From NCBI RefSeq assembly GCF_900111645.1, contig NZ_FOHQ01000002.1, forward strand, positions 62,001 to 126,000: a stretch of 64,000 nucleotides of DNA, written 5' to 3'. The notes beneath the pieces were generated by a model. That model saw only the letters and a program-made list of their open reading frames with translations. It was not told where the DNA came from and did no database searches. This document shows, in pieces, positions 1 to 64,000 of the stretch; position 1 is the first letter of the stretch; every line of letters starts with the position of its first letter. This stretch comes from Methanococcoides vulcani. Lineage in GTDB: Archaea > Halobacteriota > Methanosarcinia > Methanosarcinales > Methanosarcinaceae. The position numbers were made by a program, and so were the translations under genes.

Positions 1-720
1 GCAGGTGGCCTGGTCGTGTATGCTGTATACACACTGGATCGTGCGCTTGATTCAGAAGAGGATGCTGTCAACAGGTCCGAGCTTACAGGTGCAAGAAGGG
101 ATGTAGCACTTTTCGTTTCGTTGCTTGCATTTTTAGCAGGTGCTTATTTCCTGTTCCTCGATGGAATACTGCTTCTCGCATTCCTTCCTCTTGTTACCGG
201 TTATCTTTACAGTAAAGGACTAAAGGTCGGCAAACATCATTTGAAACTAAAAGGCGGTCTTGGAGTGAAAAATCTTGTTGTGGGTACAACATGGGGTGCC
301 TTCATTGCCGGTATTGCAGGCTGGTATGCTGAAAGTCTTTTCCCTGTGATCGCAGTTTTCCTTTTCTTTGGGATCAAACTTTTCGTTAATTCATCTGTCT
401 ATGATTTCAAGGACATCAAGGGTGATGCTCTTGCAGGTATCAAGACCCTGCCTGTGAGTCTTGGACCACAAAGGACCCGTGGTCTCCTGTTGGGCATGCA
501 TCTATTCTCCCATTCTCTTCTGGGGATTTTGATACTTTCAGAGACCATTGCCTATGAACCTATTATTCTGGTTTACAGCTTCATTGCAGGAATGATCTGC
601 ATAAGTCGGTTCACAGTACCTACGGAAAATGAGTCAAAGGGCAGAATGCACAAGCGCCTGTTCGTTGTAGATGGTGAATCAAGTATGATGGTAGGATTAA
701 AGGCATTTACAGGGATGTAA
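1..720 (+). CDS. UbiA-family prenyltransferase, 5' truncated by window edge
   Basis: Integral membrane prenyltransferase that would attach a polyprenyl chain to an aromatic or lipid acceptor. The frame is open from base 1, so the true start lies upstream; the GTG at 16 is internal. The second Asp-rich motif of the family is visible as YDFKDIKGD near base 400, where Mg-diphosphate would bind, and several hydrophobic spans surround it. The first Asp motif is probably outside the window. The 3' end overlaps the convergent regulator gene by 14 bp. The acceptor substrate cannot be told from sequence; archaeal members make digeranylgeranylglyceryl phosphate or quinone-like compounds. Confidence 0.8.
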   Translation, partial: AGGLVVYAVYTLDRALDSEEDAVNRSELTGARRDVALFVSLLAFLAGAYFLFLDGILLLAFLPLVTGYLYSKGLKVGKHHLKLKGGLGVKNLVVGTTWGAFIAGIAGWYAESLFPVIAVFLFFGIKLFVNSSVYDFKDIKGDALAGIKTLPVSLGPQRTRGLLLGMHLFSHSLLGILILSETIAYEPIILVYSFIAGMICISRFTVPTENESKGRMHKRLFVVDGESSMMVGLKAFTGM

Positions 721-1507
721 TTTCCCTGGCCTCTTTTTTGTAATGCTCAAAGAGTTCTTTTCCCCAGCCTGCAATGGTCTGCCCGGTTCCCATCAGGTCT
801 CTCTGTGGGTCATAGCTCCCGTTCTTGAAAAAGAGTGACAGGGAAAAGAAGTTGTCAGTCGCAACGAACGCAACTTTAGCATTATCGATCAGGTAAAGTG
901 TTGTGTTATCCGAATCCAGGTACATCTGCATCGTTTCTGTGTACTCATTTTTAACTTTTTCAAAGACGTTCTTGGTTAGTATGAGGGATGTGGGAACATT
1001 GTTCTTTGCAAGGTTTGCGAAGAATTCGGGATACATGGGTATAAATATTGAAGATACGCCGCAGACCTCATTTGATTCGGCAATGTTGTCCAGGAAGTTC
1101 TTATGAGAATCATATATGTTCTCAATACCTTCTTCATGGATCGTACATTCATCAAGCTCACTTATCCTGTTAAGAAGATATTGTGGGATACCTTCAAGAA
1201 TGTGTTCTTTCCAGAATTCCTCATTTTTCTCTATTGAACAAAGTGTGTCAACCAGTGGTCTCAGGTATTTGGCTGCAACTCTGCCAATGGGGGTTATGAA
1301 ATACTCTTTTTCATCCCTGCAGATAAGGTTTGCAGCTATCATTTCTTTTAATCGGGGGGATATCTCCGGTGAGCTGACGTTAAAATGTTCCCTTATCTGG
1401 GATAATGATCGAGGTCCTTCTTCTAACAGGAACAGAAGGTCCTTTCGTTTTTCAGAAAATGTTAAAATGCTCAGTAACCCTGTTGATTTCAGTTGCATCA
1501 ACTCCAA
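707..1507 (-). CDS. HTH transcriptional regulator, FilR1 (DUF1724) type
   Basis: DNA-binding regulator typical of methanogens. Residues about 10-80 form an ArsR/MarR-like winged helix (FSEKRKDLLFLLEEG, then LSQIREHFNVSSPEISPRLK as the helix-turn-helix). The remaining ~180 residues match what I know of the FilR1/DUF1724 ligand-sensing domain. Methionine 4 is an alternative start. The upstream region has TATA-like sequences and an 11-bp inverted repeat that may be its own operator. The target genes are unknown; the convergent UbiA gene is not an obvious target. Confidence 0.8.
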   Translation of the reverse strand: MELMQLKSTGLLSILTFSEKRKDLLFLLEEGPRSLSQIREHFNVSSPEISPRLKEMIAANLICRDEKEYFITPIGRVAAKYLRPLVDTLCSIEKNEEFWKEHILEGIPQYLLNRISELDECTIHEEGIENIYDSHKNFLDNIAESNEVCGVSSIFIPMYPEFFANLAKNNVPTSLILTKNVFEKVKNEYTETMQMYLDSDNTTLYLIDNAKVAFVATDNFFSLSLFFKNGSYDPQRDLMGTGQTIAGWGKELFEHYKKEAREITSL

Positions 1508-1519
1508 GGTTGATTGTGT

Positions 1520-1680
1520 ATCAATTGTATATATAGTTTAGGAATTTTTATTTAAACATTTCTGAAACATTGGTGGGATCTTCGAAATACAATTGATCAA
1601 TATTCTCATTATGAGGTCATATGGTGTCGAAATATTTGGTTTATAACCAATTGTTCTAATATTTTAACTGAAATACAATT
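1520..1680. repeat. Inverted and direct ATACAATT repeats upstream of FilR1-type regulator
   Basis: ATCAATTGTAT at 1520-1530 is the exact reverse complement of ATACAATTGAT at 1587-1597. A third related copy, GAAATACAATT, lies at 1670-1680 and repeats the sequence at 1585. The first copy overlaps a TATA-like element (1529-1537) just before the regulator start. The arrangement suggests operator half-sites, but binding is inference. Confidence 0.4.
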
Positions 1681-1789
1681 AGACGTAATTGAAACAACTT
1701 TGGAAAAGGTGGCTCCAGAAAAAGGTCAAAAGAAAAATAAAAAAATGGTTGGAAGAATGCATACCTGTGTACGCATTCTTTTTGGTCTT

Positions 1790-3406
1790 TCAGTGCAGGA
1801 AGTGTCTCATTCCTGTGAAGACCATAGATATGTCCAGGCGATTTGCAGTTGTAATTACCTCATCATCCCTGATCGATCCGCCTGGGGATATGATGTATTT
1901 GATCTTGCTTTCGTCAGCATGGATTATGCTGTCGTCGAATGGGAAGAAAGCATCTGATGCCATGACACATTCGGAAAGTATGGACTCCCAGTACTCTTCA
2001 AATGACATGTCCGGCTTTTCCCTTTCGTAGATCATTTCCAGGTTCTCTCTTGCTTTTGTGGTTGCAAGCTTGCGGATGGAATCAACACGGTTTGGCTGTC
2101 CTGCACCCATTGCAAGCATCACAAAACATCCTTCACTGTACTCATATGCCAGAGTTACAGAGTTTGACTTTGTGCTCTTACAGGCACAAATGCAGAACTC
2201 GGACAGTTCACGCTTTTCTTCAGGGTATGGTGTATCTGTAACGCATTCCCACTTCTCGTAGAGACCGATGTTCCTTTGCTGTTTCAGCATTCCTCCAATG
2301 ACATACTTGTAGGTGCTGTCTGTATCAAAGCTCTCGTTGAACTGTGGAAGCTCAAGCAAGCGAAGGTTTGCGCTCTTCTCCTTCAGGTATTCAAGTGCAT
2401 TGTGCTCGAATCCAGGTGCCAGGATGATCTCTACGAACTTGCCTTTGAGAAACTCTGCGGATTCCATGTCAAATACGGTGTTCGTACAGATTATACTGCC
2501 AAAGGCGGATATCGGATCGCCGTCCCATGCGTGCTGCAATGCTTCACTAAGGGTATTTCCAGTTGCAAGTCCGCAGGGGTTGTTGTGCTTGACAATAGCA
2601 ACAGCAGGTTTCTTGTTCCCGACCTCTTTGATCGTCTGGAGTGCATTGTCGGCATCAACGTAGTTGTTGTAGGAAAGCTCCTTTCCATGCAGTTGTTTTG
2701 CATTTGAGAGTGCAGGTCCTTCGATCCCCTTCTCTCTGTAAAATGTTGCTTCCTGATGCCAGTTCTCACCATAACGAAGCTTGACGCCGTCGGTGAAGTT
2801 CATACGAAGAACGTCCTCTCCGAGCAGTGTTTTGCTCAGGTATGTGTCAATGGTGCTGTCGTAGTCTGCAGTATGGCGGAATGCCTTGACTGCAAGCCCT
2901 TCCCTTGTCTGGTCGGATACTATCCCTGTTGACCTTAATTCCTTGAGGATGTGTCCATAATCGTCAGGGTCACATACAACGGCTACAGAGGAGTAGTTCT
3001 TTGCGGCAGAACGTAACATTGTAGGTCCGCCGATATCGATGTTCTCGATAGCCTCTTCGAGGTTAACGCCTTCTTTTGAGACGGTTATCTCAAAGGGGTA
3101 AAGGTTGACTGCCACCATGTCGATAAGCTCTATGGATTCCTTTTCTGCCTCTCCCATGTGTGAAGCATCTTCTCTCAGGCACAAAAGCCCGCCGTGTATC
3201 CTTGGATGTAAGGTCTTTACACGACCTCCCATCATTTCAGGGAATCCTGTCACTTCTGAGACATCGGTAGTCTCAATACCCGCATCACGGAGCATCCTTG
3301 CAGTTCCGCCGGTCGATATGATCTCTATGTTCAGTTGCTCAAGTCCTCTTGCAAACTCTACGATTCCAGTTTTGTCAGAGACGCTCAGCAGTGCTCTTTT
3401 TACCAA
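1790..3406 (-). CDS. purH: Bifunctional AICAR formyltransferase/IMP cyclohydrolase
   Basis: Catalyses the last two steps of IMP synthesis: formylation of AICAR, then ring closure. At 538 residues it is a full-length two-domain PurH. The N-terminal MGS-like cyclohydrolase domain has KTLHPRIHGG at 64-73, and the transformylase domain has the catalytic KHNNPCG near residue 275. The start is TTG at 3406, with GGTGA four bases upstream on the minus strand; no ATG lies nearby. A TATA-like element (about 3425-3440) precedes it. Many archaea use separate PurP/PurO enzymes, so the fused bacterial-type PurH is a lineage marker. purM lies far away at 59.6 kb. Confidence 0.95.
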   Translation of the reverse strand: MVKRALLSVSDKTGIVEFARGLEQLNIEIISTGGTARMLRDAGIETTDVSEVTGFPEMMGGRVKTLHPRIHGGLLCLREDASHMGEAEKESIELIDMVAVNLYPFEITVSKEGVNLEEAIENIDIGGPTMLRSAAKNYSSVAVVCDPDDYGHILKELRSTGIVSDQTREGLAVKAFRHTADYDSTIDTYLSKTLLGEDVLRMNFTDGVKLRYGENWHQEATFYREKGIEGPALSNAKQLHGKELSYNNYVDADNALQTIKEVGNKKPAVAIVKHNNPCGLATGNTLSEALQHAWDGDPISAFGSIICTNTVFDMESAEFLKGKFVEIILAPGFEHNALEYLKEKSANLRLLELPQFNESFDTDSTYKYVIGGMLKQQRNIGLYEKWECVTDTPYPEEKRELSEFCICACKSTKSNSVTLAYEYSEGCFVMLAMGAGQPNRVDSIRKLATTKARENLEMIYEREKPDMSFEEYWESILSECVMASDAFFPFDDSIIHADESKIKYIISPGGSIRDDEVITTANRLDISMVFTGMRHFLH

Positions 3407-3482
3407 AAAATCACCAAATTATGTTGTTATATATTATGTATAAACGTTCTGGTTGTGCAATGTGGTACATTGGTCCTGTTCA

Positions 3483-5384
3483 TCAGCCAAACTTCACGAT
3501 AGGGCAAATATCAATGCAGGCGCCACAGTGGGTGCATGTCTTTCCAATGACCGCTTTTTCGTTCTTGATGGTGATGGAATTGTTGGGGCATTGTCCCACA
3601 CAGACTCCACAACCCATGCATTTCAGGGCACGCCTGACCGATCTTTCCACATTGGTCATGAACTTGCGTGCACTCTTTTCGTCATTGCCTCTTGCAGTGA
3701 TCGTTCCCGAGGCGAATATCTGTGCACGTTCATCTCCATGTTGTACTGAAGCGACCCCTTCGATATAAGCAGGCTTTCCGGCAGCACGGAGCTGTCCGGT
3801 ACTCTCAATTAGCTCCATATCAAGTGCAATGCCAAAACTGCCTTCTGCAGACATCCCGCCTTCGCGGCATGGTCTGTATCCTGAGGTCACAGCAAAGTTC
3901 AGGTTACCCTTTACTTTGCTCTTTGGTATGATATTGATCCCTTTCTGCTTTGCCACTTCTGCAATGGCAGGTGGTAGGGTCTGCCATCTCCATAATCCAT
4001 GGTCCACCCACTCTTTTGAGAGTCCCATACGCTCTGCATATTCCAGCAGGTAGTCATTAAGTCTCTTTTCCATCTCTGGGTGGGTTTCCTTTAAACGCAC
4101 CAGATCTGCCAGTGATGAGGACGGGCACAGCCAGCATCCGATCCTGTCAAAACCGCGTTCATACATCACATTGTATGGTACTCCGGTCTTAAATATGTAA
4201 AGCCAGACATGCATTGCGGTCCAGTCCTGTATCGGGGATGCGCCCACCTGGTTTCCTACCCAGGGGTTCTTCCACACACGTTCGCTCTTTGCCCGGGCAT
4301 CGGACTCATACTTTCTCTGGCCGATAAAAGTGAGACATCCGTTCTCGTAGTTCTCTTCGATTATCTGTGTGATGGGGCCGAGCTTACATACCTTGCAGCA
4401 CCAGCGTGCTTCCACAGATGGTGGTCCGAAATTATCCACGGAATCCCAGAAAGCTTCCTTTGCAGCTTTTGTCCTGAGTGGTTTCCTGTATAATTCTTCT
4501 ATCTCTTTTACATTCTCTACGGTTTCAGGGAATTCCAGTCCGGTATCTGCAAAGAGGAGATCAAAATCTTCTAGGCATTCACTTGTCAGTTGTAATACTG
4601 CAAGACTGTCCTTGCCACCGGAATATGACACAGTGACCGGTTTTTTAACGGTCTCGGTAACGTTTTTGATAAATGAATGTGCTTTCTCCTCAAAACGTTC
4701 GAGGATATCAGAGTTCGCCTTCACGGCATCGTCCCAGGTCTGTCCACCTTCCGGAACGTTCAGTTTCTCAGGCTTGCCTTTCCAGCGGGTCTTGACACCG
4801 ACACCACGCTTGTGTTCCAGCATATCGGCACCTGACATGCGTGCACGACCAGCAGCTATGATATCTCCTTCGGGGGTAAGTACGACCGTCTCATCGGAAA
4901 TCTGTATGTCCGGGTCGGCATCAACGATCCCCGGTGCAAGTACGCTTGCACCCTTTAATATGAAACTCACGGCTCCGCCGTCCAGTACAACCCATCCCTT
5001 CATGTCCTTGAGGTCCTTTCCTTCGAAAAGACGTCTTGCGCCGGGCAGTCTTGGCAATAATACCCACTGTAGTTTTTCCATCTCAAAACGGATGCTTGCG
5101 AGAACTTCTCCGTCAACGATGATCTCTTCCATCCTGTCATCGTATGGAGCTTTGTTCATTACAACAAGATGACCTTCCGGTATAAGTGGTGCGTTGAACT
5201 GCTTTAGTGAAACGGCATTGATATGATCGATGTCGTACTGGAATGCCGGACGTATATCTCCAGGAGGGGTGACCTCTACCTTTTGAGTGCTTTCCCCACA
5301 ACTGCATTTTTTCCCAAGTACGGGTACATTGCAATGACTGCACCAGTGGAGAAGCAGTTTTCCAAGATATACAGGTTTTGACAT
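3483..5384 (-). CDS. PAPS reductase-family protein with zinc ribbon and C-terminal 2x[4Fe-4S] ferredoxin domain
   Basis: Large methanogen protein of 633 residues. In order: N-terminal zinc ribbon (WCSHC at 15-19, then CSC), a PUA-like region, the adenine-nucleotide alpha-hydrolase/PAPS-reductase domain with PP-loop SGGKDS near residue 255 and later CCKVC and GCWLCP cysteines, and a tail with two ferredoxin clusters (CMGCGVCVGQCP and CTHCGACIDICP). The layout predicts redox chemistry on an adenylylated or sulfonucleotide substrate with electrons from the ferredoxin domain. Whether it reduces PAPS/APS or acts in RNA or cofactor thiolation is not shown. It lies 53 bp downstream of the Cas4-like gene on the same strand, probably in one transcript. 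Confidence 0.85.
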   Translation of the reverse strand: MSKPVYLGKLLLHWCSHCNVPVLGKKCSCGESTQKVEVTPPGDIRPAFQYDIDHINAVSLKQFNAPLIPEGHLVVMNKAPYDDRMEEIIVDGEVLASIRFEMEKLQWVLLPRLPGARRLFEGKDLKDMKGWVVLDGGAVSFILKGASVLAPGIVDADPDIQISDETVVLTPEGDIIAAGRARMSGADMLEHKRGVGVKTRWKGKPEKLNVPEGGQTWDDAVKANSDILERFEEKAHSFIKNVTETVKKPVTVSYSGGKDSLAVLQLTSECLEDFDLLFADTGLEFPETVENVKEIEELYRKPLRTKAAKEAFWDSVDNFGPPSVEARWCCKVCKLGPITQIIEENYENGCLTFIGQRKYESDARAKSERVWKNPWVGNQVGASPIQDWTAMHVWLYIFKTGVPYNVMYERGFDRIGCWLCPSSSLADLVRLKETHPEMEKRLNDYLLEYAERMGLSKEWVDHGLWRWQTLPPAIAEVAKQKGINIIPKSKVKGNLNFAVTSGYRPCREGGMSAEGSFGIALDMELIESTGQLRAAGKPAYIEGVASVQHGDERAQIFASGTITARGNDEKSARKFMTNVERSVRRALKCMGCGVCVGQCPNNSITIKNEKAVIGKTCTHCGACIDICPIVKFG

Positions 5385-5437
5385 CGTAGATGGTCACTGG
5401 AAGAATGCATAAATAGGTTTTGGGTGCTGGAACCTTT

Positions 5438-6259
5438 TCAAAAGAGTTTGGAAGCAAGAGATGACTTCGTAGTGGTACAGAATTTTGTAAAATTGCAATA
5501 TTTGCAGATAGGACCTTCTTTCCTTTCAGGCAGGATGCCTTCCTTTATAGTGTCAACACGCTTTCGTATCTTCAGAACCTGTCGGCGGTCTTCCGGCCTT
5601 ATCTTCACTTTTCGGATATTTCCATGTCTTGCATATTGGACAAAACCATGCTCGACACTATCCTCATAGTTGTCCTCGAGAAGCATTGCAATGGCTGCAA
5701 TGTGGATCCTGTCATTTCCCCAAACACCGGAATCCGGACATTTGCCTGTTCTGATACTAAGCGGTACCATCTTTTCTTTGTAGTGCACAATTGCAGAAGG
5801 TATGCCGGTCATCTTTAGTTTGTCAGAATGCAGTACCGGCTCTGTGCGACATGGCCTGATCCTTTGTATGATCTCTTCTCTACCATGCTTCCTGATAGTT
5901 TCCGAAAGGTTCATGGCAATGCTGTCGATCTGTTCAGAAACAACACTTTCAGCAGTTTCCAGTACTTTGAAGGGCAGGTCTCGTAGTTCGGTAGAATATA
6001 TTAGTTCCAGCTCGGCCTTTACACGTTCCATTTCGATGTTAAGTTCGTCATGGATATTCTGTTTTTCACCCGTAGTTCTCTCGATAGCATCAGGATATCC
6101 GAGGGAAAGTTCTTTTAGCATCATGTGCTCGAGGTATTCGGCAGTTATCTCTGGTACAAGCGTATGGTTTCGGTAAGCATAGTATACCTGCCGGGGACAC
6201 TTCAGGTACAGCGTCAGTTCAGAAACATTTGCATGCAATTTGAGATTTATCAAGGGCAT
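5438..6259 (-). CDS. Cas4-like Fe-S protein of RecB nuclease fold, catalytic motif degenerate
   Basis: 273 residues with the Cas4/DUF83 layout: KCPRQVYY at 20-27 (Cys21) and C252, C255, C261 at the end, the four cysteines expected to hold a [4Fe-4S] cluster. The nuclease core is altered. The position of the metal-binding Asp (GxxD) reads GIPS with Ser155, and the E-x-K motif before TGK reads S168-I-R170. The spacing matches the family, so this is substitution and not misalignment. No cas genes or repeats lie in the window. It is followed by the PAPS-reductase-like gene and divergent from an HTH gene. It probably binds DNA or RNA without cutting, or has another Fe-S role. Confidence 0.7.
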   Translation of the reverse strand: MPLINLKLHANVSELTLYLKCPRQVYYAYRNHTLVPEITAEYLEHMMLKELSLGYPDAIERTTGEKQNIHDELNIEMERVKAELELIYSTELRDLPFKVLETAESVVSEQIDSIAMNLSETIRKHGREEIIQRIRPCRTEPVLHSDKLKMTGIPSAIVHYKEKMVPLSIRTGKCPDSGVWGNDRIHIAAIAMLLEDNYEDSVEHGFVQYARHGNIRKVKIRPEDRRQVLKIRKRVDTIKEGILPERKEGPICKYCNFTKFCTTTKSSLASKLF

Positions 6260-6342
6260 GATTTATAGGACATTATCGGCATTTTATAAATAGTTGAACA
6301 ACATAAGGATTTTTATTCGTCAATTGTCGTAATACCATTCGC

Positions 6343-6354
6343 TAAATATATATG
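6343..6354 (+). promoter_or_regulatory. TATA-box promoter of the mevalonate-locus HTH gene
   Basis: TAAATATAT at 6343-6351 lies about 30 bases before the ATG at 6382, placing transcription start a few bases from the start codon (near-leaderless mRNA). The 122-bp interval also serves the divergent Cas4-like gene, with a TTTATAAATA element at about 6283-6292. Confidence 0.5.
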
Positions 6355-6381
6355 CAGATTCCTCCTCTTGACTAACGAAGC

Positions 6382-7122
6382 ATGACCGAAGATATGGCCT
6401 ATGAGAACATCCGTCAGCGTCTGGCTGAAAAGATGGCAGGTGAGATCACTTTATCTGAGAAGCCCGGAGAGGCTTTGAAGAAGTGGCGATTGAACTTTGA
6501 TATTGCCCAAACCGATCTGTCTGGTTATCTTGGCGTGTCTCCTTCTGTGATAAGTGATTATGAAAGCGGCAGAAGGAAATCTCCCGGTACTCTTATTGTA
6601 AGCAAGATCGTAGATGCACTTTTGCAGATCGATTCTTCCAAAGGCGGACAGAAGATCCATAGTTATGAAGGTATGCTTTATACCGATCCGGGTGCCAAGG
6701 CAGTGTATGCCACGTATGAGTATACATATCCTATACAGCTTGCAAAGCTTGCAACCCTGATCGAAGCAGATGTTGTGAACAAGGGAGTTGAAAAGCCGCT
6801 TTACGGTTTCACTGTCGTGGACAGTAAAAAGGCTATTCTTGAGCTTTCATCCCATGAGTTCCAGAAATTGTATGGCTGGAGTACCGAGCGTGCAATGATA
6901 TTCACAAAGGTTTCTACCGGAAAATCACCAATGGTGGCTATCCGCGTCACAAATCTGAAACCCGGTGCAGTGGTCATTCACGGAATAAGAGGTAACAAGG
7001 TCGATCCGATGGCCCGGAAGATGGCAGAGATAGATCGGATTCCACTTCTTGCAACGACAATGGATATTGATGAACTGGTGGATGTCCTGAAAAAGTACAG
7101 CCAGTATCATATAATCGAGTGA
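6382..7122 (+). CDS. XRE-family HTH regulator (COG1709 type) upstream of HMG-CoA synthase
   Basis: 246 residues. An XRE helix-turn-helix occupies about residues 30-90: LKKWRLNFDIAQTDLSGYLG, then VSPSVISDYESGRRKSPG. The C-terminal ~150 residues form a conserved archaeal domain with no signature I can assign. The gene sits directly upstream and in the same direction as HMG-CoA synthase, thiolase and DUF35, an arrangement I recall as recurrent in Euryarchaeota. It is a plausible regulator of the mevalonate pathway, by genomic context only. Start ATG follows a TATA box closely. Confidence 0.8.
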   Translation: MTEDMAYENIRQRLAEKMAGEITLSEKPGEALKKWRLNFDIAQTDLSGYLGVSPSVISDYESGRRKSPGTLIVSKIVDALLQIDSSKGGQKIHSYEGMLYTDPGAKAVYATYEYTYPIQLAKLATLIEADVVNKGVEKPLYGFTVVDSKKAILELSSHEFQKLYGWSTERAMIFTKVSTGKSPMVAIRVTNLKPGAVVIHGIRGNKVDPMARKMAEIDRIPLLATTMDIDELVDVLKKYSQYHIIE

Positions 7123-7184
7123 AAGAGTATCTCTTTTAGATATATCTTGAAAACTTTTAATACATCAAACAGGTGAATAAAACA

Positions 7185-8234
7185 ATGAGTGTAGGGATTG
7201 TCTCGTATGGTGCTTATATCCCCAAATATAGGATAAAAGTAGAAGATATCGCCCGTGTATGGGGAGATGATGCAGATATTCTCAGTGCAGGCCTGATGGT
7301 AAATGAAAAATCAGTACCTGACATGGATGAGGATACTGCTACAATTGCAGTGGAGGCTGCAAGATCCGCAGTAGCACGAAACAACATAGATCCCAAACGT
7401 ATCGGAGCCGTTTATACGGGTTCTGAAAGCCACCCTTATGCTGTAAAGCCTACCAGTACTATTGTAGCTGAAGCCATTGAGGCAACACCGGCCATGACAG
7501 CAGCTGACTTTGAATTTGCCTGTAAGGCAGGTACAGCTGCGATCCAGGCATGCATGGGTCTGGTCTCCAGTGGAATGGTCGATCTTGGAATGGCCATTGG
7601 TGCCGATGTTTCCCAGGGAGCTCCTGGCGATGCACTGGAATACACTGCAGCAGCAGGTGGTGTCGCTTGCATCATCGGTAGCAAGGAATCTGAGATGGTA
7701 GCGGTTATTGAGGATACTTACTCATTTACTACTGATATCCCTGATTTCTGGAGACGTGAGGGCATGGCTTATCCTGAACACGGTGGAAGGTTCACCGGAG
7801 AGCCGGGATATTTCAAGCACGTAAGTGGTGCTGCAAATGGCCTGATGGAAAAGATGGGGACCTCCCCTTCTGATTACGATAATGCTGTTTTCCACCAGCC
7901 TAATGGTAAGTTCCCTTCAAGGGTTGCCAAGATGCTGGGATTCAGCAAAGAGCAGATCAAACCCGGTCTGGTCGTCCCAAGGCTGGGCAACACCTACTCC
8001 GGTTCATGCATGATGGGTATTGCCGCAACACTTGACCAGGCAAAACCAGGTGACAGGATATTCGCAACAGCATTCGGTTCAGGAGCTGGCGGAGATGCCT
8101 TCAGTTTCAGGGTGACCGACAAGATCGATGAGGTCCGCGAGGCTGCACCTACAGTTGAAGGGCTACTGGCAGATCCGATCTATATGGACTATGCAATGTA
8201 TGCCAAGCATAAAGGAAAGATCAGGCTGACATGA
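7185..8234 (+). CDS. Hydroxymethylglutaryl-CoA synthase
   Basis: Condenses acetoacetyl-CoA with acetyl-CoA to HMG-CoA, the second step of the mevalonate route to archaeal isoprenoid lipids. The thiolase-superfamily fold shows catalytic Cys in FEFACKAGT, a His in [10 protein letters not shown] and a [10 protein letters not shown]-terminal motif. ATG at 7185 is preferred over the GTG at 7173 because AGGTGA at 7171-7176 sits 8 bases before it and would otherwise be part of the coding region; the protein is then 349 residues. The stop overlaps the start region of the thiolase gene, so translation is probably coupled. Confidence 0.95.
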
Positions 8235-8245
8235 GGGGTGTTGAT

Positions 8246-9418
8246 ATGAGAGATGTAGCAATTATTGGTGTAAAGAACACAAAGTTCGGTGAGATGTGGG
8301 AACGCTCCTTCAGGGACATCGTTGTGGAAGCAGGTGTCGGAGCTATTGAGGACTCAGGAGTTAGCGGCGACAGGCTGGATGGCATGTACGTCGGTAACAT
8401 GAGTGGTGGACAGTTCGTTGAGCAGGAGCACATTGGTGCTTTGATCGCTGATTATTCAGGCCTGGCATTGGACCTTCATGTTCCGTCAACACGTGTGGAA
8501 GCAGCCTGTGCTTCAGGTGGTCTTGCATTCAGGCAGGCTGTGATGGCAGTTGCTTCAGGCCATGAGGATATTGTGATGGCAGCAGGTGTTGAGAAGATGA
8601 CCGATGTTTCATCCACAGGAGCCTCTTCAGCTCTGGCAGCAGCGGCAGATCGTGAGTGGGAAGGCATAATGGGTGCAACGTTCCCCGGCCTTTATGCAAT
8701 GGTCGCAAGGATGCACATGCACCAGTATGGCACTACCAGTGAACAGATGGCAGCTGTAGCGGTCAAGAACCACAAGAACGGTTCCATGAATCCTATTGCA
8801 CAGTACAAGAACCCTATAACCGTGGACAGTGTACTGAACTCCATCATGGTGGCAGACCCATTACACATATTCGATTGTTCTCCGATAACAGATGGTGCTG
8901 CGGCAGTGGTCCTGGCTCCTGCGGATGTCGCACATGAGTACACGGACACGCCTATTTACATTAAGGCAACAGCACAGGCAAGCGATACCATCGCACTGCA
9001 TGACCGTCGTGATATCACAACACTGGATGCATCCGTGTCAGCAGGCAAGCGTGCATTCGAGATGGCAAAGATGACACCAGCTGACATCGACCTTGTTGAG
9101 GTCCATGACTGTTTCACCATTGCTGAGATATGTGCTATCGAGGACCTTGGCTTTGCAAAGAAAGGCGAGGGTGGAACGATGACCGAAGAGGGAGAAACAG
9201 CAATTGGCGGAAAGATCGCTGTGAACACTTCAGGTGGTCTGAAATCATGTGGACATCCTGTTGGTGCTACCGGTATCAAGCAGGTCGTGGAGGTCACCCA
9301 GCAGTTGCGCGGCGAGGCTGGCGGACGTCAGGTAGACGGGGCTGAGGTGGGAATGACCCACAACGTCGGAGGTTCCGGCGCGACAGCAGTTGTACACATT
9401 TTAGCGAGGGAGAGGTGA
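8246..9418 (+). CDS. Acetyl-CoA C-acetyltransferase (thiolase), mevalonate pathway
   Basis: Makes acetoacetyl-CoA from two acetyl-CoA. Key residues seen: the nucleophilic Cys in VEAACASGG and the CGHPVGATG histidine/cysteine motif near the C-terminus. ATG at 8246 (protein MRDVAIIGV...) is preferred because AGGGGTG lies 5 bases upstream; the ATG at 8231 overlapping the HMG-CoA synthase stop is the alternative. In archaea this thiolase, HMG-CoA synthase and the DUF35 protein form a complex that channels acetoacetyl-CoA; the three genes are contiguous here in that order. Confidence 0.93.
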
Positions 9419-9424
9419 TCATCG

Positions 9425-9814
9425 ATGTCTGTAGCAAGATTCTGGAGAAATCAGATCCACAGGTACAACCTTGTTGGAACACATTGCAAGACCTGTGATT
9501 CATACTATTATCCACCACGTAACGTATGCCCGAAGTGCAGGCGTGACGGTGAGATCGAGTCTCACAAGTTCTCAGGTCCCGGTGAGATCGTGACCTATAC
9601 TGTCATTCACACAGCAGCAGAAGGTTTTGAACATCAGGCTCCTTATGTGCTTGGTATTGTCCAGCTGGACGAGGGTCCAAGGTTCACAAGCCAGATAGTT
9701 TGCAAACCTGAGGATGTGCATATCGGGATGAAGGTCAAGCCAGTGTTCAGGAAGCTCGGTGAGGGTGGCGACAGGGGCATGATCTATTACGGAACTAAAT
9801 ACATCCCTGCATAA
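9425..9814 (+). CDS. DUF35 OB-fold/zinc-ribbon protein, thiolase-HMGCS scaffold
   Basis: 129 residues. A rubredoxin-like zinc ribbon (CKTC near residue 20, CPKC near residue 36) precedes an OB-fold CoA-binding domain (GPGEIVTYTVIHTAAEGF). Family members bridge thiolase and HMG-CoA synthase in the archaeal acetoacetyl-CoA/HMG-CoA complex. It starts 6 bases after the thiolase stop and is followed after one base by the CYTH gene, so the block behaves as an operon. Confidence 0.9.
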   Translation: MSVARFWRNQIHRYNLVGTHCKTCDSYYYPPRNVCPKCRRDGEIESHKFSGPGEIVTYTVIHTAAEGFEHQAPYVLGIVQLDEGPRFTSQIVCKPEDVHIGMKVKPVFRKLGEGGDRGMIYYGTKYIPA

Positions 9815-9815
9815 G

Positions 9816-10334
9816 ATGATAGAGATCGAGATCAAGGTGCGTGCCGACCATGGTCCTGTCAGGGACAGGATCCTGGGAATGGGCGCACTCAAGATCCGAA
9901 CTGAAGATCACCTTGATGTGTATTACAATGCACCGCATCGTGATTTTGCAGAAACTGACGAAGCATTGAGGTTGCGCAGTGTCAACGGTGGCACGCGCAT
10001 GACCTACAAGGGCAGGAAGCTCGACAGCGTCTCTAAGACAAGGGAAGAATTTGAAACCCCTGTGGATGGGACGGCAGCAAAGGGCATTCTTGTTTCTCTT
10101 GGTTTTTTTGAATCCGGAATTGTGAAAAAAACACGGGATATCTACAGATACGATGATATCACCATCTGCCTTGATTCAGTTGAAGGCCTGGGTGAGTTCG
10201 TTGAAGTGGAATTAGTAGCAGATTCGGATATTGATTCTCACAGGGAACTGCTGTTCGAATTCCTTGAAAGCATTGGGATAAAAAAAGAGGCTTCCATCAG
10301 GACATCTTATCTTGAGATGCTGATGGAGAAATAA
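9816..10334 (+). CDS. cyaB: Class IV adenylate cyclase-like CYTH protein
   Basis: 172 residues with the CYTH signature EIEIK (ExExK) at residues 3-7, followed by the typical alternating acidic and basic strands (LRLRS, TYKGRK, TREEFE, VEGLGEFVEVE). Family members are adenylate cyclases or thiamine triphosphatase/tripolyphosphatase-like enzymes with a tunnel-shaped active site. Product type is not determined by sequence alone. It is the last gene of the mevalonate-initiating operon and is followed by a hairpin/T-run terminator. Confidence 0.85.
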   Translation: MIEIEIKVRADHGPVRDRILGMGALKIRTEDHLDVYYNAPHRDFAETDEALRLRSVNGGTRMTYKGRKLDSVSKTREEFETPVDGTAAKGILVSLGFFESGIVKKTRDIYRYDDITICLDSVEGLGEFVEVELVADSDIDSHRELLFEFLESIGIKKEASIRTSYLEMLMEK

Positions 10335-10362
10335 AAGGAGAGTTGTTCTCCTTTCTTTTTTA
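10334..10362 (+). terminator. Hairpin plus T-run after the CYTH gene
   Basis: AAAGGAGA (10334-10341) pairs with TCTCCTTT (10347-10354) across a 5-base loop, followed by CTTTTTTAA. It overlaps the CYTH stop codon. Confidence 0.7.
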
Positions 10363-10442
10363 ATTTAGGTTTGAGATCAACTTCACATTTACTATTGAAG
10401 TTTACTCTCGCACTTGTATTTTAATTCGCTTTACATTGACAC

Positions 10443-12488
10443 TTACATTATGCCATTTCCGGCATTGGTTCCTTTCTCAGGCTGCAACAGGATAGCTTTG
10501 CCTTCCTCATCAGTTCCTGCAAGTATCATGCCGTTGGACTCCACTCCGCAAAGCTTTGCAGGTGCGAGGTTTGTAAGTACAAGTACCTGCTTGCCGGGCA
10601 ATTCTTCCGGTGAGTGTGATTCCTTTATACCGGCGACGATCTGGCGTGTTTCTTCCTCGCCAAGGTCGACCTGCAGCTTAAGCAGTTTCTTGGATTTCTT
10701 TATCTCTTCGGCAGAAACGATGGTTCCTATTCTCAGGTCAAGCTTTGAAAAGTCGTCGAATGTGATCAGTTCTTTCATCTCCTTTGGTTCTTCTTTTTCT
10801 TCCTTGCCACTCTGTTTTGCAATGGCTTCCTTAACTCTTGCAGATGCAATGGCTTCCATCTGTTCGGTCTTTTCATCCTCTACCTTCTCAAAGAGGATGG
10901 ATGGTTTTTCAAGTGGTGTGCCGCTCTTAACAAGTTCTGTGGCTTCAGCATATCCTGCTGCATGCACATCTGTTGTCATTCCGATCTGCTTCCATGCATC
11001 TTCCATTTTACCTGGCAGGATCGGTTCAAAGAGCAGGCACAGTGCCTTTCCAAGCTGTATGCAGTTTGCAACAACTTCGCCACATGCTTCTTTGTTCTCT
11101 TTGATGAGCTTCCATGGTTCGTTGGACTGGAAATAGCTGTTTCCGTATGATGCCAGTGCCATTACAGCGTCAGCATATTTCTTGAACTCATAGTTCTCCA
11201 TTGCCTCATTTGCAGCTTCAATGGTTGAATTGATCTCATCCAGTGTTTCCTGTTTGATCTCACCTGCAGGGATCTCCTTGAAGTTCTTGTGGGTGAACAG
11301 GAGCGTCCTGTACAGGAAGTTTCCGAAAACTCCTACAAGTTCAGTATTGATCTTGTCCTGGAAGACCTCCCATGAGAAGTTCAGTTCCTTGGTGTGGGAT
11401 GTGTAGCTTGCGAGGTAGTAACGGAGAAGGTCCGGGTGGAACCCATGGTCAAGATAGTCTTCTCCTACCCATACGACATATCCACGGCTCTTCGAGAACG
11501 TCTTGTCCTCGATCTTCACCATTCCTGATGCAACAACTGCCCAGGGCTGTGTGTATCCGGCACCTTTGAGCATGGCCGGCCAGAAGATGCAGTGGTGGTA
11601 TATGATATCTCCGCCGATGAAGTGAACGATGCGTGAATCTTCTTTCCAGAACTTCTCCCAGCTCTCATTATTTGCCTCTGCCCATTCTTCAGTGAACGCG
11701 ATGTATCCGATAGGTGCATCCACCCACACGTAGACCACAAGTTCATCATGTCCCGGGAAGCGCACTCCCCATTCAAGGTTCCTTGTGATGCACCAGTCGG
11801 TCAGCTCCTGTTTGATCCATCCAAGTGCGTAGTTCCTTGCATTGAGGGTTCCTCCGAGTTTTTCAAGGTGCTCTATCAGGAAATCCTTGAACTGGGACAG
11901 CTTAAAGAAATAGTGCTCCTGTTTCCTGTATTCGGCAGGTCCGCCGCATGTTGTACAGGTCGGATTCTCAAGTTCTCCCGGTTCAAGATGCTTTCCACAT
12001 CCCTGGTCACACTCATCTCCCCTTGCCTCTTCCTTGCAGTGCGGGCATGTTCCTTTCACATACCTGTCCGGGAGGAAGCGGTCACATGCCGGGCAATATG
12101 CGATCTCGATGGTCTTTGGGAAAACATAATCGTTTTCGATAAGCTTGTTGACGATTTCGGTAGTACGGTCGTGATTTGTTTGATCATCGGTCGTGCCGAA
12201 TGCATCGAACATCACACCCATTTCCTTGAAGGTCTCATCGAAATGCTTGTGATATATCTTTATCAGTTCTTTAGGTGTGGTGTTCAGCTCTTCCGCGTTG
12301 AAAACGATGGGGGTTCCATGAGTATCGGAACCACACACGAAAGTGACCTCCTGTCCGGTCTTACGGAGGGATCTTGTGAATATATCTGCAGGGATATATG
12401 TACGCAAATGGCCGACGTGTGCCTTTCCATTTGCATATGGCAGCCCACATGTTACGAGGACTGGTTTATCTGATGGGAATTTGGACAT
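10443..12488 (-). CDS. metG: Methionyl-tRNA synthetase
   Basis: Charges tRNA-Met. 681 residues: class I Rossmann core with HVGH at 24-27, zinc-knuckle insert with CPAC, CPHC, CDQGC and CTTC cysteines, and the second signature as FSKS near residue 345. A low-complexity linker ([12 protein letters not shown]) leads to a C-terminal Arc1p/EMAP-like tRNA-binding OB domain ([16 protein letters not shown]) that also promotes dimerisation. Divergent from the SppA-type protease gene. Confidence 0.96.
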
Positions 12489-12618
12489 TTTTTATCTCCA
12501 TTATCATTAGTTTCCTTTTGCATGGTCTACAATAATAAAATATATTTCGCTTATATTATCAACAAGAGAAGCTTTTTGAATGTTCAGGTCAATTTACAAT
12601 ATATATCAGAGGTATTAA

Positions 12619-13845
12619 ATGACCTATAGTGAAGAACCCGTGAATGGAAAAGATGATGCTGAAGGCCTTCTTGATGAAGTTCTGGAAGAATCCGTAGAGG
12701 ATGCTCCGGATCTTGGAGCATTTGAGATGACTCCTGAGCCCGAGTATACGGAGATACTGGACAATGTTCATGAAGATGGCAACCTGACGGACAGCGTTGT
12801 TGTACCATCAGTTGAGACATTGGATGATGATATTATAGAATATGTCCCTCCTGTGGAGGTTAAAGAAGAGGGGACCACAATACCTCCAAAGGAAGCAAAA
12901 GAAGCTCCACAAAGTCCGCCTGCTCCAAAAAAGAGCCATAAATGGCAATATATTGCATTGTTCACTGCATTGTTGCTTATAATTGGTGGAAGCTTTGCAG
13001 TTATTTACCTGTCCTTTGGTGGCGAGATCTATACTTCTGATAATAAAGTTGCAGTGATCTACGTACAGGGAGTAATGCTTACAGGTAATCTTCCTTCCGG
13101 CTTTGGATATGCAACATCAGAGGATGTGTGTAACAGCCTGCGTGAAGCTGCAGCCGATGAAGGTGTCAAGGCAATAGTCCTCAGGGTGAACAGCGGAGGC
13201 GGATCGCCGGCAGCAGCAGAGGAGATCATAACTGAGATCGAGAATGTCCAGGCACAGGGTATCCCTGTGGTCGTTTCCATGGGCGATGTGGCTGCAAGTG
13301 CTGCATACCATATTTCCGCACCTGCAGACCTGATACTGGCAAACCCTTCCACGATAACGGGGAGCATAGGTGTGATCGGCGTTTACACGAACCGGTCGGA
13401 ATATTATGACAATGAAGGAATAGATTTCTACATCTCTAAATCTGGTGAGTTCAAGGATATGGGTGGTGACTGGAGGGGTCTGACCTCTGAGGAGAAGGAG
13501 TATGCTGACACGGTCGTTCTCAAGGTCTATGACCTGTTCATCACCAGTGTTGCAGAGCACCGTAATATGACAAAGAGCGAGGTGAAGGATATTGCCGATG
13601 GTCGCGTCTACATCGCTGTGGAAGCAAAAGAGATCGGGCTGATCGATGACTTTGGGAATCTGTATGATGCGATTGATGCAGCGGCAGAACTTGGAGGTAT
13701 CGAAGGTGAGCCTTCAGTATATTATATTAACAGGCCATCCCTCTCGAGCATACTTTTCGGTTCAGAGGAAACCTTTTCAACAGATTCTGTTGAGCAACTG
13801 GTAAGTTATTATAAGGAAAGTCCGGTAGGTACGATCGTCGAGTGA
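12619..13845 (+). CDS. sppA: SppA-type signal peptide peptidase (S49), membrane-anchored
   Basis: Degrades cleaved signal peptides or misfolded membrane proteins. Residues 1-105 are an acidic, Pro-rich cytoplasmic segment, followed by one membrane span (about 112-134) and the S49 protease domain. The predicted catalytic Ser lies in DVAASAAYHIS and the dyad Lys in SKSGEFKDMGG; the GGGSPAAAEEI motif forms the oxyanion region. The extended acidic N-terminus is longer than in bacterial short-form SppA. A monocistronic gene is likely, with metG divergent. Confidence 0.9.
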   Translation: MTYSEEPVNGKDDAEGLLDEVLEESVEDAPDLGAFEMTPEPEYTEILDNVHEDGNLTDSVVVPSVETLDDDIIEYVPPVEVKEEGTTIPPKEAKEAPQSPPAPKKSHKWQYIALFTALLLIIGGSFAVIYLSFGGEIYTSDNKVAVIYVQGVMLTGNLPSGFGYATSEDVCNSLREAAADEGVKAIVLRVNSGGGSPAAAEEIITEIENVQAQGIPVVVSMGDVAASAAYHISAPADLILANPSTITGSIGVIGVYTNRSEYYDNEGIDFYISKSGEFKDMGGDWRGLTSEEKEYADTVVLKVYDLFITSVAEHRNMTKSEVKDIADGRVYIAVEAKEIGLIDDFGNLYDAIDAAAELGGIEGEPSVYYINRPSLSSILFGSEETFSTDSVEQLVSYYKESPVGTIVE

Positions 13846-13947
13846 TCGGCGGTCATTTTTTTAGTTGATGATTTGAATGTATGTAAAAAAAGTGACCAAA
13901 TTATTGATCACCTTATCTTTTAGTTGCTATCTTTGACCGATCACTGA

Positions 13948-14874
13948 TCATCCGATATTAGTGAGTTCCCATCCGAGATGTTCCTTGATGATGGTGTAGG
14001 CCATCTGTGGTGGGAATGCTCCGACCTCTGTAATTATTATGTCAATGTATTCGGCAGGTGTTATGTCGAATGCAGGATTTTTGACTTTCACATTTGGCAT
14101 TTCTGCAAGGATCTCCTGATCAATGACCTCATCTGCCGACCTTTCTTCGATATCGATCATGTCACCAAGTATCGTGTTCGGGCTGAACTTGAAAGTTTCA
14201 GCAACGCTCAGGACATTCTTCCTTGCTTCATGTGCAGCATGCGCCAGCTGTGATGTTCCTATCTTATTGACAAGAGCACCATTGATCGTTATTGCATCAG
14301 CACCAACTATTACGGTGTCAACTTCTTTCATGGAATATCTGACCGCAGAATCCACGATCAATGTGGTGGGAATGCCGTAATCGTTCAGTTCCCTTATGGT
14401 AAGCAACCCCTGCCTTCTCGGGCGTGACTCGGTTGCTATGACCGAGATATCCTTGCCCTGTTTGAAAGCTGTGGATATGACCGAAAGTGCTGCATGGGAA
14501 TTGCAGTGTGTCATGATGACGTCCCCGTCATGTATCCTTTTGGCACCGATCTTTCCCATTTTATCAAGAGCTTCTCCTGCCTGCTTGAGGAATACGTCTG
14601 CGTTGCGAATTATCTCCTCACGTGCTCCTGCCACGTCATCAGAATAATGATGTTTTGTGATCTGTACTGCATTTGGAAGTGATACGGCAGTCGGACGTGT
14701 CTGGATAAGGATATTTGCTGCTTCATCCACTTTTTTATTAAAATCCTTTATGTTGGTGACCTTGAGGCTCAGTACGTAATCACGAAGTGCAGCAGAGGCG
14801 GCTTCGGCGATCCTTCCTGCTCCACGTATCTCCATTGTCCTTATTTTTTCTGCGGTGTCAAGTAATTGCTGCAT
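13948..14874 (-). CDS. Ribose-1,5-bisphosphate isomerase
   Basis: Converts ribose-1,5-bisphosphate to ribulose-1,5-bisphosphate in the archaeal AMP salvage route with AMP phosphorylase and form III RuBisCO. The protein belongs to the eIF2B-alpha/MtnA-like superfamily. Seen are the conserved Cys in DVIMTHCNSHAAL and Asp in VIVGADAITING, which match the catalytic Cys/Asp pair known for the archaeal enzyme, and the ESRPRRQG phosphate-binding loop. Length of 308 residues is typical. Annotation as initiation factor 2B is the usual alternative; the ESRPRRQG plus Cys/Asp set favours the isomerase. Confidence 0.88.
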   Translation of the reverse strand: MQQLLDTAEKIRTMEIRGAGRIAEAASAALRDYVLSLKVTNIKDFNKKVDEAANILIQTRPTAVSLPNAVQITKHHYSDDVAGAREEIIRNADVFLKQAGEALDKMGKIGAKRIHDGDVIMTHCNSHAALSVISTAFKQGKDISVIATESRPRRQGLLTIRELNDYGIPTTLIVDSAVRYSMKEVDTVIVGADAITINGALVNKIGTSQLAHAAHEARKNVLSVAETFKFSPNTILGDMIDIEERSADEVIDQEILAEMPNVKVKNPAFDITPAEYIDIIITEVGAFPPQMAYTIIKEHLGWELTNIG

Positions 14875-14927
14875 AACGACATATTGGGAGTGAATGCATT
14901 TATATGTATTCTGTTATGGTCCAGTGC

Positions 14928-15329
14928 TCAGTTCTGCATGCGTTTTCCGGTGTACATTGGCAGTATCAGGATAAATGCGTAGGAGATCCATATTGATATG
15001 TATGTATAGTAATCCTGGTCATAGATCGTCAGGTACATCAGCAGGTCAAGAAGTACATTTATCACAAGGAAGATCACTCCAAGGACTGTTGCCTCTGCAA
15101 TTTTGTCAACTGCATTTTCAAGGTATCTCTTTGAAAGATATGGTATGACTATTAAAGAGGCGATAAGCAACGGGACCGATATGGCCGGCATTTTTGAAAC
15201 ATATTCTATGGAGGGTATCTCCGATAGCGCCGGGGTCATGAAGACAACGGTTCCACACACAAAACCGATCGCCCAGATGAGGAGTGAATACCCTATCGCT
15301 TTCAGTGGTCGGTATGGTTTGTAGTTCAT
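14928..15329 (-). CDS. Small four-helix membrane protein, unknown function
   Basis: 133 residues with four predicted membrane spans (about 13-32, 48-66, 80-98, 106-124). Short loops carry Lys/Arg (KRYLEN, GKRMQN). I recognise no family motif. It follows 53 bases behind the ribose-1,5-bisphosphate isomerase gene's start on the same strand, that is, upstream of it, so the two could be cotranscribed. Start ATG at 15329 is preceded by GGTAG on the minus strand. Confidence 0.65.
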   Translation of the reverse strand: MNYKPYRPLKAIGYSLLIWAIGFVCGTVVFMTPALSEIPSIEYVSKMPAISVPLLIASLIVIPYLSKRYLENAVDKIAEATVLGVIFLVINVLLDLLMYLTIYDQDYYTYISIWISYAFILILPMYTGKRMQN

Positions 15330-15422
15330 TTAACTACCTCCATATTGTCATCTGGTACTATCATTTATATATTGATATCAAATCCGCCTCTCTTATATTA
15401 AATTAGGATCAATTAGCCAACT

Positions 15423-16787
15423 ATGAACGCAATGGTCTCAATAAATCCTGCAAATGGGAATGTCAATGGTGAGTTCGAATTGCACTCCTCTGAAGAAGTA
15501 AATTCGATACTGAAAAGGTCCAGCGAAACGTTCCTGGAATGGAGTTCACTTGCTGCTGCTGAGCGGGGTGTCTATCTTGAGGATGTCGCTGCTATGCTTC
15601 GAAAGGAGGAACAGGACCTTGCAGAGACCATTACAAAAGAAATGGGCAAACCCATAAAACAGTCGCTTCCGGAGGTTGAAAAATGTGCAAGCATGTTCGA
15701 CTATTTTGCCTCCAATATCGAGTCACTTCTTGAGCCTGACGTTGTGGATGATGCTTCATCAGCCTTCATTTCATTCGAGCCCATGGGCACGATACTTGCT
15801 ATCAAACCCTGGAATTTCCCTCTCTGGCAGGTCCTGAGTGCTGCTTCCCATGTACTTGCAGGCGGAAATACAATGGTTTTGAAGCATTCCAGCTATGTTC
15901 CGATGTGTGCTCTTAAGATCGAGGAGATATTTGAGAAAGCAGGGGTTCCAAAAGGTGTGTTCCAGACACTTCTTGTAGACGGACCTATGGCTTCCTCATT
16001 GATATCAAGGCCGGAGATCACAGCAGTTTCATTTACTGGTGGCCTTCCTTCAGGTCAGAAAGTGGCTGAAACGGCGGGTAGGAACATGAAGAAATGTGTT
16101 CTTGAACTCGGGGGTAGTGATCCTTTCATCGTATTGGAAGATGCCGATATTGAAATGGCTGCAAAGGTCGCTGTTTCAGGTCGTTTTATCAACACAGGCC
16201 AGACCTGTATTTCATCCAAACGCTTCATTGTGGATGAATCAATTGCAGATGAGTTCACAGCTCTTTTTGTGGAAAAGACCCGTGCACTTAAGCTGGGTGA
16301 CCCGCTGGACCCTGAAACAGACCTTGGTCCACTGGTCCGTGAGGATCAGGTTGCATTACTTGAAGCACAGGTCAGTGAAGCAGTTTCAATGGGTGCTAAA
16401 GTAGAGCTTGAGGGTGGCAGTATGGAAGGCGAGGGTTACTATTTCTCACCGGTTGTACTTTCTGATGTGACCGTGGATATGGGAGTCATGAAAGAGGAGA
16501 CCTTCGGGCCGGTTGCTCCTATTATTGCAGTTAAAGATGAAGCTGAGGCTATGAATATCGCTAATGCTACTGAGTTTGGCCTGGGTGCGAGTATCTGGAG
16601 CGGGGATGAGGTAAAGGCTTCCTCACTTGCATGTCAGATACAGGCGGGGGTTGTTGGCGTGAATGGCTTTTTCAGGCCCGAGGCAAACCTGCCATTTGGC
16701 GGTGTAAAGAAAAGCGGCATTGGAAGGGAGCTTTCAAGGTTCGGATTCTATGAGTTTATGAACATCAAGTCCACAAAAGTGTATTGA
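15423..16787 (+). CDS. NAD(P)-dependent aldehyde dehydrogenase, succinate-semialdehyde type
   Basis: Oxidises an aldehyde to its acid. 454 residues, the short form usual for archaeal/bacterial succinate-semialdehyde dehydrogenases. Visible residues: the KPWNFPLWQ cofactor-pocket Asn, FTGG nucleotide loop, general-base Glu in LELGGSDPFIVL and nucleophilic Cys in NTGQTCISSKRF. The substrate is assigned by overall similarity only. It lies 75 bases upstream of the Trm5-like gene, with an AT-rich spacer. Confidence 0.85.
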   Translation: MNAMVSINPANGNVNGEFELHSSEEVNSILKRSSETFLEWSSLAAAERGVYLEDVAAMLRKEEQDLAETITKEMGKPIKQSLPEVEKCASMFDYFASNIESLLEPDVVDDASSAFISFEPMGTILAIKPWNFPLWQVLSAASHVLAGGNTMVLKHSSYVPMCALKIEEIFEKAGVPKGVFQTLLVDGPMASSLISRPEITAVSFTGGLPSGQKVAETAGRNMKKCVLELGGSDPFIVLEDADIEMAAKVAVSGRFINTGQTCISSKRFIVDESIADEFTALFVEKTRALKLGDPLDPETDLGPLVREDQVALLEAQVSEAVSMGAKVELEGGSMEGEGYYFSPVVLSDVTVDMGVMKEETFGPVAPIIAVKDEAEAMNIANATEFGLGASIWSGDEVKASSLACQIQAGVVGVNGFFRPEANLPFGGVKKSGIGRELSRFGFYEFMNIKSTKVY

Positions 16788-16861
16788 TGAGTTATAATTA
16801 ATAAGTTGTAATTCATGAGCTTTAATTGGTATTGGATAATGTACGGGCAGGAGTCCTTTCA

Positions 16862-17656
16862 ATGACTTCCTTTAAACATCTTGATGACTTTCCTGAAGAA
16901 ATTCGTCATCTGATCCCTAAGCGTTTTGATATTATCGGGGATGTTGCAGTGGTATCGTTCCCTCCTGAGTTAAGGGATCATAGATTTTCTGTTGCAGAGT
17001 ATATCTCGTCAAAGAGGGGCAATATCCGGGGGGTCCTTAACAAGGTGACAAAGCTGGAAGGTGATCATCGGGTTGCCGGTTTCGAACTGTTGCTTGGCGA
17101 TAGCTCGTTAACAACTCATATGGAATTCGGGCTCAGGTATAAGATGGACCTGAAGGACGTTTTTTTCAATGGGAGGCTTGCTTTTGAGAGAAAAAGGTTG
17201 GCTTCCCAGGTTCGGGAGGGTGAGGACGTGCTGGTTCCTTTCTGCGGGGTCGGACCATTTGCAATACCTGCTGCATCAAAGGGTGCCAAGGTCATTGCTC
17301 TTGAGAAAAATCCGGCAGCTTGCAAATGGCTGGCTGAGAACATCAAATTGAACCATGTGGAGGATAACATAAGTCCTATCCTTGCAGATGCATCATGTAT
17401 TGGGAATATGCTGAATGCAAAGTTTGACAGGGTAATAATTCCAACTCCTTATGGGATGGACCGTTTCCTTGAGGATGTGCTTCCCCTTGTAAGAAGTGGT
17501 GGATATTTGCATTTCTATACGTTCAAGACCCGGGAGCAGATCGAAGGTCTGATCAAGAAATATTCCGGTATGGGGCTCAATGTTATCGGTTACCGGCGGT
17601 GTGGGAATGTTGCTCCGGGTGTTAGCAGGTGGGTATTCGATATGGTAAAGGTATGA
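16862..17656 (+). CDS. Trm5/COG2520-like SAM methyltransferase, divergent active site
   Basis: 264 residues using ATG 16862, chosen because AGGAG at 16849-16853 lies 8 bases upstream; the TTG at 16826 would put this site inside the gene. The Trm5 D2 start (IPKRFDIIGDVAVV) and the methyltransferase core (DVFFNGRLAFERKRLAS, then GVGPFAIPAASKG and EKNPAACKWLAENI) are clear. Two conserved spots differ: the D-x-FAG loop reads VPFCGVGPF and the catalytic NPP/NLP motif reads IPTPYG. The D1 domain of longer Trm5 proteins is absent. It may be a tRNA G37 or wyosine-pathway enzyme with changed specificity; function unproven. Confidence 0.7.
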   Translation: MTSFKHLDDFPEEIRHLIPKRFDIIGDVAVVSFPPELRDHRFSVAEYISSKRGNIRGVLNKVTKLEGDHRVAGFELLLGDSSLTTHMEFGLRYKMDLKDVFFNGRLAFERKRLASQVREGEDVLVPFCGVGPFAIPAASKGAKVIALEKNPAACKWLAENIKLNHVEDNISPILADASCIGNMLNAKFDRVIIPTPYGMDRFLEDVLPLVRSGGYLHFYTFKTREQIEGLIKKYSGMGLNVIGYRRCGNVAPGVSRWVFDMVKV

Positions 17657-17765
17657 CCTCCGCCCCCTTATCATCTGCAGGCGGTAAAGGTTATTAGTTG
17701 TGCTATTCTAATTGCTGTGAACAGCTTGTGACTTAAATGTAATTTACTATTGGGGTCCTTTGATC

Positions 17766-19205
17766 ATGCAGACAACTATCGATAAGGAAAGTTCTACAAA
17801 CATCATCATTATCTGTTCGACTGTTGATATGGCAGGCCAGAACATAAAAGATCATTTGCTCAGGCTCAGGGAATGGAGCAGGTTGGAGTTACCTCCGGGT
17901 ATAATTGAAGACCTGTCCGAGGTCTATGAGAGTGGTAATTTCCGGATCGTGGAGGTTAATATACATCATATCTATCTGGAGAATATTGATGAGAAATTAA
18001 AGAAGGCCGGTTTGCCCTGCGATCTCATAATTTTTGCTTCCAAGCACAGGAGTGCGGATGGAAGGCGGTTGCTTACGTCTCATTTTACAGGAAATCCGGG
18101 GTCTGCCGATTTTGGCGGAAATCCGGGAGAGCTGGCAAAAGCAGCTCCATTTGCTTTGCGTTCTATTCTCCTGTCAATGTCTGAAATGGTTGGTGATATT
18201 GACTATGACGTCTCCATGGAGTCAACGCATCATGGTCCTTCAGACCTGAACGTTCCTTCGGTGTATGCGGAGATCGGAAGTTCTGAATCAGAATGGGTCG
18301 ATACTGCTGCCGGTGATATAGTTGCCCGTGCTATCCTTGCTGTGGAACCGGTAAAATGTCCGGTTGCCATTGGTTTTGGCGGTGGGCATTATGCTGCAAG
18401 GCAGACTAATCTTATTTTTAGTTCTGATGTGACCTTCGGGCACAATTTCCCGAATTACCAGATACAGAATGTTGATGGGGCTATGTTCCGGCAGGCAGTT
18501 GAGAGGTCAGGTGCCGATCTGGTGTACTGTGACCGGAAATCGATGTCTTCGGGAGATCGGAAGAAGATACGTGATCTGGCGGATTCATCCGGTCTTGAAC
18601 TGCTAAGGGAGAGTGACATCAGGGAGATGAGAGGTGTCCGTTGGGATGACTTCAGGATATTCCTGCATAAGGTGAAGGAGCATGATCTATTGGGTCGGGT
18701 GAAGTTCTCCGAAGGTATCCGGAAAAGGCTGGGTGAGGTGGCTCTCACTGGTTCGGGTATGGATGCTATGTCGGTCACAACTGTCAGGGTAGATCAGGAG
18801 CTTATCAAACTGGCCAAATCAGTGGACATTGCGGCTTTGAAAAACGTACTTCAGAACTCAAATATTGTGTATTTTGAATTAGAGGATGCAACTGTTTCAA
18901 ATGTGTTCTTTACTTTCTGGAAGCAGGATGCAGAGGATTTCCTTACCTTTTTGGTAAACGAATGCATTAAAATACTAAAAGGACGTTATGATACTGAATA
19001 TGTTTTCGATGAAAACGTGTTGTATATTACGGATGATAGGTTCAACCCCGATCTCGCACGAAAAATGGGAGTTCCTCCGGGCCCCATGTTTGGGAAACTG
19101 GCCAATGGTGAGTCGGTTATAATAGATGGAAGGACCATCGGGCCAGAAATGGTACGTGAAAGGACAAAAAAAAGTTTTGTGTTAATAACGCAATCTTTTG
19201 AATAA
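17766..19205 (+). CDS. dtdA: D-aminoacyl-tRNA deacylase, archaeal DtdA type
   Basis: Removes D-amino acids from tRNA. The DtdA/GEK1 core fills residues ~10-280: FASKHRSADGRR, HFTGNPGSADFGG, STHHGPSDLNVPSVYAEIGS and GFGGGHYAARQT, which carry the likely metal-binding histidines. A further ~190 residues follow, ending in GVPPGPMFGKLANGES, which resembles a C-terminal motif seen in tRNase Z-like proteins. ATG at 17766 is preferred to the TTG at 17760. The long C-terminal region is larger than the minimal archaeal enzyme. Neighbours do not form a clear operon. Confidence 0.88.
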   Translation: MQTTIDKESSTNIIIICSTVDMAGQNIKDHLLRLREWSRLELPPGIIEDLSEVYESGNFRIVEVNIHHIYLENIDEKLKKAGLPCDLIIFASKHRSADGRRLLTSHFTGNPGSADFGGNPGELAKAAPFALRSILLSMSEMVGDIDYDVSMESTHHGPSDLNVPSVYAEIGSSESEWVDTAAGDIVARAILAVEPVKCPVAIGFGGGHYAARQTNLIFSSDVTFGHNFPNYQIQNVDGAMFRQAVERSGADLVYCDRKSMSSGDRKKIRDLADSSGLELLRESDIREMRGVRWDDFRIFLHKVKEHDLLGRVKFSEGIRKRLGEVALTGSGMDAMSVTTVRVDQELIKLAKSVDIAALKNVLQNSNIVYFELEDATVSNVFFTFWKQDAEDFLTFLVNECIKILKGRYDTEYVFDENVLYITDDRFNPDLARKMGVPPGPMFGKLANGESVIIDGRTIGPEMVRERTKKSFVLITQSFE

Positions 19206-19307
19206 AAGATGGTAAAGTATAATACAAATATCTAACATGTGTATTGCATTAGTATTGTATAATTCCAATAATACATTTGATCATTTTGCTATAGTGGAGA
19301 ATATGTT

Positions 19308-20411
19308 ATGAAATCCATAGTAGAAGAGGCATTGGCACGATCTGTAGAAGAGACACAAATCCGTTCCAGCGTCCCGGAACAGAATGACATCAATGCGGAA
19401 CTCGAAGCGATGCTTAGAGATCTGCAGACGAACATCAAGGTCATTGGTTGCGGCGGCGGCGGTTCGAACAGTGCTCAGCGCATGGCGCAGGAAGGCATCA
19501 AGGGCGCAGAGCTTGTTGCAATAAACACGGATGCACAACATCTTTTGAATGTCACTACCGAGAGCAAGATCCTTATCGGCAAGAAAAAGACAAGAGGTCT
19601 TGGTGCTGGCAGTCTGCCACAGATCGGCGAAGATGCTGCACTTGAAAGCATTGATGAGGTGCGTGCGGTCGTAGATGGCACTGATATGGTGTTCATTACT
19701 GCAGGACTTGGCGGTGGTACCGGTACAGGTTCCGCTCCGGTTGTTGCAGAGGCTGCACGTGATACAGGTGCTTTGACAATTGCCGTGGTAACTCTTCCAT
19801 TCGCTGTTGAAGGTCAGGTAAGACGCACAAACGCCGAGGCAGGACTTGAAAGGCTCAGGGATGTTGCAGATACTGTGATCGTAGTTCCTAATGACAAGCT
19901 CCTTGAGGTTGTCCCAAGATTACCATTACAGGCTGCTTTCAAGGTCTCTGATGAGGTTTTGATGAGAGCTGTAAAAGGTATTACCGAGCTTATTACAAAA
20001 CCTGGTCTTGTAAACCTCGACTTTGCTGATGTAAGGACCGTCATGCAGAACGGTGGCGTGGCAATGATAGGTCTTGGTGAGGCAGACGGTGAGAACAAAG
20101 CTGTGGAATCTGTCCAGAAAGCATTGAGGAGTCCTCTTCTTGATGTGGATATCTCAGGTGCTACTTCCGCTCTTGTGAATGTTGTTGGTGGTCCGGATAT
20201 GACCATTGCAGAAGCAGAGAGTGTTGTACAGGAAGTCTACAGCAGGATCGATCCAAATGCAAGGCTGATCTGGGGAGCACAGGTGGATCCTGAGCTTGAG
20301 CACTCTGTCCGCACAATGCTTGTTGTAACAGGTGTGAAATCTCCACAGATATATGGAAGTGGAAGTTCCCAGAACGTTACTCGAAAATACGGTATTGATT
20401 TCGTAAAATGA
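19308..20411 (+). CDS. ftsZ: Cell division GTPase FtsZ
   Basis: Forms the cytokinetic ring. 367 residues with GTP-binding G-box GGGTGTG at 135-141, N-terminal [13 protein letters not shown] and the T7 catalytic loop NLDFADV. An archaeal N-terminal extension of ~40 residues precedes the core. GTGGAGA lies 7 bases before the ATG. It heads the conserved archaeal gene string with secE and spt5 but has its own hairpin terminator and a 200-bp gap before secE. Confidence 0.97.
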
Positions 20412-20412
20412 A

Positions 20413-20436
20413 AAGGAGTTCTCTCCTTCTCTTTCT
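20413..20436 (+). terminator. Terminator after ftsZ
   Basis: AAGGAG (20413-20418) pairs with CTCCTT (20423-20428) across a 4-base loop, followed by a pyrimidine-rich CTCTTTCT run. Confidence 0.6.
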
Positions 20437-20611
20437 AATTTGAACCAAATTGTTTTTGTGGGGTTCAATCGAAAGGTATTTTATATAGTACGTTATTTAA
20501 ACGCCGCTAGAATTTATAATATGGTCGAGGTGTTGGTACTCTGAATTAGATCAACCCCGATCAATCATATGTAATATACTGAAACTGGTTGTGAGAAGTT
20601 TGGCAGGTAAT

Positions 20612-20809
20612 ATGTTTGAAGCGCCTAAGATAAACCGTAATGTCGTTCAAGTCCTTAAGTCATACCTGAGGGTATTGAAATTGTCCAAGAAGCCTTCAAG
20701 GGAAGAGTTCCACATGATCTCTAAGGTCGCTGGTGCCGGTATTTTGGTAATAGGCTTTGTTGGTTTCATTATCTATATACTGCTGACGGAATTACCAAAG
20801 TGGGTGTAA
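20612..20809 (+). CDS. secE: Preprotein translocase subunit SecE (Sec61-gamma)
   Basis: 65 residues with ATG at 20612: an amphipathic N-terminal helix (VLKSYLRVLKLSKKPSREEF) and one C-terminal membrane span (about 43-61), the usual Sss1/SecE plan. A GTG at 20591 would add 7 residues and is less likely since AGGTAA falls just before the ATG. It ends 4 bases before spt5, as in other archaea. TATA-like elements lie at about 20480 and 20513. Confidence 0.92.
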   Translation: MFEAPKINRNVVQVLKSYLRVLKLSKKPSREEFHMISKVAGAGILVIGFVGFIIYILLTELPKWV

Positions 20810-20813
20810 CTTT

Positions 20814-21272
20814 ATGAGTGAAGATGCCGCTATATTTGTTGTTAAGACAACTGCGAATCAAGAGCGCTCAGTTGCCGGGATGCTGGCTCAGGTTGCCAGG
20901 AAGGACAATCTTGACATCAGGGCTATAATTGCTCCGGATGAGCTTAAAGGGTATGTACTTCTGGAATCATCCGATTCCGGTGCTGTAGAACAGGCTATTC
21001 AGACGGTCCCTCATGCAAGGACTGTTGTTAAAGGCCAGTCCAGTATAGCGGAGATCGAACATTTCCTTACACCAAAACCAACCGTCACAGGTATTGTGGA
21101 AGGTGCGATCATCGAGGTAACCTCCGGTCCGTTCAAGGGCGAAAAGGCACGTGTGAAGCGTGTTGACGAAGGTCACGAGGAAATAACGGTCGAGCTGTTC
21201 GATGCTGTTGTACCAATACCTATAACTATACGTGGTGATACTGTACGGATACTCAGGAAGGAAGAATCCTGA
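20814..21272 (+). CDS. spt5: Transcription elongation factor Spt5 (NusG homologue)
   Basis: 152 residues: NGN domain (about 5-85, FVVKTTANQERSVAGML) and KOW domain (about 95-125, IIEVTSGPFKGEKARVKRVD). It clamps RNA polymerase together with Spt4 to keep it processive. Coupled to secE upstream; L11 follows after 67 bases. Confidence 0.95.
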   Translation: MSEDAAIFVVKTTANQERSVAGMLAQVARKDNLDIRAIIAPDELKGYVLLESSDSGAVEQAIQTVPHARTVVKGQSSIAEIEHFLTPKPTVTGIVEGAIIEVTSGPFKGEKARVKRVDEGHEEITVELFDAVVPIPITIRGDTVRILRKEES

Positions 21273-21339
21273 TGCGTACTGTATGATTATATTCATTAAC
21301 TAAAACTAAATTTATAAAATTAAAAAAGGTGAATCTCTA

Positions 21340-21825
21340 ATGGCAAGTGTTGTAGAAGCCTTGGTTCCTGGAGGTAAAGCAAATCCGGGCCCTCCTCTTG
21401 GTCCAGCATTGGGACCTCTTGGTGTAAATATCAAAGATGTGATTGATAAGATCAATGACAAAACTAAAGATTACAATGGAATGCAGGTTCCTGTTAAGGT
21501 AATTGTTGCTGATGACAAGAGTGTCGAGATCGAAGTGGGTACTCCACCAACAGCCGCATTGATCCTTAAGGAACTGAACATTGAGAAAGGCTCCGGGGAA
21601 TCCGGTACTGTCAATGTTGGTGATCTTTCAATTGCACAGGCCGCAAAGGTCGCTCGCATGAAGAAAGACGATATCCTTTCCTATTCCCTCAAGGCTGCAG
21701 TTAAAGAGGTCATGGGCACATGTGTGCCAATGGGCGTTACTGTAGAAGGTCTTGATCCAAGGGAATGCCAGAAAGCTGTTGACGAGGGCAAGTTTGACGA
21801 GCCTCTTGCAGCAGAAGCATGGTAA
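21340..21825 (+). CDS. rpl11: Large ribosomal subunit protein uL11
   Basis: 161 residues. The N-terminal [19 protein letters not shown] stretch is the L11 signature for the GTPase-associated centre, and the C-terminal domain ([20 protein letters not shown]) binds 23S rRNA. AAAGGTGA lies 7 bases before the ATG. A TATA-like AAATTTATAAAATT lies just upstream, so the gene may have its own promoter. Confidence 0.96.
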
Positions 21826-21860
21826 TCGGATCGATATCCAATATTAATGTCAAATGCGTT

Positions 21861-22060
21861 GGTCGGCCGCTCAGGCTGACCGATAAGTTTAAAATAATTG
21901 CTTCATTATTGAAGTGTTCGTAATTGAGATGAAAATCTCCTTACTTTAACCGTAGTAGGCCGCAGCGGTCGCATCGGTTGGTATGCATATCGTATGCCCG
22001 CCGGATACCGGGTCTGACCCTGTATCTGAACATTTGTTCATTAACTACGGGAGGAATAGA
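21861..22060 (+). promoter_or_regulatory. Structured leader of the rpl1-rpl10-rpl12 operon
   Basis: The 235-bp gap between rpl11 and rpl1 holds several hairpins: GGTCGGCC/GGCTGACC (21861-21881), GAGAT/ATCTC with a GAAA tetraloop (21926-21939), GGTATGC/GTATGCC (21980-21998) and a two-part stem GATAC-GGGT/ACCC-GTATC (22004-22026). A TATA-like TTTAAAATA near 21889-21897 would start the transcript near 21920, giving a leader of ~140 bases. L1 is known to autoregulate translation in methanogens, so this is a candidate L1-binding or attenuation site; the actual site is not identified. Confidence 0.5.
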
Positions 22061-22702
22061 ATGGTAGAAGAGACTACTTTAAATCTAGTAAAAGAGTTAG
22101 TCGAAGGATCCCCTGAACGTAAGTTCTCTGAAAGTGTGGATCTGGCAATTAACTTAAAGAACCTCGATATGAGTCAACCCAAGAACCGTGTGGACGAAGA
22201 GATAATTCTTCCCAATGGTCTTGGTAAATCCCTTAAGATAGCTGTTTTTGCAAAGGGTGAAGTTGGACTCAATGCTAAAGATGCTGGTTCAGACTATGTT
22301 CTGACCGAAGAGGATATCAAAGAACTTGGCGAGGATAAATCCAAGGCAAGAAGTCTTGCAAATGAGTGTGACTTCTTCATTTCAGAAGTGCAGTACATGC
22401 CTCTGATCGGTAAGACCCTCGGTGCAATTCTCGGTCCTCGTGGAAAGATGCCTGTACCTTTGACACCTGATAAGAACGTTGCAGATCTTATCAACAGTAC
22501 GAAGAACTCAATTCGTATACGCTCAAAAGACAGACTTACGTTCCACGTAGCAATTGGTCGCAGAGACATGGATGTCGAAAACCTGGCAGAGAATATCGAG
22601 ACAGTTCTGAGCAGAGTCGAGCACTCACTCGAAAAAGGTAAACATAACCTTAAATCGGTCTATGTTACGACTACTATGGGTAAATCTGTGAGGTTGGTAT
22701 GA
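22061..22702 (+). CDS. rpl1: Large ribosomal subunit protein uL1
   Basis: 213 residues, beginning at ATG 22061 with GGGAGG 6 bases upstream; the longer frame from 21983 runs through leader hairpins and is not coding. Core motifs: KNRVDEEIILPNGLGK, LGPRGKMPVPLTP and LKSVYVTTTMGKSVRL. Binds the L1 stalk of 23S rRNA and, in methanogens, represses its own mRNA. The stop overlaps the L10 start. Confidence 0.96.
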   Translation: MVEETTLNLVKELVEGSPERKFSESVDLAINLKNLDMSQPKNRVDEEIILPNGLGKSLKIAVFAKGEVGLNAKDAGSDYVLTEEDIKELGEDKSKARSLANECDFFISEVQYMPLIGKTLGAILGPRGKMPVPLTPDKNVADLINSTKNSIRIRSKDRLTFHVAIGRRDMDVENLAENIETVLSRVEHSLEKGKHNLKSVYVTTTMGKSVRLV

Positions 22703-23727
22703 TGGAAGAACTTCACCACAGTGAACATATCCCTAAATGGAAGAAAGAAGAGGTCGAGGATATCAAGAACCTCGTCACATCATATCCATTGTTAGGTGTT
22801 GTGGGTATTGGAGGCATTCCTGCAAAACAGCTTCAGGCAATGAGAAGGAGCCTTAAGGATGTTGCTGTCCTGAAGGTGTCCAGAAACACTCTCATAAGAA
22901 GAGCACTTGATGAGTCATCCGATGATATCAAGAAAATGGATGATTTTGTTGAGGTTCAGACTGCACTGATATTCACAGAACAGAATCCTTTCAAACTCTA
23001 CAAGTTGCTTGAGAAGAGCAAGAGTCCTTCCCCTATCAAAGGTGGAATGGTCACTCCTAATGATATTGTTGTGGAAGCAGGTCCAACAAGCTTCCCACCA
23101 GGACCTATACTGGGCGATATGCAGGCTGCAGGAATTCCTGCTGCTATCGACGGCGGTAAGGTCGTTATCAAGGAGACCAAGGCAGTTGCAAAGGCCGGAG
23201 AGGTCGTATCCCAGAAGCTCGCAGCTATGCTTACAAGGCTGGAGATCTATCCACTTGAAGTGGGTCTTGATCTGAGAGCAGTTATGGAAGAGGGATCTAT
23301 CTTCACTCCTGATGTACTCGCAATTGATGAGGAACAGATCTTCGCAGACTTCGTACAGGCTACTCAGCAGGCATTCAACCTGTCTGTCAACGCAGTGTAC
23401 CCAACAACCGAAAACATCAGCACATTACTTGCAAAGGCAGCTTCAGAATCAAAGAACGTTGCTATCAACGCTGTGGTCTTCGAGCCGGATGTCATGAACG
23501 TCCTGCTTGGCAAAGCACAGGGCGAGATGATGTCTGTTGCATCAGCAGCATCTGCTAAGGATGAGGGTTCAATTGACGATGAGCTGAAAGAGGCACTTGG
23601 CGCAGCTGCATCAGCAGCACCAGTTGAATCTGCAGCTGAAGAGGTCGTTGAAGAGAAGGAAGAAGAAAAAGAAGAGGACGACGAGGAAGGCGGCATGGCT
23701 GCTGGTCTTGGAGCACTCTTTGGATAA
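22699..23727 (+). CDS. rpl10: Large ribosomal subunit protein uL10 (P0)
   Basis: 342 residues. The N-terminal rRNA-binding domain (KKEEVEDIKNLVTSYPLLGVV) is followed by the archaeal insertion domain, helices that dock L12 dimers, an acidic Glu-rich hinge and the [12 protein letters not shown] tail shared with L12. It starts at one of two adjacent ATGs (22699 or 22702) overlapping the L1 stop. The stalk base recruits translation GTPases. Confidence 0.96.
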   Translation: MMEELHHSEHIPKWKKEEVEDIKNLVTSYPLLGVVGIGGIPAKQLQAMRRSLKDVAVLKVSRNTLIRRALDESSDDIKKMDDFVEVQTALIFTEQNPFKLYKLLEKSKSPSPIKGGMVTPNDIVVEAGPTSFPPGPILGDMQAAGIPAAIDGGKVVIKETKAVAKAGEVVSQKLAAMLTRLEIYPLEVGLDLRAVMEEGSIFTPDVLAIDEEQIFADFVQATQQAFNLSVNAVYPTTENISTLLAKAASESKNVAINAVVFEPDVMNVLLGKAQGEMMSVASAASAKDEGSIDDELKEALGAAASAAPVESAAEEVVEEKEEEKEEDDEEGGMAAGLGALFG

Positions 23728-23773
23728 ACTACTATCAAAAAATTAATATTAATAACATAAAAGGTGATTTACA

Positions 23774-24076
23774 ATGGAATACATATACGCAGCACTTTTA
23801 CTACACAACGCTGAGAAAGACATTACAGAAGAAGCAGTTACTGCAGTACTCACTGCAGCAGGAGTAGACGTTAACGATGCACGTGCAAAGGCACTCGTTG
23901 CAGCACTCGAGGATGTTGACATCGCAGACGCAATGGCAACCGCAGCAGTCGCAGCACCTGCAGCAGCAGCAGCACCTGCAGCAGCAGAGGCAGCAGCTGA
24001 AGAAGCTCCTGCAGAAGAAGAGAAAGCTGAAGAAGAAGAGAGCGGCATGGCTGGTCTCGGAGCACTCTTCGGATAA
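23774..24076 (+). CDS. rpl12: Large ribosomal stalk protein P1/L12
   Basis: 100 residues: helical dimerisation domain ([20 protein letters not shown]), an Ala-rich hinge, an acidic segment and the conserved [10 protein letters not shown] factor-binding tail nearly identical to that of L10. AAAGGTGA lies about 8 bases before the ATG. Last gene of the cluster, followed by a strong terminator. Confidence 0.95.
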
Positions 24077-24089
24077 TTTCTTTCAAAAC

Positions 24090-24130
24090 GATACTCGCAT
24101 CATGCGGGTATCACCAATCTTTTTTTTTCT
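24090..24130 (+). terminator. Terminator after rpl12
   Basis: GATAC-T-CGCA (24090-24099) pairs with TGCG-G-GTATC (24103-24112) across a TCA loop, followed by a run of nine or more T from about 24120. Confidence 0.75.
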
Positions 24131-24279
24131 TTAATTACTTTCAATTTAAAAATACCTGGACTATCATTTTTATCACTGGATCTCTCTATCGGGAGCATCA
24201 GTGATCAAAATTCGAATAGACTAATTTTATGATCGATTATAAAATTGGTTCTAAGTGATTGGTCATAACCTATTGATCT

Positions 24280-25301
24280 TTAGCTTTCATCTGCAAGGTC
24301 AAAAAATGGAATTGTCGTATCTGGACGCCATTTTTCAAGGAATAGCAGCATATGATATTTCATAAAGACATGCAATGGCATTATTGCCATTATTGAGAAC
24401 AGGATCAACAATGCTATCTCTATGATTGCAATAGGTGCAAGGATCAGCCATATTATGCTCTGCTGAATGATCCATGAAAGAGCAAAGTAGATAATGGCAT
24501 CAATGAATAGGAAGAACAATCCCGGGATCAATATGAGGAAGAGTATAATTATACCGAAGACAACTCCACCTCCGGTCCACAGAATGAACCTTCCGAACCA
24601 GTAACCTATCATTTGTTTCCAGTCCTGCCTGAATGTCGCCACTACTTTTTCCAGAGCCTCAATGATCCCAATCTTATCATACATTGCAATGGGGATGCAT
24701 AGGTAGATGAAAGAGTAGATAATGGCACTAAATATCGATATTATCAATATGACTGCAACAAGGCTCATTCCTCCTGCAATAAGCATGGGCAGGAAACTTG
24801 TGGATGGATCATTGATGATCTGAATGATCATGGGTAGTGCTGCCATTATGAATATGGCAAAGAAGCCTATTGCCAGAACAAAGCGTATTATGAAAAGGTT
24901 CAGTCCCATCCTCATGTATTTTTTAGAGTATTCCCAAAAACGAACGTCATTTTTTGTGATGGATTCCACAAAAACAAAATCCATTACTGATGAGATATAC
25001 CACAATATCAGGACAAATAGTCCGATAGATCCCACAATTGCAAGTATCAATGGCAGATCGGGCATGGATGTTATCTGGTCAACGAATCCATTTCCATCCG
25101 GAATGTAAGAAAAAGGGAGGTCTGATAAGTCACTGTTGCCTGTGTTAGGTGTTGAACCGTTGTAGCCTGAACTGCCTCCTCCGCCTGCTAAGGCGACTAT
25201 GATCGCAAGTTTCAGCCACTTCTTTAGATCGAACGGTTCCAGCAGGCATTTCTCGTTCTTCTGAGAGCTTCGCCTGCTGCATCTACTACAAACCAGTTCA
25301 T
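24280..25301 (-). CDS. Six-span archaeal membrane protein, N-terminus broken by a one-base frameshift
   Basis: The intact downstream frame (ATG 25065 to stop 24280, 261 residues) holds about six membrane spans. That frame is open back to 25344 and encodes CLLEPFDLKKWLKLAIIVA and a Gly-rich loop, but has no ATG, GTG or TTG there. A second frame starts at ATG 25301 and reads MNWFVVDAAGEALRRTRNA before running into a stop. Joining the two at GCC (about 25245) by one missing base gives a continuous N-terminus. The ATG lies just behind a TATA box (25319-25330). Either a sequencing error or a true frameshift; the function is unknown, resembling archaeal DUF7544-like membrane proteins. Confidence 0.6.
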
Positions 25302-25318
25302 AAAAAGAACTAATGATG

Positions 25319-25330
25319 TTTATATAAAAA
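25319..25330 (-). promoter_or_regulatory. TATA box for the membrane-protein gene
   Basis: On the minus strand TTTTTATATAAA ends about 18 bases before ATG 25301. It sits immediately after the helicase stop-codon hairpin, so the same T-rich run can serve as terminator tail for the helicase. Confidence 0.5.
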
Positions 25331-25331
25331 G

Positions 25332-25348
25332 GTGACCGGTAAGGTCAC
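25332..25348 (-). terminator. Hairpin spanning the helicase stop codon
   Basis: GTGACC (25332-25337) pairs with GGTCAC (25343-25348) across GGTAA. The TGA stop (25345-25347) is inside one arm, and on the minus strand the stem is followed by a T-rich tract. Confidence 0.55.
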
Positions 25349-26847
25349 TCTGCCTTTCTTTTCACTCCGGTTCTCTTCTTAAATCCGGTTCTTGCATTTG
25401 ATTTGTTGGATCCTCCGCGTCCTTCTGATTTTCCGGAGCCTTCACCACTTTTCGGCTTAGATCCGCCATATCCTCCGGACCTTTTTTGACCCCCGCGACC
25501 TTCTGATCTTCCGGAGCCTTCGCCACTTTTCGGCTTAGATCCTCCATACCCTCCGGACCTTTTTTGACCTCCGCGACCTTCTGATCTTCCGGAACCTTCG
25601 CCACTTTTCGGCTTAGATCCTCCATATCCTCCGGACCTTTTTTGACCTCCGCGACCTTCTGATCTGCCACGACCACCGGATCTCTTGAAGTTGTTCCTGT
25701 CATGACGCTTGTCCTTCTCGTCCTTTATGACTACCCTTTCAACCTCAGGCACTTCTTCCTTTTTGATCGTGAACTTGCGGTGATGCCTGACTAGCTTTTG
25801 GAAAGCATCTGCTTCTCTGTCTGTCAGAACATTAATGACCTTACCTTCCTTACCTGCTCTTGCAGTTCGGCCTATTCTGTGTACATACTCATTCACATCA
25901 TCAGGGATATCATAGTTGTAGACGTGTGACACATGAGGAATATCTAGACCACGTGCAGCAACATCTGTGCAGACAAGTGCATGTGCTTCGCTTGAATGGA
26001 ACTTGCTGAGGGTGCTCTTTCTCTTTGCCTGGGTGTGACCTCCGTGTATGGCGATCGCATCAATATCATTTTTCCTGAGGTTCTTCTGGACGAAGTCCAC
26101 ATTGCTTCGTGTGTTACAGAAAACCATTACTAATCCAGACCTCTCATTTTTCAGGAGGTGAACAAGCAAGGAGAATTTAATGGGTTTTGGAACGTCATAA
26201 TATACCTGTTCAAGCTTTTCAGGGTCCACATGTGCTTTTGCAAAGACCTTCTGAGGATCGTTCATGTACTTGCGTGAGAGGTATTTGATGTCCTTTGAAA
26301 CAGTTGCTGAGAAAAGCATTGTTTGTCTTTCCTCAGGACACTCTTTAATGATGTCTTCCACATCATCGATGAATCCCATGTCAAGCATTCTGTCTGCTTC
26401 ATCAAGGACCAACATCTCTACGTTGTCCAGGTCTATCGTACCTCTTCCAATATGGTCAAGGAGTCTGCCAGGTGTTGCAACAACAATATCTGTTTTTTCC
26501 AGCTTCTTCATCTGTGGGCCAATTGCAACTCCGCCGTAAATGGATGCTATTTTTAACCTTTTATGACGGGAAAATTCCTTAAGTGAATTGTGAACCTGCT
26601 CTGCCAGTTCCCTTGTAGGGGTAAGGACCAGAGCCTTTATTCCCCTTCCAGTCTCAATTTTCTGGATAATGCCACACCCAAATGCGAGTGTTTTACCGGA
26701 ACCGGTGGCTGCTCCTCCAATAATATCCTTTCCATCCAGAATGAGCGGGATCGCCATTGACTGAATTTCTGTAGGGGCTTCAAAATTTTTTTCTTCGATC
26801 GATCTTAGGATCGCTTCTTCGATCCCTAGGTTTTTAAATGATTCCAT
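25345..26847 (-). CDS. deaD: DEAD-box RNA helicase with tandem Gly/Arg-rich C-terminal repeats
   Basis: 500 residues. RecA domain 1: Q-motif FEAPTEIQ, Walker A GAATGSGKT, PTRELAEQ, VATPGRLLDH, DEAD and SAT; domain 2: ARGLDIPHVSHV and HRIGRTARAG. From about residue 385 the tail is basic and disordered, with three near-identical 26-residue units (RSEGRGGQKRSGGYGG, then SKPKSGEGSG) and partial copies at each end. RGG-like tails bind RNA. A cold-induced deaD with a long 5' leader is known in Methanococcoides burtonii; this gene is a likely counterpart, by inference. Likely roles are RNA unwinding and ribosome assembly at low temperature. Confidence 0.95.
   Translation of the reverse strand: MESFKNLGIEEAILRSIEEKNFEAPTEIQSMAIPLILDGKDIIGGAATGSGKTLAFGCGIIQKIETGRGIKALVLTPTRELAEQVHNSLKEFSRHKRLKIASIYGGVAIGPQMKKLEKTDIVVATPGRLLDHIGRGTIDLDNVEMLVLDEADRMLDMGFIDDVEDIIKECPEERQTMLFSATVSKDIKYLSRKYMNDPQKVFAKAHVDPEKLEQVYYDVPKPIKFSLLVHLLKNERSGLVMVFCNTRSNVDFVQKNLRKNDIDAIAIHGGHTQAKRKSTLSKFHSSEAHALVCTDVAARGLDIPHVSHVYNYDIPDDVNEYVHRIGRTARAGKEGKVINVLTDREADAFQKLVRHHRKFTIKKEEVPEVERVVIKDEKDKRHDRNNFKRSGGRGRSEGRGGQKRSGGYGGSKPKSGEGSGRSEGRGGQKRSGGYGGSKPKSGEGSGRSEGRGGQKRSGGYGGSKPKSGEGSGKSEGRGGSNKSNARTGFKKRTGVKRKAE
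25432..25665 (-). repeat. Three 78-bp coding tandem repeats in the helicase tail
   Basis: The unit is 78 bases (26 codons), three copies back to back, with a few silent differences and one extra partial copy at each end. The near identity at DNA level indicates recent duplication or homogenisation, so copy number may vary between strains. Confidence 0.8.
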
Positions 26848-27173
26848 GGTGATTACCTGTTAGTATATATCTAATTCTTAAAAGAAGAAGAGCGCCATCT
26901 TTGTCTCTCGTTCTTGGCAAATCCCCACCGGAAATCTTGTTAGAAATCATTTTTATGTTAATTATGATGGGGGTTTTTAACCTATTTCGTTTCAGATGCC
27001 CTTTCATACATCTTTCTGCTTATAAACATTGTCCTATAAGAAGCAAAAAGAAAACTTTGAAAACATCCTTGCAAAAGTATGATGGAATAGGATATGCCAG
27101 ATAAATGCTAAGTTTTATCAATAGCGATGGAAGATATAGTGCACCTTAATGAGCATTCGATCAAAGAGTTACC
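26848..27173. other. Intergenic region between helicase and radical SAM gene
   Basis: 326 bp with no convincing ORF. For the minus-strand helicase, TATA-like candidates lie near 27017-27025 (GTTTATAAG on minus) and 26970-26980, which would give a leader of about 100 bases or more. The helicase Shine-Dalgarno is weak (CAGGTAATCACC before the ATG). For the plus-strand gene, a GTTTTATC element lies near 27112-27119. Confidence 0.4.
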
Positions 27174-28148
27174 ATGTCTAAATTTTCTCCTACCATTGCA
27201 GCACGTGCGATCTGGCAGATGAGAGTACGAAAGCGACCTTTTGTTCTCTCACACGCGGTCAATTCCAGATGTAACATGAGCTGTAGCTTTTGTGAATACT
27301 GGAAGGAGCCGGGGGATGAGATGAGTCTCGATGATATTTTCAGGATGCTTGATGATGCTCACTCTTTCGGCATTGGCGCCTACAATGCCTGGACAGTTGA
27401 ACCTCTTCTTCGGGAGGACCTGCCACAGATCCTTGCGTATGCTAAAAGTAAGGGTATGATCACGTCCCTGATCACTAACGGAAAATTGCTGAAAGAAAGG
27501 ATAAATGACCTGGATGACCTTGATTATCTTTCTGTTTCTGTGGATGGGACAAAAAGCTACAAAGAGATACGTGGCATCGATTTTGAGATAATAATGGATG
27601 CTATTATGGCTGTCAAGGACAAACTGAAAAATCCTCTGTTGATGAACTGCGTTATCAGTAGCAAGAACCTTGATGATGTCGAAGACCTTATCCAACTGGC
27701 ACGTGATATAGATGTGAAGATATCATTTGAGCCTTTGTATGAGTTCAGGGGGATCAAAGAGGATGTCTGGGGCAACATGGGTATTCGTGACATGGAAAAA
27801 TACCAATGTACGATCGATCGGATAATCGAGATGAAAAAGGATGGCTATCCAATCATAAATTCATTGACCTATCTTAAAATGATAAAAGAGCTGAAAAAGG
27901 GATATAATTGTCATGTCAACAATCTGATCCTGGATGTTACTGCAGATGGCTCTATCGAGAACTGCCGTGTTCACAGGGAGTCGTTGGGCAATGTGAAGGA
28001 CGGTATCGTCAATGTGTGGAAAGCCTCAAAGGATCAACAAAAGGAACTGACCGAGAAGTGTGAAGGCTGCTTCTTCTTTGGTTATGTTGAAAATAGCCTG
28101 ATGTATGATCTCAATCTCGAGGTCATACAGCATTATGAGTGGATGTGA
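27174..28148 (+). CDS. Radical SAM protein with C-terminal cysteine region
   Basis: 324 residues. The radical SAM [4Fe-4S] motif is CNMSCSFC (CxxxCxxC) at about residues 33-40, followed by the GIGAYNAWTVEP SAM-contact strand. C-terminal cysteines (YNCHVNN, ENCRVH, CEGCFFF) could bind an auxiliary cluster in a SPASM-like manner. The N-terminal basic RVRKRPFVLSHAVN segment is like HpnH-type and archaeal lipid/cofactor radical SAM enzymes. Substrate unknown; it stands alone between unrelated genes. Confidence 0.85.
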   Translation: MSKFSPTIAARAIWQMRVRKRPFVLSHAVNSRCNMSCSFCEYWKEPGDEMSLDDIFRMLDDAHSFGIGAYNAWTVEPLLREDLPQILAYAKSKGMITSLITNGKLLKERINDLDDLDYLSVSVDGTKSYKEIRGIDFEIIMDAIMAVKDKLKNPLLMNCVISSKNLDDVEDLIQLARDIDVKISFEPLYEFRGIKEDVWGNMGIRDMEKYQCTIDRIIEMKKDGYPIINSLTYLKMIKELKKGYNCHVNNLILDVTADGSIENCRVHRESLGNVKDGIVNVWKASKDQQKELTEKCEGCFFFGYVENSLMYDLNLEVIQHYEWM

Positions 28149-28411
28149 ACTTTTCATTTCATTTAATTAATCTAGTTTTTAGTTTCATTTTATTTCGAAA
28201 TGTGTTTAAATATAAGAATTATCGTGTATTTATACATTTTTCGGAATTCTAATGTATTTGTGTAGGGTAAAAACGGTTTTCTTTTTGAAAGAGCTTATAT
28301 ATTAAACCAAATATGTCCTTACTATCCTTTAATAGGAAATACCGTCGTTAGATTATATTTAATGATTCAAATAATATCTGGATAAATGTAATATTATTCT
28401 GAGGTTTAGTT

Positions 28412-30328
28412 ATGGATGGTTATCAATTATTTATGGCAATGCTTGCAGTCTACCTTTGTGGACTGATAGGCATTGGTTGGTATTTTACAAAAAGACAAAA
28501 GACAGTGACCGATTTCTGGCTTGCCGGTCGTAAGATCGGTACGATGGGGATTGGATTTTCATCGGCAGCTTCATGGCTGACCGCTGGTGGAATATTGGCC
28601 GTGATAGGATTTTTCATGCTACTTGGAATGGGCTCCATATGGGGTTTCGTAGCACCGAACATTCTTGCATTGCTTATTATTGCTATATTCGTGAAAAGGA
28701 TCAAACACCTTCCTGCTATTACACAGGCAGAGCTTCTTGAGCAGAGGTACAGTTCTGCGATCCGTGCTCCGGTGGGAATCATCATCGCTATCGTGATGAT
28801 ACTTTTCGCAGTTGCTGACATCAAGGGCTTTGCTCTTGTGCTGCAGATATTCTATGGCCTTGATCCAATATATGCAGCTCTGATCGTTGCCCTTGCAGTA
28901 TCTGTGTATGTTACCCTTGGTGGGTTGCATGCTGTTGTCTGGACCGATGTGATCCAGTTCGCGTTCCTTTCCATATTTGCAATTGTAATGGCATTCCTTG
29001 CAGTTGAGTCAGCTACCTCCGGTGTTGCTGATATTTCAACAGCAGCCGATCTTTTCTCTGGAGTTTCTACTGACTGGTGGAATCCGTTCATAATCGGCAT
29101 CCCGATGGTACTGATCTTCGTCTTTGCGATAGTTCCGGGATGGATCACTGAACAGGACCCATGGCAGAAGGTTTGGGCAGCTAAGGACTCAACTTCCGCA
29201 AGGAACGGTCTGGTACTTGGTTCCCTTCTGGTAGCAATCGTATTCTCTGCATGTGCAGTTATTGCGATCGGACTGAATGCATTGTATCCGGAGATCGCTG
29301 CAGCAGGATTCCCAATGGGAATGGCTCAGGCAGAACCTGCATTACTGACCTACATAGTAAGCACTTTCTCACCTGCAGTGATCGGTATCAGTGCAATTGG
29401 CCTTGCAGCAGCTTCCATGTCATGTGCTGATACTTTTGCTACATCAGGTGCATCATGTGTCTCACGTGATATCTACCAGAGATTTATAAAACCAGATGCA
29501 ACAATGAAGCAGATGCTTGCTATCAACAGGCTCAGTGTCCTTTTCATAGTTGCTGCAGCAACAGTGGGTTCATTCTTCATTAGCAGTATCATCGATGCAA
29601 TTCACATTGCAACCTTCATTGCAAGTGCATCCTATTTCTTCCCTCTGATGGGTGGACTTTACTGGAAACGTGCTACAAAGGAAGGTGCACTGGCAGGTCT
29701 TCTTGTTGGTGCTATTGCACAGATCTCCTTTACAGTCTATGATCTTTCAATGACCGCACCTATGGCTCCTCCGTATCTTGAGACCGTACACCCAATTCTC
29801 ATGAACCATGGTGTCATTGTCGGAATGGCATTGAGTGGAATTGCATTCTTTGGTGTCTCATTTATGACAAGGCCATCCCATATTGTCAACCTTGCTCCAT
29901 TCTTTAAGGAAGCAGCAGAAGAGCTGGCAAGCCACGAGGCACAGACGGTCGATGAGCAGAGTGCAGAGTACAAGAAATTTCTCAAAAATGTCGATGAGCA
30001 GATCACAGGGGAGCGTGCACATCTTCATTTGAGACTTGAAGGTTCTGCAACAGTTAACTGGACCAAATTCGTTGACCAGCTCAAAGAGTCATATACTGCA
30101 TGGGTCACACCAACCGGCATTGATTCTGTGTACAGGCTGATCCAGGCTGACATGCTTGCATGTGTGTCCATCACACGTGGTGAAGGCGAGAAAGATATCT
30201 GGTTTGCATCCGAACCACCTGTAGATTCCGTTGAGATGCAGAAAAGGGAACTTTTCATCGCATACAAAGAGGTCGCAGCTGCTCTTGAAGAGACAGGTGT
30301 TCTCCTGACAATAGCAAACAATGAGTAA
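28412..30328 (+). CDS. Sodium:solute symporter family transporter with cytoplasmic C-terminal extension
   Basis: 638 residues. About 13 membrane spans with the SSS motifs GRKIGTMGIGFSSAASWLTA and GLHAVVWTDVIQF, and AAASMSCADTFATSGASCVS near span 8, where Na+ would be bound. The substrate (amino acid, betaine or organic acid) cannot be read from sequence. The last ~130 residues are soluble and unlike the core, with no known signature. A TATA-like TTATATATT lies near 28296, leaving a leader of about 100 bases. A strong terminator follows. Confidence 0.88.
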   Translation: MDGYQLFMAMLAVYLCGLIGIGWYFTKRQKTVTDFWLAGRKIGTMGIGFSSAASWLTAGGILAVIGFFMLLGMGSIWGFVAPNILALLIIAIFVKRIKHLPAITQAELLEQRYSSAIRAPVGIIIAIVMILFAVADIKGFALVLQIFYGLDPIYAALIVALAVSVYVTLGGLHAVVWTDVIQFAFLSIFAIVMAFLAVESATSGVADISTAADLFSGVSTDWWNPFIIGIPMVLIFVFAIVPGWITEQDPWQKVWAAKDSTSARNGLVLGSLLVAIVFSACAVIAIGLNALYPEIAAAGFPMGMAQAEPALLTYIVSTFSPAVIGISAIGLAAASMSCADTFATSGASCVSRDIYQRFIKPDATMKQMLAINRLSVLFIVAAATVGSFFISSIIDAIHIATFIASASYFFPLMGGLYWKRATKEGALAGLLVGAIAQISFTVYDLSMTAPMAPPYLETVHPILMNHGVIVGMALSGIAFFGVSFMTRPSHIVNLAPFFKEAAEELASHEAQTVDEQSAEYKKFLKNVDEQITGERAHLHLRLEGSATVNWTKFVDQLKESYTAWVTPTGIDSVYRLIQADMLACVSITRGEGEKDIWFASEPPVDSVEMQKRELFIAYKEVAAALEETGVLLTIANNE

Positions 30329-30338
30329 ATTTAAAGTT

Positions 30339-30373
30339 CACTCCCGTTCTTCGGGAGTGCTATCTCTTTTTTC
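30339..30373 (+). terminator. Terminator after the SSS transporter
   Basis: CACTCCCG (30339-30346) pairs with CGGGAGTG (30352-30359) across TTCTT, followed by CTATCTCTTTTTT. Confidence 0.8.
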
Positions 30374-30433
30374 AATAACCTTTTTTACTAATGGGACCCA
30401 TTGTTTTTTCATAAATTGTTTGTGATGTGTACA

Positions 30434-31354
30434 ATGAAAAAACAAATTATAACAGTAGTATTTATCTTTGCTCTTGCAGTACTGGCATCAGGCTGTATCA
30501 ACGAGCTTGTGCCTGTGGACGAAGAAGTGGCATCACCTGACCTTTCCATATATGAGCTGGAGGTCTTTTACGATCCCACAGACGATGCCGGGTTCGTTAA
30601 CACGACGACGTTCTATCTTGCAAATGACGGATCTGCAAATGTTGTTCATATGATAGTGAACGCTTCTGTTATTGAGGTCGTACCTCTGGAAGACATGCTG
30701 AACCAGAACAAGGAAACGATCTCAAATATTGTGATCCTTGCAGGTAGCTCAAATGATACGGAGCCATCCTTTGAAACCTTTGAGAGGCTTTCAACATCTT
30801 CAATAGGGGATGTGCCAGTTTTCAATTACACCATGGACGATGAGGTTCTTCGTGGGCAAAAACATATCTACATAAGGTTCAATGAGAGCATCACAGGCAT
30901 TGTGGCCTATAGTCTGGCAACTCCCAAGGGACCGGATTTCATGTATGTCCCGGCCCATGATTCTGTTGTGAGGTTCGTTCTGCCTGAAGGCTATACTACG
31001 GGCAATCCCTTTGTAGGCAAAGTGAATCCCGAACCTGCAGAGAGGTATTTTGATGACCTCGACAGGGAAGTTCTTGTATGGTATGACCTGCGTGCAACGG
31101 CAGGTTCATTTACAGAGATGGCAAGAGATTTCCTGAAAGTTGATGTATCTGATGAAGACTTTCCCTATAAACCAATAATCGTCAAGTTCTATCAGACATC
31201 CGCTCCACGTATGCTTCTAATAGGCACGAGCATCCTTGGTGCAGGCGTGCTTATAGTCCTCGGGAACTACCTTTCAACAAGAAGAAAACTTCGGAAGGCA
31301 CGTGAACTGATCGAAGAAGGATTTGATGAGAAAAGAAGATCTGAAAAGAAATGA
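30434..31354 (+). CDS. Membrane-anchored lipoprotein, DUF5803-like
   Basis: 306 residues from ATG 30434. The N-terminus is a lipoprotein signal peptide with lipobox LASGC (Cys21). A mainly beta extracellular domain follows, then one membrane span (about residues 256-278) and a short basic cytoplasmic tail (RRKLRKARELIEE). I recall a similar archaeal family (DUF5803). Upstream TTG and ATG codons would only add residues before the signal peptide. Convergent with the MBL hydrolase gene. Function unknown. Confidence 0.75.
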   Translation: MKKQIITVVFIFALAVLASGCINELVPVDEEVASPDLSIYELEVFYDPTDDAGFVNTTTFYLANDGSANVVHMIVNASVIEVVPLEDMLNQNKETISNIVILAGSSNDTEPSFETFERLSTSSIGDVPVFNYTMDDEVLRGQKHIYIRFNESITGIVAYSLATPKGPDFMYVPAHDSVVRFVLPEGYTTGNPFVGKVNPEPAERYFDDLDREVLVWYDLRATAGSFTEMARDFLKVDVSDEDFPYKPIIVKFYQTSAPRMLLIGTSILGAGVLIVLGNYLSTRRKLRKARELIEEGFDEKRRSEKK

Positions 31355-31374
31355 GATCTGACGTAGGTATTATC

Positions 31375-32121
31375 TCAGAATGTGAACTCCATTCCATCAT
31401 ATCCTAACGGGTATGTTTCGGATGCCTCGTCGTGAGGTTTGAAATAATGGCTCAGGTGTGTCATAACGACCTCCTTTGCCCTGATATTTTCAGCCATTTC
31501 CAATGCTTCCTTTGCATCCATGTGTTTTTTCACATGAAATCCGACATCATCGGGGATAATAGCATCTACTATGAACAGGTCGGGTTCCATTATAAGTTCA
31601 AGGCTGCTTTCCGGTATGTTATTATCAGTATCACCACTGATGATAACCTTTTTTTCACCTTCACATATCATAACACCGATCGCCTTCTTTACAGGCGGGT
31701 GATTCACTTCGAACAGTGTGAATGTAAGTCCTATAAGCTCAAAAGGTTCGCAGAGCCTAATGTCATGCCTTCTTGGTTTTAAAAATGAGACATAATCAAG
31801 TATATAGTCCAGTGTTTCGGTAACTCCGTAGACATCCACATGGCTCTGAACGCGGTGGAACTCGCCAAAACCGGTGTAATGGTCATAATGGCCATGTGTC
31901 CAGATAACTCCGTCAATATGGCGGATCCCTTTATTGAGCATCTGTTGTCTCATGTCCGGGCTTGTGTCAATGAGCACTCTGCCTTCGTCGGATTCCACAA
32001 GGACTGAAAAACGTGTGCGGTTGCTTTTACCTCCGTTGCGGGCATCCATGCATGTCCGGCAATCACAGCCGATGATGGGTGTGCCGGGTGCGTCACCTGT
32101 TCCAAGGAGCGTTATCTTCAT
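31375..32121 (-). CDS. MBL-fold metal-dependent hydrolase, PhnP-like
   Basis: 248 residues. The metallo-beta-lactamase motif THGHYDH (H76, H78, D80, H81) plus downstream DTDNN and MTHLSHY hold two metals. The GCDCRTCMDARNGG N-terminal cysteine cluster is typical of PhnP-like phosphoribosyl cyclic phosphodiesterases and related enzymes; substrate here is unknown. It follows the AAA ATPase gene by 6 bases on the same strand, so the two form an operon. Confidence 0.85.
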   Translation of the reverse strand: MKITLLGTGDAPGTPIIGCDCRTCMDARNGGKSNRTRFSVLVESDEGRVLIDTSPDMRQQMLNKGIRHIDGVIWTHGHYDHYTGFGEFHRVQSHVDVYGVTETLDYILDYVSFLKPRRHDIRLCEPFELIGLTFTLFEVNHPPVKKAIGVMICEGEKKVIISGDTDNNIPESSLELIMEPDLFIVDAIIPDDVGFHVKKHMDAKEALEMAENIRAKEVVMTHLSHYFKPHDEASETYPLGYDGMEFTF

Positions 32122-32127
32122 GGGGTT

Positions 32128-33420
32128 TTAGAAACCCCCGGTATTGACAACATATTCGTCGGATTTTATGTGAGCACGCTTGTTGAACCTGTTCACTGCA
32201 TCACTGAGGTCCTGCTGATTAATGCTGGTGCGCTCCTCGACCAGTGCATTGAGCACACTTTCGCGGATGACCATACGCAGGTCTGAACCTGAATATCCTT
32301 CGGTGAGCGGGGCAATTCCTTCAGTGTTGAAGTCACCTTCTATTTCCCTGGTGACAATATCGAGGATCTCTTTCCTCATTCTCTCATCAGGCAGCGGGAA
32401 GTCCATGATCTCGTCGAACCTTCTCCATGCAGCAGAGTCCAGCATCCTGGGATGGTTCGTAGCGGCTATCAAAAGGACGCCATCATTGGTCAGGCTTATC
32501 TCGTCAATGGCCTTGAGAAGGGTATTTACTGCTCTCTTTAAAGCTGCATGTTCATCTGATGCCCTTGTCTTGGCGACGAAATCGAATTCATCTATGAAGA
32601 GTATGCATGGGCTCAGGCGCTTGGCAAGTGCGAACACCCTGTCGATGTTCTTTGCTGTTTCACCAAGATACTGGTCTGTTATCATGGAAAGCTTGACTTC
32701 TACAAATGGTATGGAAAGGCGCTCTGACATAGCCTTTGCCACAGAGGTCTTACCTGTTCCCGGTGGTCCCACAAGGAGTATCTTTCCGATGTCATACAGG
32801 CCGATGCGTTTGAGGTAATCTCTGTACTCAATGGCCTTTACTATTTTTTCGATCTCTTCTTTCTGCTCTTCTGAAAGAACAAGGGATCTCATGGGCTGGA
32901 CAATGTCCTCCGGAGCCATAATGTGCACCAGTTTGAGCATGTCCTCTCCAGTCTCCTCTTCGGATATTTCACTTATAAGTGATTCGATCCATTCCCTGTC
33001 GACCTCTTTAGGTCTTGTTACAGCACGTGCTTTCTTATAGCTGGCACCAGCTACCTTCTTCTTTTCTTCAAAATAGTATGCCAGTGCCGGATTTTGATCG
33101 ATCCTTTCAGAAGCAGTCTCCTGCTTCTGGAACCAGTCAGCAGCAACATCAAATGATGTGAATTTCATCTTTGAGGTGAGTTCATCGATATCTAAAAAAG
33201 GAAGGGCGAATACCTGTCCTTTTATCTCCTCGATCCCAAAGAGTTTTTTTATGTCCGATCGGGAAACGCTGATGGGTTTTGGGACACCTTTTTGCGTACG
33301 GCTCCAGTAGTTCTTCCTGATGTTCTTCGGAAGATCATTAACATCCATTTCCGGATACTTGTTGTATATTTCTGCTGTCAATAGAAGTTCTACAATGTCA
33401 AGGGTTGTCGTGTCGGACAT
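32128..33420 (-). CDS. AAA-family ATPase
   Basis: 430 residues. The N-terminal ~190 residues are specific and partly charged; the AAA module carries Walker A GPPGTGKT (about 218-225), Walker B CILFIDEFD, sensor-1 AATNHP and arginine finger AWRRFDE, with a C-terminal helical lid. It resembles membrane-free archaeal AAA proteins of the CDC48/proteasome-activator-like class but has only one AAA module. Cotranscribed with the MBL hydrolase. The physiological substrate is unknown. Confidence 0.85.
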   Translation of the reverse strand: MSDTTTLDIVELLLTAEIYNKYPEMDVNDLPKNIRKNYWSRTQKGVPKPISVSRSDIKKLFGIEEIKGQVFALPFLDIDELTSKMKFTSFDVAADWFQKQETASERIDQNPALAYYFEEKKKVAGASYKKARAVTRPKEVDREWIESLISEISEEETGEDMLKLVHIMAPEDIVQPMRSLVLSEEQKEEIEKIVKAIEYRDYLKRIGLYDIGKILLVGPPGTGKTSVAKAMSERLSIPFVEVKLSMITDQYLGETAKNIDRVFALAKRLSPCILFIDEFDFVAKTRASDEHAALKRAVNTLLKAIDEISLTNDGVLLIAATNHPRMLDSAAWRRFDEIMDFPLPDERMRKEILDIVTREIEGDFNTEGIAPLTEGYSGSDLRMVIRESVLNALVEERTSINQQDLSDAVNRFNKRAHIKSDEYVVNTGGF

Positions 33421-33569
33421 GTTCTTACCTGTATAATGGGAATAATTTGATGAATAATTTGTATGCTCATGTTCCTGAGCAGTTCAGTGAACCATACGAT
33501 TATGTGGTTCTTTTAGATATAATTTATGTGTTTGAGTCCGATCGAATGTTACGATCCCTCACTTATTTT

Positions 33570-34142
33570 TCATGGGACAATTCGAACATATCCTTTTTTT
33601 GGAAAATAGATGTCTCCCTTTTGAAGCAGCTTTTCCAGCGTTCTCTCAAAGATCTCCTCATCAATATCCTGCCTGAGCGCATGGTCGTGAAGTTCAGTTA
33701 TCTGCATTTCACTGCGTGCTTTTTCAAGGATAGATAATATTGTCTTTGCAGGATCCTTCTTTTTAGGTATATTCGTGGCAGGCTTGTTTGTGGTGGGTAT
33801 GTGTGTGGGATACTTGCTTGGGGTAGGTTTGAGTGTAGCTTGATGGGTTTTGGTCTGGAACTTTAAGTTAGTGTCCTCTTCTGTGGAGTTGGATGTAAAA
33901 GTTGAGAACGTGGACTTGTCCGATATTGTGTCATATCCTCTTCCCAGTATCTTCGCCTGTAGCTTTGTGCGTACTGCAATGGCATCTTCAAGGACATCCG
34001 TTGTGTGGAATATCCTCAATTTCCTTGTCTGCAATGTAGCTCCGCATCGCTGGCACTTCGTGGTCTTTGCACCTTTCTGTTCTATCAACTGTGCAGATCT
34101 CCTGCATTTTGGACACACTATGACCGAATAAACTGGCATCAT
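33570..34142 (-). CDS. Zinc-ribbon protein, archaeal, with Thr/Lys/Pro-rich linker
   Basis: 190 residues. N-terminal zinc ribbon (CPKC near residue 11, CQRC near 33), then LRIFHTTDVLEDAIAVRTKLQAK, a low-complexity linker (TLKPTPSKYPTHIPTTNKP) and a C-terminal winged-helix-like part (ILEKARSEMQITELHDHALRQ). I recall a haloarchaeal family (DUF5817) with the same N-terminal half. Nucleic-acid binding is plausible. Either of two adjacent ATGs may start it. A GATC-free 150-bp gap separates it from the AAA gene. Confidence 0.7.
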   Translation of the reverse strand: MMPVYSVIVCPKCRRSAQLIEQKGAKTTKCQRCGATLQTRKLRIFHTTDVLEDAIAVRTKLQAKILGRGYDTISDKSTFSTFTSNSTEEDTNLKFQTKTHQATLKPTPSKYPTHIPTTNKPATNIPKKKDPAKTILSILEKARSEMQITELHDHALRQDIDEEIFERTLEKLLQKGDIYFPKKGYVRIVP

Positions 34143-34229
34143 TGACTGGTTGTACTGTCTCGTATAAGTATGGCACCCTGCAAGGGCATAGCCTTCAATT
34201 TATCACCGATGATGTCATAACTCCATCAC

Positions 34230-34655
34230 ATGATACGGGTAGCTACAGGATCGGATATTCCTTCGATCGTAGAGATCGAGAATCTTTCCTTTGATGTTCC
34301 CTGGTCTTCACGCGTGTTCCGTTCCTACGCGGATTACCCCGGTTTTATTGTCATAGAGTCTGATGGTGTTATTCTTGGCTATGCTGTTCTTGTGGTCATT
34401 AAAAGGGCTGCACATCTGGCAAGTATTGCAACCCATCCAAAGTATCGAAGAATGGGGGTGGCAACGGCTCTTCTTGAAGGGTGTGTAATTCTTGCAAAGG
34501 AGAATTCGTATTCTCTCATCCGTCTGGAGGTAAGAGAAAAGAACAAGACTGCTCAGGAATTCTATCTTTCGAACGGGTTTGAGGTGACAGGGAGCATTCC
34601 CAATTACTATCCGGATGACAATGCCATTGTAATGGAGCTGGATCTGGGGCGTTGA
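34230..34655 (+). CDS. rimI: RimI-type N-alpha-acetyltransferase
   Basis: 141 residues of GNAT fold. The acetyl-CoA loop is HPKYRRMGVATALLE; the substrate motif is NLSFDVPWS near the N-terminus, and the C-terminal EKNKTAQEFYLSNGFE is typical of RimI. Archaeal homologues act as N-terminal acetyltransferases (Ard1-like). A TATA-like CAATTTATC lies about 30 bases upstream of the ATG with no Shine-Dalgarno, so the mRNA is probably leaderless. Divergent from the zinc-ribbon gene, convergent with the prenyltransferase subunit. Confidence 0.88.
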   Translation: MIRVATGSDIPSIVEIENLSFDVPWSSRVFRSYADYPGFIVIESDGVILGYAVLVVIKRAAHLASIATHPKYRRMGVATALLEGCVILAKENSYSLIRLEVREKNKTAQEFYLSNGFEVTGSIPNYYPDDNAIVMELDLGR

Positions 34656-35324
34656 TCATTTCCCGAAGCGCCGGTGCCTCTTCTGGAAATCCCGTATAAT
34701 TCTCAATAGGTCTATTTTCCTGAGGTCGTGCCAGTTGACATCTGTGAAATAGAGCTCAGAATATGCGGATTGCCAGAGCAGGAAATCGGATAGGTGCTTG
34801 CCACCGGCACGTATGATCATGTCAGGCTCTTCCCGGACCAGAAGGTGAGACTCAATGACACTCTCATCTATCTCTTCTGGTTGTATCTTTCCGTCCTTCA
34901 CATCTGAAAGGATCGAATTGATGGCTTTTGTGATCTCCGCTCTTCCTCCGAATCCTACTGAAAGGTGAACTGTGAGCGAAGTTCCTTCACGTTTCTCTTT
35001 GATGTTTCCGTTTTCATCGTATATGAAAAATCCCACATCCTCGGGAAATGATCTCAGCATCTCCTGCATGCCTGTCGTAAGCATGGATGTCATCTCGAAC
35101 TGAAGCTCTTCTTTTGTATCCAGTACATCGATGTAAGCACTGATAGTAGCGATGCCCAGCTTTTCGCACCAGCTTATAAAGGACCTGAACTTATCTTCCC
35201 CTTTCGCATCAAGCAGGTCGGATTCAGAGAGTATTATTGTTATATGTTCTGGTATCTGCTCTGGTGAATTGTTCACCTGACCGAGCAGATATCTCTCATA
35301 TAGGGTTCTTATCATAAACGCCAT
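34656..35324 (-). CDS. Cis-prenyltransferase homologue, NgBR/Nus1-like non-catalytic subunit
   Basis: 222 residues with the UPPS fold. SVGFGGRAEITKAI and PDMIIRAGGKHLSDFLLWQ, then SAYSELYFTDVNW, match the cis-prenyltransferase core. The catalytic DGNxRW motif of the N-terminus is replaced by ILSESDLLDAKGEDKF, so the diphosphate-binding Asp is absent. The C-terminus ends RFGK, matching the RxG motif of NgBR/Nus1, the partner subunit of heteromeric cis-prenyltransferases. It would activate a separate catalytic subunit making dolichol-type lipid for glycosylation. No catalytic subunit is in the window. Confidence 0.75.
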   Translation of the reverse strand: MAFMIRTLYERYLLGQVNNSPEQIPEHITIILSESDLLDAKGEDKFRSFISWCEKLGIATISAYIDVLDTKEELQFEMTSMLTTGMQEMLRSFPEDVGFFIYDENGNIKEKREGTSLTVHLSVGFGGRAEITKAINSILSDVKDGKIQPEEIDESVIESHLLVREEPDMIIRAGGKHLSDFLLWQSAYSELYFTDVNWHDLRKIDLLRIIRDFQKRHRRFGK

Positions 35325-35381
35325 CTTGTGTTATTTGTTTTTGGAAATGATGTTTAATGATCAATGATCAATTATAAGTGA

Positions 35382-36569
35382 TCACTTTGCTGTAGAGACT
35401 ATCTTGATAACATCGCCATTTTCAAGCTCGTGTTTTTCTCCAAGCCTCATTTTTGTTTTCCCGTCTACTGCATAAAGGAACCTGTCGCCGATATCACTAT
35501 GTACGCGGTAGGCAAGGTCGTGGGCTGTGGATCCCTTCTTCATGAGGAACGCGTCAGGCAACATCCTGTCGTTCTTGTCAGACCATTTTCCTTCATCCTC
35601 TACCGGATATACCACTATCAGGTCAAGAAGGTCAAATACCGCCCTGTTGATGCACTCCTGTATCCCGCCTCCACCGGTTCCCATCTTGTTCATGAGATCC
35701 TTGAGACTGTGCAGGCCTTTTTTCTGTGCATCGTTTATGTCCTCGGAGATTATCTCGAAGTCCTCATCCCCCGGGAGATAGTTTATGATCTCATTCTTTG
35801 CAGCTGACCTTAATGCAAGCTCTGCAGCAGCGCTGGTGGGTACTACTATAAGGTCGAGATCATTGAGGTTCCTGACGTTCTCCTCCGGTGCGATATCGAT
35901 CTTGTTGGCAGCTATCATTGTAGGTTTGCTAATAGCACGGATGGCATCACAAAGTCTGATCATGTCCTCGTCTGTCCATTGGGTGCATTCGCATGGCATG
36001 TCACAGCAAAGAAGTGCTTCGTGTGCCTGTGATTCATTAACTCCGGCACCCATTAGCTGATCGGATATGACCTCTGACATCTTGAGACCTTCTGCTTTGA
36101 TCTTGCGTGACAGCTTTTCCCAGTTGCGTTTGAGAATGCCAGTCATCCACATGGTGATCTCATGGTTCAGGAAATCCACATCCTCAAGAGGGTCGTGATC
36201 CCCGATGTCCACAGGGTTTCCTTCTATATCCGTGGCCCCGGCTGCATCAATTACATGAATTATCGCCTGTGCCTGCCTGAGCTCATCAAGGAACGCATTC
36301 CCAAGACCACGGCCCATGTGTGCATCAGGCACAAGGCCGGCCACATCGATCATTTCGATGGGCACGAACCTGATCCCATCCTGGCAGTTGCCACAGCGCT
36401 TATCTTTCTGCGTACATGGGCATTCCACCCTTACGTATGTTACACCCCTGTTCGCATTGATCGTGGTGAACGGATAGTTCGCGATCTCCACATCTGCGAG
36501 GGTAGCTGCCTTGAAAAAAGTTGATTTTCCTGCATTTGGTTTTCCTGCAAGGCCTATGGTCATTGACAT
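35382..36569 (-). CDS. YchF/OLA1-like Obg-family GTPase
   Basis: 395 residues. The P-loop GKPNAGKST (about 9-17) is near the N-terminus, followed by the switch region TTINANRGV, G3 DVAGLVPDAHMGRG, the NKID G4-like motif and a C-terminal TGS domain (RLGEKHELENGDVIKIV). A cysteine cluster (CPCTQKDKRCGNCQ) follows G2, as in archaeal members. It probably binds ribosomes, and may prefer ATP. The start could also be Met3. Possibly cotranscribed with the prenyltransferase subunit 58 bases downstream. Confidence 0.92.
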   Translation of the reverse strand: MSMTIGLAGKPNAGKSTFFKAATLADVEIANYPFTTINANRGVTYVRVECPCTQKDKRCGNCQDGIRFVPIEMIDVAGLVPDAHMGRGLGNAFLDELRQAQAIIHVIDAAGATDIEGNPVDIGDHDPLEDVDFLNHEITMWMTGILKRNWEKLSRKIKAEGLKMSEVISDQLMGAGVNESQAHEALLCCDMPCECTQWTDEDMIRLCDAIRAISKPTMIAANKIDIAPEENVRNLNDLDLIVVPTSAAAELALRSAAKNEIINYLPGDEDFEIISEDINDAQKKGLHSLKDLMNKMGTGGGGIQECINRAVFDLLDLIVVYPVEDEGKWSDKNDRMLPDAFLMKKGSTAHDLAYRVHSDIGDRFLYAVDGKTKMRLGEKHELENGDVIKIVSTAK

Positions 36570-36667
36570 GCTTTACACATCATCCTTGAAGCATTTAACT
36601 TTTATTCATGATGAGTTTCCATTTGACATGGTATAGATCAACTGAAATATTCTCCTGACCAGTAATA

Positions 36668-36676
36668 TTTATATTG
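36668..36676 (+). promoter_or_regulatory. TATA box of the tRNA-Arg gene
   Basis: TTTATATTG, about 30 bases upstream of the tRNA 5' end at 36706. Confidence 0.55.
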
Positions 36677-36705
36677 CAGTAAGTTATTAGGAGTCTGTCC
36701 AATGT

Positions 36706-36777
36706 GTCTCGGTAGGGTAGAGGATATCCTTGGGGCTTGCGGAGCCTTAGACCCGAGTTCAATTCTCGGTCGGGACG
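36706..36777 (+). tRNA. tRNA-Arg (anticodon GCG)
   Basis: Cloverleaf drawn by hand. The acceptor GTCTCGG (36706-36712) pairs with TCGGGAC; D-arm G18G19A20; anticodon stem GGGGC/GCCTT with loop TTGCGGA, giving GCG; variable loop AGAC; T-stem CCGAG/CTCGG with loop TTCAATT; discriminator G. A20 and C35 are known arginine identity elements. The 3' end is followed by TAC, so CCA is not directly encoded. G37 next to G36 suggests m1G37. Reading the loop as TGC (Ala) breaks the anticodon stem. Confidence 0.85.
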
Positions 36778-36786
36778 TACCACTTA

Positions 36787-36848
36787 GGGTTTAACACCCG
36801 AACACTTCGCAAAGGTTAGATCTTAAATAACCTTTGTGGGGTTCTTTT
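36787..36848 (+). terminator. Hairpins and T-run after tRNA-Arg
   Basis: A short GGGT/ACCC hairpin (36787-36799) is followed by AAAGGTTA (36811-36818) pairing with TAACCTTT (36828-36835) and then GTTCTTTTTA, an intrinsic-terminator-like layout. Confidence 0.5.
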
Positions 36849-37128
36849 TATGAGATTTACGATTATAATTTATGATCTAAGGGTATATTTGATTGGAATG
36901 CACTTTTGTTCAGTCTACTTTCATCTAATTCCATATTGTCTGTTATTGCAAGTGTTATTACAACTGTTGGGATAAGTGTTGATTGTTGACATTCTCAAGC
37001 TCATTTTATGTTAGAAGTTCGACTCCATACATTGGTTATCCTTATATAGAAGTTCATGCATTTAGAACGAACAGATTGAGTACATAATGTGTAATATTTG
37101 TGTAAATCCAATCTGCATTTCAAAATAA
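36849..37128 (+). promoter_or_regulatory. Thermosome upstream region with TATA box and TAGAAGTTC repeat
   Basis: AT-rich region with no ORF. TTATATAG at 37042-37049 is the best TATA box, giving a leader of about 100 bases. TAGAAGTTC occurs at 37012-37020 and again at 37047-37055, on either side of the TATA box, and GTTC/GAAC inverted half-sites follow it (37052-37069). These could be heat-shock or other operator sites. Confidence 0.4.
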
Positions 37129-38778
37129 TTGGAATTAATTTATCAATGCTATTTAGGAGGGCTAAATATCTTACCAAATGGAAGTCAGAGTATCCGCGGC
37201 AAGGATGCTCAGAGTATTAATATCCTTGCAGGAAAGGCCGTTGCAAATTCAGTTCGTACAACACTTGGTCCAAAGGGAATGGACAAGATGCTTGTGGACT
37301 CAATGGGAGACATCGTCATAACCAACGATGGAGCTACCATTCTGAAGGAAATGGACATTCAGCACCCGGCAGCTAAGATGATCGTCGAAGTGTCCAAGAC
37401 ACAGGATGATGAAGTCGGGGACGGAACAACTACCGCAGCTATCCTTTCAGGTGAGCTGCTCGCAAAGGCAGAAGATCTTATTGACAAAGGCGTTCACCCA
37501 ACTATTATATCTGAAGGTTACAGGCATGCTGCAAAGAAATGCCGTGAGATCCTTGAGACCATCACAATTGACGTAACTCCTGAAGACACAGAAGCTCTCA
37601 TGAAGATCGCAGCAACTGCTATTACAGGCAAGGGCGCTGAGTCATACAAGGAAAAACTCTCCAAGCTTACCGTTGATGCAGTTACAAGCGTAGTCGAAGA
37701 GGAAGATGGTACCTTAGTAGTCGACACCGATAACATCAAGGTCGAAAAGCGTGCAGGCGGAAGTATCACAGATTCTGACCTTGTCACTGGTCTTGTTATC
37801 GACAAGGAACGCTCACATCCAAACATGCCTGAAATGGTCGAGAATGCAAAGATCCTTCTCGTAACCTGCCCGATCGAGTTCAGAAAGACCGAAATGGATG
37901 CAGAGATCAAGATCACCTCACCTGACCAGATGCAGATGTTCCTGGACCAGGAAGAGAAAATGATGAGAGAGATGGCTGAGAAGGTAATCAGCAGCGGTGC
38001 AAATGTCGTATTCTGCCAGAAAGGTATCGATGATATGGCACAGTACTACATCGAGAAAGCTGGAATTTACGCTGTAAGAAGGGTAAAGAAGAGCGACCTT
38101 AAGAGACTCAGCAAGGTTACCGGCGGCACACTTATCCAGGACCTCGACGAGATCGTACCTGAAGACACAGGAACTGCAGATCTTGTAGAGGAAAAGGAGA
38201 TCAGGGGCGCAAAGATGACCTATGTGACCGGATGCCAGAACACCAAGGCAGTAACAGTCCTCCTCCACGGCGGAACCGATCATGTAGTAGCTGAACTTGA
38301 GCACGCAATGAACGATGCTATTCGTGTAGTCGGAGTTGTTATTGAGGATGGTAAGGTCGTAGTAGGCGGAAGCTCACCTGAGATCGAACTTTCATTAAGG
38401 CTCAATGAGTACGCATCCACTCTTAAGGGAAGGGAGCAGCTTGCAGTCAGCAAATTTGCTGAAGCTCTTGATATCATCCCACAGACACTTGCAGAGAACG
38501 CAGGTCTTGACCCGATCGACATAATGGTAGAACTCCGTTCCCAGCACGAGCAGGGCAACAAGAACGCAGGTCTTAATGTTTACACCGGGGATGTTGTCGA
38601 TATGTGGGAAAACGATGTAATTGAACCACTGCGTATCAAGACACAGGCTATCAACGCTGCAACCGAAGCTACTGTCATGATCCTGAGGATCGATGATCTA
38701 GTAGCATCAAGTGGTGGATCAGCAGGCCCAACACCTGGTATGCCTGATGTTGACCTGGACATGGACGCCGGGTTCTAA
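37129..38778 (+). CDS. Thermosome subunit (group II chaperonin)
   Basis: ATP-driven double-ring folding chaperone. Motifs: [16 protein letters not shown] (equatorial P-loop region), [15 protein letters not shown] and the C-terminal [16 protein letters not shown]. The C-terminal tail lacks the usual Gly-Met run. The frame is open from TTG 37129, but that start places AGGAGG (37155-37160) inside the gene. The best Shine-Dalgarno spacing points to ATC at 37168, giving a protein beginning [14 protein letters not shown], consistent with the start of other thermosomes. The gene is followed by a strong terminator. Other subunits are not in this window. Confidence 0.93.
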
Positions 38779-38800
38779 TTTCAGTCAAACCTTACTACTC

Positions 38801-38834
38801 GTGTCGGGTTTCCCGACACAGTTCTCTTTTTATT
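38801..38834 (+). terminator. Terminator after the thermosome gene
   Basis: GTGTCGGG (38801-38808) pairs perfectly with CCCGACAC (38812-38819) across TTT, followed by CTCTTTTTATT. Confidence 0.85.
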
Positions 38835-38936
38835 ATTGATCTTCTCGTAGTATTGCTCTCTTTTACTACTGTTCTTCTTTGTTTGTCAGGTTGTTTATCT
38901 GAAAGGTTTGCTTTGTAAGGGGAAAGTATTTAGCCA

Positions 38937-38968
38937 CTGTAAACCAGTTATGGAGTCATGGTTAACAG
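38937..38968 (+). promoter_or_regulatory. BirA-like biotin operator over the bioY start codon
   Basis: CTGTAAACC (38937-38945), 14 bases, GGTTAACAG (38960-38968). The arms are inverted with one mismatch and agree with the known biotin-repressor box (GTTAACC/GGTTAAC halves about 14-16 bases apart). The bioY ATG (38958-38960) lies within it. A TATA-like GTATTTA at 38926-38932 would start transcription near 38955, so a bound repressor would cover the start site. Confidence 0.65.
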
Positions 38969-39515
38969 CGATACTAATACTTCTATCACTTCGCCCCGTC
39001 CTGCGGCCGATATCAGAAAAATGGTCTATGCGTCTCTATTTGCGGCATTGACTGCCATCGGGGCTTACATCACTATCCCGCTTGGTCCGATCCCGTTCAC
39101 CCTTCAGGTTGTGTTCGTCCTGCTGGCAGGTGCAATGCTTGGAAGCAAATGGGGTGCAATAAGCATGATCGTCTACACCCTGCTCGGAATTGCCGGCCTT
39201 CCGGTATTCTCAGGTGGCGCTTCAGGGATCGGTGTGATCCTGGGTCCTACAGGCGGATATATCATTGGTTTTATCGCAGCAGCATTTATTGTAGGTTTCC
39301 TTTTCGAAAAGAACAGGACGGAAAAGGTTCTGTTCAATGCGATCTATGTTCTCATGGGGTCAGTTGTGATCTATGCTTTCGGTCTGACACATCTGATGCT
39401 CGTAGCAGATATGTCCTTCATGCAGGCGATCACTGTAGGTTTTCTTCCTTTCATTGGTGGCGCTCTTGTAAAAATAGCAGTGGTTGCATATATTGCTACC
39501 AGTTATAAGATATAA
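38958..39515 (+). CDS. bioY: Biotin ECF transporter substrate-binding subunit BioY
   Basis: 185 residues, six predicted membrane spans. The BioY signature GPIPFTLQ and PTGGYIIGF, then the GGAS motif, are visible, and residues 1-20 are a polar leader. BioY binds biotin in the membrane and, with the ECF module encoded just downstream (two ATPases and EcfT), imports it. Biotin is a cofactor of pyruvate carboxylase. The start codon sits inside a BirA-like operator, fitting control by biotin status. Confidence 0.92.
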   Translation: MVNSDTNTSITSPRPAADIRKMVYASLFAALTAIGAYITIPLGPIPFTLQVVFVLLAGAMLGSKWGAISMIVYTLLGIAGLPVFSGGASGIGVILGPTGGYIIGFIAAAFIVGFLFEKNRTEKVLFNAIYVLMGSVVIYAFGLTHLMLVADMSFMQAITVGFLPFIGGALVKIAVVAYIATSYKI

Positions 39516-39536
39516 TAAAAAAGAACTCAATAACTC

Positions 39537-40346
39537 ATGATAAGGTTCGAAGGAGTAAGCTACAGCTATCCGGATGATCGCCAGGTGCTCAACGGGATAG
39601 ACCTCCAGATAGAAAAGGGAACGTTCACTACGATAATAGGTGACAATGGTAGTGGAAAGTCTACCCTTGTCCGTCACATGAACGGGCTTCTTACACCTTC
39701 AGATGGCACTGTTTCAGTATGCGGAATGGGGACGTTCGATCCTGAAAACCTTTGGGAGATCCGCCAGATGGTCGGAATGGTATTCCAGGACCCTCATTCC
39801 CAGGCTGTGGGCGCTACTGTGGAAGAAGATGTTGCTTTTGGTCCGGAGAACCTGGCACTTAAGCGTGAAGAGGTCCGTATCCGTGTATCTGATTCTATCC
39901 TTGATGTAGGTCTTGAAGGATTCGAAGAACACCTGTTGATGAACCTCAGTGGCGGACAGTTGCAAAAGACAGCACTTGCCGGTGTACTGGCCATGAAAGC
40001 TGAATATCTTGTGTTCGATGAGGTCACATCAATGCTGGACCAGGATTCCCGGTCCCAGGTACTGGAAATCGTACTGAAGCTTAACAGGATGGGAAAGACC
40101 ATTGTCTATGTGACCCATCACATGGAAGAGGTTCTTGCATCAGATCGTGTCATTGTGATGGAGGGTGGGTCTGTTGCCATTGATGGGTCTCCGGCGGATG
40201 TCTTCCGTGAACTTTACAATTCCGGACACCGCATCCCTCCGCTCATGGAACTTGTGTTCAGGCTTCAGGATTCCGGAATACTGGATAGGGGTGTGCTGCC
40301 TGTAAATGCCAATTCTCTAATGGAGGGGCTATGTCAATCGATGTGA
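39537..40346 (+). CDS. ECF transporter ATPase 1 (CbiO-like)
   Basis: 269 residues. Walker A GDNGSGKST (35-43), Q-loop VFQDPHSQAVGATVEEDVAFGP, signature NLSGGQ, Walker B LVFDEV and H-loop VTHH. The sequence pattern after the Q-loop is typical of EcfA/CbiO. It forms a heterodimer with the next gene's product under EcfT. 21 bases after bioY, and its end overlaps the next gene by 16 bases. Confidence 0.9.
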   Translation: MIRFEGVSYSYPDDRQVLNGIDLQIEKGTFTTIIGDNGSGKSTLVRHMNGLLTPSDGTVSVCGMGTFDPENLWEIRQMVGMVFQDPHSQAVGATVEEDVAFGPENLALKREEVRIRVSDSILDVGLEGFEEHLLMNLSGGQLQKTALAGVLAMKAEYLVFDEVTSMLDQDSRSQVLEIVLKLNRMGKTIVYVTHHMEEVLASDRVIVMEGGSVAIDGSPADVFRELYNSGHRIPPLMELVFRLQDSGILDRGVLPVNANSLMEGLCQSM

Positions 40347-41155
40347 AGGGCCTGTGCTTTTCTTACGGAAAAGGAAAAAATGAGGTTCAGGTCCTCAAAG
40401 ATATCACATTTTCCATTGATAGTAACGAGTCCGTGGGGATCGTCGGCAAGGTTGGATGCGGTAAAACCACGTTGATAAAGCATCTAAATGGTCTCCTTAT
40501 GCCGGATTCCGGAAATGTTACTGTTGATGGTTTGCCTTCTTCTAAAAAAGAAGTGTGTAAAAAAGTAGGTATTCTCTTCCAGCACCCTTCAAAGCAACTA
40601 TTCTGCAGTACTGTCTTTGAAGATATTGCATATGGTCCGACGAATTTCGGGGTCCGTGGGGATGAACTTGATAGTTGTGTTCATGAAGCGATAAGGGAGG
40701 TCGGTCTTGCTGAGGAAATACTTGAAAGATCACCTTTCACTCTGAGTGGTGGTGAGATGCGCCTTGTCGCTCTTGCAGGTGTCTTATCCTCATTTCCGGA
40801 TTATATTGTTCTGGACGAGCCTACTTCAGGCTTAAGCAGCAGTGGGAAAGCTAATCTATTCAGGATACTGGACTCTCTGAAAAATAATGGTGTCGGAATT
40901 GTACTTGTGTCCCATCAACTGGAAGACGTGCTTGATGTTGTGGACAGGCTGATCTATCTGGACAATGGAAAAATTGCATTTGAAGGAACACCTTCGGAAT
41001 ATCTTGCATCAATGCCTTCGCCGGTCCCACAGGTAACAGAACTGATGAGGGGATTGAAGAGGTCCGGTATTGACGTAAAGGATGATATATTTTCCGTGGA
41101 TCACGCATTTGAGGAGATCTATGCTGCCTGGTCAGAAAAAAAGGGTGTCCTCTGA
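40331..41155 (+). CDS. ECF transporter ATPase 2
   Basis: 274 residues. Walker A GKVGCGKTT (39-47), Q-loop LFQHPSKQLFCSTVFEDIAYGP, signature TLSGGEM, Walker B YIVLDEPTSGLS and H-loop VSHQ. Paralogue of the first ATPase; the two overlap by 16 bases, so they are translated together and form the ATPase pair. Its stop overlaps the ecfT ATG by one base. Confidence 0.9.
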   Translation: MSIDVKGLCFSYGKGKNEVQVLKDITFSIDSNESVGIVGKVGCGKTTLIKHLNGLLMPDSGNVTVDGLPSSKKEVCKKVGILFQHPSKQLFCSTVFEDIAYGPTNFGVRGDELDSCVHEAIREVGLAEEILERSPFTLSGGEMRLVALAGVLSSFPDYIVLDEPTSGLSSSGKANLFRILDSLKNNGVGIVLVSHQLEDVLDVVDRLIYLDNGKIAFEGTPSEYLASMPSPVPQVTELMRGLKRSGIDVKDDIFSVDHAFEEIYAAWSEKKGVL

Positions 41156-41925
41156 TGGCAGAACCACTTTTTTCCTATGTGAGGGGAAACTCTTTTCTTC
41201 ACAACATGGACCCACGGGTGAAGATAATTTCTGTGATGTGTCTGAGCATTCTGATATTCAATATTTCCGTGCTGTCACATCTGCTTGTTCTGGCAGTTCT
41301 TTTTGGGATGCTAACAAACATTGCAGGCGTGAGCATATCCGTAGCTATACGATCCCTTCGTCCAATGGTTATATTCTTTTGTTTCATTTTTCTTATCCAT
41401 CTGTTCTTCACAGATGGAAGTCCGATCTTTTCTCTTCCTTTTTCACCAACATACGAAGGCCTTGAAAAGGGAACAGTTGTCACCGGTCGTTTCGTCCTGT
41501 TGATCCTTTTTGGTTCCTTACTAACTTCCACCACAAGACCGGCTTTGATAACCAGTGGGATCGAGCACTTGCTTCGTCCTCTTCCCTTAGGGAAATTAGG
41601 GACTACGTCCTTTGAAGTAGCGACAATGATGTCATTGGCAATTCATTTTGTTCCACATCTGCTGTGGTATGTGAGGCAGATCAAGGATGCCCAGATGTCC
41701 CGCGGCTTGAAGTACGGGCATCATCCCATATCCGGGATGCTGTCCCTGGCAATTCCTGCTTTAAGAGGGTCCATGCGTATGGCTGATGATGTTGCACTTT
41801 CGATGGAGTCCCGTTGTTATCAGGGAAATTATCGCACGTCACTCTTTGAGATGAAAATGGCAGCATCTGACCGTTTTGTCTGTATCTTCGTAGTTCTTGG
41901 CACAGCGCTAATAATATATGCATGA
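41155..41925 (+). CDS. ecfT: ECF transporter transmembrane subunit EcfT
   Basis: 256 residues with six to seven membrane spans. Coupling-helix motifs of the family are present as DAQMSRGLKYG and ALRGSMRMADDVALSMESRCYQ (the two Ala-Arg-Gly-type motifs that dock on the ATPases). It couples ATP hydrolysis to BioY. One-base overlap with the second ATPase gene makes four genes (bioY to ecfT) a single transcription unit. Confidence 0.92.
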   Translation: MAEPLFSYVRGNSFLHNMDPRVKIISVMCLSILIFNISVLSHLLVLAVLFGMLTNIAGVSISVAIRSLRPMVIFFCFIFLIHLFFTDGSPIFSLPFSPTYEGLEKGTVVTGRFVLLILFGSLLTSTTRPALITSGIEHLLRPLPLGKLGTTSFEVATMMSLAIHFVPHLLWYVRQIKDAQMSRGLKYGHHPISGMLSLAIPALRGSMRMADDVALSMESRCYQGNYRTSLFEMKMAASDRFVCIFVVLGTALIIYA

Positions 41926-41943
41926 GCACATGTTCATGTATTC

Positions 41944-42300
41944 ATGGAAAGTGGCCATATATGTGAGCGGGTAGATAAGGAAGCTATCAGCTCTCTTGCA
42001 TCCAACCTGCCTGAAGAAGATGCAATAGTGAGGATATCCAATATCTTCCATGCACTTCAATCGGGACCGCGCCTGAAGATCATGTATCTTCTTCTGGAAA
42101 AAGAGATGTTCGTATGTGAGCTTGAATTCGCTCTTGGAATGAGCCAGTCAGCGATATCACATAATCTTCGCACCCTTCGCCAGCTTGACCTTGTCAGGAC
42201 CAAAAAGAAGGGCCGTTTTGTTGTCTATTCAGTTGCTGATGAGCACGTGAAAATGCTCCTTGAGCTGTCCCGCAAGCATGTCATGAGGTGTGCATTATGA
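41944..42300 (+). CDS. ArsR/SmtB-family transcriptional regulator
   Basis: 118 residues. Winged helix with recognition helix GMSQSAISHNLRTLRQLDLV and wing KKKGRFVVYSV. A cysteine in FVCELEFAL and one in MRCAL may bind metal or metalloid. The gene overlaps the permease gene by 4 bases (ATGA), so the permease is its probable target and the regulator is likely autoregulated. Follows ecfT after 18 bases. Confidence 0.88.
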   Translation: MESGHICERVDKEAISSLASNLPEEDAIVRISNIFHALQSGPRLKIMYLLLEKEMFVCELEFALGMSQSAISHNLRTLRQLDLVRTKKKGRFVVYSVADEHVKMLLELSRKHVMRCAL

Positions 42301-43415
42301 GCTTTGCTGATTCTGTTGCAGAAGCATTCTCAGGTATACTGGTCGAGTCATGGCATATCTTTGCAGAAGCTGCTCCCTACCTGTTGCTGGGTTTTGGTAT
42401 AGCGGGTCTTTTGCATGTTTTCGTTCCGGATGATAAAGTAATGCAATATCTGGGCAGTTCTGCAGGAAAGTTCAGGTCTGTTCTCAACGCATCCATTTTA
42501 GGGGTGCCTCTGCCACTATGCTCCTGCGGGGTCGTGCCTGCTGCACTATCTCTCAAAAAAAGAGGTGCTACAAAAGGTGCAACCCTGTCATTCCTTATCT
42601 CGACCCCCCAGACCGGGGTGGATTCCATCGCTATAACCTATGCCCTTCTTGATCCTATAATGACCGTCTTCAGGCCGGTGGCAACATTTGCTACTGCTGT
42701 TGTCGCGGGCGTGACCGAGAATATACTGGACTTTTCAAATGAAGGTCCGGGTACGGTGTCGAAAAGAGCAGTACCTTTAACAGTGCTTCCAATGACCTCC
42801 ACTATGCCAGATGCCTGTGGCTGCAGTTCATGTGGTAGCCATGAAATAGAGGGCGAAAACGTTGTGCAGAAAGTGAGGTCTGGCATAAAGTACGCTTACA
42901 TTGAATTACTTGGAGATATTGGTTTCTGGCTTATTGTCGGGGTCGTAATTGCAGGTATTATCTCTTATTTCGTACCAGCGAACATGGTGGGCAGCTATCT
43001 TGGTGGTGGAATTGGATCCATGTTGCTTGCTCTTGTTGTGGGAATACCACTTTACATCTGTGCAACTGCTTCCACTCCACTTGCAGCGGTTCTTATCTTA
43101 AAAGGGATGAGTCCCGGTGCTGCATTCGTATTCCTGCTTGCAGGACCTGCTACTAACGCAGCCACTATCACTATGGTCTTGAAATTCCTTGGTAAAAGGA
43201 CCACTGTAGTTTATCTTGCATCGATAGCACTGTGTGCAGTTATCAGTGGGCTTGTTCTCGATCAGATATACTCAAAGCTCGGTATCGATGCTCTTTCAAT
43301 AGCAGGAAGTGCCAGTGAGATCATGCCGGAAGAAGTGAAGAACGTTTTTGCGGTATTGCTGCTACCTTTGTTAGTATACGGCATGTACTGCAGAAAAGGG
43401 TGTGTTGAGAAGTAA
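42297..43415 (+). CDS. DUF318 (COG0701) permease, metal/metalloid export
   Basis: 372 residues, eight or more membrane spans in two halves. LCSCGVVPAALSLKKRGATK and the second-half GPATNAATITMVLKFLGKRT are the family repeats. A central loop holds CGCSSCGSH and is a likely metal-binding site. ATG 42297 has GAGGTG 6 bases upstream and is preferred to GTG 42288. Partner of the ArsR regulator; family members transport arsenite or copper/zinc and the ion here is not determined. Confidence 0.85.
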   Translation: MSFADSVAEAFSGILVESWHIFAEAAPYLLLGFGIAGLLHVFVPDDKVMQYLGSSAGKFRSVLNASILGVPLPLCSCGVVPAALSLKKRGATKGATLSFLISTPQTGVDSIAITYALLDPIMTVFRPVATFATAVVAGVTENILDFSNEGPGTVSKRAVPLTVLPMTSTMPDACGCSSCGSHEIEGENVVQKVRSGIKYAYIELLGDIGFWLIVGVVIAGIISYFVPANMVGSYLGGGIGSMLLALVVGIPLYICATASTPLAAVLILKGMSPGAAFVFLLAGPATNAATITMVLKFLGKRTTVVYLASIALCAVISGLVLDQIYSKLGIDALSIAGSASEIMPEEVKNVFAVLLLPLLVYGMYCRKGCVEK

Positions 43416-43434
43416 TGCTATGTTGTTATCTGTT

Positions 43435-43668
43435 TCAATGGTTCTGATTGTGCCTGTGATCAGATAACATGGTTCGCATACGCTCTTTGAAAGCGTCGAT
43501 GATAACATCACCTATTTCTTCATTGTCGAGCATCATACGGTTATTGAGCATTGTGTGATCATCGACAGCATCCTCTTTTTCTTCAGATATTGGTATAGCA
43601 ACTATTTTCCCGAAACTTTCAGGATACTTTATCTCGTTGTTTTTCCATGAAAAATCATCTTTTTTCAT
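43435..43668 (-). CDS. Small acidic hypothetical protein
   Basis: 77 residues from ATG 43668, chosen because GGGAAGTGA lies about 8 bases upstream; a GTG at 43677 is the alternative. Contains an acidic middle and a C-terminal Met/Arg/His segment (IIDAFKERMRTMLSDHRHNQ). No family recognised. TATA-like TATATATATAG lies upstream at about 43728-43742 on this strand, with a long leader. Convergent with the permease. Confidence 0.5.
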   Translation of the reverse strand: MKKDDFSWKNNEIKYPESFGKIVAIPISEEKEDAVDDHTMLNNRMMLDNEEIGDVIIDAFKERMRTMLSDHRHNQNH

Positions 43669-43677
43669 TCGAGTCAC

Positions 43678-44202
43678 TTCCCACTCATGGCTTGACGATA
43701 TATTCTCATGTTTAACTATCTAGTTATTGCTATATATATATCACGAATAATCATTAATATATTTTGATATTCATTCTTATAGTTATCTTATTGAGAAATT
43801 CTCCATAATTGTCTATATATTCCGAATGTATTAAATCAGGAGCAGGGCTCACAAATTCCCTGGTCGTTTTCAATTTCAAGACCCTTGAAATTACAAAATT
43901 GAGAATGGATGAATGACTGAATGGATGATCCTAATATATTAAAATTTGAAGATAACAATTTGGATCCTCGTGTTCTTTCTAATTCCAATCCGATCTGTTA
44001 TTCTTATATATGGAAAGTTTCAATCAATTCTTGCCTTTTTTTCTTATTATTTATATTACGAACGTGGCTACTGGCATTGTTTTCAGAAGTTAACGGCGAT
44101 AAATAAATACGATATCTTTATGTATAGGTTCCCTTTTTAATCGATTAGTTAAAGGCCATTATTCAATTTGTTCATTTCATAAGATAAAGGAGTTGTTTTT
44201 GG
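43678..44202. other. AT-rich intergenic region with one strong hairpin
   Basis: 525 bp with no ORF I trust. AATTTCAAG (43872-43880) pairs perfectly with CTTGAAATT (43884-43892) over ACC, and CAGGG/CCCTG pairs in the preceding 20 bases (about 43845-43862). GAATGGATGA is repeated at 43903 and 43919. TATA-like elements occur near 43728, 43800 and 44005. It may hold a small RNA. Confidence 0.4.
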
Positions 44203-46134
44203 ATGAAATACAGTCTTGGTATAGACGCAGGTGGAACTTACACAGACGCTGTACTTCTGAGGGATTCGGATGAGGTTATCATTGCTTCGAACAAAGCGCT
44301 TACAACATATCCTGATCCACTGGAGGGCATAAGGAATGCGATCGATGGGATCGATCAGGAATATCTCAAGGACGTGAAGGTCGTATCCGTTTCAACCACA
44401 CTTTCCACTAATAGTATTCTGGAAGGTACGGGTTTTCCTGTAGGTCTGATCCTTGTTGGAAACTATGAAATAAATAAGGATCTGCCAACTGAACATTTTG
44501 TTCAGGTAACGGGTGGTCACAATTATAATGGGATAGAGACAGCACCTCTGGATGAGGAGGCTGTAAGGGTTTTTGCAGCAGGGATCAAAGACCGTGTTGC
44601 AGCATTTGCGGTTTCTTCTTATTTCAGTATTCGTAATCATGACCATGAACTGAGGGTAAAAGAGATCGTCAAGGAAGCTACCGGGCTTCCTGTTGTATGT
44701 GCTCATGAGCTTTCACAGGACCTTGGAGCTTTCGAAAGGGCAGTTACTGCATTCTTTAATGCCCAGCTTATTCCTATCACTGAGAATTTCATGTCTACTG
44801 TGGAACAGTATATTGTTTCCAAAGGTGTGGATGCAAATGTTTTCATGCTCAAATGTGATGGTTCTGTCATTGGTATCAGAAGTGCTCTTGAAAAGCCGAT
44901 CGAGTCTATCTTCTCAGGTCCTGCGGGCAGTCTGGTAGGTGCATCTTTCCTGACCGGTAATGATACCTGTGCTGTGATCGATGTAGGTGGAACGAGTACT
45001 GATATTTCTGTCATAAATGACGGTGTTCCGGACATGAGTGAGTCAGGTGCTGTTGTAGGCGGCTGGAAGACAAGGGTCAAAGCCATCAAGATGGAGACCT
45101 CTGCAATGGGAGGGGACAGTGATGTATGGGTCAAGGACAATCACGTCAACATCGGGCCAAGAAGGGTGATCCCACTTTGTCGTGCCGCAGATATTTACCC
45201 CGGATTCCTCGATCAGCTTCAGACGAACCCAATGCCTTCTAAAGGATTGATAGGTAAGAATTTCCAGCCAACCAAGTTTTTCATCAGGACCGGATACGAC
45301 CCGATCGACATAACCGACATGGAAAAAGAGGTACTTGGCGCAATATCCGAAACCCCTACATCATTAAGGGAGATCAAGTATCGTCTGAAAAAGTATCCTT
45401 CAGCCAAACATATCGATCTTCTACTTCAGAAACGCCTGATACAGACCATCGGTTTCACACCCACGGACGCCCTGCACGTGCTTGGTGATTATGAAGAGCA
45501 CACTGTCGAGGCAGCGCAAATAGGCGCAAAGTACCTCGGTTCTCTGTGCAAGAGGGATGCTCAGGAGTTTGCTGCTTTTGTAAAACAGGAATTTGCCAAG
45601 AACATGGCATCTGATCTCATGTCCTTCTTCCTGGAGGGTATACCCAAGAACGAGATCCGTAAGATCTTTGACATCGAGTCCCCGACAAAGTTCAAGGTAG
45701 AGATGCCGGTAGTCCTGATAGGCGGTCCTGTGGTGGCATATCTTGAAAACCTCAAAGAAATACTTGATGCAGATATAGTGGTCCCTGAATTCTCGAATGT
45801 TGGCAATGCAGCAGGTGCGCTGGCAGCAAAAGGTATCCGCAGGGTGGATTTCCTTGTCAGGCCTGTTTCAATGGCAGCACCGGATTGGGAATTCTATGTT
45901 TTCTCTGAGAAAGGACGAATGAATTTCTATGAGTATGAAGAAGCACTTGAATATGCCACGACAACAGGAAAGGAAATGATCATACAGTATATGGCCGATG
46001 CAGGTCTGGACCCCGAACATGTAAAGGTCGACGTGGAGAAGGAAGAGATAATTCCTGATGGCTGGGACCACCCACTTGAGACAAGAATACGTGTGATGGG
46101 TGTTGGTGCCAGTCTTGTGGAAGAGGAGTGCTAA
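44203..46134 (+). CDS. Hydantoinase/oxoprolinase family protein (HyuA-like)
   Basis: 643 residues. The ASKHA-type N-terminus GIDAGGTYTDAVLL binds ATP phosphate; later VSTTLSTNSILEG, SGPAGSLVGAS, CAVIDVGGTSTDISV and GGPV motifs complete the fold. Family enzymes couple ATP hydrolysis to ring opening of hydantoins or 5-oxoproline, usually with a HyuB partner; none lies here. The stand-alone archaeal version is of unknown substrate. AAAGGAG precedes the ATG by 9 bases. Confidence 0.85.
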   Translation: MKYSLGIDAGGTYTDAVLLRDSDEVIIASNKALTTYPDPLEGIRNAIDGIDQEYLKDVKVVSVSTTLSTNSILEGTGFPVGLILVGNYEINKDLPTEHFVQVTGGHNYNGIETAPLDEEAVRVFAAGIKDRVAAFAVSSYFSIRNHDHELRVKEIVKEATGLPVVCAHELSQDLGAFERAVTAFFNAQLIPITENFMSTVEQYIVSKGVDANVFMLKCDGSVIGIRSALEKPIESIFSGPAGSLVGASFLTGNDTCAVIDVGGTSTDISVINDGVPDMSESGAVVGGWKTRVKAIKMETSAMGGDSDVWVKDNHVNIGPRRVIPLCRAADIYPGFLDQLQTNPMPSKGLIGKNFQPTKFFIRTGYDPIDITDMEKEVLGAISETPTSLREIKYRLKKYPSAKHIDLLLQKRLIQTIGFTPTDALHVLGDYEEHTVEAAQIGAKYLGSLCKRDAQEFAAFVKQEFAKNMASDLMSFFLEGIPKNEIRKIFDIESPTKFKVEMPVVLIGGPVVAYLENLKEILDADIVVPEFSNVGNAAGALAAKGIRRVDFLVRPVSMAAPDWEFYVFSEKGRMNFYEYEEALEYATTTGKEMIIQYMADAGLDPEHVKVDVEKEEIIPDGWDHPLETRIRVMGVGASLVEEEC

Positions 46135-46302
46135 AAAAGGCAAAATTTCTCATTTTTCTTCCCATTTTTGTCTTTTCTTTTTTCTATTTTTCTTAGTTTT
46201 CGTCAAATGGTTTAATTTTCCACTCTCTTATAAAAATTAAAATAGCTGTAAGTTCAATTTTGATATGGTAATTTCTTCTGTGCAGTGTGGGGTGTATGCT
46301 GG

Positions 46303-46449
46303 ATGAAAGTGTGTTACGAGAAAAATAAAGATGACAGGATCACCTGTTCAACAGTAGAGCTGATCTCTATACTGGCATGTGTGATGCTGGGTATGTTGAT
46401 CTATGAAGTTGTAATAGTCAGGCTGCTTCAGACTATCTCTGGTTCCTGA
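46303..46449 (+). CDS. Small membrane protein, 48 residues
   Basis: Begins MKVCYEKNKDDRITCS and has a single hydrophobic span (LISILACVMLGMLIYEVVIV). GGGTG about 8 bases before ATG 46303 supports translation; a GTG at 46285 would add six residues. No similarity is recognised. It has no close operon partner and lies between the hydantoinase-like gene and the next small minus-strand gene. Confidence 0.45.
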   Translation: MKVCYEKNKDDRITCSTVELISILACVMLGMLIYEVVIVRLLQTISGS

Positions 46450-46507
46450 ATATTACAAAAATGTCCTTTGAAGAAGGTATGCTATATCAAAAAGAGCAGA
46501 GCTTAGT

Positions 46508-46690
46508 TTATTCTGTAGTTTCCTCAATGTTCATTTTGTTCCTTTCATAATTGACTATTCTGCGAACTACCAGTTTTTTCTTTCCCATCCACATGTTCGG
46601 TTCTTCCGGGTAGTTATCTTTTGCGTAGTTGTAAATTTCATCAGTTGTCATATTTGAAAGTTTATTTTCCAGTTCTAGGAGATGTTTCAT
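46508..46690 (-). CDS. Small hypothetical protein, 60 residues
   Basis: Soluble, charged (MKHLLELENKLSNMTTDEIY, then NYPEEPNMWMGKKKLVVRRIV). GGGGG about 8 bases before the ATG on the minus strand supports translation. The middle has a conserved-looking Trp/Met/Lys segment, but I recognise no family. Function unknown. Confidence 0.5.
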   Translation of the reverse strand: MKHLLELENKLSNMTTDEIYNYAKDNYPEEPNMWMGKKKLVVRRIVNYERNKMNIEETTE

Positions 46691-46857
46691 TGGCTTAGCC
46701 CCCTTATTTTATCTTAAACTCATTGGATGTTGTGTATTTATTATTTTTGGTGTTTTCATTTCATATCTGGGTGCTTACATTTTCGAATAGAAATGATTAT
46801 GAATTGAAACGTCTATTAAGTATCAAAAATAGCTGAAAGAAATTTGAAGGTAACAAT

Positions 46858-47997
46858 ATGACCAATAATAATTTTGAGCCAATACCAAGTTCATTAATGT
46901 TTAAGAGCCTGCTTGACAAGGACACTATCATAATGACCGCTAATCCGAGGATAGCACTTGTCATGAACGGCATCATGCGTGCTGCTAAGGACATGGATGC
47001 ACCGCTCATCTTCGAGCTGGCAAGGTCCGAGTGTAATCTAGAAGGCGGATATTCCGGATTGAAACCATCTGACCTTTCAAGGATGGCAAGAGAATCAGCA
47101 AAGGAAGTCGGTTTTGATATGTGGGCTTTGCATGCTGATCACATAGGCATCAAGAAAGGGACTGATGAGGACATTGAGTCTACAAAGGCCCTTGTTAGCG
47201 GGCAGATAGATGCAGGATTCACATCCTTTGCCATTGACGCATCCCACCTGTTCAATTTTCAGGGCGGCAACCTGCGCGAAGAGCTTGCTGACAACATCGA
47301 TGCCACTACAAAGATCGGTCTTCACATCAAGGAGAATATGGGGACTAAGGAATACGGTCTTGAGGTTGAGGTCGGTGAGATCGGCAGGGAAGATGATCAT
47401 GGAAGGGTGCTTACAAGTCCTGAAGAGGCAGTCACCTTCATCAAGGCATTGAACGAGAACGGTGTCTTCCCTCACTTTTTGGCCATAGCCAACGGAAGTG
47501 CACATGGCAACACCTATGATTCAAACGGAAATCTCGTTGAACAGGTATCCATCGATATCGACCAGACAGTTGCAGTGGCAAAGGCATTGAAGGACAACGA
47601 GCTGGATGTGAGGATCGCACAGCACGGTATTACGGGTACGCCACGTGATCTGATCCACAACCAGTTCCCTCATGGCGATATCGTCAAAGGAAATGTGGCA
47701 ACTTTCTACCAGAATATCGTCTGGGACATATTCAAGGTCTACGAACCTGAACTCTTCAACGATATCAGGAACTGGACGATCTCCACATACAAAGAGAAAG
47801 CTCCGGGCAAGGGCGACAACGAGATATTCGGCAAGTTCAGCAAGTTTGCAGTCAAGCAGTTCTTTGACAGGATATATTCTGTTGGTGATGACACAAAAGC
47901 TGCTATTGATGCAATGTGCTATGCTGAGACCCTTATGTTCATAAAGGCATTCAAAGGTCAGGGTACAGCCCAGATCGTCAGGGAATCAATTAACTAA
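46858..47997 (+). CDS. Class II fructose-bisphosphate aldolase family protein
   Basis: 379 residues. Class II aldolase features: ALHADHIG (zinc His), GLEVEVGEIGRE, LAIANGSAHGNTY (zinc and phosphate) and IAQHGITGTP. Seen in Methanosarcinales alongside class I-type enzymes. It would interconvert FBP with DHAP and GAP, mainly in gluconeogenesis, but a related ketose-bisphosphate is possible. AAGG lies before the ATG. A hairpin shared with the convergent YdeI-like gene follows. Confidence 0.85.
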   Translation: MTNNNFEPIPSSLMFKSLLDKDTIIMTANPRIALVMNGIMRAAKDMDAPLIFELARSECNLEGGYSGLKPSDLSRMARESAKEVGFDMWALHADHIGIKKGTDEDIESTKALVSGQIDAGFTSFAIDASHLFNFQGGNLREELADNIDATTKIGLHIKENMGTKEYGLEVEVGEIGREDDHGRVLTSPEEAVTFIKALNENGVFPHFLAIANGSAHGNTYDSNGNLVEQVSIDIDQTVAVAKALKDNELDVRIAQHGITGTPRDLIHNQFPHGDIVKGNVATFYQNIVWDIFKVYEPELFNDIRNWTISTYKEKAPGKGDNEIFGKFSKFAVKQFFDRIYSVGDDTKAAIDAMCYAETLMFIKAFKGQGTAQIVRESIN

Positions 47998-48009
47998 GTT
48001 CTATATTTG

Positions 48010-48054
48010 CCGGGATGTGACCAGTGATATTTGGTCACATCATCCCGGGCTTTT
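48010..48054. terminator. Bidirectional hairpin between aldolase and YdeI-like genes
   Basis: CCGGGATGTGACCA (48010-48023) pairs with TGGTCA-CAT-CATCCCGG (48032-48048) with a three-base bulge; followed by CTTTTTA on plus. It overlaps the last codons of the minus-strand gene, so it serves both. Confidence 0.65.
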
Positions 48055-48598
48055 TATTTTCACGTGCTCTTTCTACAACGCTGGCTATTCTTCTGATCCG
48101 GGTCTCTTCACGTTTAGCATCAAGTACCCATTCGATGTATGATCTTCTGTAACCCGGAGCAAAGGCTGAAAAGTTCTTCCATGCCTGCTCATCAGCCTTT
48201 AGAGCTGCTTTCATATCTGCCGGGATGTCAGTTGTCTTTGTCTTTGGCTGCGATGGTCTTTCATTGAGTGCATTGCCAAGCTTCTGCAACCCGTTCTCTG
48301 TCATTTTGCCCAGTTCTATCATTTTCCGTGCCCGTTGCTTGTTCGTTTCCGACCATTGACTCCTCTCAGTGCGGGGAGTGTATCTCTGGGCATATCTTTC
48401 TTCATCGATCCTGCGAACAAGGGTGTCTATCCAGCCAAAACAGATCGCTTCTTCAACTGCATCATCATATGGGAGTACGGGCTTGCCTGTGTGCTTCTTG
48501 TAGTGGACAAGCCAGATCTCCTTTTCAGTTAAATGATGCTTTTCCAGCCATTTTCTCCATTCTTCCCGGGTTTCTACATGCATTGTGTTCATTAGCAT
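48035..48598 (-). CDS. YdeI/OmpD-associated family protein
   Basis: 187 residues. The N-terminal REEWRKWLEKHHLTEKEIWL and the CFGWIDTLVRRIDEERYAQRY centre, then ARKMIELGKMTENG, are family signatures. Known relatives are linked to membrane stress or bacteriocin protection, but no function is established. Three in-frame ATGs near the start (48598, 48592, 48583) remain ambiguous, with no clear Shine-Dalgarno. Confidence 0.82.
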   Translation of the reverse strand: MLMNTMHVETREEWRKWLEKHHLTEKEIWLVHYKKHTGKPVLPYDDAVEEAICFGWIDTLVRRIDEERYAQRYTPRTERSQWSETNKQRARKMIELGKMTENGLQKLGNALNERPSQPKTKTTDIPADMKAALKADEQAWKNFSAFAPGYRRSYIEWVLDAKREETRIRRIASVVERARENKKPGMM

Positions 48599-48768
48599 TA
48601 TTTTTGTTAGAAGTCTCTTATATCATTTGTCGCGATGTCAGTTCCTTATCAATTACCTGTCATTTCTTTTGATCTCATTTCGATGGGGTATTTTCTACAA
48701 GTTCGTCCGGAAAACTCCAAAATGGTTATATTGCTGATGATGGCATCTCTAATGCGGGAGGCAGGATC

Positions 48769-49560
48769 ATGAAACTGAAAAAAGTATCTTTTATTGCATT
48801 GCTTGTGCTGACTATGCTCTTATTGCAGCCAATAGCTGTAAGTGCATTGTCATCAAGTGATGCAAAACAGGCGTGGCATGACGCAAAACAGGCAAGTATC
48901 GAAGCCCAGGCTGAGCACAGGGATGCAAAGATCGACTGGGCAGCAGACAAGACCGATGAAAATAATCAGAAGGTCATCGATACCGGAAAAGATGCATTGA
49001 ATGCTGCACTTGATGAAGTGGAAGCATGGCTGATATGGAAGGACCTTGAAGTAGAAGAGAATCCTGGCATTCCGGATGATCTGAAAGAGACCATCCAGGA
49101 AGATGTCGATGTCAATCTTGTGAAGATCGATGAGCTAAGGGTGGAAGTCGATGGTGTGGAAAACAGGTTCGAGCTGGGCGTTGTTTTCCTGAAAATGATC
49201 GGAAGCTATTTTGAGCTTGTATCCGATGTTGCAAGGAACAGTGGTTTTGTTTGGATCCATACAGCAAATGAACATGCAGATACTCTTGAGGAGTATGAAG
49301 TAAAGCTGCGCGGAGTGGCTGAGGGCATGGAAGACAACGAATTGGTCCTTGAAAAACTCGACATGGCAAAGGCCGAGATCGAGGATGCAAGAGCAAATAT
49401 CAGCAACGCCGAGGAAGAATACGAGCAGGTACGTGTTCCCGGAAAGCCATTGATCAAGTTCTCCAATGGGAACAACTATCTCCGGATCTCCAGGGGCAAT
49501 ATGCTCTCTGCACATGGATACCTGAACGAGGCTTATGGTCTGATCGTCAGGGGAGAATGA
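48769..49560 (+). CDS. Exported coiled-coil-rich protein, unknown function
   Basis: 263 residues. A signal peptide (MKLKKVSFIALLVLTMLLL, cleavage near VSALSS) is followed by highly charged helical sequence with heptad-like spacing (SDAKQAWHDAKQASIEAQAEH and similar), and no anchor. The next gene (4 bases later) encodes a small lipoprotein, suggesting a two-gene unit at the cell surface. No family recognised. Confidence 0.75.
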   Translation: MKLKKVSFIALLVLTMLLLQPIAVSALSSSDAKQAWHDAKQASIEAQAEHRDAKIDWAADKTDENNQKVIDTGKDALNAALDEVEAWLIWKDLEVEENPGIPDDLKETIQEDVDVNLVKIDELRVEVDGVENRFELGVVFLKMIGSYFELVSDVARNSGFVWIHTANEHADTLEEYEVKLRGVAEGMEDNELVLEKLDMAKAEIEDARANISNAEEEYEQVRVPGKPLIKFSNGNNYLRISRGNMLSAHGYLNEAYGLIVRGE

Positions 49561-49564
49561 TAAA

Positions 49565-49879
49565 ATGAAGCGAATGATATTTGCGATCTTAATTATAGCT
49601 ACAATGTTGCTTGTTAGTGGCTGTGCTCAGAATGGTGATGTCGCTGAAGAAGAAATGGACGATGTCGTGATAGTGGATACGGCAGACGTATCAGGGGATT
49701 TTGATGACAACGGAGTTGAAAATGTGGTAGACGGTCCGGCAGAAGCAATCCCTGAGGACGAGGATACATCAACAGAACCTGATAATACCACCCCGATCTC
49801 ACAGGAAGACCTCGACAGATTAAAGGAAGAACTTGAAGGACTCGAGTTCGAAGACATGGGTGGACTTTCTGAGGAATGA
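49565..49879 (+). CDS. Small acidic lipoprotein
   Basis: 104 residues. Lipoprotein signal peptide with lipobox LVSGC (Cys20), then an acidic mature part rich in Asp/Glu (EEEMDDVV, DFDDNGVEN). Lies 4 bases after the exported coiled-coil gene, so probably translated with it. Function unknown. Confidence 0.7.
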   Translation: MKRMIFAILIIATMLLVSGCAQNGDVAEEEMDDVVIVDTADVSGDFDDNGVENVVDGPAEAIPEDEDTSTEPDNTTPISQEDLDRLKEELEGLEFEDMGGLSEE

Positions 49880-49947
49880 CCACCTTTTCTTCATTTTTGG
49901 ATATTTCTTGTTTTCAATAAAACATATTCTGCTGTTTTACTACGTTC

Positions 49948-51111
49948 TCACTCATAACGCAATGCGTCAAGAGGTCTCATATTCGATGCCTTCCATGCAG
50001 GGTACATCCCGCCAATAAGGCTCGTAGCAACACCGAACAGTATCCCTTCAAATATGTAGATCAGGGTTGCCAGTGAGAACAGGTATGATGTATTCTTTAC
50101 TACCAGTGAAAGTATAAGGTAGCCTGCTCCGATGGTGAACAAACCTCCGATAAGACTTGCAACAACTCCCAGAAGCAGGGCTTCCAGAAGGAACATTGTG
50201 AGTACATCCTTCCGCGAGGCACCGACTGCTTTCATCACACCGATCTCTTTGGTGCGTTCCATTGTGGACATGAGCATGACGTTCAATATGCTGACCCCTG
50301 CTACCAGCAGAGAGATCGAACCGATCCCCATGAGGAAAAGGGAAATGGACTTGAAGGCTTCATTGATGCTTTCGAGGATGATATTGGTTGCGAAAACGGT
50401 TATTACCTCTTCTTTCTTGTTCAGGAGCTTCTCAATATCTTCTTTTATGTCGTCCACCTTGTCAAGTTCCTCTGCCCGGACGATGGCGAAATCATATTCA
50501 TCCCCCTCGCCAGGGTACATCTTCTCATACATCTGTGCCGATGTGAACACGCCTGTGTCTGCATCGATATCGAATCCCATCCCGCGCTCTTTCAGGATCC
50601 CTACTACCCTGAGCCTTGAATCTCCTATCTCGATCTTGCTTCCAACCCTCAGTTCAAGGTTGTCAGCAATGGAGGATCCGATCACACAATCGGTTGAGCC
50701 GGATTTGAAGAACTGCCCGTCTTCCACCTCTGCCAGCTTTTCCAGATCCTCTCGTTCGATGCTATAGATGGACCCAAAGGTATAGCTATTCTTGTATTCG
50801 ACCCGGTCCCCTGTCGAATAGGCAGGAATTATGGCATCTATGCCGTCTACCTTTTTCATCTGCTGGATCTGCTTTTCTGTCACGCCGTCCTCTCCGGGTG
50901 CAGGATATATGAGAAGTTTATCCCCTATGTCCCCGAATGAATCGGTGACCGACATTTTCAGGCTGTTCCCAAGGATCCCCATGGATGAGATGGCAATGAC
51001 CCCGATGATTATACCTATGGCTGCAAGGACCGTTCGGAAGGTCTGCCGCTTGAGATTTCTCTTTGCAAGCTGCAGGTACATGTTGCTCTGGATATCTTCA
51101 ATAGATATCAT
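49948..51111 (-). CDS. ABC transporter permease, MacB/FtsX type
   Basis: 387 residues. N-terminal span (TVLAAIGIIIGVIAISSMGI), large MacB-PCD-like extracytoplasmic domain (~50-260) and three C-terminal spans, the last ending GGMYPAWKASNMRPLDALRYE. Such transporters move peptides, lipoproteins or drugs, or transmit mechanical force. The start overlaps the end of the ATPase gene by 14 bases, so the two are translated together. Confidence 0.9.
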   Translation of the reverse strand: MISIEDIQSNMYLQLAKRNLKRQTFRTVLAAIGIIIGVIAISSMGILGNSLKMSVTDSFGDIGDKLLIYPAPGEDGVTEKQIQQMKKVDGIDAIIPAYSTGDRVEYKNSYTFGSIYSIEREDLEKLAEVEDGQFFKSGSTDCVIGSSIADNLELRVGSKIEIGDSRLRVVGILKERGMGFDIDADTGVFTSAQMYEKMYPGEGDEYDFAIVRAEELDKVDDIKEDIEKLLNKKEEVITVFATNIILESINEAFKSISLFLMGIGSISLLVAGVSILNVMLMSTMERTKEIGVMKAVGASRKDVLTMFLLEALLLGVVASLIGGLFTIGAGYLILSLVVKNTSYLFSLATLIYIFEGILFGVATSLIGGMYPAWKASNMRPLDALRYE

Positions 51112-51784
51112 TGGAGACCTCCCCGTCCATTAGGACGATGGTCTTATTGGAATATTCAGTAAGTTTCTGGTCGTGGGTGACAACTATCAAAGTTGTACCC
51201 TCTTCATTTAGCCGGACCAGCAGTTCCATGATGCTCTTTCCGGTCTTTGAATCAAGGTTTCCGGTAGGCTCATCTGCAAGAAGGATCGGAGGTTCATTTG
51301 CAAGGGCACGGGCGATGGCAACTCTCTGTTGCTGTCCTCCTGATAGCTCGTTCGGGCGATGATATGCATATTCGGCCTCAAGTTTTGCCTGTTCCAGTGT
51401 GCGCATGGCCCGTTCCTTTCGCAGATTTTGTGGGACCCTGCTGAATATCATGGGGATCTCTACATTCTCAATTGCAGTCAGTGTGGGTATAAGGTTGAAC
51501 TGCTGGAAAATGAATCCGATATTGTCCCTGCGGATCGTTGTAAGCTTGTCATCATCGAGTTTAGTTATATCCGTTCCATTGATCTTCACTTTACCTGATG
51601 TGGGCGTGTCAAGGCAGCCTACCATATTGAGAAGGGTGGACTTTCCTGAACCGGATGCTCCCATTATCGTGACAAAATCTCCTCTCTCAATGGATATGCT
51701 GACCCCATTGAGTGCATGTATCTCACTTGCTCCGAGGGTATAGGTTTTCCTGACATTCTGTAATTGGACTATCGGATCGGACAT
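51098..51784 (-). CDS. ABC transporter ATPase, MacB/LolD type
   Basis: 228 residues from ATG 51784 (MSDPIVQLQNV), which follows the exported-protein stop and has GAGGA upstream; an in-frame ATG at 51826 would overlap the previous gene by 32 bases. Walker A GASGSGKST, signature LSGGQQQRVAIARAL, Walker B ILLADEPTGNLDS and H-loop VVTHD. Pairs with the permease gene that overlaps its end. Confidence 0.92.
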   Translation of the reverse strand: MSDPIVQLQNVRKTYTLGASEIHALNGVSISIERGDFVTIMGASGSGKSTLLNMVGCLDTPTSGKVKINGTDITKLDDDKLTTIRRDNIGFIFQQFNLIPTLTAIENVEIPMIFSRVPQNLRKERAMRTLEQAKLEAEYAYHRPNELSGGQQQRVAIARALANEPPILLADEPTGNLDSKTGKSIMELLVRLNEEGTTLIVVTHDQKLTEYSNKTIVLMDGEVSNDIY

Positions 51785-51794
51785 AGGTTCCTCA

Positions 51795-53078
51795 TCAGTC
51801 TTCGACTTCATCAGCTTCGGCATCATCTAATTCTTCTTCATCCAGATCTTCAGGTTCTTCCACTTCTGCTGTCTTCCTGTTCTTCCAGCTATAGACGATA
51901 ACTCCGGCAATTGCTATGGTTATGATCGCGATGATCCCCCACATCCATATGGGTGTTTCCTTATCCCCGCCTTCCGGTACTGAAGTACTTTCAAGGTCAA
52001 TATAGCCTGTCACAGATGAATATACGTTGTCAGTGTCACGGAATTCAATAAGGATGGGTATCTCTTTGATGTCAGAGGACAGGACGCGTGCAGATAGTTC
52101 GAAACTGCTGAAATCATCTGCCTCAAGTGTGCCTACAAAGTAGTTCGCATAAGGCTGCATGGGGGTGATGTCTTCGGATTCGGTAACAGACACCAGTACG
52201 TTCTTTGCATCAGTCGTGCCGAAATTATTGATATCGCCAATAAATGAATACCTGTTCCCGATCTTTGTCACTTCAATGCTCGTGAATATCAGTGATGGCT
52301 GGCCTACTACGTTTATCTCCGTCTCCTCTTTTTCGGAAACATGGTAGTTATCGCCGTTGAAAAATGAGGCAGTGAACGAGATGTTCTTCGTTCCGCTTGA
52401 AGATGCCATGGTGTTGAGCGTTATCTCCACTGTGGTCTTATCGCTTGCAGGTATGGTTCCCACGAAGATCTCTGCAGGATTGAAAGAGACATTCTCTCCT
52501 TCGGGTTTGATTATGACATTGTTGACATCATTTGGCCGTGTATTGATGATGTCCAGTTCTATCGTTGAGATCTCGTTCATCACCGTTGTTGGCATTGTTG
52601 CCATTATAAGCCTTAAGTTCCTGTCATCGATCTTGACCGGGATGTTGTAGTTGAGATCGTACATGTCGCTGCCACCCACAAGTTCCATGTTAAGGAAATG
52701 GACCCCATCCTCTGCGTTTTCCTTTGCACGTATGTTGAATGCCAGTTTGATGGTATCCCGCGGTCCCAGCAGGCCGATGTCAGTGTATTCATTGTTGAGG
52801 ATATCGATATCATTGTTACCGCCAAGCGTTATACTGGCAATGTAAGCGTTCATATCGAACGTCTTGTCATCCTCCTGGACATACACTTCTCCTCCTGCCA
52901 TATTCTCTATGGATATGGTGATGGTGCCGGTATCCCCGGGCATGAGGACTGCAGGCTCCATGGAATAGTCTACGACCACGGTTGGCCTGATATCTGTATC
53001 CGCTGCTGCAGGGGCTGTAAGTGCCAGGAGCAGCACCAGTGTTATGCTTATGATGGCCTTTAGTGTCACTTTATGCAC
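51795..53078 (-). CDS. Exported CARDB/NEW3-like domain protein with C-terminal anchor
   Basis: 427 residues. Signal peptide (about 1-25), three to four beta-rich repeats of COG1361/CARDB type (SIENMAGGEVYV, INTRPNDVNNV, GDINNFGTTDAKNV), one span near the C-terminus (WMWGIIAIITIAIAGVIVYS) and an acidic cytoplasmic tail. It overlaps the Yip1-like gene by 8 bases and precedes the ABC ATPase gene. It may be a surface partner of the transporter. Confidence 0.85.
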   Translation of the reverse strand: MHKVTLKAIISITLVLLLALTAPAAADTDIRPTVVVDYSMEPAVLMPGDTGTITISIENMAGGEVYVQEDDKTFDMNAYIASITLGGNNDIDILNNEYTDIGLLGPRDTIKLAFNIRAKENAEDGVHFLNMELVGGSDMYDLNYNIPVKIDDRNLRLIMATMPTTVMNEISTIELDIINTRPNDVNNVIIKPEGENVSFNPAEIFVGTIPASDKTTVEITLNTMASSSGTKNISFTASFFNGDNYHVSEKEETEINVVGQPSLIFTSIEVTKIGNRYSFIGDINNFGTTDAKNVLVSVTESEDITPMQPYANYFVGTLEADDFSSFELSARVLSSDIKEIPILIEFRDTDNVYSSVTGYIDLESTSVPEGGDKETPIWMWGIIAIITIAIAGVIVYSWKNRKTAEVEEPEDLDEEELDDAEADEVED

Positions 53079-53694
53079 CTATGAACTTGCTTGCAGTGTA
53101 TAATATGTAAAGTCCTACAGGCACCAGTATGGATATCGCTGCGTTCTTCACGCTCAGGCGTCTTGCATGGACAAGTCCGAATATCCAGATGTTAGCACTC
53201 CATAGTGTGAAAAGGATCCCGACTATCACTGACATCTTCATTGTAGGATCATTAAGCATTGCCTGTTCCAGAAGTTCCGGGTTCTGCATGTCGAAGTTCT
53301 CAAATGAGAATGATGTTGCCATTACGATGATGCCTATGATGCCGCTTGCAATGGATGGGATGAATCCGTAGGCAACAACTTCGAGTACGCGCTTGAACGT
53401 TCCTTCTCCGCCAAGGATGGATGAGATCGCATAGAATACTCCTGAATAGATCACCCACATGATGATCGCACCGATAAATGCACCGATTCCTCCTGCAATT
53501 GCCCCTATGCTTGCAAATGCTGCTGCTTCAGGGGGCAGTATCTCCATGATTTTCTGCGTCACTATTACAGCGTTTATCGCGCCGAGAACTGCAATGAGAA
53601 GTACGATCAGGAGCGGGGTTTTCATTTCCACTTCGGTCTTCATCTTCTCTTCAAAAAAGCCGTTTGGGTTTGTAAGAACTTGAATTAGTGTCAT
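53071..53694 (-). CDS. Yip1-family membrane protein
   Basis: 207 residues with five predicted spans. The family's N-terminal LTNPNGFFEEKMKTE and membrane core GGIGAFIGAIIMWVIYSG are typical of archaeal Yip1/DUF1282 proteins. First gene of a minus-strand operon of four (Yip1, exported CARDB protein, ABC ATPase, permease), with overlaps between most genes. Molecular function unknown; relatives act in membrane trafficking. Confidence 0.85.
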   Translation of the reverse strand: MTLIQVLTNPNGFFEEKMKTEVEMKTPLLIVLLIAVLGAINAVIVTQKIMEILPPEAAAFASIGAIAGGIGAFIGAIIMWVIYSGVFYAISSILGGEGTFKRVLEVVAYGFIPSIASGIIGIIVMATSFSFENFDMQNPELLEQAMLNDPTMKMSVIVGILFTLWSANIWIFGLVHARRLSVKNAAISILVPVGLYILYTASKFIGA

Positions 53695-53758
53695 TCTTAT
53701 TTATGTACGGGGCATTGTATATATTTGTAATGGTTTCGTTTTTTCGACAGGGTCCGTG

Positions 53759-54076
53759 TTATATATTCAAAGCTTCTCTTAGCATCCTGACTGCTTTACC
53801 ATAATCAAGACCGTCTATCTCAATTGTCTTTTTTGTACTTCTTGCACCTGACCTTATACTGACACGGGAAGTATTTACTGTAAAGAAGTCTGCAAGGCTT
53901 TCTATAAGTTCATCGTTGGCCTTACCTTTTTGTGCAGCGGATCTGAGCTTTATCTCTATGCGCTCTCGCCACTGGTTGTAACCTCCGGGGAAACTGACTT
54001 TTTTTGAGCCCGGTGTCACTTCCAGATCGATGGTTATGCCATCTCCTTTATCCATTAGCGCATTTTCAAAAGACAT
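53759..54076 (-). CDS. DUF167 (YggU) family protein
   Basis: 105 residues from ATG 54076, with AAGGTCA about 6 bases upstream. The DUF167 signature is seen in LEVTPGSKKVSF, EIKLRSAAQKGKANDELIE and SIRSGARSTKKTIEI. Function unknown; family members are small alpha/beta proteins in bacteria and archaea. A GTG at 54136 would add 20 residues and overlaps a small upstream ORF. Confidence 0.8.
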   Translation of the reverse strand: MSFENALMDKGDGITIDLEVTPGSKKVSFPGGYNQWRERIEIKLRSAAQKGKANDELIESLADFFTVNTSRVSIRSGARSTKKTIEIDGLDYGKAVRMLREALNI

Positions 54077-54135
54077 GTCTGTGACCTTTATTTGATATGA
54101 TTGAGAAGATGTCGATAATGCTGTAGCCCGGCCCA

Positions 54136-54264
54136 CTAACTCCGAAAGATCATCCTATTGGGATCCCCGCTGTCCCTTCCGGTTTCCCTCGTGTCAGGCG
54201 TATGTCGCATTATCGTCTGTGCCGCATTGAGGTTGTCTGTACATTCACTGAAAGGCTCTGCCAT
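54136..54264 (-). CDS. Putative 42-residue peptide upstream of the DUF167 gene
   Basis: Starts ATG 54264 (MAEPFSECTDNLNAAQTIM), ends at TAG 54136. A TATA box on the minus strand (CTTTATATT, 54315-54323) would start the transcript about 25 bases upstream of the ATG. The stretch 54130-54300 is richer in GC than the flanks and may instead be a structured leader RNA. No clear Shine-Dalgarno is seen. Low confidence as a protein. Confidence 0.25.
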   Translation of the reverse strand: MAEPFSECTDNLNAAQTIMRHTPDTRETGRDSGDPNRMIFRS

Positions 54265-54788
54265 ATTCTCGTGCAAGGACCTTACAATGCGCCAAGGGTA
54301 CTACATGGTAGTGCAATATAAAGATAACGTACTGTGATACTAATTCTGTATTGGTCTTTATTCCTTGATCCCTGGTCTGTGAGAAACGTTTAGATCCTTT
54401 TCCGAGAGGTTGTGGGTTGATGGATACTGCATGCAGGTCAGTAAATTTTCACATCCTGATAATGGCCTTGAAAAAGTTATCGGAAAAAATCGTGGAAAAA
54501 ATGTCGAATTCGAAAAAAATGTGGGTATTTTAATGGCATTTATCTAAAAATCAAGCCTTATCCTACGTTTTTCTGTTCTTATTTTAATTCATTTTAATGT
54601 CCCGGAATACCGTCAATGCTATATACTACCTATCGGTAATAGCTAGCCTAGTCGTCATACTGGTGATAACATCTTTATAACTACCAATGAGATGATCATT
54701 AAAAATTGTTAACAAAAAAGGCTATATATTTTCCATGGTCTTTTTAAAAATAGAATTATTATCTAAAATTAAATGTGAGGTAAATCAT
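54265..54788. promoter_or_regulatory. Intergenic region upstream of gdhA
   Basis: 524 bp. The 54340-54600 part shows no ORF or structure I trust. CTATATACTACC (54619-54630) and CTATATATTTT (54722-54732) are two TATA-like elements. TACC-TATC-GGTA at 54627-54638 is an inverted repeat directly after the first, possibly a repressor site. GTGAGG lies 8 bases before the gdhA ATG. Confidence 0.45.
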
Positions 54789-56036
54789 ATGGCAGAACAG
54801 AACCCATTTGAAAATTCAAGAAAGCAGTTAAAGAAATGCGCAGACATCCTTGAGATGGATGAAGGTATCCACGAGATTCTTAGAAACCCAATGAGAGAGA
54901 TGCACGTGTCCATTCCTATCCGCATGGACGATGGTTCCATCAAGGTATTCCAGGGATTCAGGGTACAGTACAATGATGCAAGGGGTCCAACCAAAGGTGG
55001 TATCCGCTTCCACCCAGAAGAGACCGTTGACACAGTCAAGGCACTTGCAGCATGGATGACCTGGAAATGTGCAGTTATGGACATCCCACTCGGTGGCGGT
55101 AAGGGAGGAGTTATCTGCAACCCTAAGGAAATGTCCGCTGGTGAACTCGAGCGCCTTTCAAGGAAGTACATTTCAAGCATTTCAATGATCGTAGGTCCTG
55201 ACAAAGATGTACCTGCACCTGATGTCTACACCAACCCACAGATGATGGCATGGATGATGGACGAGTTCTCCAAGTTCTCCGGTAAGAACCAGGCTGGTGT
55301 CATCACCGGTAAGCCACTCAGCATCGGTGGTTCACTCGGTCGTGGCGACGCAACAGCTCGTGGTGGTCTCTACACTGTCCGTGAAGCAGCAGTAGATATC
55401 GGTCTTGACCTCAAAGACGCAACCGTAGCTATTCAGGGATACGGTAACGCAGGTTACTTCGCAGCTGCTCTCTGTGAAGAGCTCTTTGGATGCAAGGTCG
55501 TTGCTGTCAGTGACAGCAGGGGCGGTGTTGTGAACATGAACGGCCTCAGTGCAGAAGCAGCACAGGCACACAAGATGGAAACCGGTTCAGTTGTCGGCCT
55601 CGCAGGAACAGAGCCAATCTCCAACGAAGACCTCCTTGAGCTTGATGTCGATGTACTTATCCCAGCAGCTCTCGAGCACGTCATAACAGAAGAGAACGCA
55701 GACAAGATCAAAGCAAAGATCGTCGCTGAGCTTGCAAACGGTCCAACAACACCTGAAGCTGATGAGATCCTCTTCCAGAAAGGTGTACACCTTATCCCAG
55801 ACTTCCTCTGTAATGGTGGTGGAGTTACTGTGTCCTACTTCGAAATGGTCCAGAACTTCTACATGTACCGCTGGAGCGAAGAGCGTGTCTACAACCGTCT
55901 TGATGCTAAGATGACAAACGCATACCACGCTGTCCTCGAGGCTTCCAGGGAATACAACATCAACATGAGGACCGCTGCATACGTCGTCGCTATCAACCGT
56001 GTTGTTGAATCAATGGCAGACCGTGGATGGTTCTGA
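54789..56036 (+). CDS. gdhA: Glutamate dehydrogenase
   Basis: 415 residues from ATG 54789 (the TTG at 54735 is upstream of the Shine-Dalgarno). Catalytic Lys and substrate loops: [35 protein letters not shown]; Rossmann motif IQGYGNAG. It interconverts 2-oxoglutarate and ammonia with glutamate using NAD(P)H. Near npdG and glnA, which supply reducing power and the other ammonia-assimilation step. Followed by a strong terminator. Confidence 0.95.
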
Positions 56037-56074
56037 GTATTGCTTAAGAATTCAAAAATACCTCTTGGGTTTTG

Positions 56075-56106
56075 AAGGGACAGGGGTTTCCCCCCTTCCC
56101 TTTTTA
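56075..56106 (+). terminator. Terminator after gdhA
   Basis: GAAGGGACAGGGG (about 56074-56086) pairs with CCCCCCTTCCC (about 56090-56100) across TTT, then TTTTTA. Confidence 0.7.
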
Positions 56107-56170
56107 GCCCGTATTACTTTTCTGCTTGTCAAAACAGATATAACTAACGTGGGAGATTAATGGGATTGTT

Positions 56171-56899
56171 ATGAAGATCGCAATACTTGGTGGAACTGGT
56201 AATATTGGTAAAGGATTTGCTTTACGCTGGGGTCAGAAACATGATGTGATAGTGGGTTCCAGAAGTTCAGAAAAAGCCATGGACGTGGCAGCTGAATATA
56301 CTCAGATCCTGCGTGATAGGGGCATTGATGCAACTATCGAGGGAATGGACAATAGGTCCGCAGCAGAGGATGCAGATATTATTCTCTTTGCAATACGCTA
56401 TGAACAGGTACCATCTGTCGTTGAGCTGATAACTCCTGTTCTGAAGGATCAGATCGTAGTTTCTGTGGTAGTGCCTATGGAGAAGGACCGCTGTTATATC
56501 CGGCAGGCTGGTAGTGACAATATCCCTGTGACCATTGATGCTAAGGATTCAAAATACAATGCCGATTATTTCTGTTATACGACTCCTGAAGCAGGTAGTG
56601 CGGCCGAGGAGATGGTCCGTCTCTTGCCAGAAAACATCGAGCTGGTGTCGGCTTTCCACAATGTTCCTGCAAAGAAGCTTGCAGATCTTGACCTTGATCT
56701 TGATTATGATATAGCGGTCTGTGGAAACTGCATGCACTCCAAGAAAATAGTCTTCGATCTTGTAAGGGATATCCCAAACATGCGTCCTCTTGATACTGGT
56801 CCTATTGAGACATCTGGCATGGTGGAGTCACTGACTCCTCTGGTGATAAACATTGCCATACGCAACAAGATGCATGATGTAGGTATTCGCTTTGTTTAA
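56171..56899 (+). CDS. npdG: F420H2:NADP+ oxidoreductase
   Basis: 242 residues, N-terminal Rossmann GGTGNIGKG (about 7-15), and VGSRSSEKA, the NADP phosphate contact. Moves hydride between coenzyme F420 and NADP, the usual route for making NADPH in methanogens, and so is a strong marker of the lineage. It lies between gdhA and glnA, with its own terminator. Confidence 0.93.
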   Translation: MKIAILGGTGNIGKGFALRWGQKHDVIVGSRSSEKAMDVAAEYTQILRDRGIDATIEGMDNRSAAEDADIILFAIRYEQVPSVVELITPVLKDQIVVSVVVPMEKDRCYIRQAGSDNIPVTIDAKDSKYNADYFCYTTPEAGSAAEEMVRLLPENIELVSAFHNVPAKKLADLDLDLDYDIAVCGNCMHSKKIVFDLVRDIPNMRPLDTGPIETSGMVESLTPLVINIAIRNKMHDVGIRFV

Positions 56900-56927
56900 A
56901 ATGATCCTAAAACAGTGGTCAGGGTGC

Positions 56928-56944
56928 AAAAGCTGATAGCTTTT
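56928..56944 (+). terminator. Hairpin after npdG
   Basis: AAAAGCT (56928-56934) pairs with AGCTTTT (56938-56944) across GAT. The T-tail is short. Confidence 0.5.
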
Positions 56945-57251
56945 CACCAGTGACTATATATCCTACTCCATCCTATTATAGGTTGGCTTCTGATAAGGGA
57001 AACTGAAAGATTCCGTCCGTCAATATAATTTGGATTTCAAGAAATATCCCCTCAAACAGGGATCTCCAGTTTCCTTCCTTTACCTTATCCTTTTACAGGT
57101 CTATTATCAAAGGATGCATCAATTTTTATATCAAAGTAGTTGCCAATTTTTACCAAAAACATGATATATGAAAGGTAGGTTTTAAACAATAATATCATAT
57201 ATATCTGTAAAGTAATTAGGTACAAATCAATCCATTGATGTGGGCGATGCA
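56945..57251 (+). promoter_or_regulatory. glnA upstream region with nested inverted repeats and several TATA-like boxes
   Basis: GGAAACTG (56998-57005) is inverted at CAGTTTCC (57067-57074), enclosing ATCCC/GGGAT (57046-57063). TATA-like elements lie near 57123, 57164 and 57193. TACC (about 57150) and GGTA (about 57173) form an inverted pair across one of them. Multiple promoters and a repressor site would fit nitrogen control; not proven. Confidence 0.4.
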
Positions 57252-58580
57252 ATGAATATCAATACTAAAGAAGATGTACTCAAGGCCATTGAGGCAAACA
57301 ATGTTAAGTTTATCAGGTTGCAGTTCACGGACATCCAGGGTGTCGTGAAAGACGTTGAGATCCCGGTGACACAGGTAGAAAAAGCTCTTAGTGCGGGAAT
57401 ATCATTTGATGGCTCATCTATTGAAGGCTTTGTCCGTATCAATGAATCGGACATGGTCCTGAAACCGGATGTCTCCTCATTTGCGATACTTCCATGGAAC
57501 CAGTCCAAGGGCGTTGTTGCAAGGGTGGTGTGTGATATCTATCTGCCTGACGGAACTCCTTTTGCAGGCGATCCCCGTTTTGTTCTCAAAAAAGTTATGA
57601 AGGAAGCTGAGGATATGGGCTTTACACTTAATGTAGGTCCTGAACTTGAGTTCTTCCTGTTCGAAAAAGAGAATGGAAAAGCAACCACAGTACCTCATGA
57701 TTATGGCAGGTACTTTGAGTTCGCACCTGCTGATCTTGCAGAGGATATACGCCGTGATATTGTACTGACACTCATGGAGCTCGGGTTTGATATCGAGGCA
57801 TCTCACCACGAGGTCGCTTTTGGTCAGCATGAGATCGATTTCAAGTATGGCGATGCACTTGCCACTGCTGACAATGTCATGACCTTCAAGTATGTTACCC
57901 GTACCATTGCAAAGCTCAACGGATTACATGCAACTTTCATGCCAAAGCCTATTTTTGGTGAGAACGGTTCCGGTATGCATGTGAACCTTTCCCTTTCAAA
58001 GAACGGGGAGAATGCGTTCTATGATCAGGATGCTGACATGCAGATCAGTGACGAGGCACGCTATTTTATTGGCGGTTTGCTCAAACACGTAAAGGCTATT
58101 ACAGCTATCTGCAATCCACTTGTTAACTCATACAAACGTCTCGTGCCAGGCTATGAGGCTCCGGTATACATTGCATGGTCCGGTGCCAACAGAAGCTCAC
58201 TTATCCGTATCCCTGCTGCAAGAGGCAAGGGTACCCGCGTGGAGCTTAGAAGTCCTGACCCATCCTGTAATCCATACCTTACCTTCGCTGCTGTCCTTGC
58301 AGCAGGGCTGGATGGTATCAGGAACAAGATCGATCCGGGAGAGTCCCGGGAAGAAAACATCTTTGAGCTTTCTGACAAGGGCTTAAGTGATCTTGGCATT
58401 GAGACACTTCCACCTACCCTGAAAGATTCTGCAAATTATCTTGCTGAGAACGACCTACTGCGTGAGGCTCTTGGTGAGCACGTCCACAAGAACGTCCTCA
58501 GGCTTGCAAGAGCTGACTGGGATGCATATCGTATTCAGGTACACGACTGGGAAGTCGAAAGGTATCTTAACACTATATGA
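57252..58580 (+). CDS. glnA: Glutamine synthetase type I
   Basis: 442 residues from ATG 57252 with GTGGG about 7 bases upstream; GTG 57240 is the alternative. Beta-grasp domain with FDGSSIEGF, catalytic domain with PELEFFLF, ASHHEVAFGQHEIDF, NGSGMHVN, NSYKRLVPGYEAP and the RSPDPSCNPYL motif. It makes glutamine from glutamate and ammonia and, with gdhA, forms the ammonia-assimilating pair. No adenylylation-type Tyr loop can be confirmed by eye. Confidence 0.95.
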   Translation: MNINTKEDVLKAIEANNVKFIRLQFTDIQGVVKDVEIPVTQVEKALSAGISFDGSSIEGFVRINESDMVLKPDVSSFAILPWNQSKGVVARVVCDIYLPDGTPFAGDPRFVLKKVMKEAEDMGFTLNVGPELEFFLFEKENGKATTVPHDYGRYFEFAPADLAEDIRRDIVLTLMELGFDIEASHHEVAFGQHEIDFKYGDALATADNVMTFKYVTRTIAKLNGLHATFMPKPIFGENGSGMHVNLSLSKNGENAFYDQDADMQISDEARYFIGGLLKHVKAITAICNPLVNSYKRLVPGYEAPVYIAWSGANRSSLIRIPAARGKGTRVELRSPDPSCNPYLTFAAVLAAGLDGIRNKIDPGESREENIFELSDKGLSDLGIETLPPTLKDSANYLAENDLLREALGEHVHKNVLRLARADWDAYRIQVHDWEVERYLNTI

Positions 58581-58771
58581 GGGTTTTGAACTCTCATCCT
58601 TCTCTTTTTGTTTCTTTTTTCCTTTTTGTTTTCAGCCTGTATGTTTGTTTCTTTTGCTGTTACTTTTTAATTTATGACAGGGCAGTATCCTTGCAGGGTC
58701 CGGGGTAATTGATATTTATTACACTCAAGCGGGCAGGAAAATTTAAGAGCCTTTAATGTTTAGTTCCTCTC

Positions 58772-59338
58772 ATGACAGATGTGATGCTGATCTGGGATAA
58801 TCCGTTGCTTTTTGAAAAACTGTTTGAGGAAAATGGTCTGAAATGCCAGCGTGTCCTTTCCACAGCCATTGGTACGCCTTTTCTTCCTGCATGTAAATGT
58901 GTCATCGTCCCGACGGGGTTTGCCAATTCAGCATATACAAAGATACTTCCGGGCATTGAAAGGAACAGCAAGGCATTTGAGAAGTTCGTAAGTGCCGGTG
59001 GTTCACTCGTTGTCTTCGGAGCACTTGTCACAAAATATGATCACAGCTGGTTACCGATGCAGCTTACATACATAGAAAAACACGGGAAAACACATCTTCA
59101 CAGAGTGGGGGTGCATGAGGCACAGTGCATAGTCGAGGATCCTGGTCTGGCTGTGGAATGTGATGGATATTTCTCTGCGACAGATGGGAATGTCATCTTA
59201 AGGAACGATGATGGCCAGGCTGTAATGGTGGTAAAAAAAGTAGGGGATGGAATGATAATTGCCACTACAGTTCACGAGTTCCCTTCCCCGGGTTTCCTCG
59301 GTTGTGTCACGGACAATGCCAGAAGATCAAAGATCTGA
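58772..59338 (+). CDS. Conserved hypothetical protein, amidotransferase-like fold
   Basis: 188 residues. Begins MTDVMLIWDNPLLFEKLFEE and has CVIVPTGFAN and GGSLVVFGALV segments like class I glutamine amidotransferase-like proteins, but I see no clear catalytic Cys-His pair. A TATA-like AAATTTAAG about 30 bases upstream suggests a leaderless mRNA. Convergent with the purM-associated small gene. Function unknown. Confidence 0.65.
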   Translation: MTDVMLIWDNPLLFEKLFEENGLKCQRVLSTAIGTPFLPACKCVIVPTGFANSAYTKILPGIERNSKAFEKFVSAGGSLVVFGALVTKYDHSWLPMQLTYIEKHGKTHLHRVGVHEAQCIVEDPGLAVECDGYFSATDGNVILRNDDGQAVMVVKKVGDGMIIATTVHEFPSPGFLGCVTDNARRSKI

Positions 59339-59343
59339 TCATT

Positions 59344-59616
59344 TCATTGCATGCGTATCTTTTCGATCTCATCCTGTGCATCCGGAATTCTCAGGATGAA
59401 AAGACCGCTGCAGGGTTTTATGAACTGGAATATGAGGTCGTTACCTTTGACTCCTATGGGGATGGAATCCCCGCCACGGAGGAGTACTCCCCGTATCTTG
59501 TAACCACCTTTAACGTGATAGACCTCATCACATTCTTTTTGGACGAAGTCCTCACATTGCTGTGGTGTTGCTCCTTTCAGGAGGATCTCATAGGGTATAT
59601 CGTTTATACATGCCAT
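59344..59616 (-). CDS. Small conserved hypothetical protein, purM-coupled
   Basis: 90 residues starting at ATG 59616, one base after the purM stop, so translated with purM. Soluble alpha/beta pattern with VYHVKGGYKIRGVLLRGGDS and FQFIKPCSGLF. It seems restricted to methanogens as far as I recall. No known domain. Confidence 0.6.
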   Translation of the reverse strand: MACINDIPYEILLKGATPQQCEDFVQKECDEVYHVKGGYKIRGVLLRGGDSIPIGVKGNDLIFQFIKPCSGLFILRIPDAQDEIEKIRMQ

Positions 59617-59617
59617 G

Positions 59618-60619
59618 TTAAACGATCTCAAGTTCTCCAACACGAATGCCGCTTTCGACGATCTTTCCGACGATCTTTCCGCCTGTCATCTCTGCAGCCT
59701 TCCTGGCATCCTCTTCCGGAAGAACTATCAAAAAGCCCATTCCCATGTTGAAGGTACGGTACATTTCAAGTTCGTCAACATTACCTTCTTCCTGAAGGAA
59801 CTTAAAGATGTCATTTGGCTCGATAGGGTCTGTAAAATCAAATCCAAGATCGGTAACTCTTTTGAGCTTCAGGAGTCCGCTTCCGGTAATATGTGCAAGT
59901 CCGTGGACGTCACATTCTTTTATTACATCGAGGACTTCCATGTAAATGCGAGTTGGGATCAGCAGCTCGTCACCAATGGTGGTCTCAGGGTTGTAGGGGA
60001 ACTTATCATGGTATGAGTGTTCTGAGCGATCGACTATATTCCTGACAAGGGTGTAACCATTGCTGTGAACGCCGCTACTTGGAATGCCTACCAGGACATC
60101 ACCAAGCTGCACTTTTTCACCGGTGATGATCTCATCCTTCTTTACCATTCCAAGACAGGTTCCTGCAAGGTCGAAGCCATTTATGATCTCCGGGAGGGTT
60201 GCTGTTTCCCCGCCGACGATGGTCATCTTTGATATTTCTGCACCCCGGGTAAGTCCTTCACCGATCTGGCGTGCGAACTCGTCAGTGTGCTCTTCAAGTG
60301 CAAGGTAATCTACGAAACTGATCGGTTCTGCACCTATGGCCAGCAGGTCGTTAACGTTCATGGCGATACAGTCGATACCAACTGTGTTCCAGCGCTTCAT
60401 CTCATTTGCGATGAGCACCTTTGAACCGACACCATCCGTGGCCATTGCCAGTGCATACTCCCCGAACTCGATGAGTCCTGCATAGTGGCCAATGTCCGTG
60501 AGCGGAGCTCCAAGACCCTCGCGTCTGTATGTCATTCCACTTGTCAGTGCTTTGATGGTGGATTCCTCTTTCTCGATGTCCACTCCGGAATCTGCGTATG
60601 TAAGATGTTTATCACTCAA
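59618..60619 (-). CDS. purM: Phosphoribosylformylglycinamidine cyclo-ligase
   Basis: Forms AIR from FGAM with ATP in purine synthesis. 333 residues: N-terminal YADSGVDIEKEE, then ATDGVGSKVLIA, GIDCIAMNVNDLLAIGAEP, GGETATLPEI and GITGSGLLKL-like motif HITGSG. Next to the aspartate kinase gene (15 bases), on the same strand. purH at 1.8 kb belongs to the same pathway. Confidence 0.95.
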   Translation of the reverse strand: MSDKHLTYADSGVDIEKEESTIKALTSGMTYRREGLGAPLTDIGHYAGLIEFGEYALAMATDGVGSKVLIANEMKRWNTVGIDCIAMNVNDLLAIGAEPISFVDYLALEEHTDEFARQIGEGLTRGAEISKMTIVGGETATLPEIINGFDLAGTCLGMVKKDEIITGEKVQLGDVLVGIPSSGVHSNGYTLVRNIVDRSEHSYHDKFPYNPETTIGDELLIPTRIYMEVLDVIKECDVHGLAHITGSGLLKLKRVTDLGFDFTDPIEPNDIFKFLQEEGNVDELEMYRTFNMGMGFLIVLPEEDARKAAEMTGGKIVGKIVESGIRVGELEIV

Positions 60620-60634
60620 TTTTAAAGGCCTCCT

Positions 60635-62047
60635 TTACTGTCCGGACCGTTTCTTTGATCCGAGACCGAATTTCTGGTGCAGCACCCTTACTGCCTCTTC
60701 TGCATCCTTCTCACTGATCGCGAAGGAGATATTGTGCTGGGATGAACCCTGGCTGATCATTATTACGTTGATCTTGCCCTTTCCGAGGGCTCCGAATACC
60801 TTTCCTGCAACGCCGGGGATCCCGTCCATTCCGGCACCTACCACGGCGACCACACAGACATCTTTGTCATAGGCTACTTCCCCAACAACACCTTTGTTGA
60901 ACTCGGACCTTAATGCTTTAACAGCTTTCTTAAGGTGAGCTTCCTCGACAACAAGGGACATGTTGGCTTCGGATGAGCTCTGACTGATCATGATGATATT
61001 GACACCGGCTTTTGCCAGTGCGGAAAAGATCCTTGCTGCTGTACCGATAGCTCCTACCATCCCGGCTCCTGATATGTTGACGGCAGCCACTTTCCTGATC
61101 AGCGTCACTGCTTTTACCACATCTTCCTTCCGTGTCTGGTCTGCGACGATAAGTGTGCCTGGATATTCTATATCAAAAGTATTCTTAACACGAACCGGTA
61201 TGCCATGCTTTATGGCAGGTTCGATGGCACGTGGGTGAAGTACCTTGGCACCGAAATATGACAATTCCATTGCTTCGATGTAAGATATCTGCGGAATGGG
61301 TGATGCTTCAGGAACTATCTTCGGATCAGTAGTCATAATGCCGTGTACTTCTTTCCAGAGCCAGATCTCATCTGCCCGGATAGCAGCACCCACAAGAGAT
61401 GCGGTAAAGTCAGAACCGCCGCGTCCAAGGGTCGTGATAATACCTTTCTTATCCTCTGCAATGAAACCGGTTATCACGGGGATCGAGGTTTCCACAAGAG
61501 CCGATATATTGTTCTGTATCTGATCATAGCTTTTCTCCAGAGGCTGGGCACTTCCGTAATCACTTGTTGTGACAATACCTGCCTCTCCACCGGTAAACGG
61601 CATTGAGTCCGTTCCAAGCGAGCGTATCGCTCCACTGATGATCGGCACTGCCAGGCGCTCTCCATAGGATGAGATATAATCAATGGAACGTGGTGTCAGC
61701 TCACCGAGATAGCAGATGCCGATAAGCGCCTTTTCAAGTTCATCTATGCGGCTGTCGATGGTCTCGATGACATCGTCGGCGATCCTCTCATCATCAATTG
61801 CATAGCCGATAGCATCATAGTGTTTTTTGGCAAGGTCTGTCATGAACTCCTTTATCTGGGAGACCTTTCCTTTTTGTGATGCTTCAGCTGCGTTGGTGAG
61901 CAGCCCGTCAGTAACACCTCCAAGGGCCGAAGTTATGGCAACTACCTGATCCCCGGCTTCCCTGTAGCCGATCAAAAGCTGTGCAACATGACGTATCTTC
62001 TTCCCATCAGCAATGGATGTACCGCCAAATTTCATTACATATCTCAT
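60635..62047 (-). CDS. Aspartate kinase
   Basis: 470 residues from ATG 62047 (MRYVMKFGGTS), chosen because CGTGATC lies just upstream; the longer frame from 62098 reads into the leader. The amino-acid kinase domain has KFGGTS (6-11), TTLGRGGSDFTASL and WKEVHGIMTTDP; the C-terminus has two ACT domains, which usually confer feedback inhibition by lysine or threonine. First step of Lys, Met, Thr and Ile synthesis. Confidence 0.94.
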   Translation of the reverse strand: MRYVMKFGGTSIADGKKIRHVAQLLIGYREAGDQVVAITSALGGVTDGLLTNAAEASQKGKVSQIKEFMTDLAKKHYDAIGYAIDDERIADDVIETIDSRIDELEKALIGICYLGELTPRSIDYISSYGERLAVPIISGAIRSLGTDSMPFTGGEAGIVTTSDYGSAQPLEKSYDQIQNNISALVETSIPVITGFIAEDKKGIITTLGRGGSDFTASLVGAAIRADEIWLWKEVHGIMTTDPKIVPEASPIPQISYIEAMELSYFGAKVLHPRAIEPAIKHGIPVRVKNTFDIEYPGTLIVADQTRKEDVVKAVTLIRKVAAVNISGAGMVGAIGTAARIFSALAKAGVNIIMISQSSSEANMSLVVEEAHLKKAVKALRSEFNKGVVGEVAYDKDVCVVAVVGAGMDGIPGVAGKVFGALGKGKINVIMISQGSSQHNISFAISEKDAEEAVRVLHQKFGLGSKKRSGQ

Positions 62048-62176
62048 AGTCTGATCACGTTCTGTATTAGGCTTGATTTGGAATGTGGCTATAAACACGG
62101 CAGTGTAATATAAAGATTATGAACGGTGGAACCAATGTATCTATTTTCCTTTGTGAAATTTAAAAGAAAGAGTTGA

Positions 62177-63382
62177 TCAGCTAAACTCTCTCTTGAAGAA
62201 GAATGCGGTAAGTGCAAGCAGGGCCGCAACTACAATATAGGTGAATGCCGTGGATTTTGTTATGTCTCCAGCTGAATCGGAAACATCGCCGGTGACATTT
62301 TCTCCATCCTGGATGATATCCTCGATCTGGTCTGGTACAGATACACCATCCTCAGGAACACTATCCACTATCGAACTCGTTCCATCAACTGTGAACGATG
62401 TCTCTTTTGAAGATACACTTCCATCTGTTGAAACGGTTTCGATGATCACATCATGCGCTCCCGTGTCCAGCTCTTCGGTAATTTTTTCATAGGTTCCCGC
62501 ATCCACATCATTGCGGATGTCTATGCTCTCATCATCAAGGTAGATCGTTACTTTGGATGCATCATTTTCAAGCTCATAGGATATGATGCCCCTCTCGCCC
62601 TCTTTGATCTGATTTCCTGACAGTCCCTGGATGCTGATCTCAACAGTACTCTCAACGTTCACATCTTCCCTTTGTGAGATCTCCTTCAGGAATAGTATAT
62701 GTGATTCACTGCTTTCAAAGAAGTCGTAAACAGTTGTAATGAAGATCGTACGGACTTCTCCGTTTACGTTCTTGTAGTAGCTGAAAATATCTCCGGGCTC
62801 CATTTCCTTTACTTCTTTCACCACATGTCCGTTCTTTTTCAGTGTCACTGTGATGGTCTCTTCATCCACATCAAGGTCGGATGCTGACAGGGTATAGCCT
62901 TCTTCCAGATCCATTTCCTCGCCTATGTTCACTGAATCTGATCGGTCATATATCAGGAAATCCTTTGTGTCTCTGGTCGGGTCCAGATACTGCTCTATCC
63001 TTATCTTTGTAGCTGTGTCTTTCCCACTGGTTACAAGCTCTTTAGGAGTAACGCGGAAGATCAGGTATTCCTCATCCTCATCATCGTCGTCCTCTGCTTC
63101 GATGGTCAGTATGTATTCGAAAGAACTGTTCTCTTTTCCTGTTCCAGCACCATCCTCAACCAGTATCCCATTGTGAAGGATCTCTACCCAGACATCCCCG
63201 TTGTCCTCATTGATGTCAACGATGTGGAGTGTATATCCCTGGGCTAACGAGAGTTTTGTATCCCTTTCCACCACACTGTCCGAGTAATGTATTATCGGTT
63301 CGTTCGGATCAAGGGATGCTGCCGGGGTTGCTGCAAACAGCATGACAAATATTGCTAGAAGTACAAAATATATATATTTCAT
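62177..63382 (-). CDS. Exported S-layer-like protein (DUF1608-type) with C-terminal anchor
   Basis: 401 residues. Signal peptide (about 1-24) and repeated beta domains, with two LEEGYTL/LAQGYTL elements followed by D-x-D-x-E-x-V-x-V-x-L patterns, seen in Methanosarcina S-layer proteins. A Ser/Asp-rich stalk precedes the final span (TAFTYIVVAALLALTAFFF) and a short KREFS tail. GGTGAGG lies about 4 bases upstream of the ATG. Likely part of the cell envelope. It is divergent from apgM. Confidence 0.8.
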   Translation of the reverse strand: MKYIYFVLLAIFVMLFAATPAASLDPNEPIIHYSDSVVERDTKLSLAQGYTLHIVDINEDNGDVWVEILHNGILVEDGAGTGKENSSFEYILTIEAEDDDDEDEEYLIFRVTPKELVTSGKDTATKIRIEQYLDPTRDTKDFLIYDRSDSVNIGEEMDLEEGYTLSASDLDVDEETITVTLKKNGHVVKEVKEMEPGDIFSYYKNVNGEVRTIFITTVYDFFESSESHILFLKEISQREDVNVESTVEISIQGLSGNQIKEGERGIISYELENDASKVTIYLDDESIDIRNDVDAGTYEKITEELDTGAHDVIIETVSTDGSVSSKETSFTVDGTSSIVDSVPEDGVSVPDQIEDIIQDGENVTGDVSDSAGDITKSTAFTYIVVAALLALTAFFFKREFS

Positions 63383-63436
63383 TAAACCTCACCATTCACG
63401 AAGCACATTTAAACATTGTTGAAATGAGCATATTGT

Positions 63437-63444
63437 CTTTATAG
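63437..63444 (+). promoter_or_regulatory. Candidate TATA box of apgM
   Basis: CTTTATAG, about 60 bases upstream of the TTG start at 63501, with GAGGTG at 63490-63495 near the start. Confidence 0.4.
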
Positions 63445-63500
63445 TTTTGTCGATACCTTCATTTGAAGGTTCCGTGTTTATTACAAAAAGAGGTGTATCA

Positions 63501-64000
63501 TTGAAATATATTATTCTCATCGGCGACGGAATGGCAGATTTTTCCCTGGATGAGCTGGGCGGTAAGACGGTTCTTCAGAAGGCTAATACTCCGAACATGG
63601 ACTATATGACCAGGAACGGGCTGGCCGGACTTGCTATCAATGTTCCCGAAGGCCTGCCTCCGGGAAGTGATGTTGCTAACATGTCAGTTATGGGTTATGA
63701 CCCGGATGTCTATTATTCAGGTCGCGCTCCGCTTGAGGCTGCCAGTATGGGTATTCCGCTGGAGAAGAACGATGTTGCGTTCAGGTGCAACCTTATCACA
63801 ATAGATGATGGCAATATTGCAGACCATAGTGCAGGCCACATAACAAGCGAAGAAGCTCGGGAGCTTATGGAAACCATTGATCGTGAGCTTGGGACCGATG
63901 AGCTGAGATTCTATCCGGGTATCAGTTACAGGCATTTGCTTGTTGCGTCCAATGATCTTGGTGCTAAAGCAGACTGTACTCCACCTCATGACGTGATAGG
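63501..64000 (+). CDS. apgM: 2,3-bisphosphoglycerate-independent phosphoglycerate mutase, archaeal type, 3' truncated by window edge
   Basis: Interconverts 3- and 2-phosphoglycerate. Starts TTG 63501 ([14 protein letters not shown]), 5 bases after GAGGTG; there is no ATG near. Alkaline-phosphatase superfamily metal motif GDGMAD (8-13), then [26 protein letters not shown] and ADHSAGHI, which place the archaeal iPGM fold. The gene runs off the end of the window (about 167 residues seen). Gluconeogenesis is its main role in a methanogen. Confidence 0.92.

Follow-up and report, generated by a model that had tools for sequence, protein, structure and literature searches.

In bacteria, BirA operators switch biotin genes off when biotin is abundant; those closest to the site described here are the operator of the Escherichia coli bio operon and the delta-proteobacterial sites. 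Archaeal BirA signals were reportedly predicted by Rodionov, Mironov and Gelfand in 2002, who are said to have tied them to the HTH domain and to bioY, and the pyruvate carboxylase genes of Methanosarcina barkeri, as Mukhopadhyay reportedly described in 2001, come with a putative E. coli-type bpl/birA. For the delta-proteobacteria, the published BirA consensus is TTGTAAACC-[N14/15]-GGTTTACAA (PMC545781). No experimental work on an archaeal BirA operator was recognised among the matches listed in our literature search, most subscription journals being outside that search. The locus described here offers a well-defined, easily tested case in which an ancient ligase/repressor would act on an archaeal TBP/TFB-type promoter.

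Results

An inverted repeat over the bioY start

We analysed a 64-kb stretch of archaeal DNA (hereafter the window, meaning the whole stretch). The predicted BirA operator, to which no strand is assigned, occupies positions 38937-38968 and has the form CTGTAAACC-N14-GGTTAACAG, with the left arm CTGTAAACC at 38937-38945, the spacer at 38946-38959 and the right arm GGTTAACAG at 38960-38968; in full it reads CTGTAAACC-AGTTATGGAGTCAT-GGTTAACAG. The arms are complementary at 8 of 9 pairs, the reverse complement of the right arm being CTGTTAACC, and the inverted repeat is real. The bioY ATG (38958-38960) lies inside the operator, so that the start codon straddles their boundary, with its first two bases at the end of the spacer and its G at the beginning of the right arm. 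The operator is thereby placed at the promoter of a biotin-uptake gene, overlapping the bioY start, with an ECF transporter operon downstream.

When the 64 kb were scanned with the strict delta-proteobacterial consensus TTGTAAACC-N14-GGTTTACAA, allowing up to 3 mismatches, the operator was the sole match, with exactly 3 mismatches over 18 positions at N14. The chance expectation for such a match is 0.01 per window (1 of 100 dinucleotide shuffles contained one). The looser pattern HTGTHAACC-N14-GGTTDACAD, with up to 3 mismatches, is expected 1.04 times per window; a single match was observed, with 0 mismatches, to a pattern drawn up post hoc from sites (YTGTWAACC was likewise taken post hoc from the window's own site). 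Genome-wide, the looser N14 pattern has one exact match, the window operator, and its N13 and N15 versions have none. At N13 there were 5 matches in all versus 3 in the control, one with 1 mismatch and the others with 2; the 1-mismatch site (G000:C13:94249-94279) was rejected as intragenic, the product of the surrounding gene being one that we take to resemble ribosomal protein L5. At N15, two sites with 2 mismatches were found, the same number as in the control.

The gene that begins within the operator, bioY (38958-39515, + strand; 185 aa, MVNSDTN...), encodes the biotin-specific S component of an ECF transporter (Pfam BioY, E 4.9e-44), and its product matches the BioY crystal-structure sequence 4dve (E 1.9e-15). 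It is followed on the + strand by genes for ECF transporter ATPase 1 (ecfA, 39537-40346; NCBIfam ECF_ATPase_1, E 3.2e-90, 302 bits, below the 315-bit cut-off), ATPase 2 (ecfA', 40331-41155; NCBIfam ECF_ATPase_2, E 2.1e-82, 276 bits, below the 330-bit cut-off) and the T component of the CbiQ family (ecfT, 41155-41925; Pfam CbiQ, E 1.3e-35). The order after the operator is bioY-ecfA-ecfA'-ecfT, closely spaced and ending at 41925. A preliminary description of this DNA had reported an inverted repeat with 14-base spacing that matches the biotin-repressor box, directly upstream of a biotin transporter operon. The first point is borne out by the arms, the N14 spacing and the expectation of 0.01, and the second by the BioY, ECF ATPase and CbiQ profile matches. 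Just past the operon, at 41944-43415, an ArsR-type regulator gene (41944-42300) overlaps an ArsP-type permease gene; the pair is probably a separate arsenic or metal unit.

Promoter geometry

A TATA-like box, TATTTA, is predicted at 38927-38932 (+ strand), starting 10 bases upstream of the operator and leaving a gap of 4 bases. It directly follows a predicted BRE-like purine-rich element, GGGAAAG (38920-38926, + strand), assigned from the sequence and from the consensus of the window's genus (g1), which at -20..-1 of the operator reads AAg.GTAAagTATTTATcaA. TATA-like boxes were called with a TATA matrix and a list of TATA hexamers.

Across the order, the operator overlaps the bioY start codon in some genera and lies as much as several hundred bases before it in others, and the TATA-operator distance is held in most of the order despite this variation. 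Of 136 bioY upstreams, 102 have a TATA-like hexamer whose first base falls at -12..-7 of the operator; each of the other 6-base bins back to -78 has one in at most 13 of 136. No TATA-like hexamer was found at -12..-6 in genera g5, g6, g18, g19, g20, g23 and g24, of which g19 has a TATA-like box near -24; in g14, it was present there in 2 of 6 sequences.

Since the TATA-like box lies just upstream of the operator, transcription is predicted to start inside the operator, at 38950-38958 (+ strand) as estimated from the distance to the box. The archaeal TATA box is in general centred near -26, which would put the bioY start at about 38956. In Methanolobus psychrophilus, 81.6% of primary transcripts have BRE and TATA at a distance of about 19-22 nt from the start site, and leaderless transcripts, with a 5' UTR of <10 nt, make up about 16% (PMC5378194); by the 19-22 nt distance the predicted start would fall at about 38951-38954. 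The predicted bioY leader is thus 0-8 nt long, that is, leaderless or nearly so.

The operator and the first codons of bioY

In six genera (g1, g3, g9, g11, g12 and g14, with Methanohalophilus in g9 and Methanomethylovorans in g11), all 36 operators carry a start codon at the same base (ATG in 33, GTG in 3), and in all 36 the frame is open into bioY. In the other genera, among them g10, which includes Methanolobus, and g13, which includes Methanosarcina, an NTG stands at that base in 15 of 100 operators and an open NTG in 2 of 100; the six fused genera were grouped post hoc, after inspection of the data. Codon 2 is GTT in 36/36 fused sequences, and codon 3 is AAC in 24, TAC in 8, GAC in 4 and CAC in 0. 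Among the 100 operators of the other genera, the base corresponding to the first position of codon 3 is A in 52, G in 26, T in 22 and C in 0. As this base is never C in the non-fused genera either, residue 3 seems to track the operator rather than the protein.

With the start codon inside the operator, the bioY mRNA is predicted to be leaderless and the right half-site to form the first codons; the TATA-like box of the window lies 26-31 bases before the ATG. Shine-Dalgarno (SD)-like tetramers at -15..-4 were found in 0 of 36 sequences of the six fused genera versus 21 of 37 in short-leader genera, where the first ATG past the operator was taken as the start. The window has GGAG at -6..-3, outside the range scanned and probably too close to the start to serve as an SD. 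Taken together, these features make it reasonably likely that in six genera the operator is fused to a leaderless bioY start, one 32-bp stretch acting as repressor site, initiation region and first codons, so that a constraint on DNA writes the N-terminus of the protein.

Conservation across the order

A bioY match was found in 150 of the 185 genomes of the order. The survey covered 147 upstream regions, that of the window and those of 146 other loci, leaving out the bioY of G024, G028, G049 and G174 (contig ends, partial or weak). With HTGTHAACC/GGTTDACAD, a spacing of 13-16 and at most 2 mismatches as the definition, an operator is present in 136 of the 147: 78 with 0, 35 with 1 and 23 with 2 mismatches. 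Markov shuffles (5 x 147) gave an operator in 2 of 735, the relatedness of genomes and genera being left in. Spacings are N14 in 81, N13 in 31, N15 in 17 and N16 in 7, and in the window's genus all 12 bioY upstreams have the operator.

The exact N14 pattern occurs at 65 sites, spread over 62 of the 185 genomes, against 0 for the backwards control, and 57 of these sites lie upstream of bioY or bioB-bioY: 54 in the examined bioY upstreams, 2 before the left-out bioY of G024 and G028, and 1 before bioB-bioY (G083). The other 8, away from an intact bioY, comprise one before a bioY fragment in G009 and seven in g6, near other genes. Eleven of the 147 bioY upstreams have no site at up to 2 mismatches. 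Two of these genomes, G160 and G083, have the operator before bioB; the upstream of G023 is cut by a contig end, and in G164 bioY is shortened N-terminally. No site was found in seven unexplained upstreams (G042, G058, G059, G068 with 297 bases only, G079, G100 and G101), nor in longer stretches of G042, G079, G100 and G101.

In a wider set, a site with up to 2 mismatches was found in 33 of 33 archaeal and 14 of 45 bacterial bioY loci, a comparison that had no shuffle control, classed loci as archaeal or bacterial by record title and drew many archaeal loci from the genomes of the order-wide survey. For this set the 80 best of 535 named bioY loci were taken, and 78 of these 80 had enough upstream sequence.

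The window's genome has two bioY genes over the cut-off; each of the ten further genomes in its genus has a single match. The second bioY (G000:C14:65369-65794; L153:1361-1927), on contig C14, encodes a protein 56% identical to the window BioY and has an operator, GCGTTAACC-N14-GGTTAACAA, with 2 mismatches, overlapping its own ATG. Genome-wide, the looser N14 pattern at up to 2 mismatches gives 4 matches versus 3 in the control, so the second site is within chance on sequence alone and counts because of its place over a bioY start. No obvious ECF ATPase gene was seen among the neighbouring ORFs listed for the second bioY. One nearby ORF has a weak, below-cut-off match to a phage-integrase N-terminal domain, perhaps the remnant of a mobile element.

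BirA and the supply of biotin

The genome contains a single match to the biotin/lipoate ligase family, BirA. It combines HTH_11 (E 1.2e-16), a ligase domain and BPL_C in one protein. Its HTH matches TIGR00122 with E 6.1e-16 and 59.5 bits, under the 70-bit cut-off, which is exceeded in 0 of the 185 genomes of the order and in 2 of 14 control genomes. The closest solved relatives are BirA-type ligases, with alignment over residues 20-323 of 335; we take these structures to be from Staphylococcus aureus (3v7r) and E. coli (1bia). The birA gene lies downstream of pycB, whose product has a biotinyl domain, and of a pycA-like gene. No operator was found in the pycB-pycA-birA locus (L152) at up to 3 mismatches and spacings of 12-17, so birA is apparently outside the operator's control.

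No bioB over the family cut-off is present in the window's genome (best 78.9 bits versus 225), and the cell is therefore probably reliant on biotin uptake. Among the 185 genomes, 138 have both bioY and a BirA HTH, 12 bioY only, 16 the HTH only and 19 neither, an association with a Fisher p of 4.6e-9 in which kinship is ignored and many genomes are incomplete. Only 1 of the 12 bioY-only genomes (G011) is at least 90% complete.

Loss of bioB and other sites

Across the order, 25 of the 185 genomes have a bioB over the cut-off. In G160 and G083 the order is operator-bioB-bioY, with 1 and 0 operator mismatches, respectively, and in G081 (g5; L053) an internally deleted bioB remnant lies between the operator and bioY. 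These arrangements fit a loss of bioB in which the operator was kept for bioY. We also considered the long leaders of g13 (Methanosarcina) as bioB remnants and rejected this idea, as none matched (tblastn E 0.1) except in the bioB-bearing G160.

G009, a genome in which no match to bioY or to the BirA HTH was found, has an exact operator (L162:2032-2063) with a short fragment resembling bioY (MTQCVNVKPMVYASLFEA) after it. Four of the six g6 genomes have an exact site near a radical-SAM gene (L156:2020-2051, L158:2049-2080, L160:3243-3274 and L161:2015-2046). In L156 and L160 it lies between this gene and a divergently oriented one, whose product may be secreted, and at the g6 radical-SAM sites the TATA-like box is downstream of the site. 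These sites may be an extension of the BirA regulon or belong to another regulator. Two further exact g6 sites, one near a VTC-domain gene (L157:1988-2019, G084) and one before a gene whose product we take to resemble a hydrogenase-maturation protease (L159:305-336, G087), have no obvious biotin link, and G085 and G086 have no exact site. Finally, two operator-like sites, L160:1968-1999 (0 mismatches) and L156:3188-3219 (1 mismatch), are preceded by TATA-like boxes and followed by stretches that resemble each other, lack a long ORF and have no Rfam match; the stretch may encode a small RNA or be what is left of a gene.

Mechanism and alternatives

We consider it highly probable that the bifunctional ligase/repressor BirA uses the inverted repeat as its operator, for a biotin-dependent block of bioY-ecfA-ecfA'-ecfT transcription. 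This reading is supported by the motif, the spacing, the target operon and an HTH-bearing BirA, all of which fit. A BirA lacking the HTH had been named beforehand as a finding that would refute the reading, and the protein is present with an N-terminal HTH_11 joined to ligase and BPL_C domains. The further proposal, of a site lying over both the putative transcription start and the ATG, finds support in the TATA-like box at 38927-38932, whose distance to the operator is preserved across most of the order. From these sequence features, we infer BirA binding and dimerisation, biotin dependence, the start site and leaderless transcription.

With enough biotin in the cell and its acceptor (the PycB biotinyl domain) filled, BirA-biotinyl-AMP would dimerise and bind 38937-38968. 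Because the operator follows the TATA-like box after a gap of 4 bases and takes in the predicted start, bound BirA would block the recruitment of RNA polymerase or initiation, and bioY-ecfA-ecfA'-ecfT would stay silent. When biotin is scarce, BirA would be occupied as a ligase, off the DNA, and the importer would be expressed. Steric block of initiation by BirA-biotinyl-AMP is the most likely mechanism, and the predicted operator very probably works as a simple on/off transcription block.

The site might instead serve another regulator, such as the ArsR-type protein encoded at 41944-42300, since an ArsR-family HTH gene follows ecfT, or a TetR/GntR protein of the BioQ/BioR kind. BioQ and BioR boxes, however, differ in sequence, and the ArsP-type permease gene that overlaps the ArsR gene is a likelier partner for it. 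Moreover, bioY co-occurs with the BirA HTH across the order, the same site recurs before the bioY of other genera and before the genome's second bioY, on another contig, and the arms and the 13-16 spacing fit the BirA consensus (PMC545781), all of which makes another regulator quite unlikely. A hairpin controlling bioY translation is conceivable in that the 32-mer as RNA can form a stem (-7.5 kcal/mol). With the predicted start inside the repeat, however, the left arm would be untranscribed, and elsewhere the repeat lies hundreds of bases before bioY with its distance to the TATA-like box unchanged. The genome's two bioY loci (L002, L153) have no Rfam match, nor was any Rfam family matched in the 6 loci scanned, and we regard the hairpin as very unlikely.

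Two objections concern the site itself and the gene start. Because the loose pattern at 3 mismatches is expected about once per 64 kb, a chance palindrome in AT-rich intergenic DNA could be suspected, but a site with 0 mismatches to that pattern, recurring in 12/12 upstreams of the genus and 136/147 overall, is exceedingly improbable as an accident. Alternatively, bioY could begin at an internal Met (residue 22, RKMVYAS), the place of which is kept in the N-termini compared, leaving the operator wholly upstream of the coding region. Set against this are the NTG and open frame kept in 36/36 sequences of the six genera versus 2/100 elsewhere, and the BioY proteins of other genera (for example, L164), which also extend N-terminally before the residue-22 place; we judge an internal start unlikely.

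Discussion

The archaeal BirA signal is of a known kind, and the additions made here are its promoter geometry, its fusion to a start codon and the history of bioB loss. The geometry suggests a block of initiation at a fixed spacing from the TATA-like box. The fusion illustrates well how a DNA site for regulation can prescribe the first residues of a protein, and the third addition connects the disappearance of biotin synthase with reliance on a regulated importer.

As reportedly in Methanosarcina barkeri, birA stands beside pyruvate carboxylase genes and encodes a bifunctional ligase. With bacterial BirA operators, the archaeal operator shares the arm sequence, the spacing, the biotin-gene targets and a bifunctional BirA (PMC545781). 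Sites near a start also occur in bacteria, that of D. vulgaris bioB being given at position 6 (PMC545781). The archaeal operator differs from the bacterial ones in abutting a BRE/TATA-type promoter and, in the six fused genera, in taking in the start codon of the gene that it would control.
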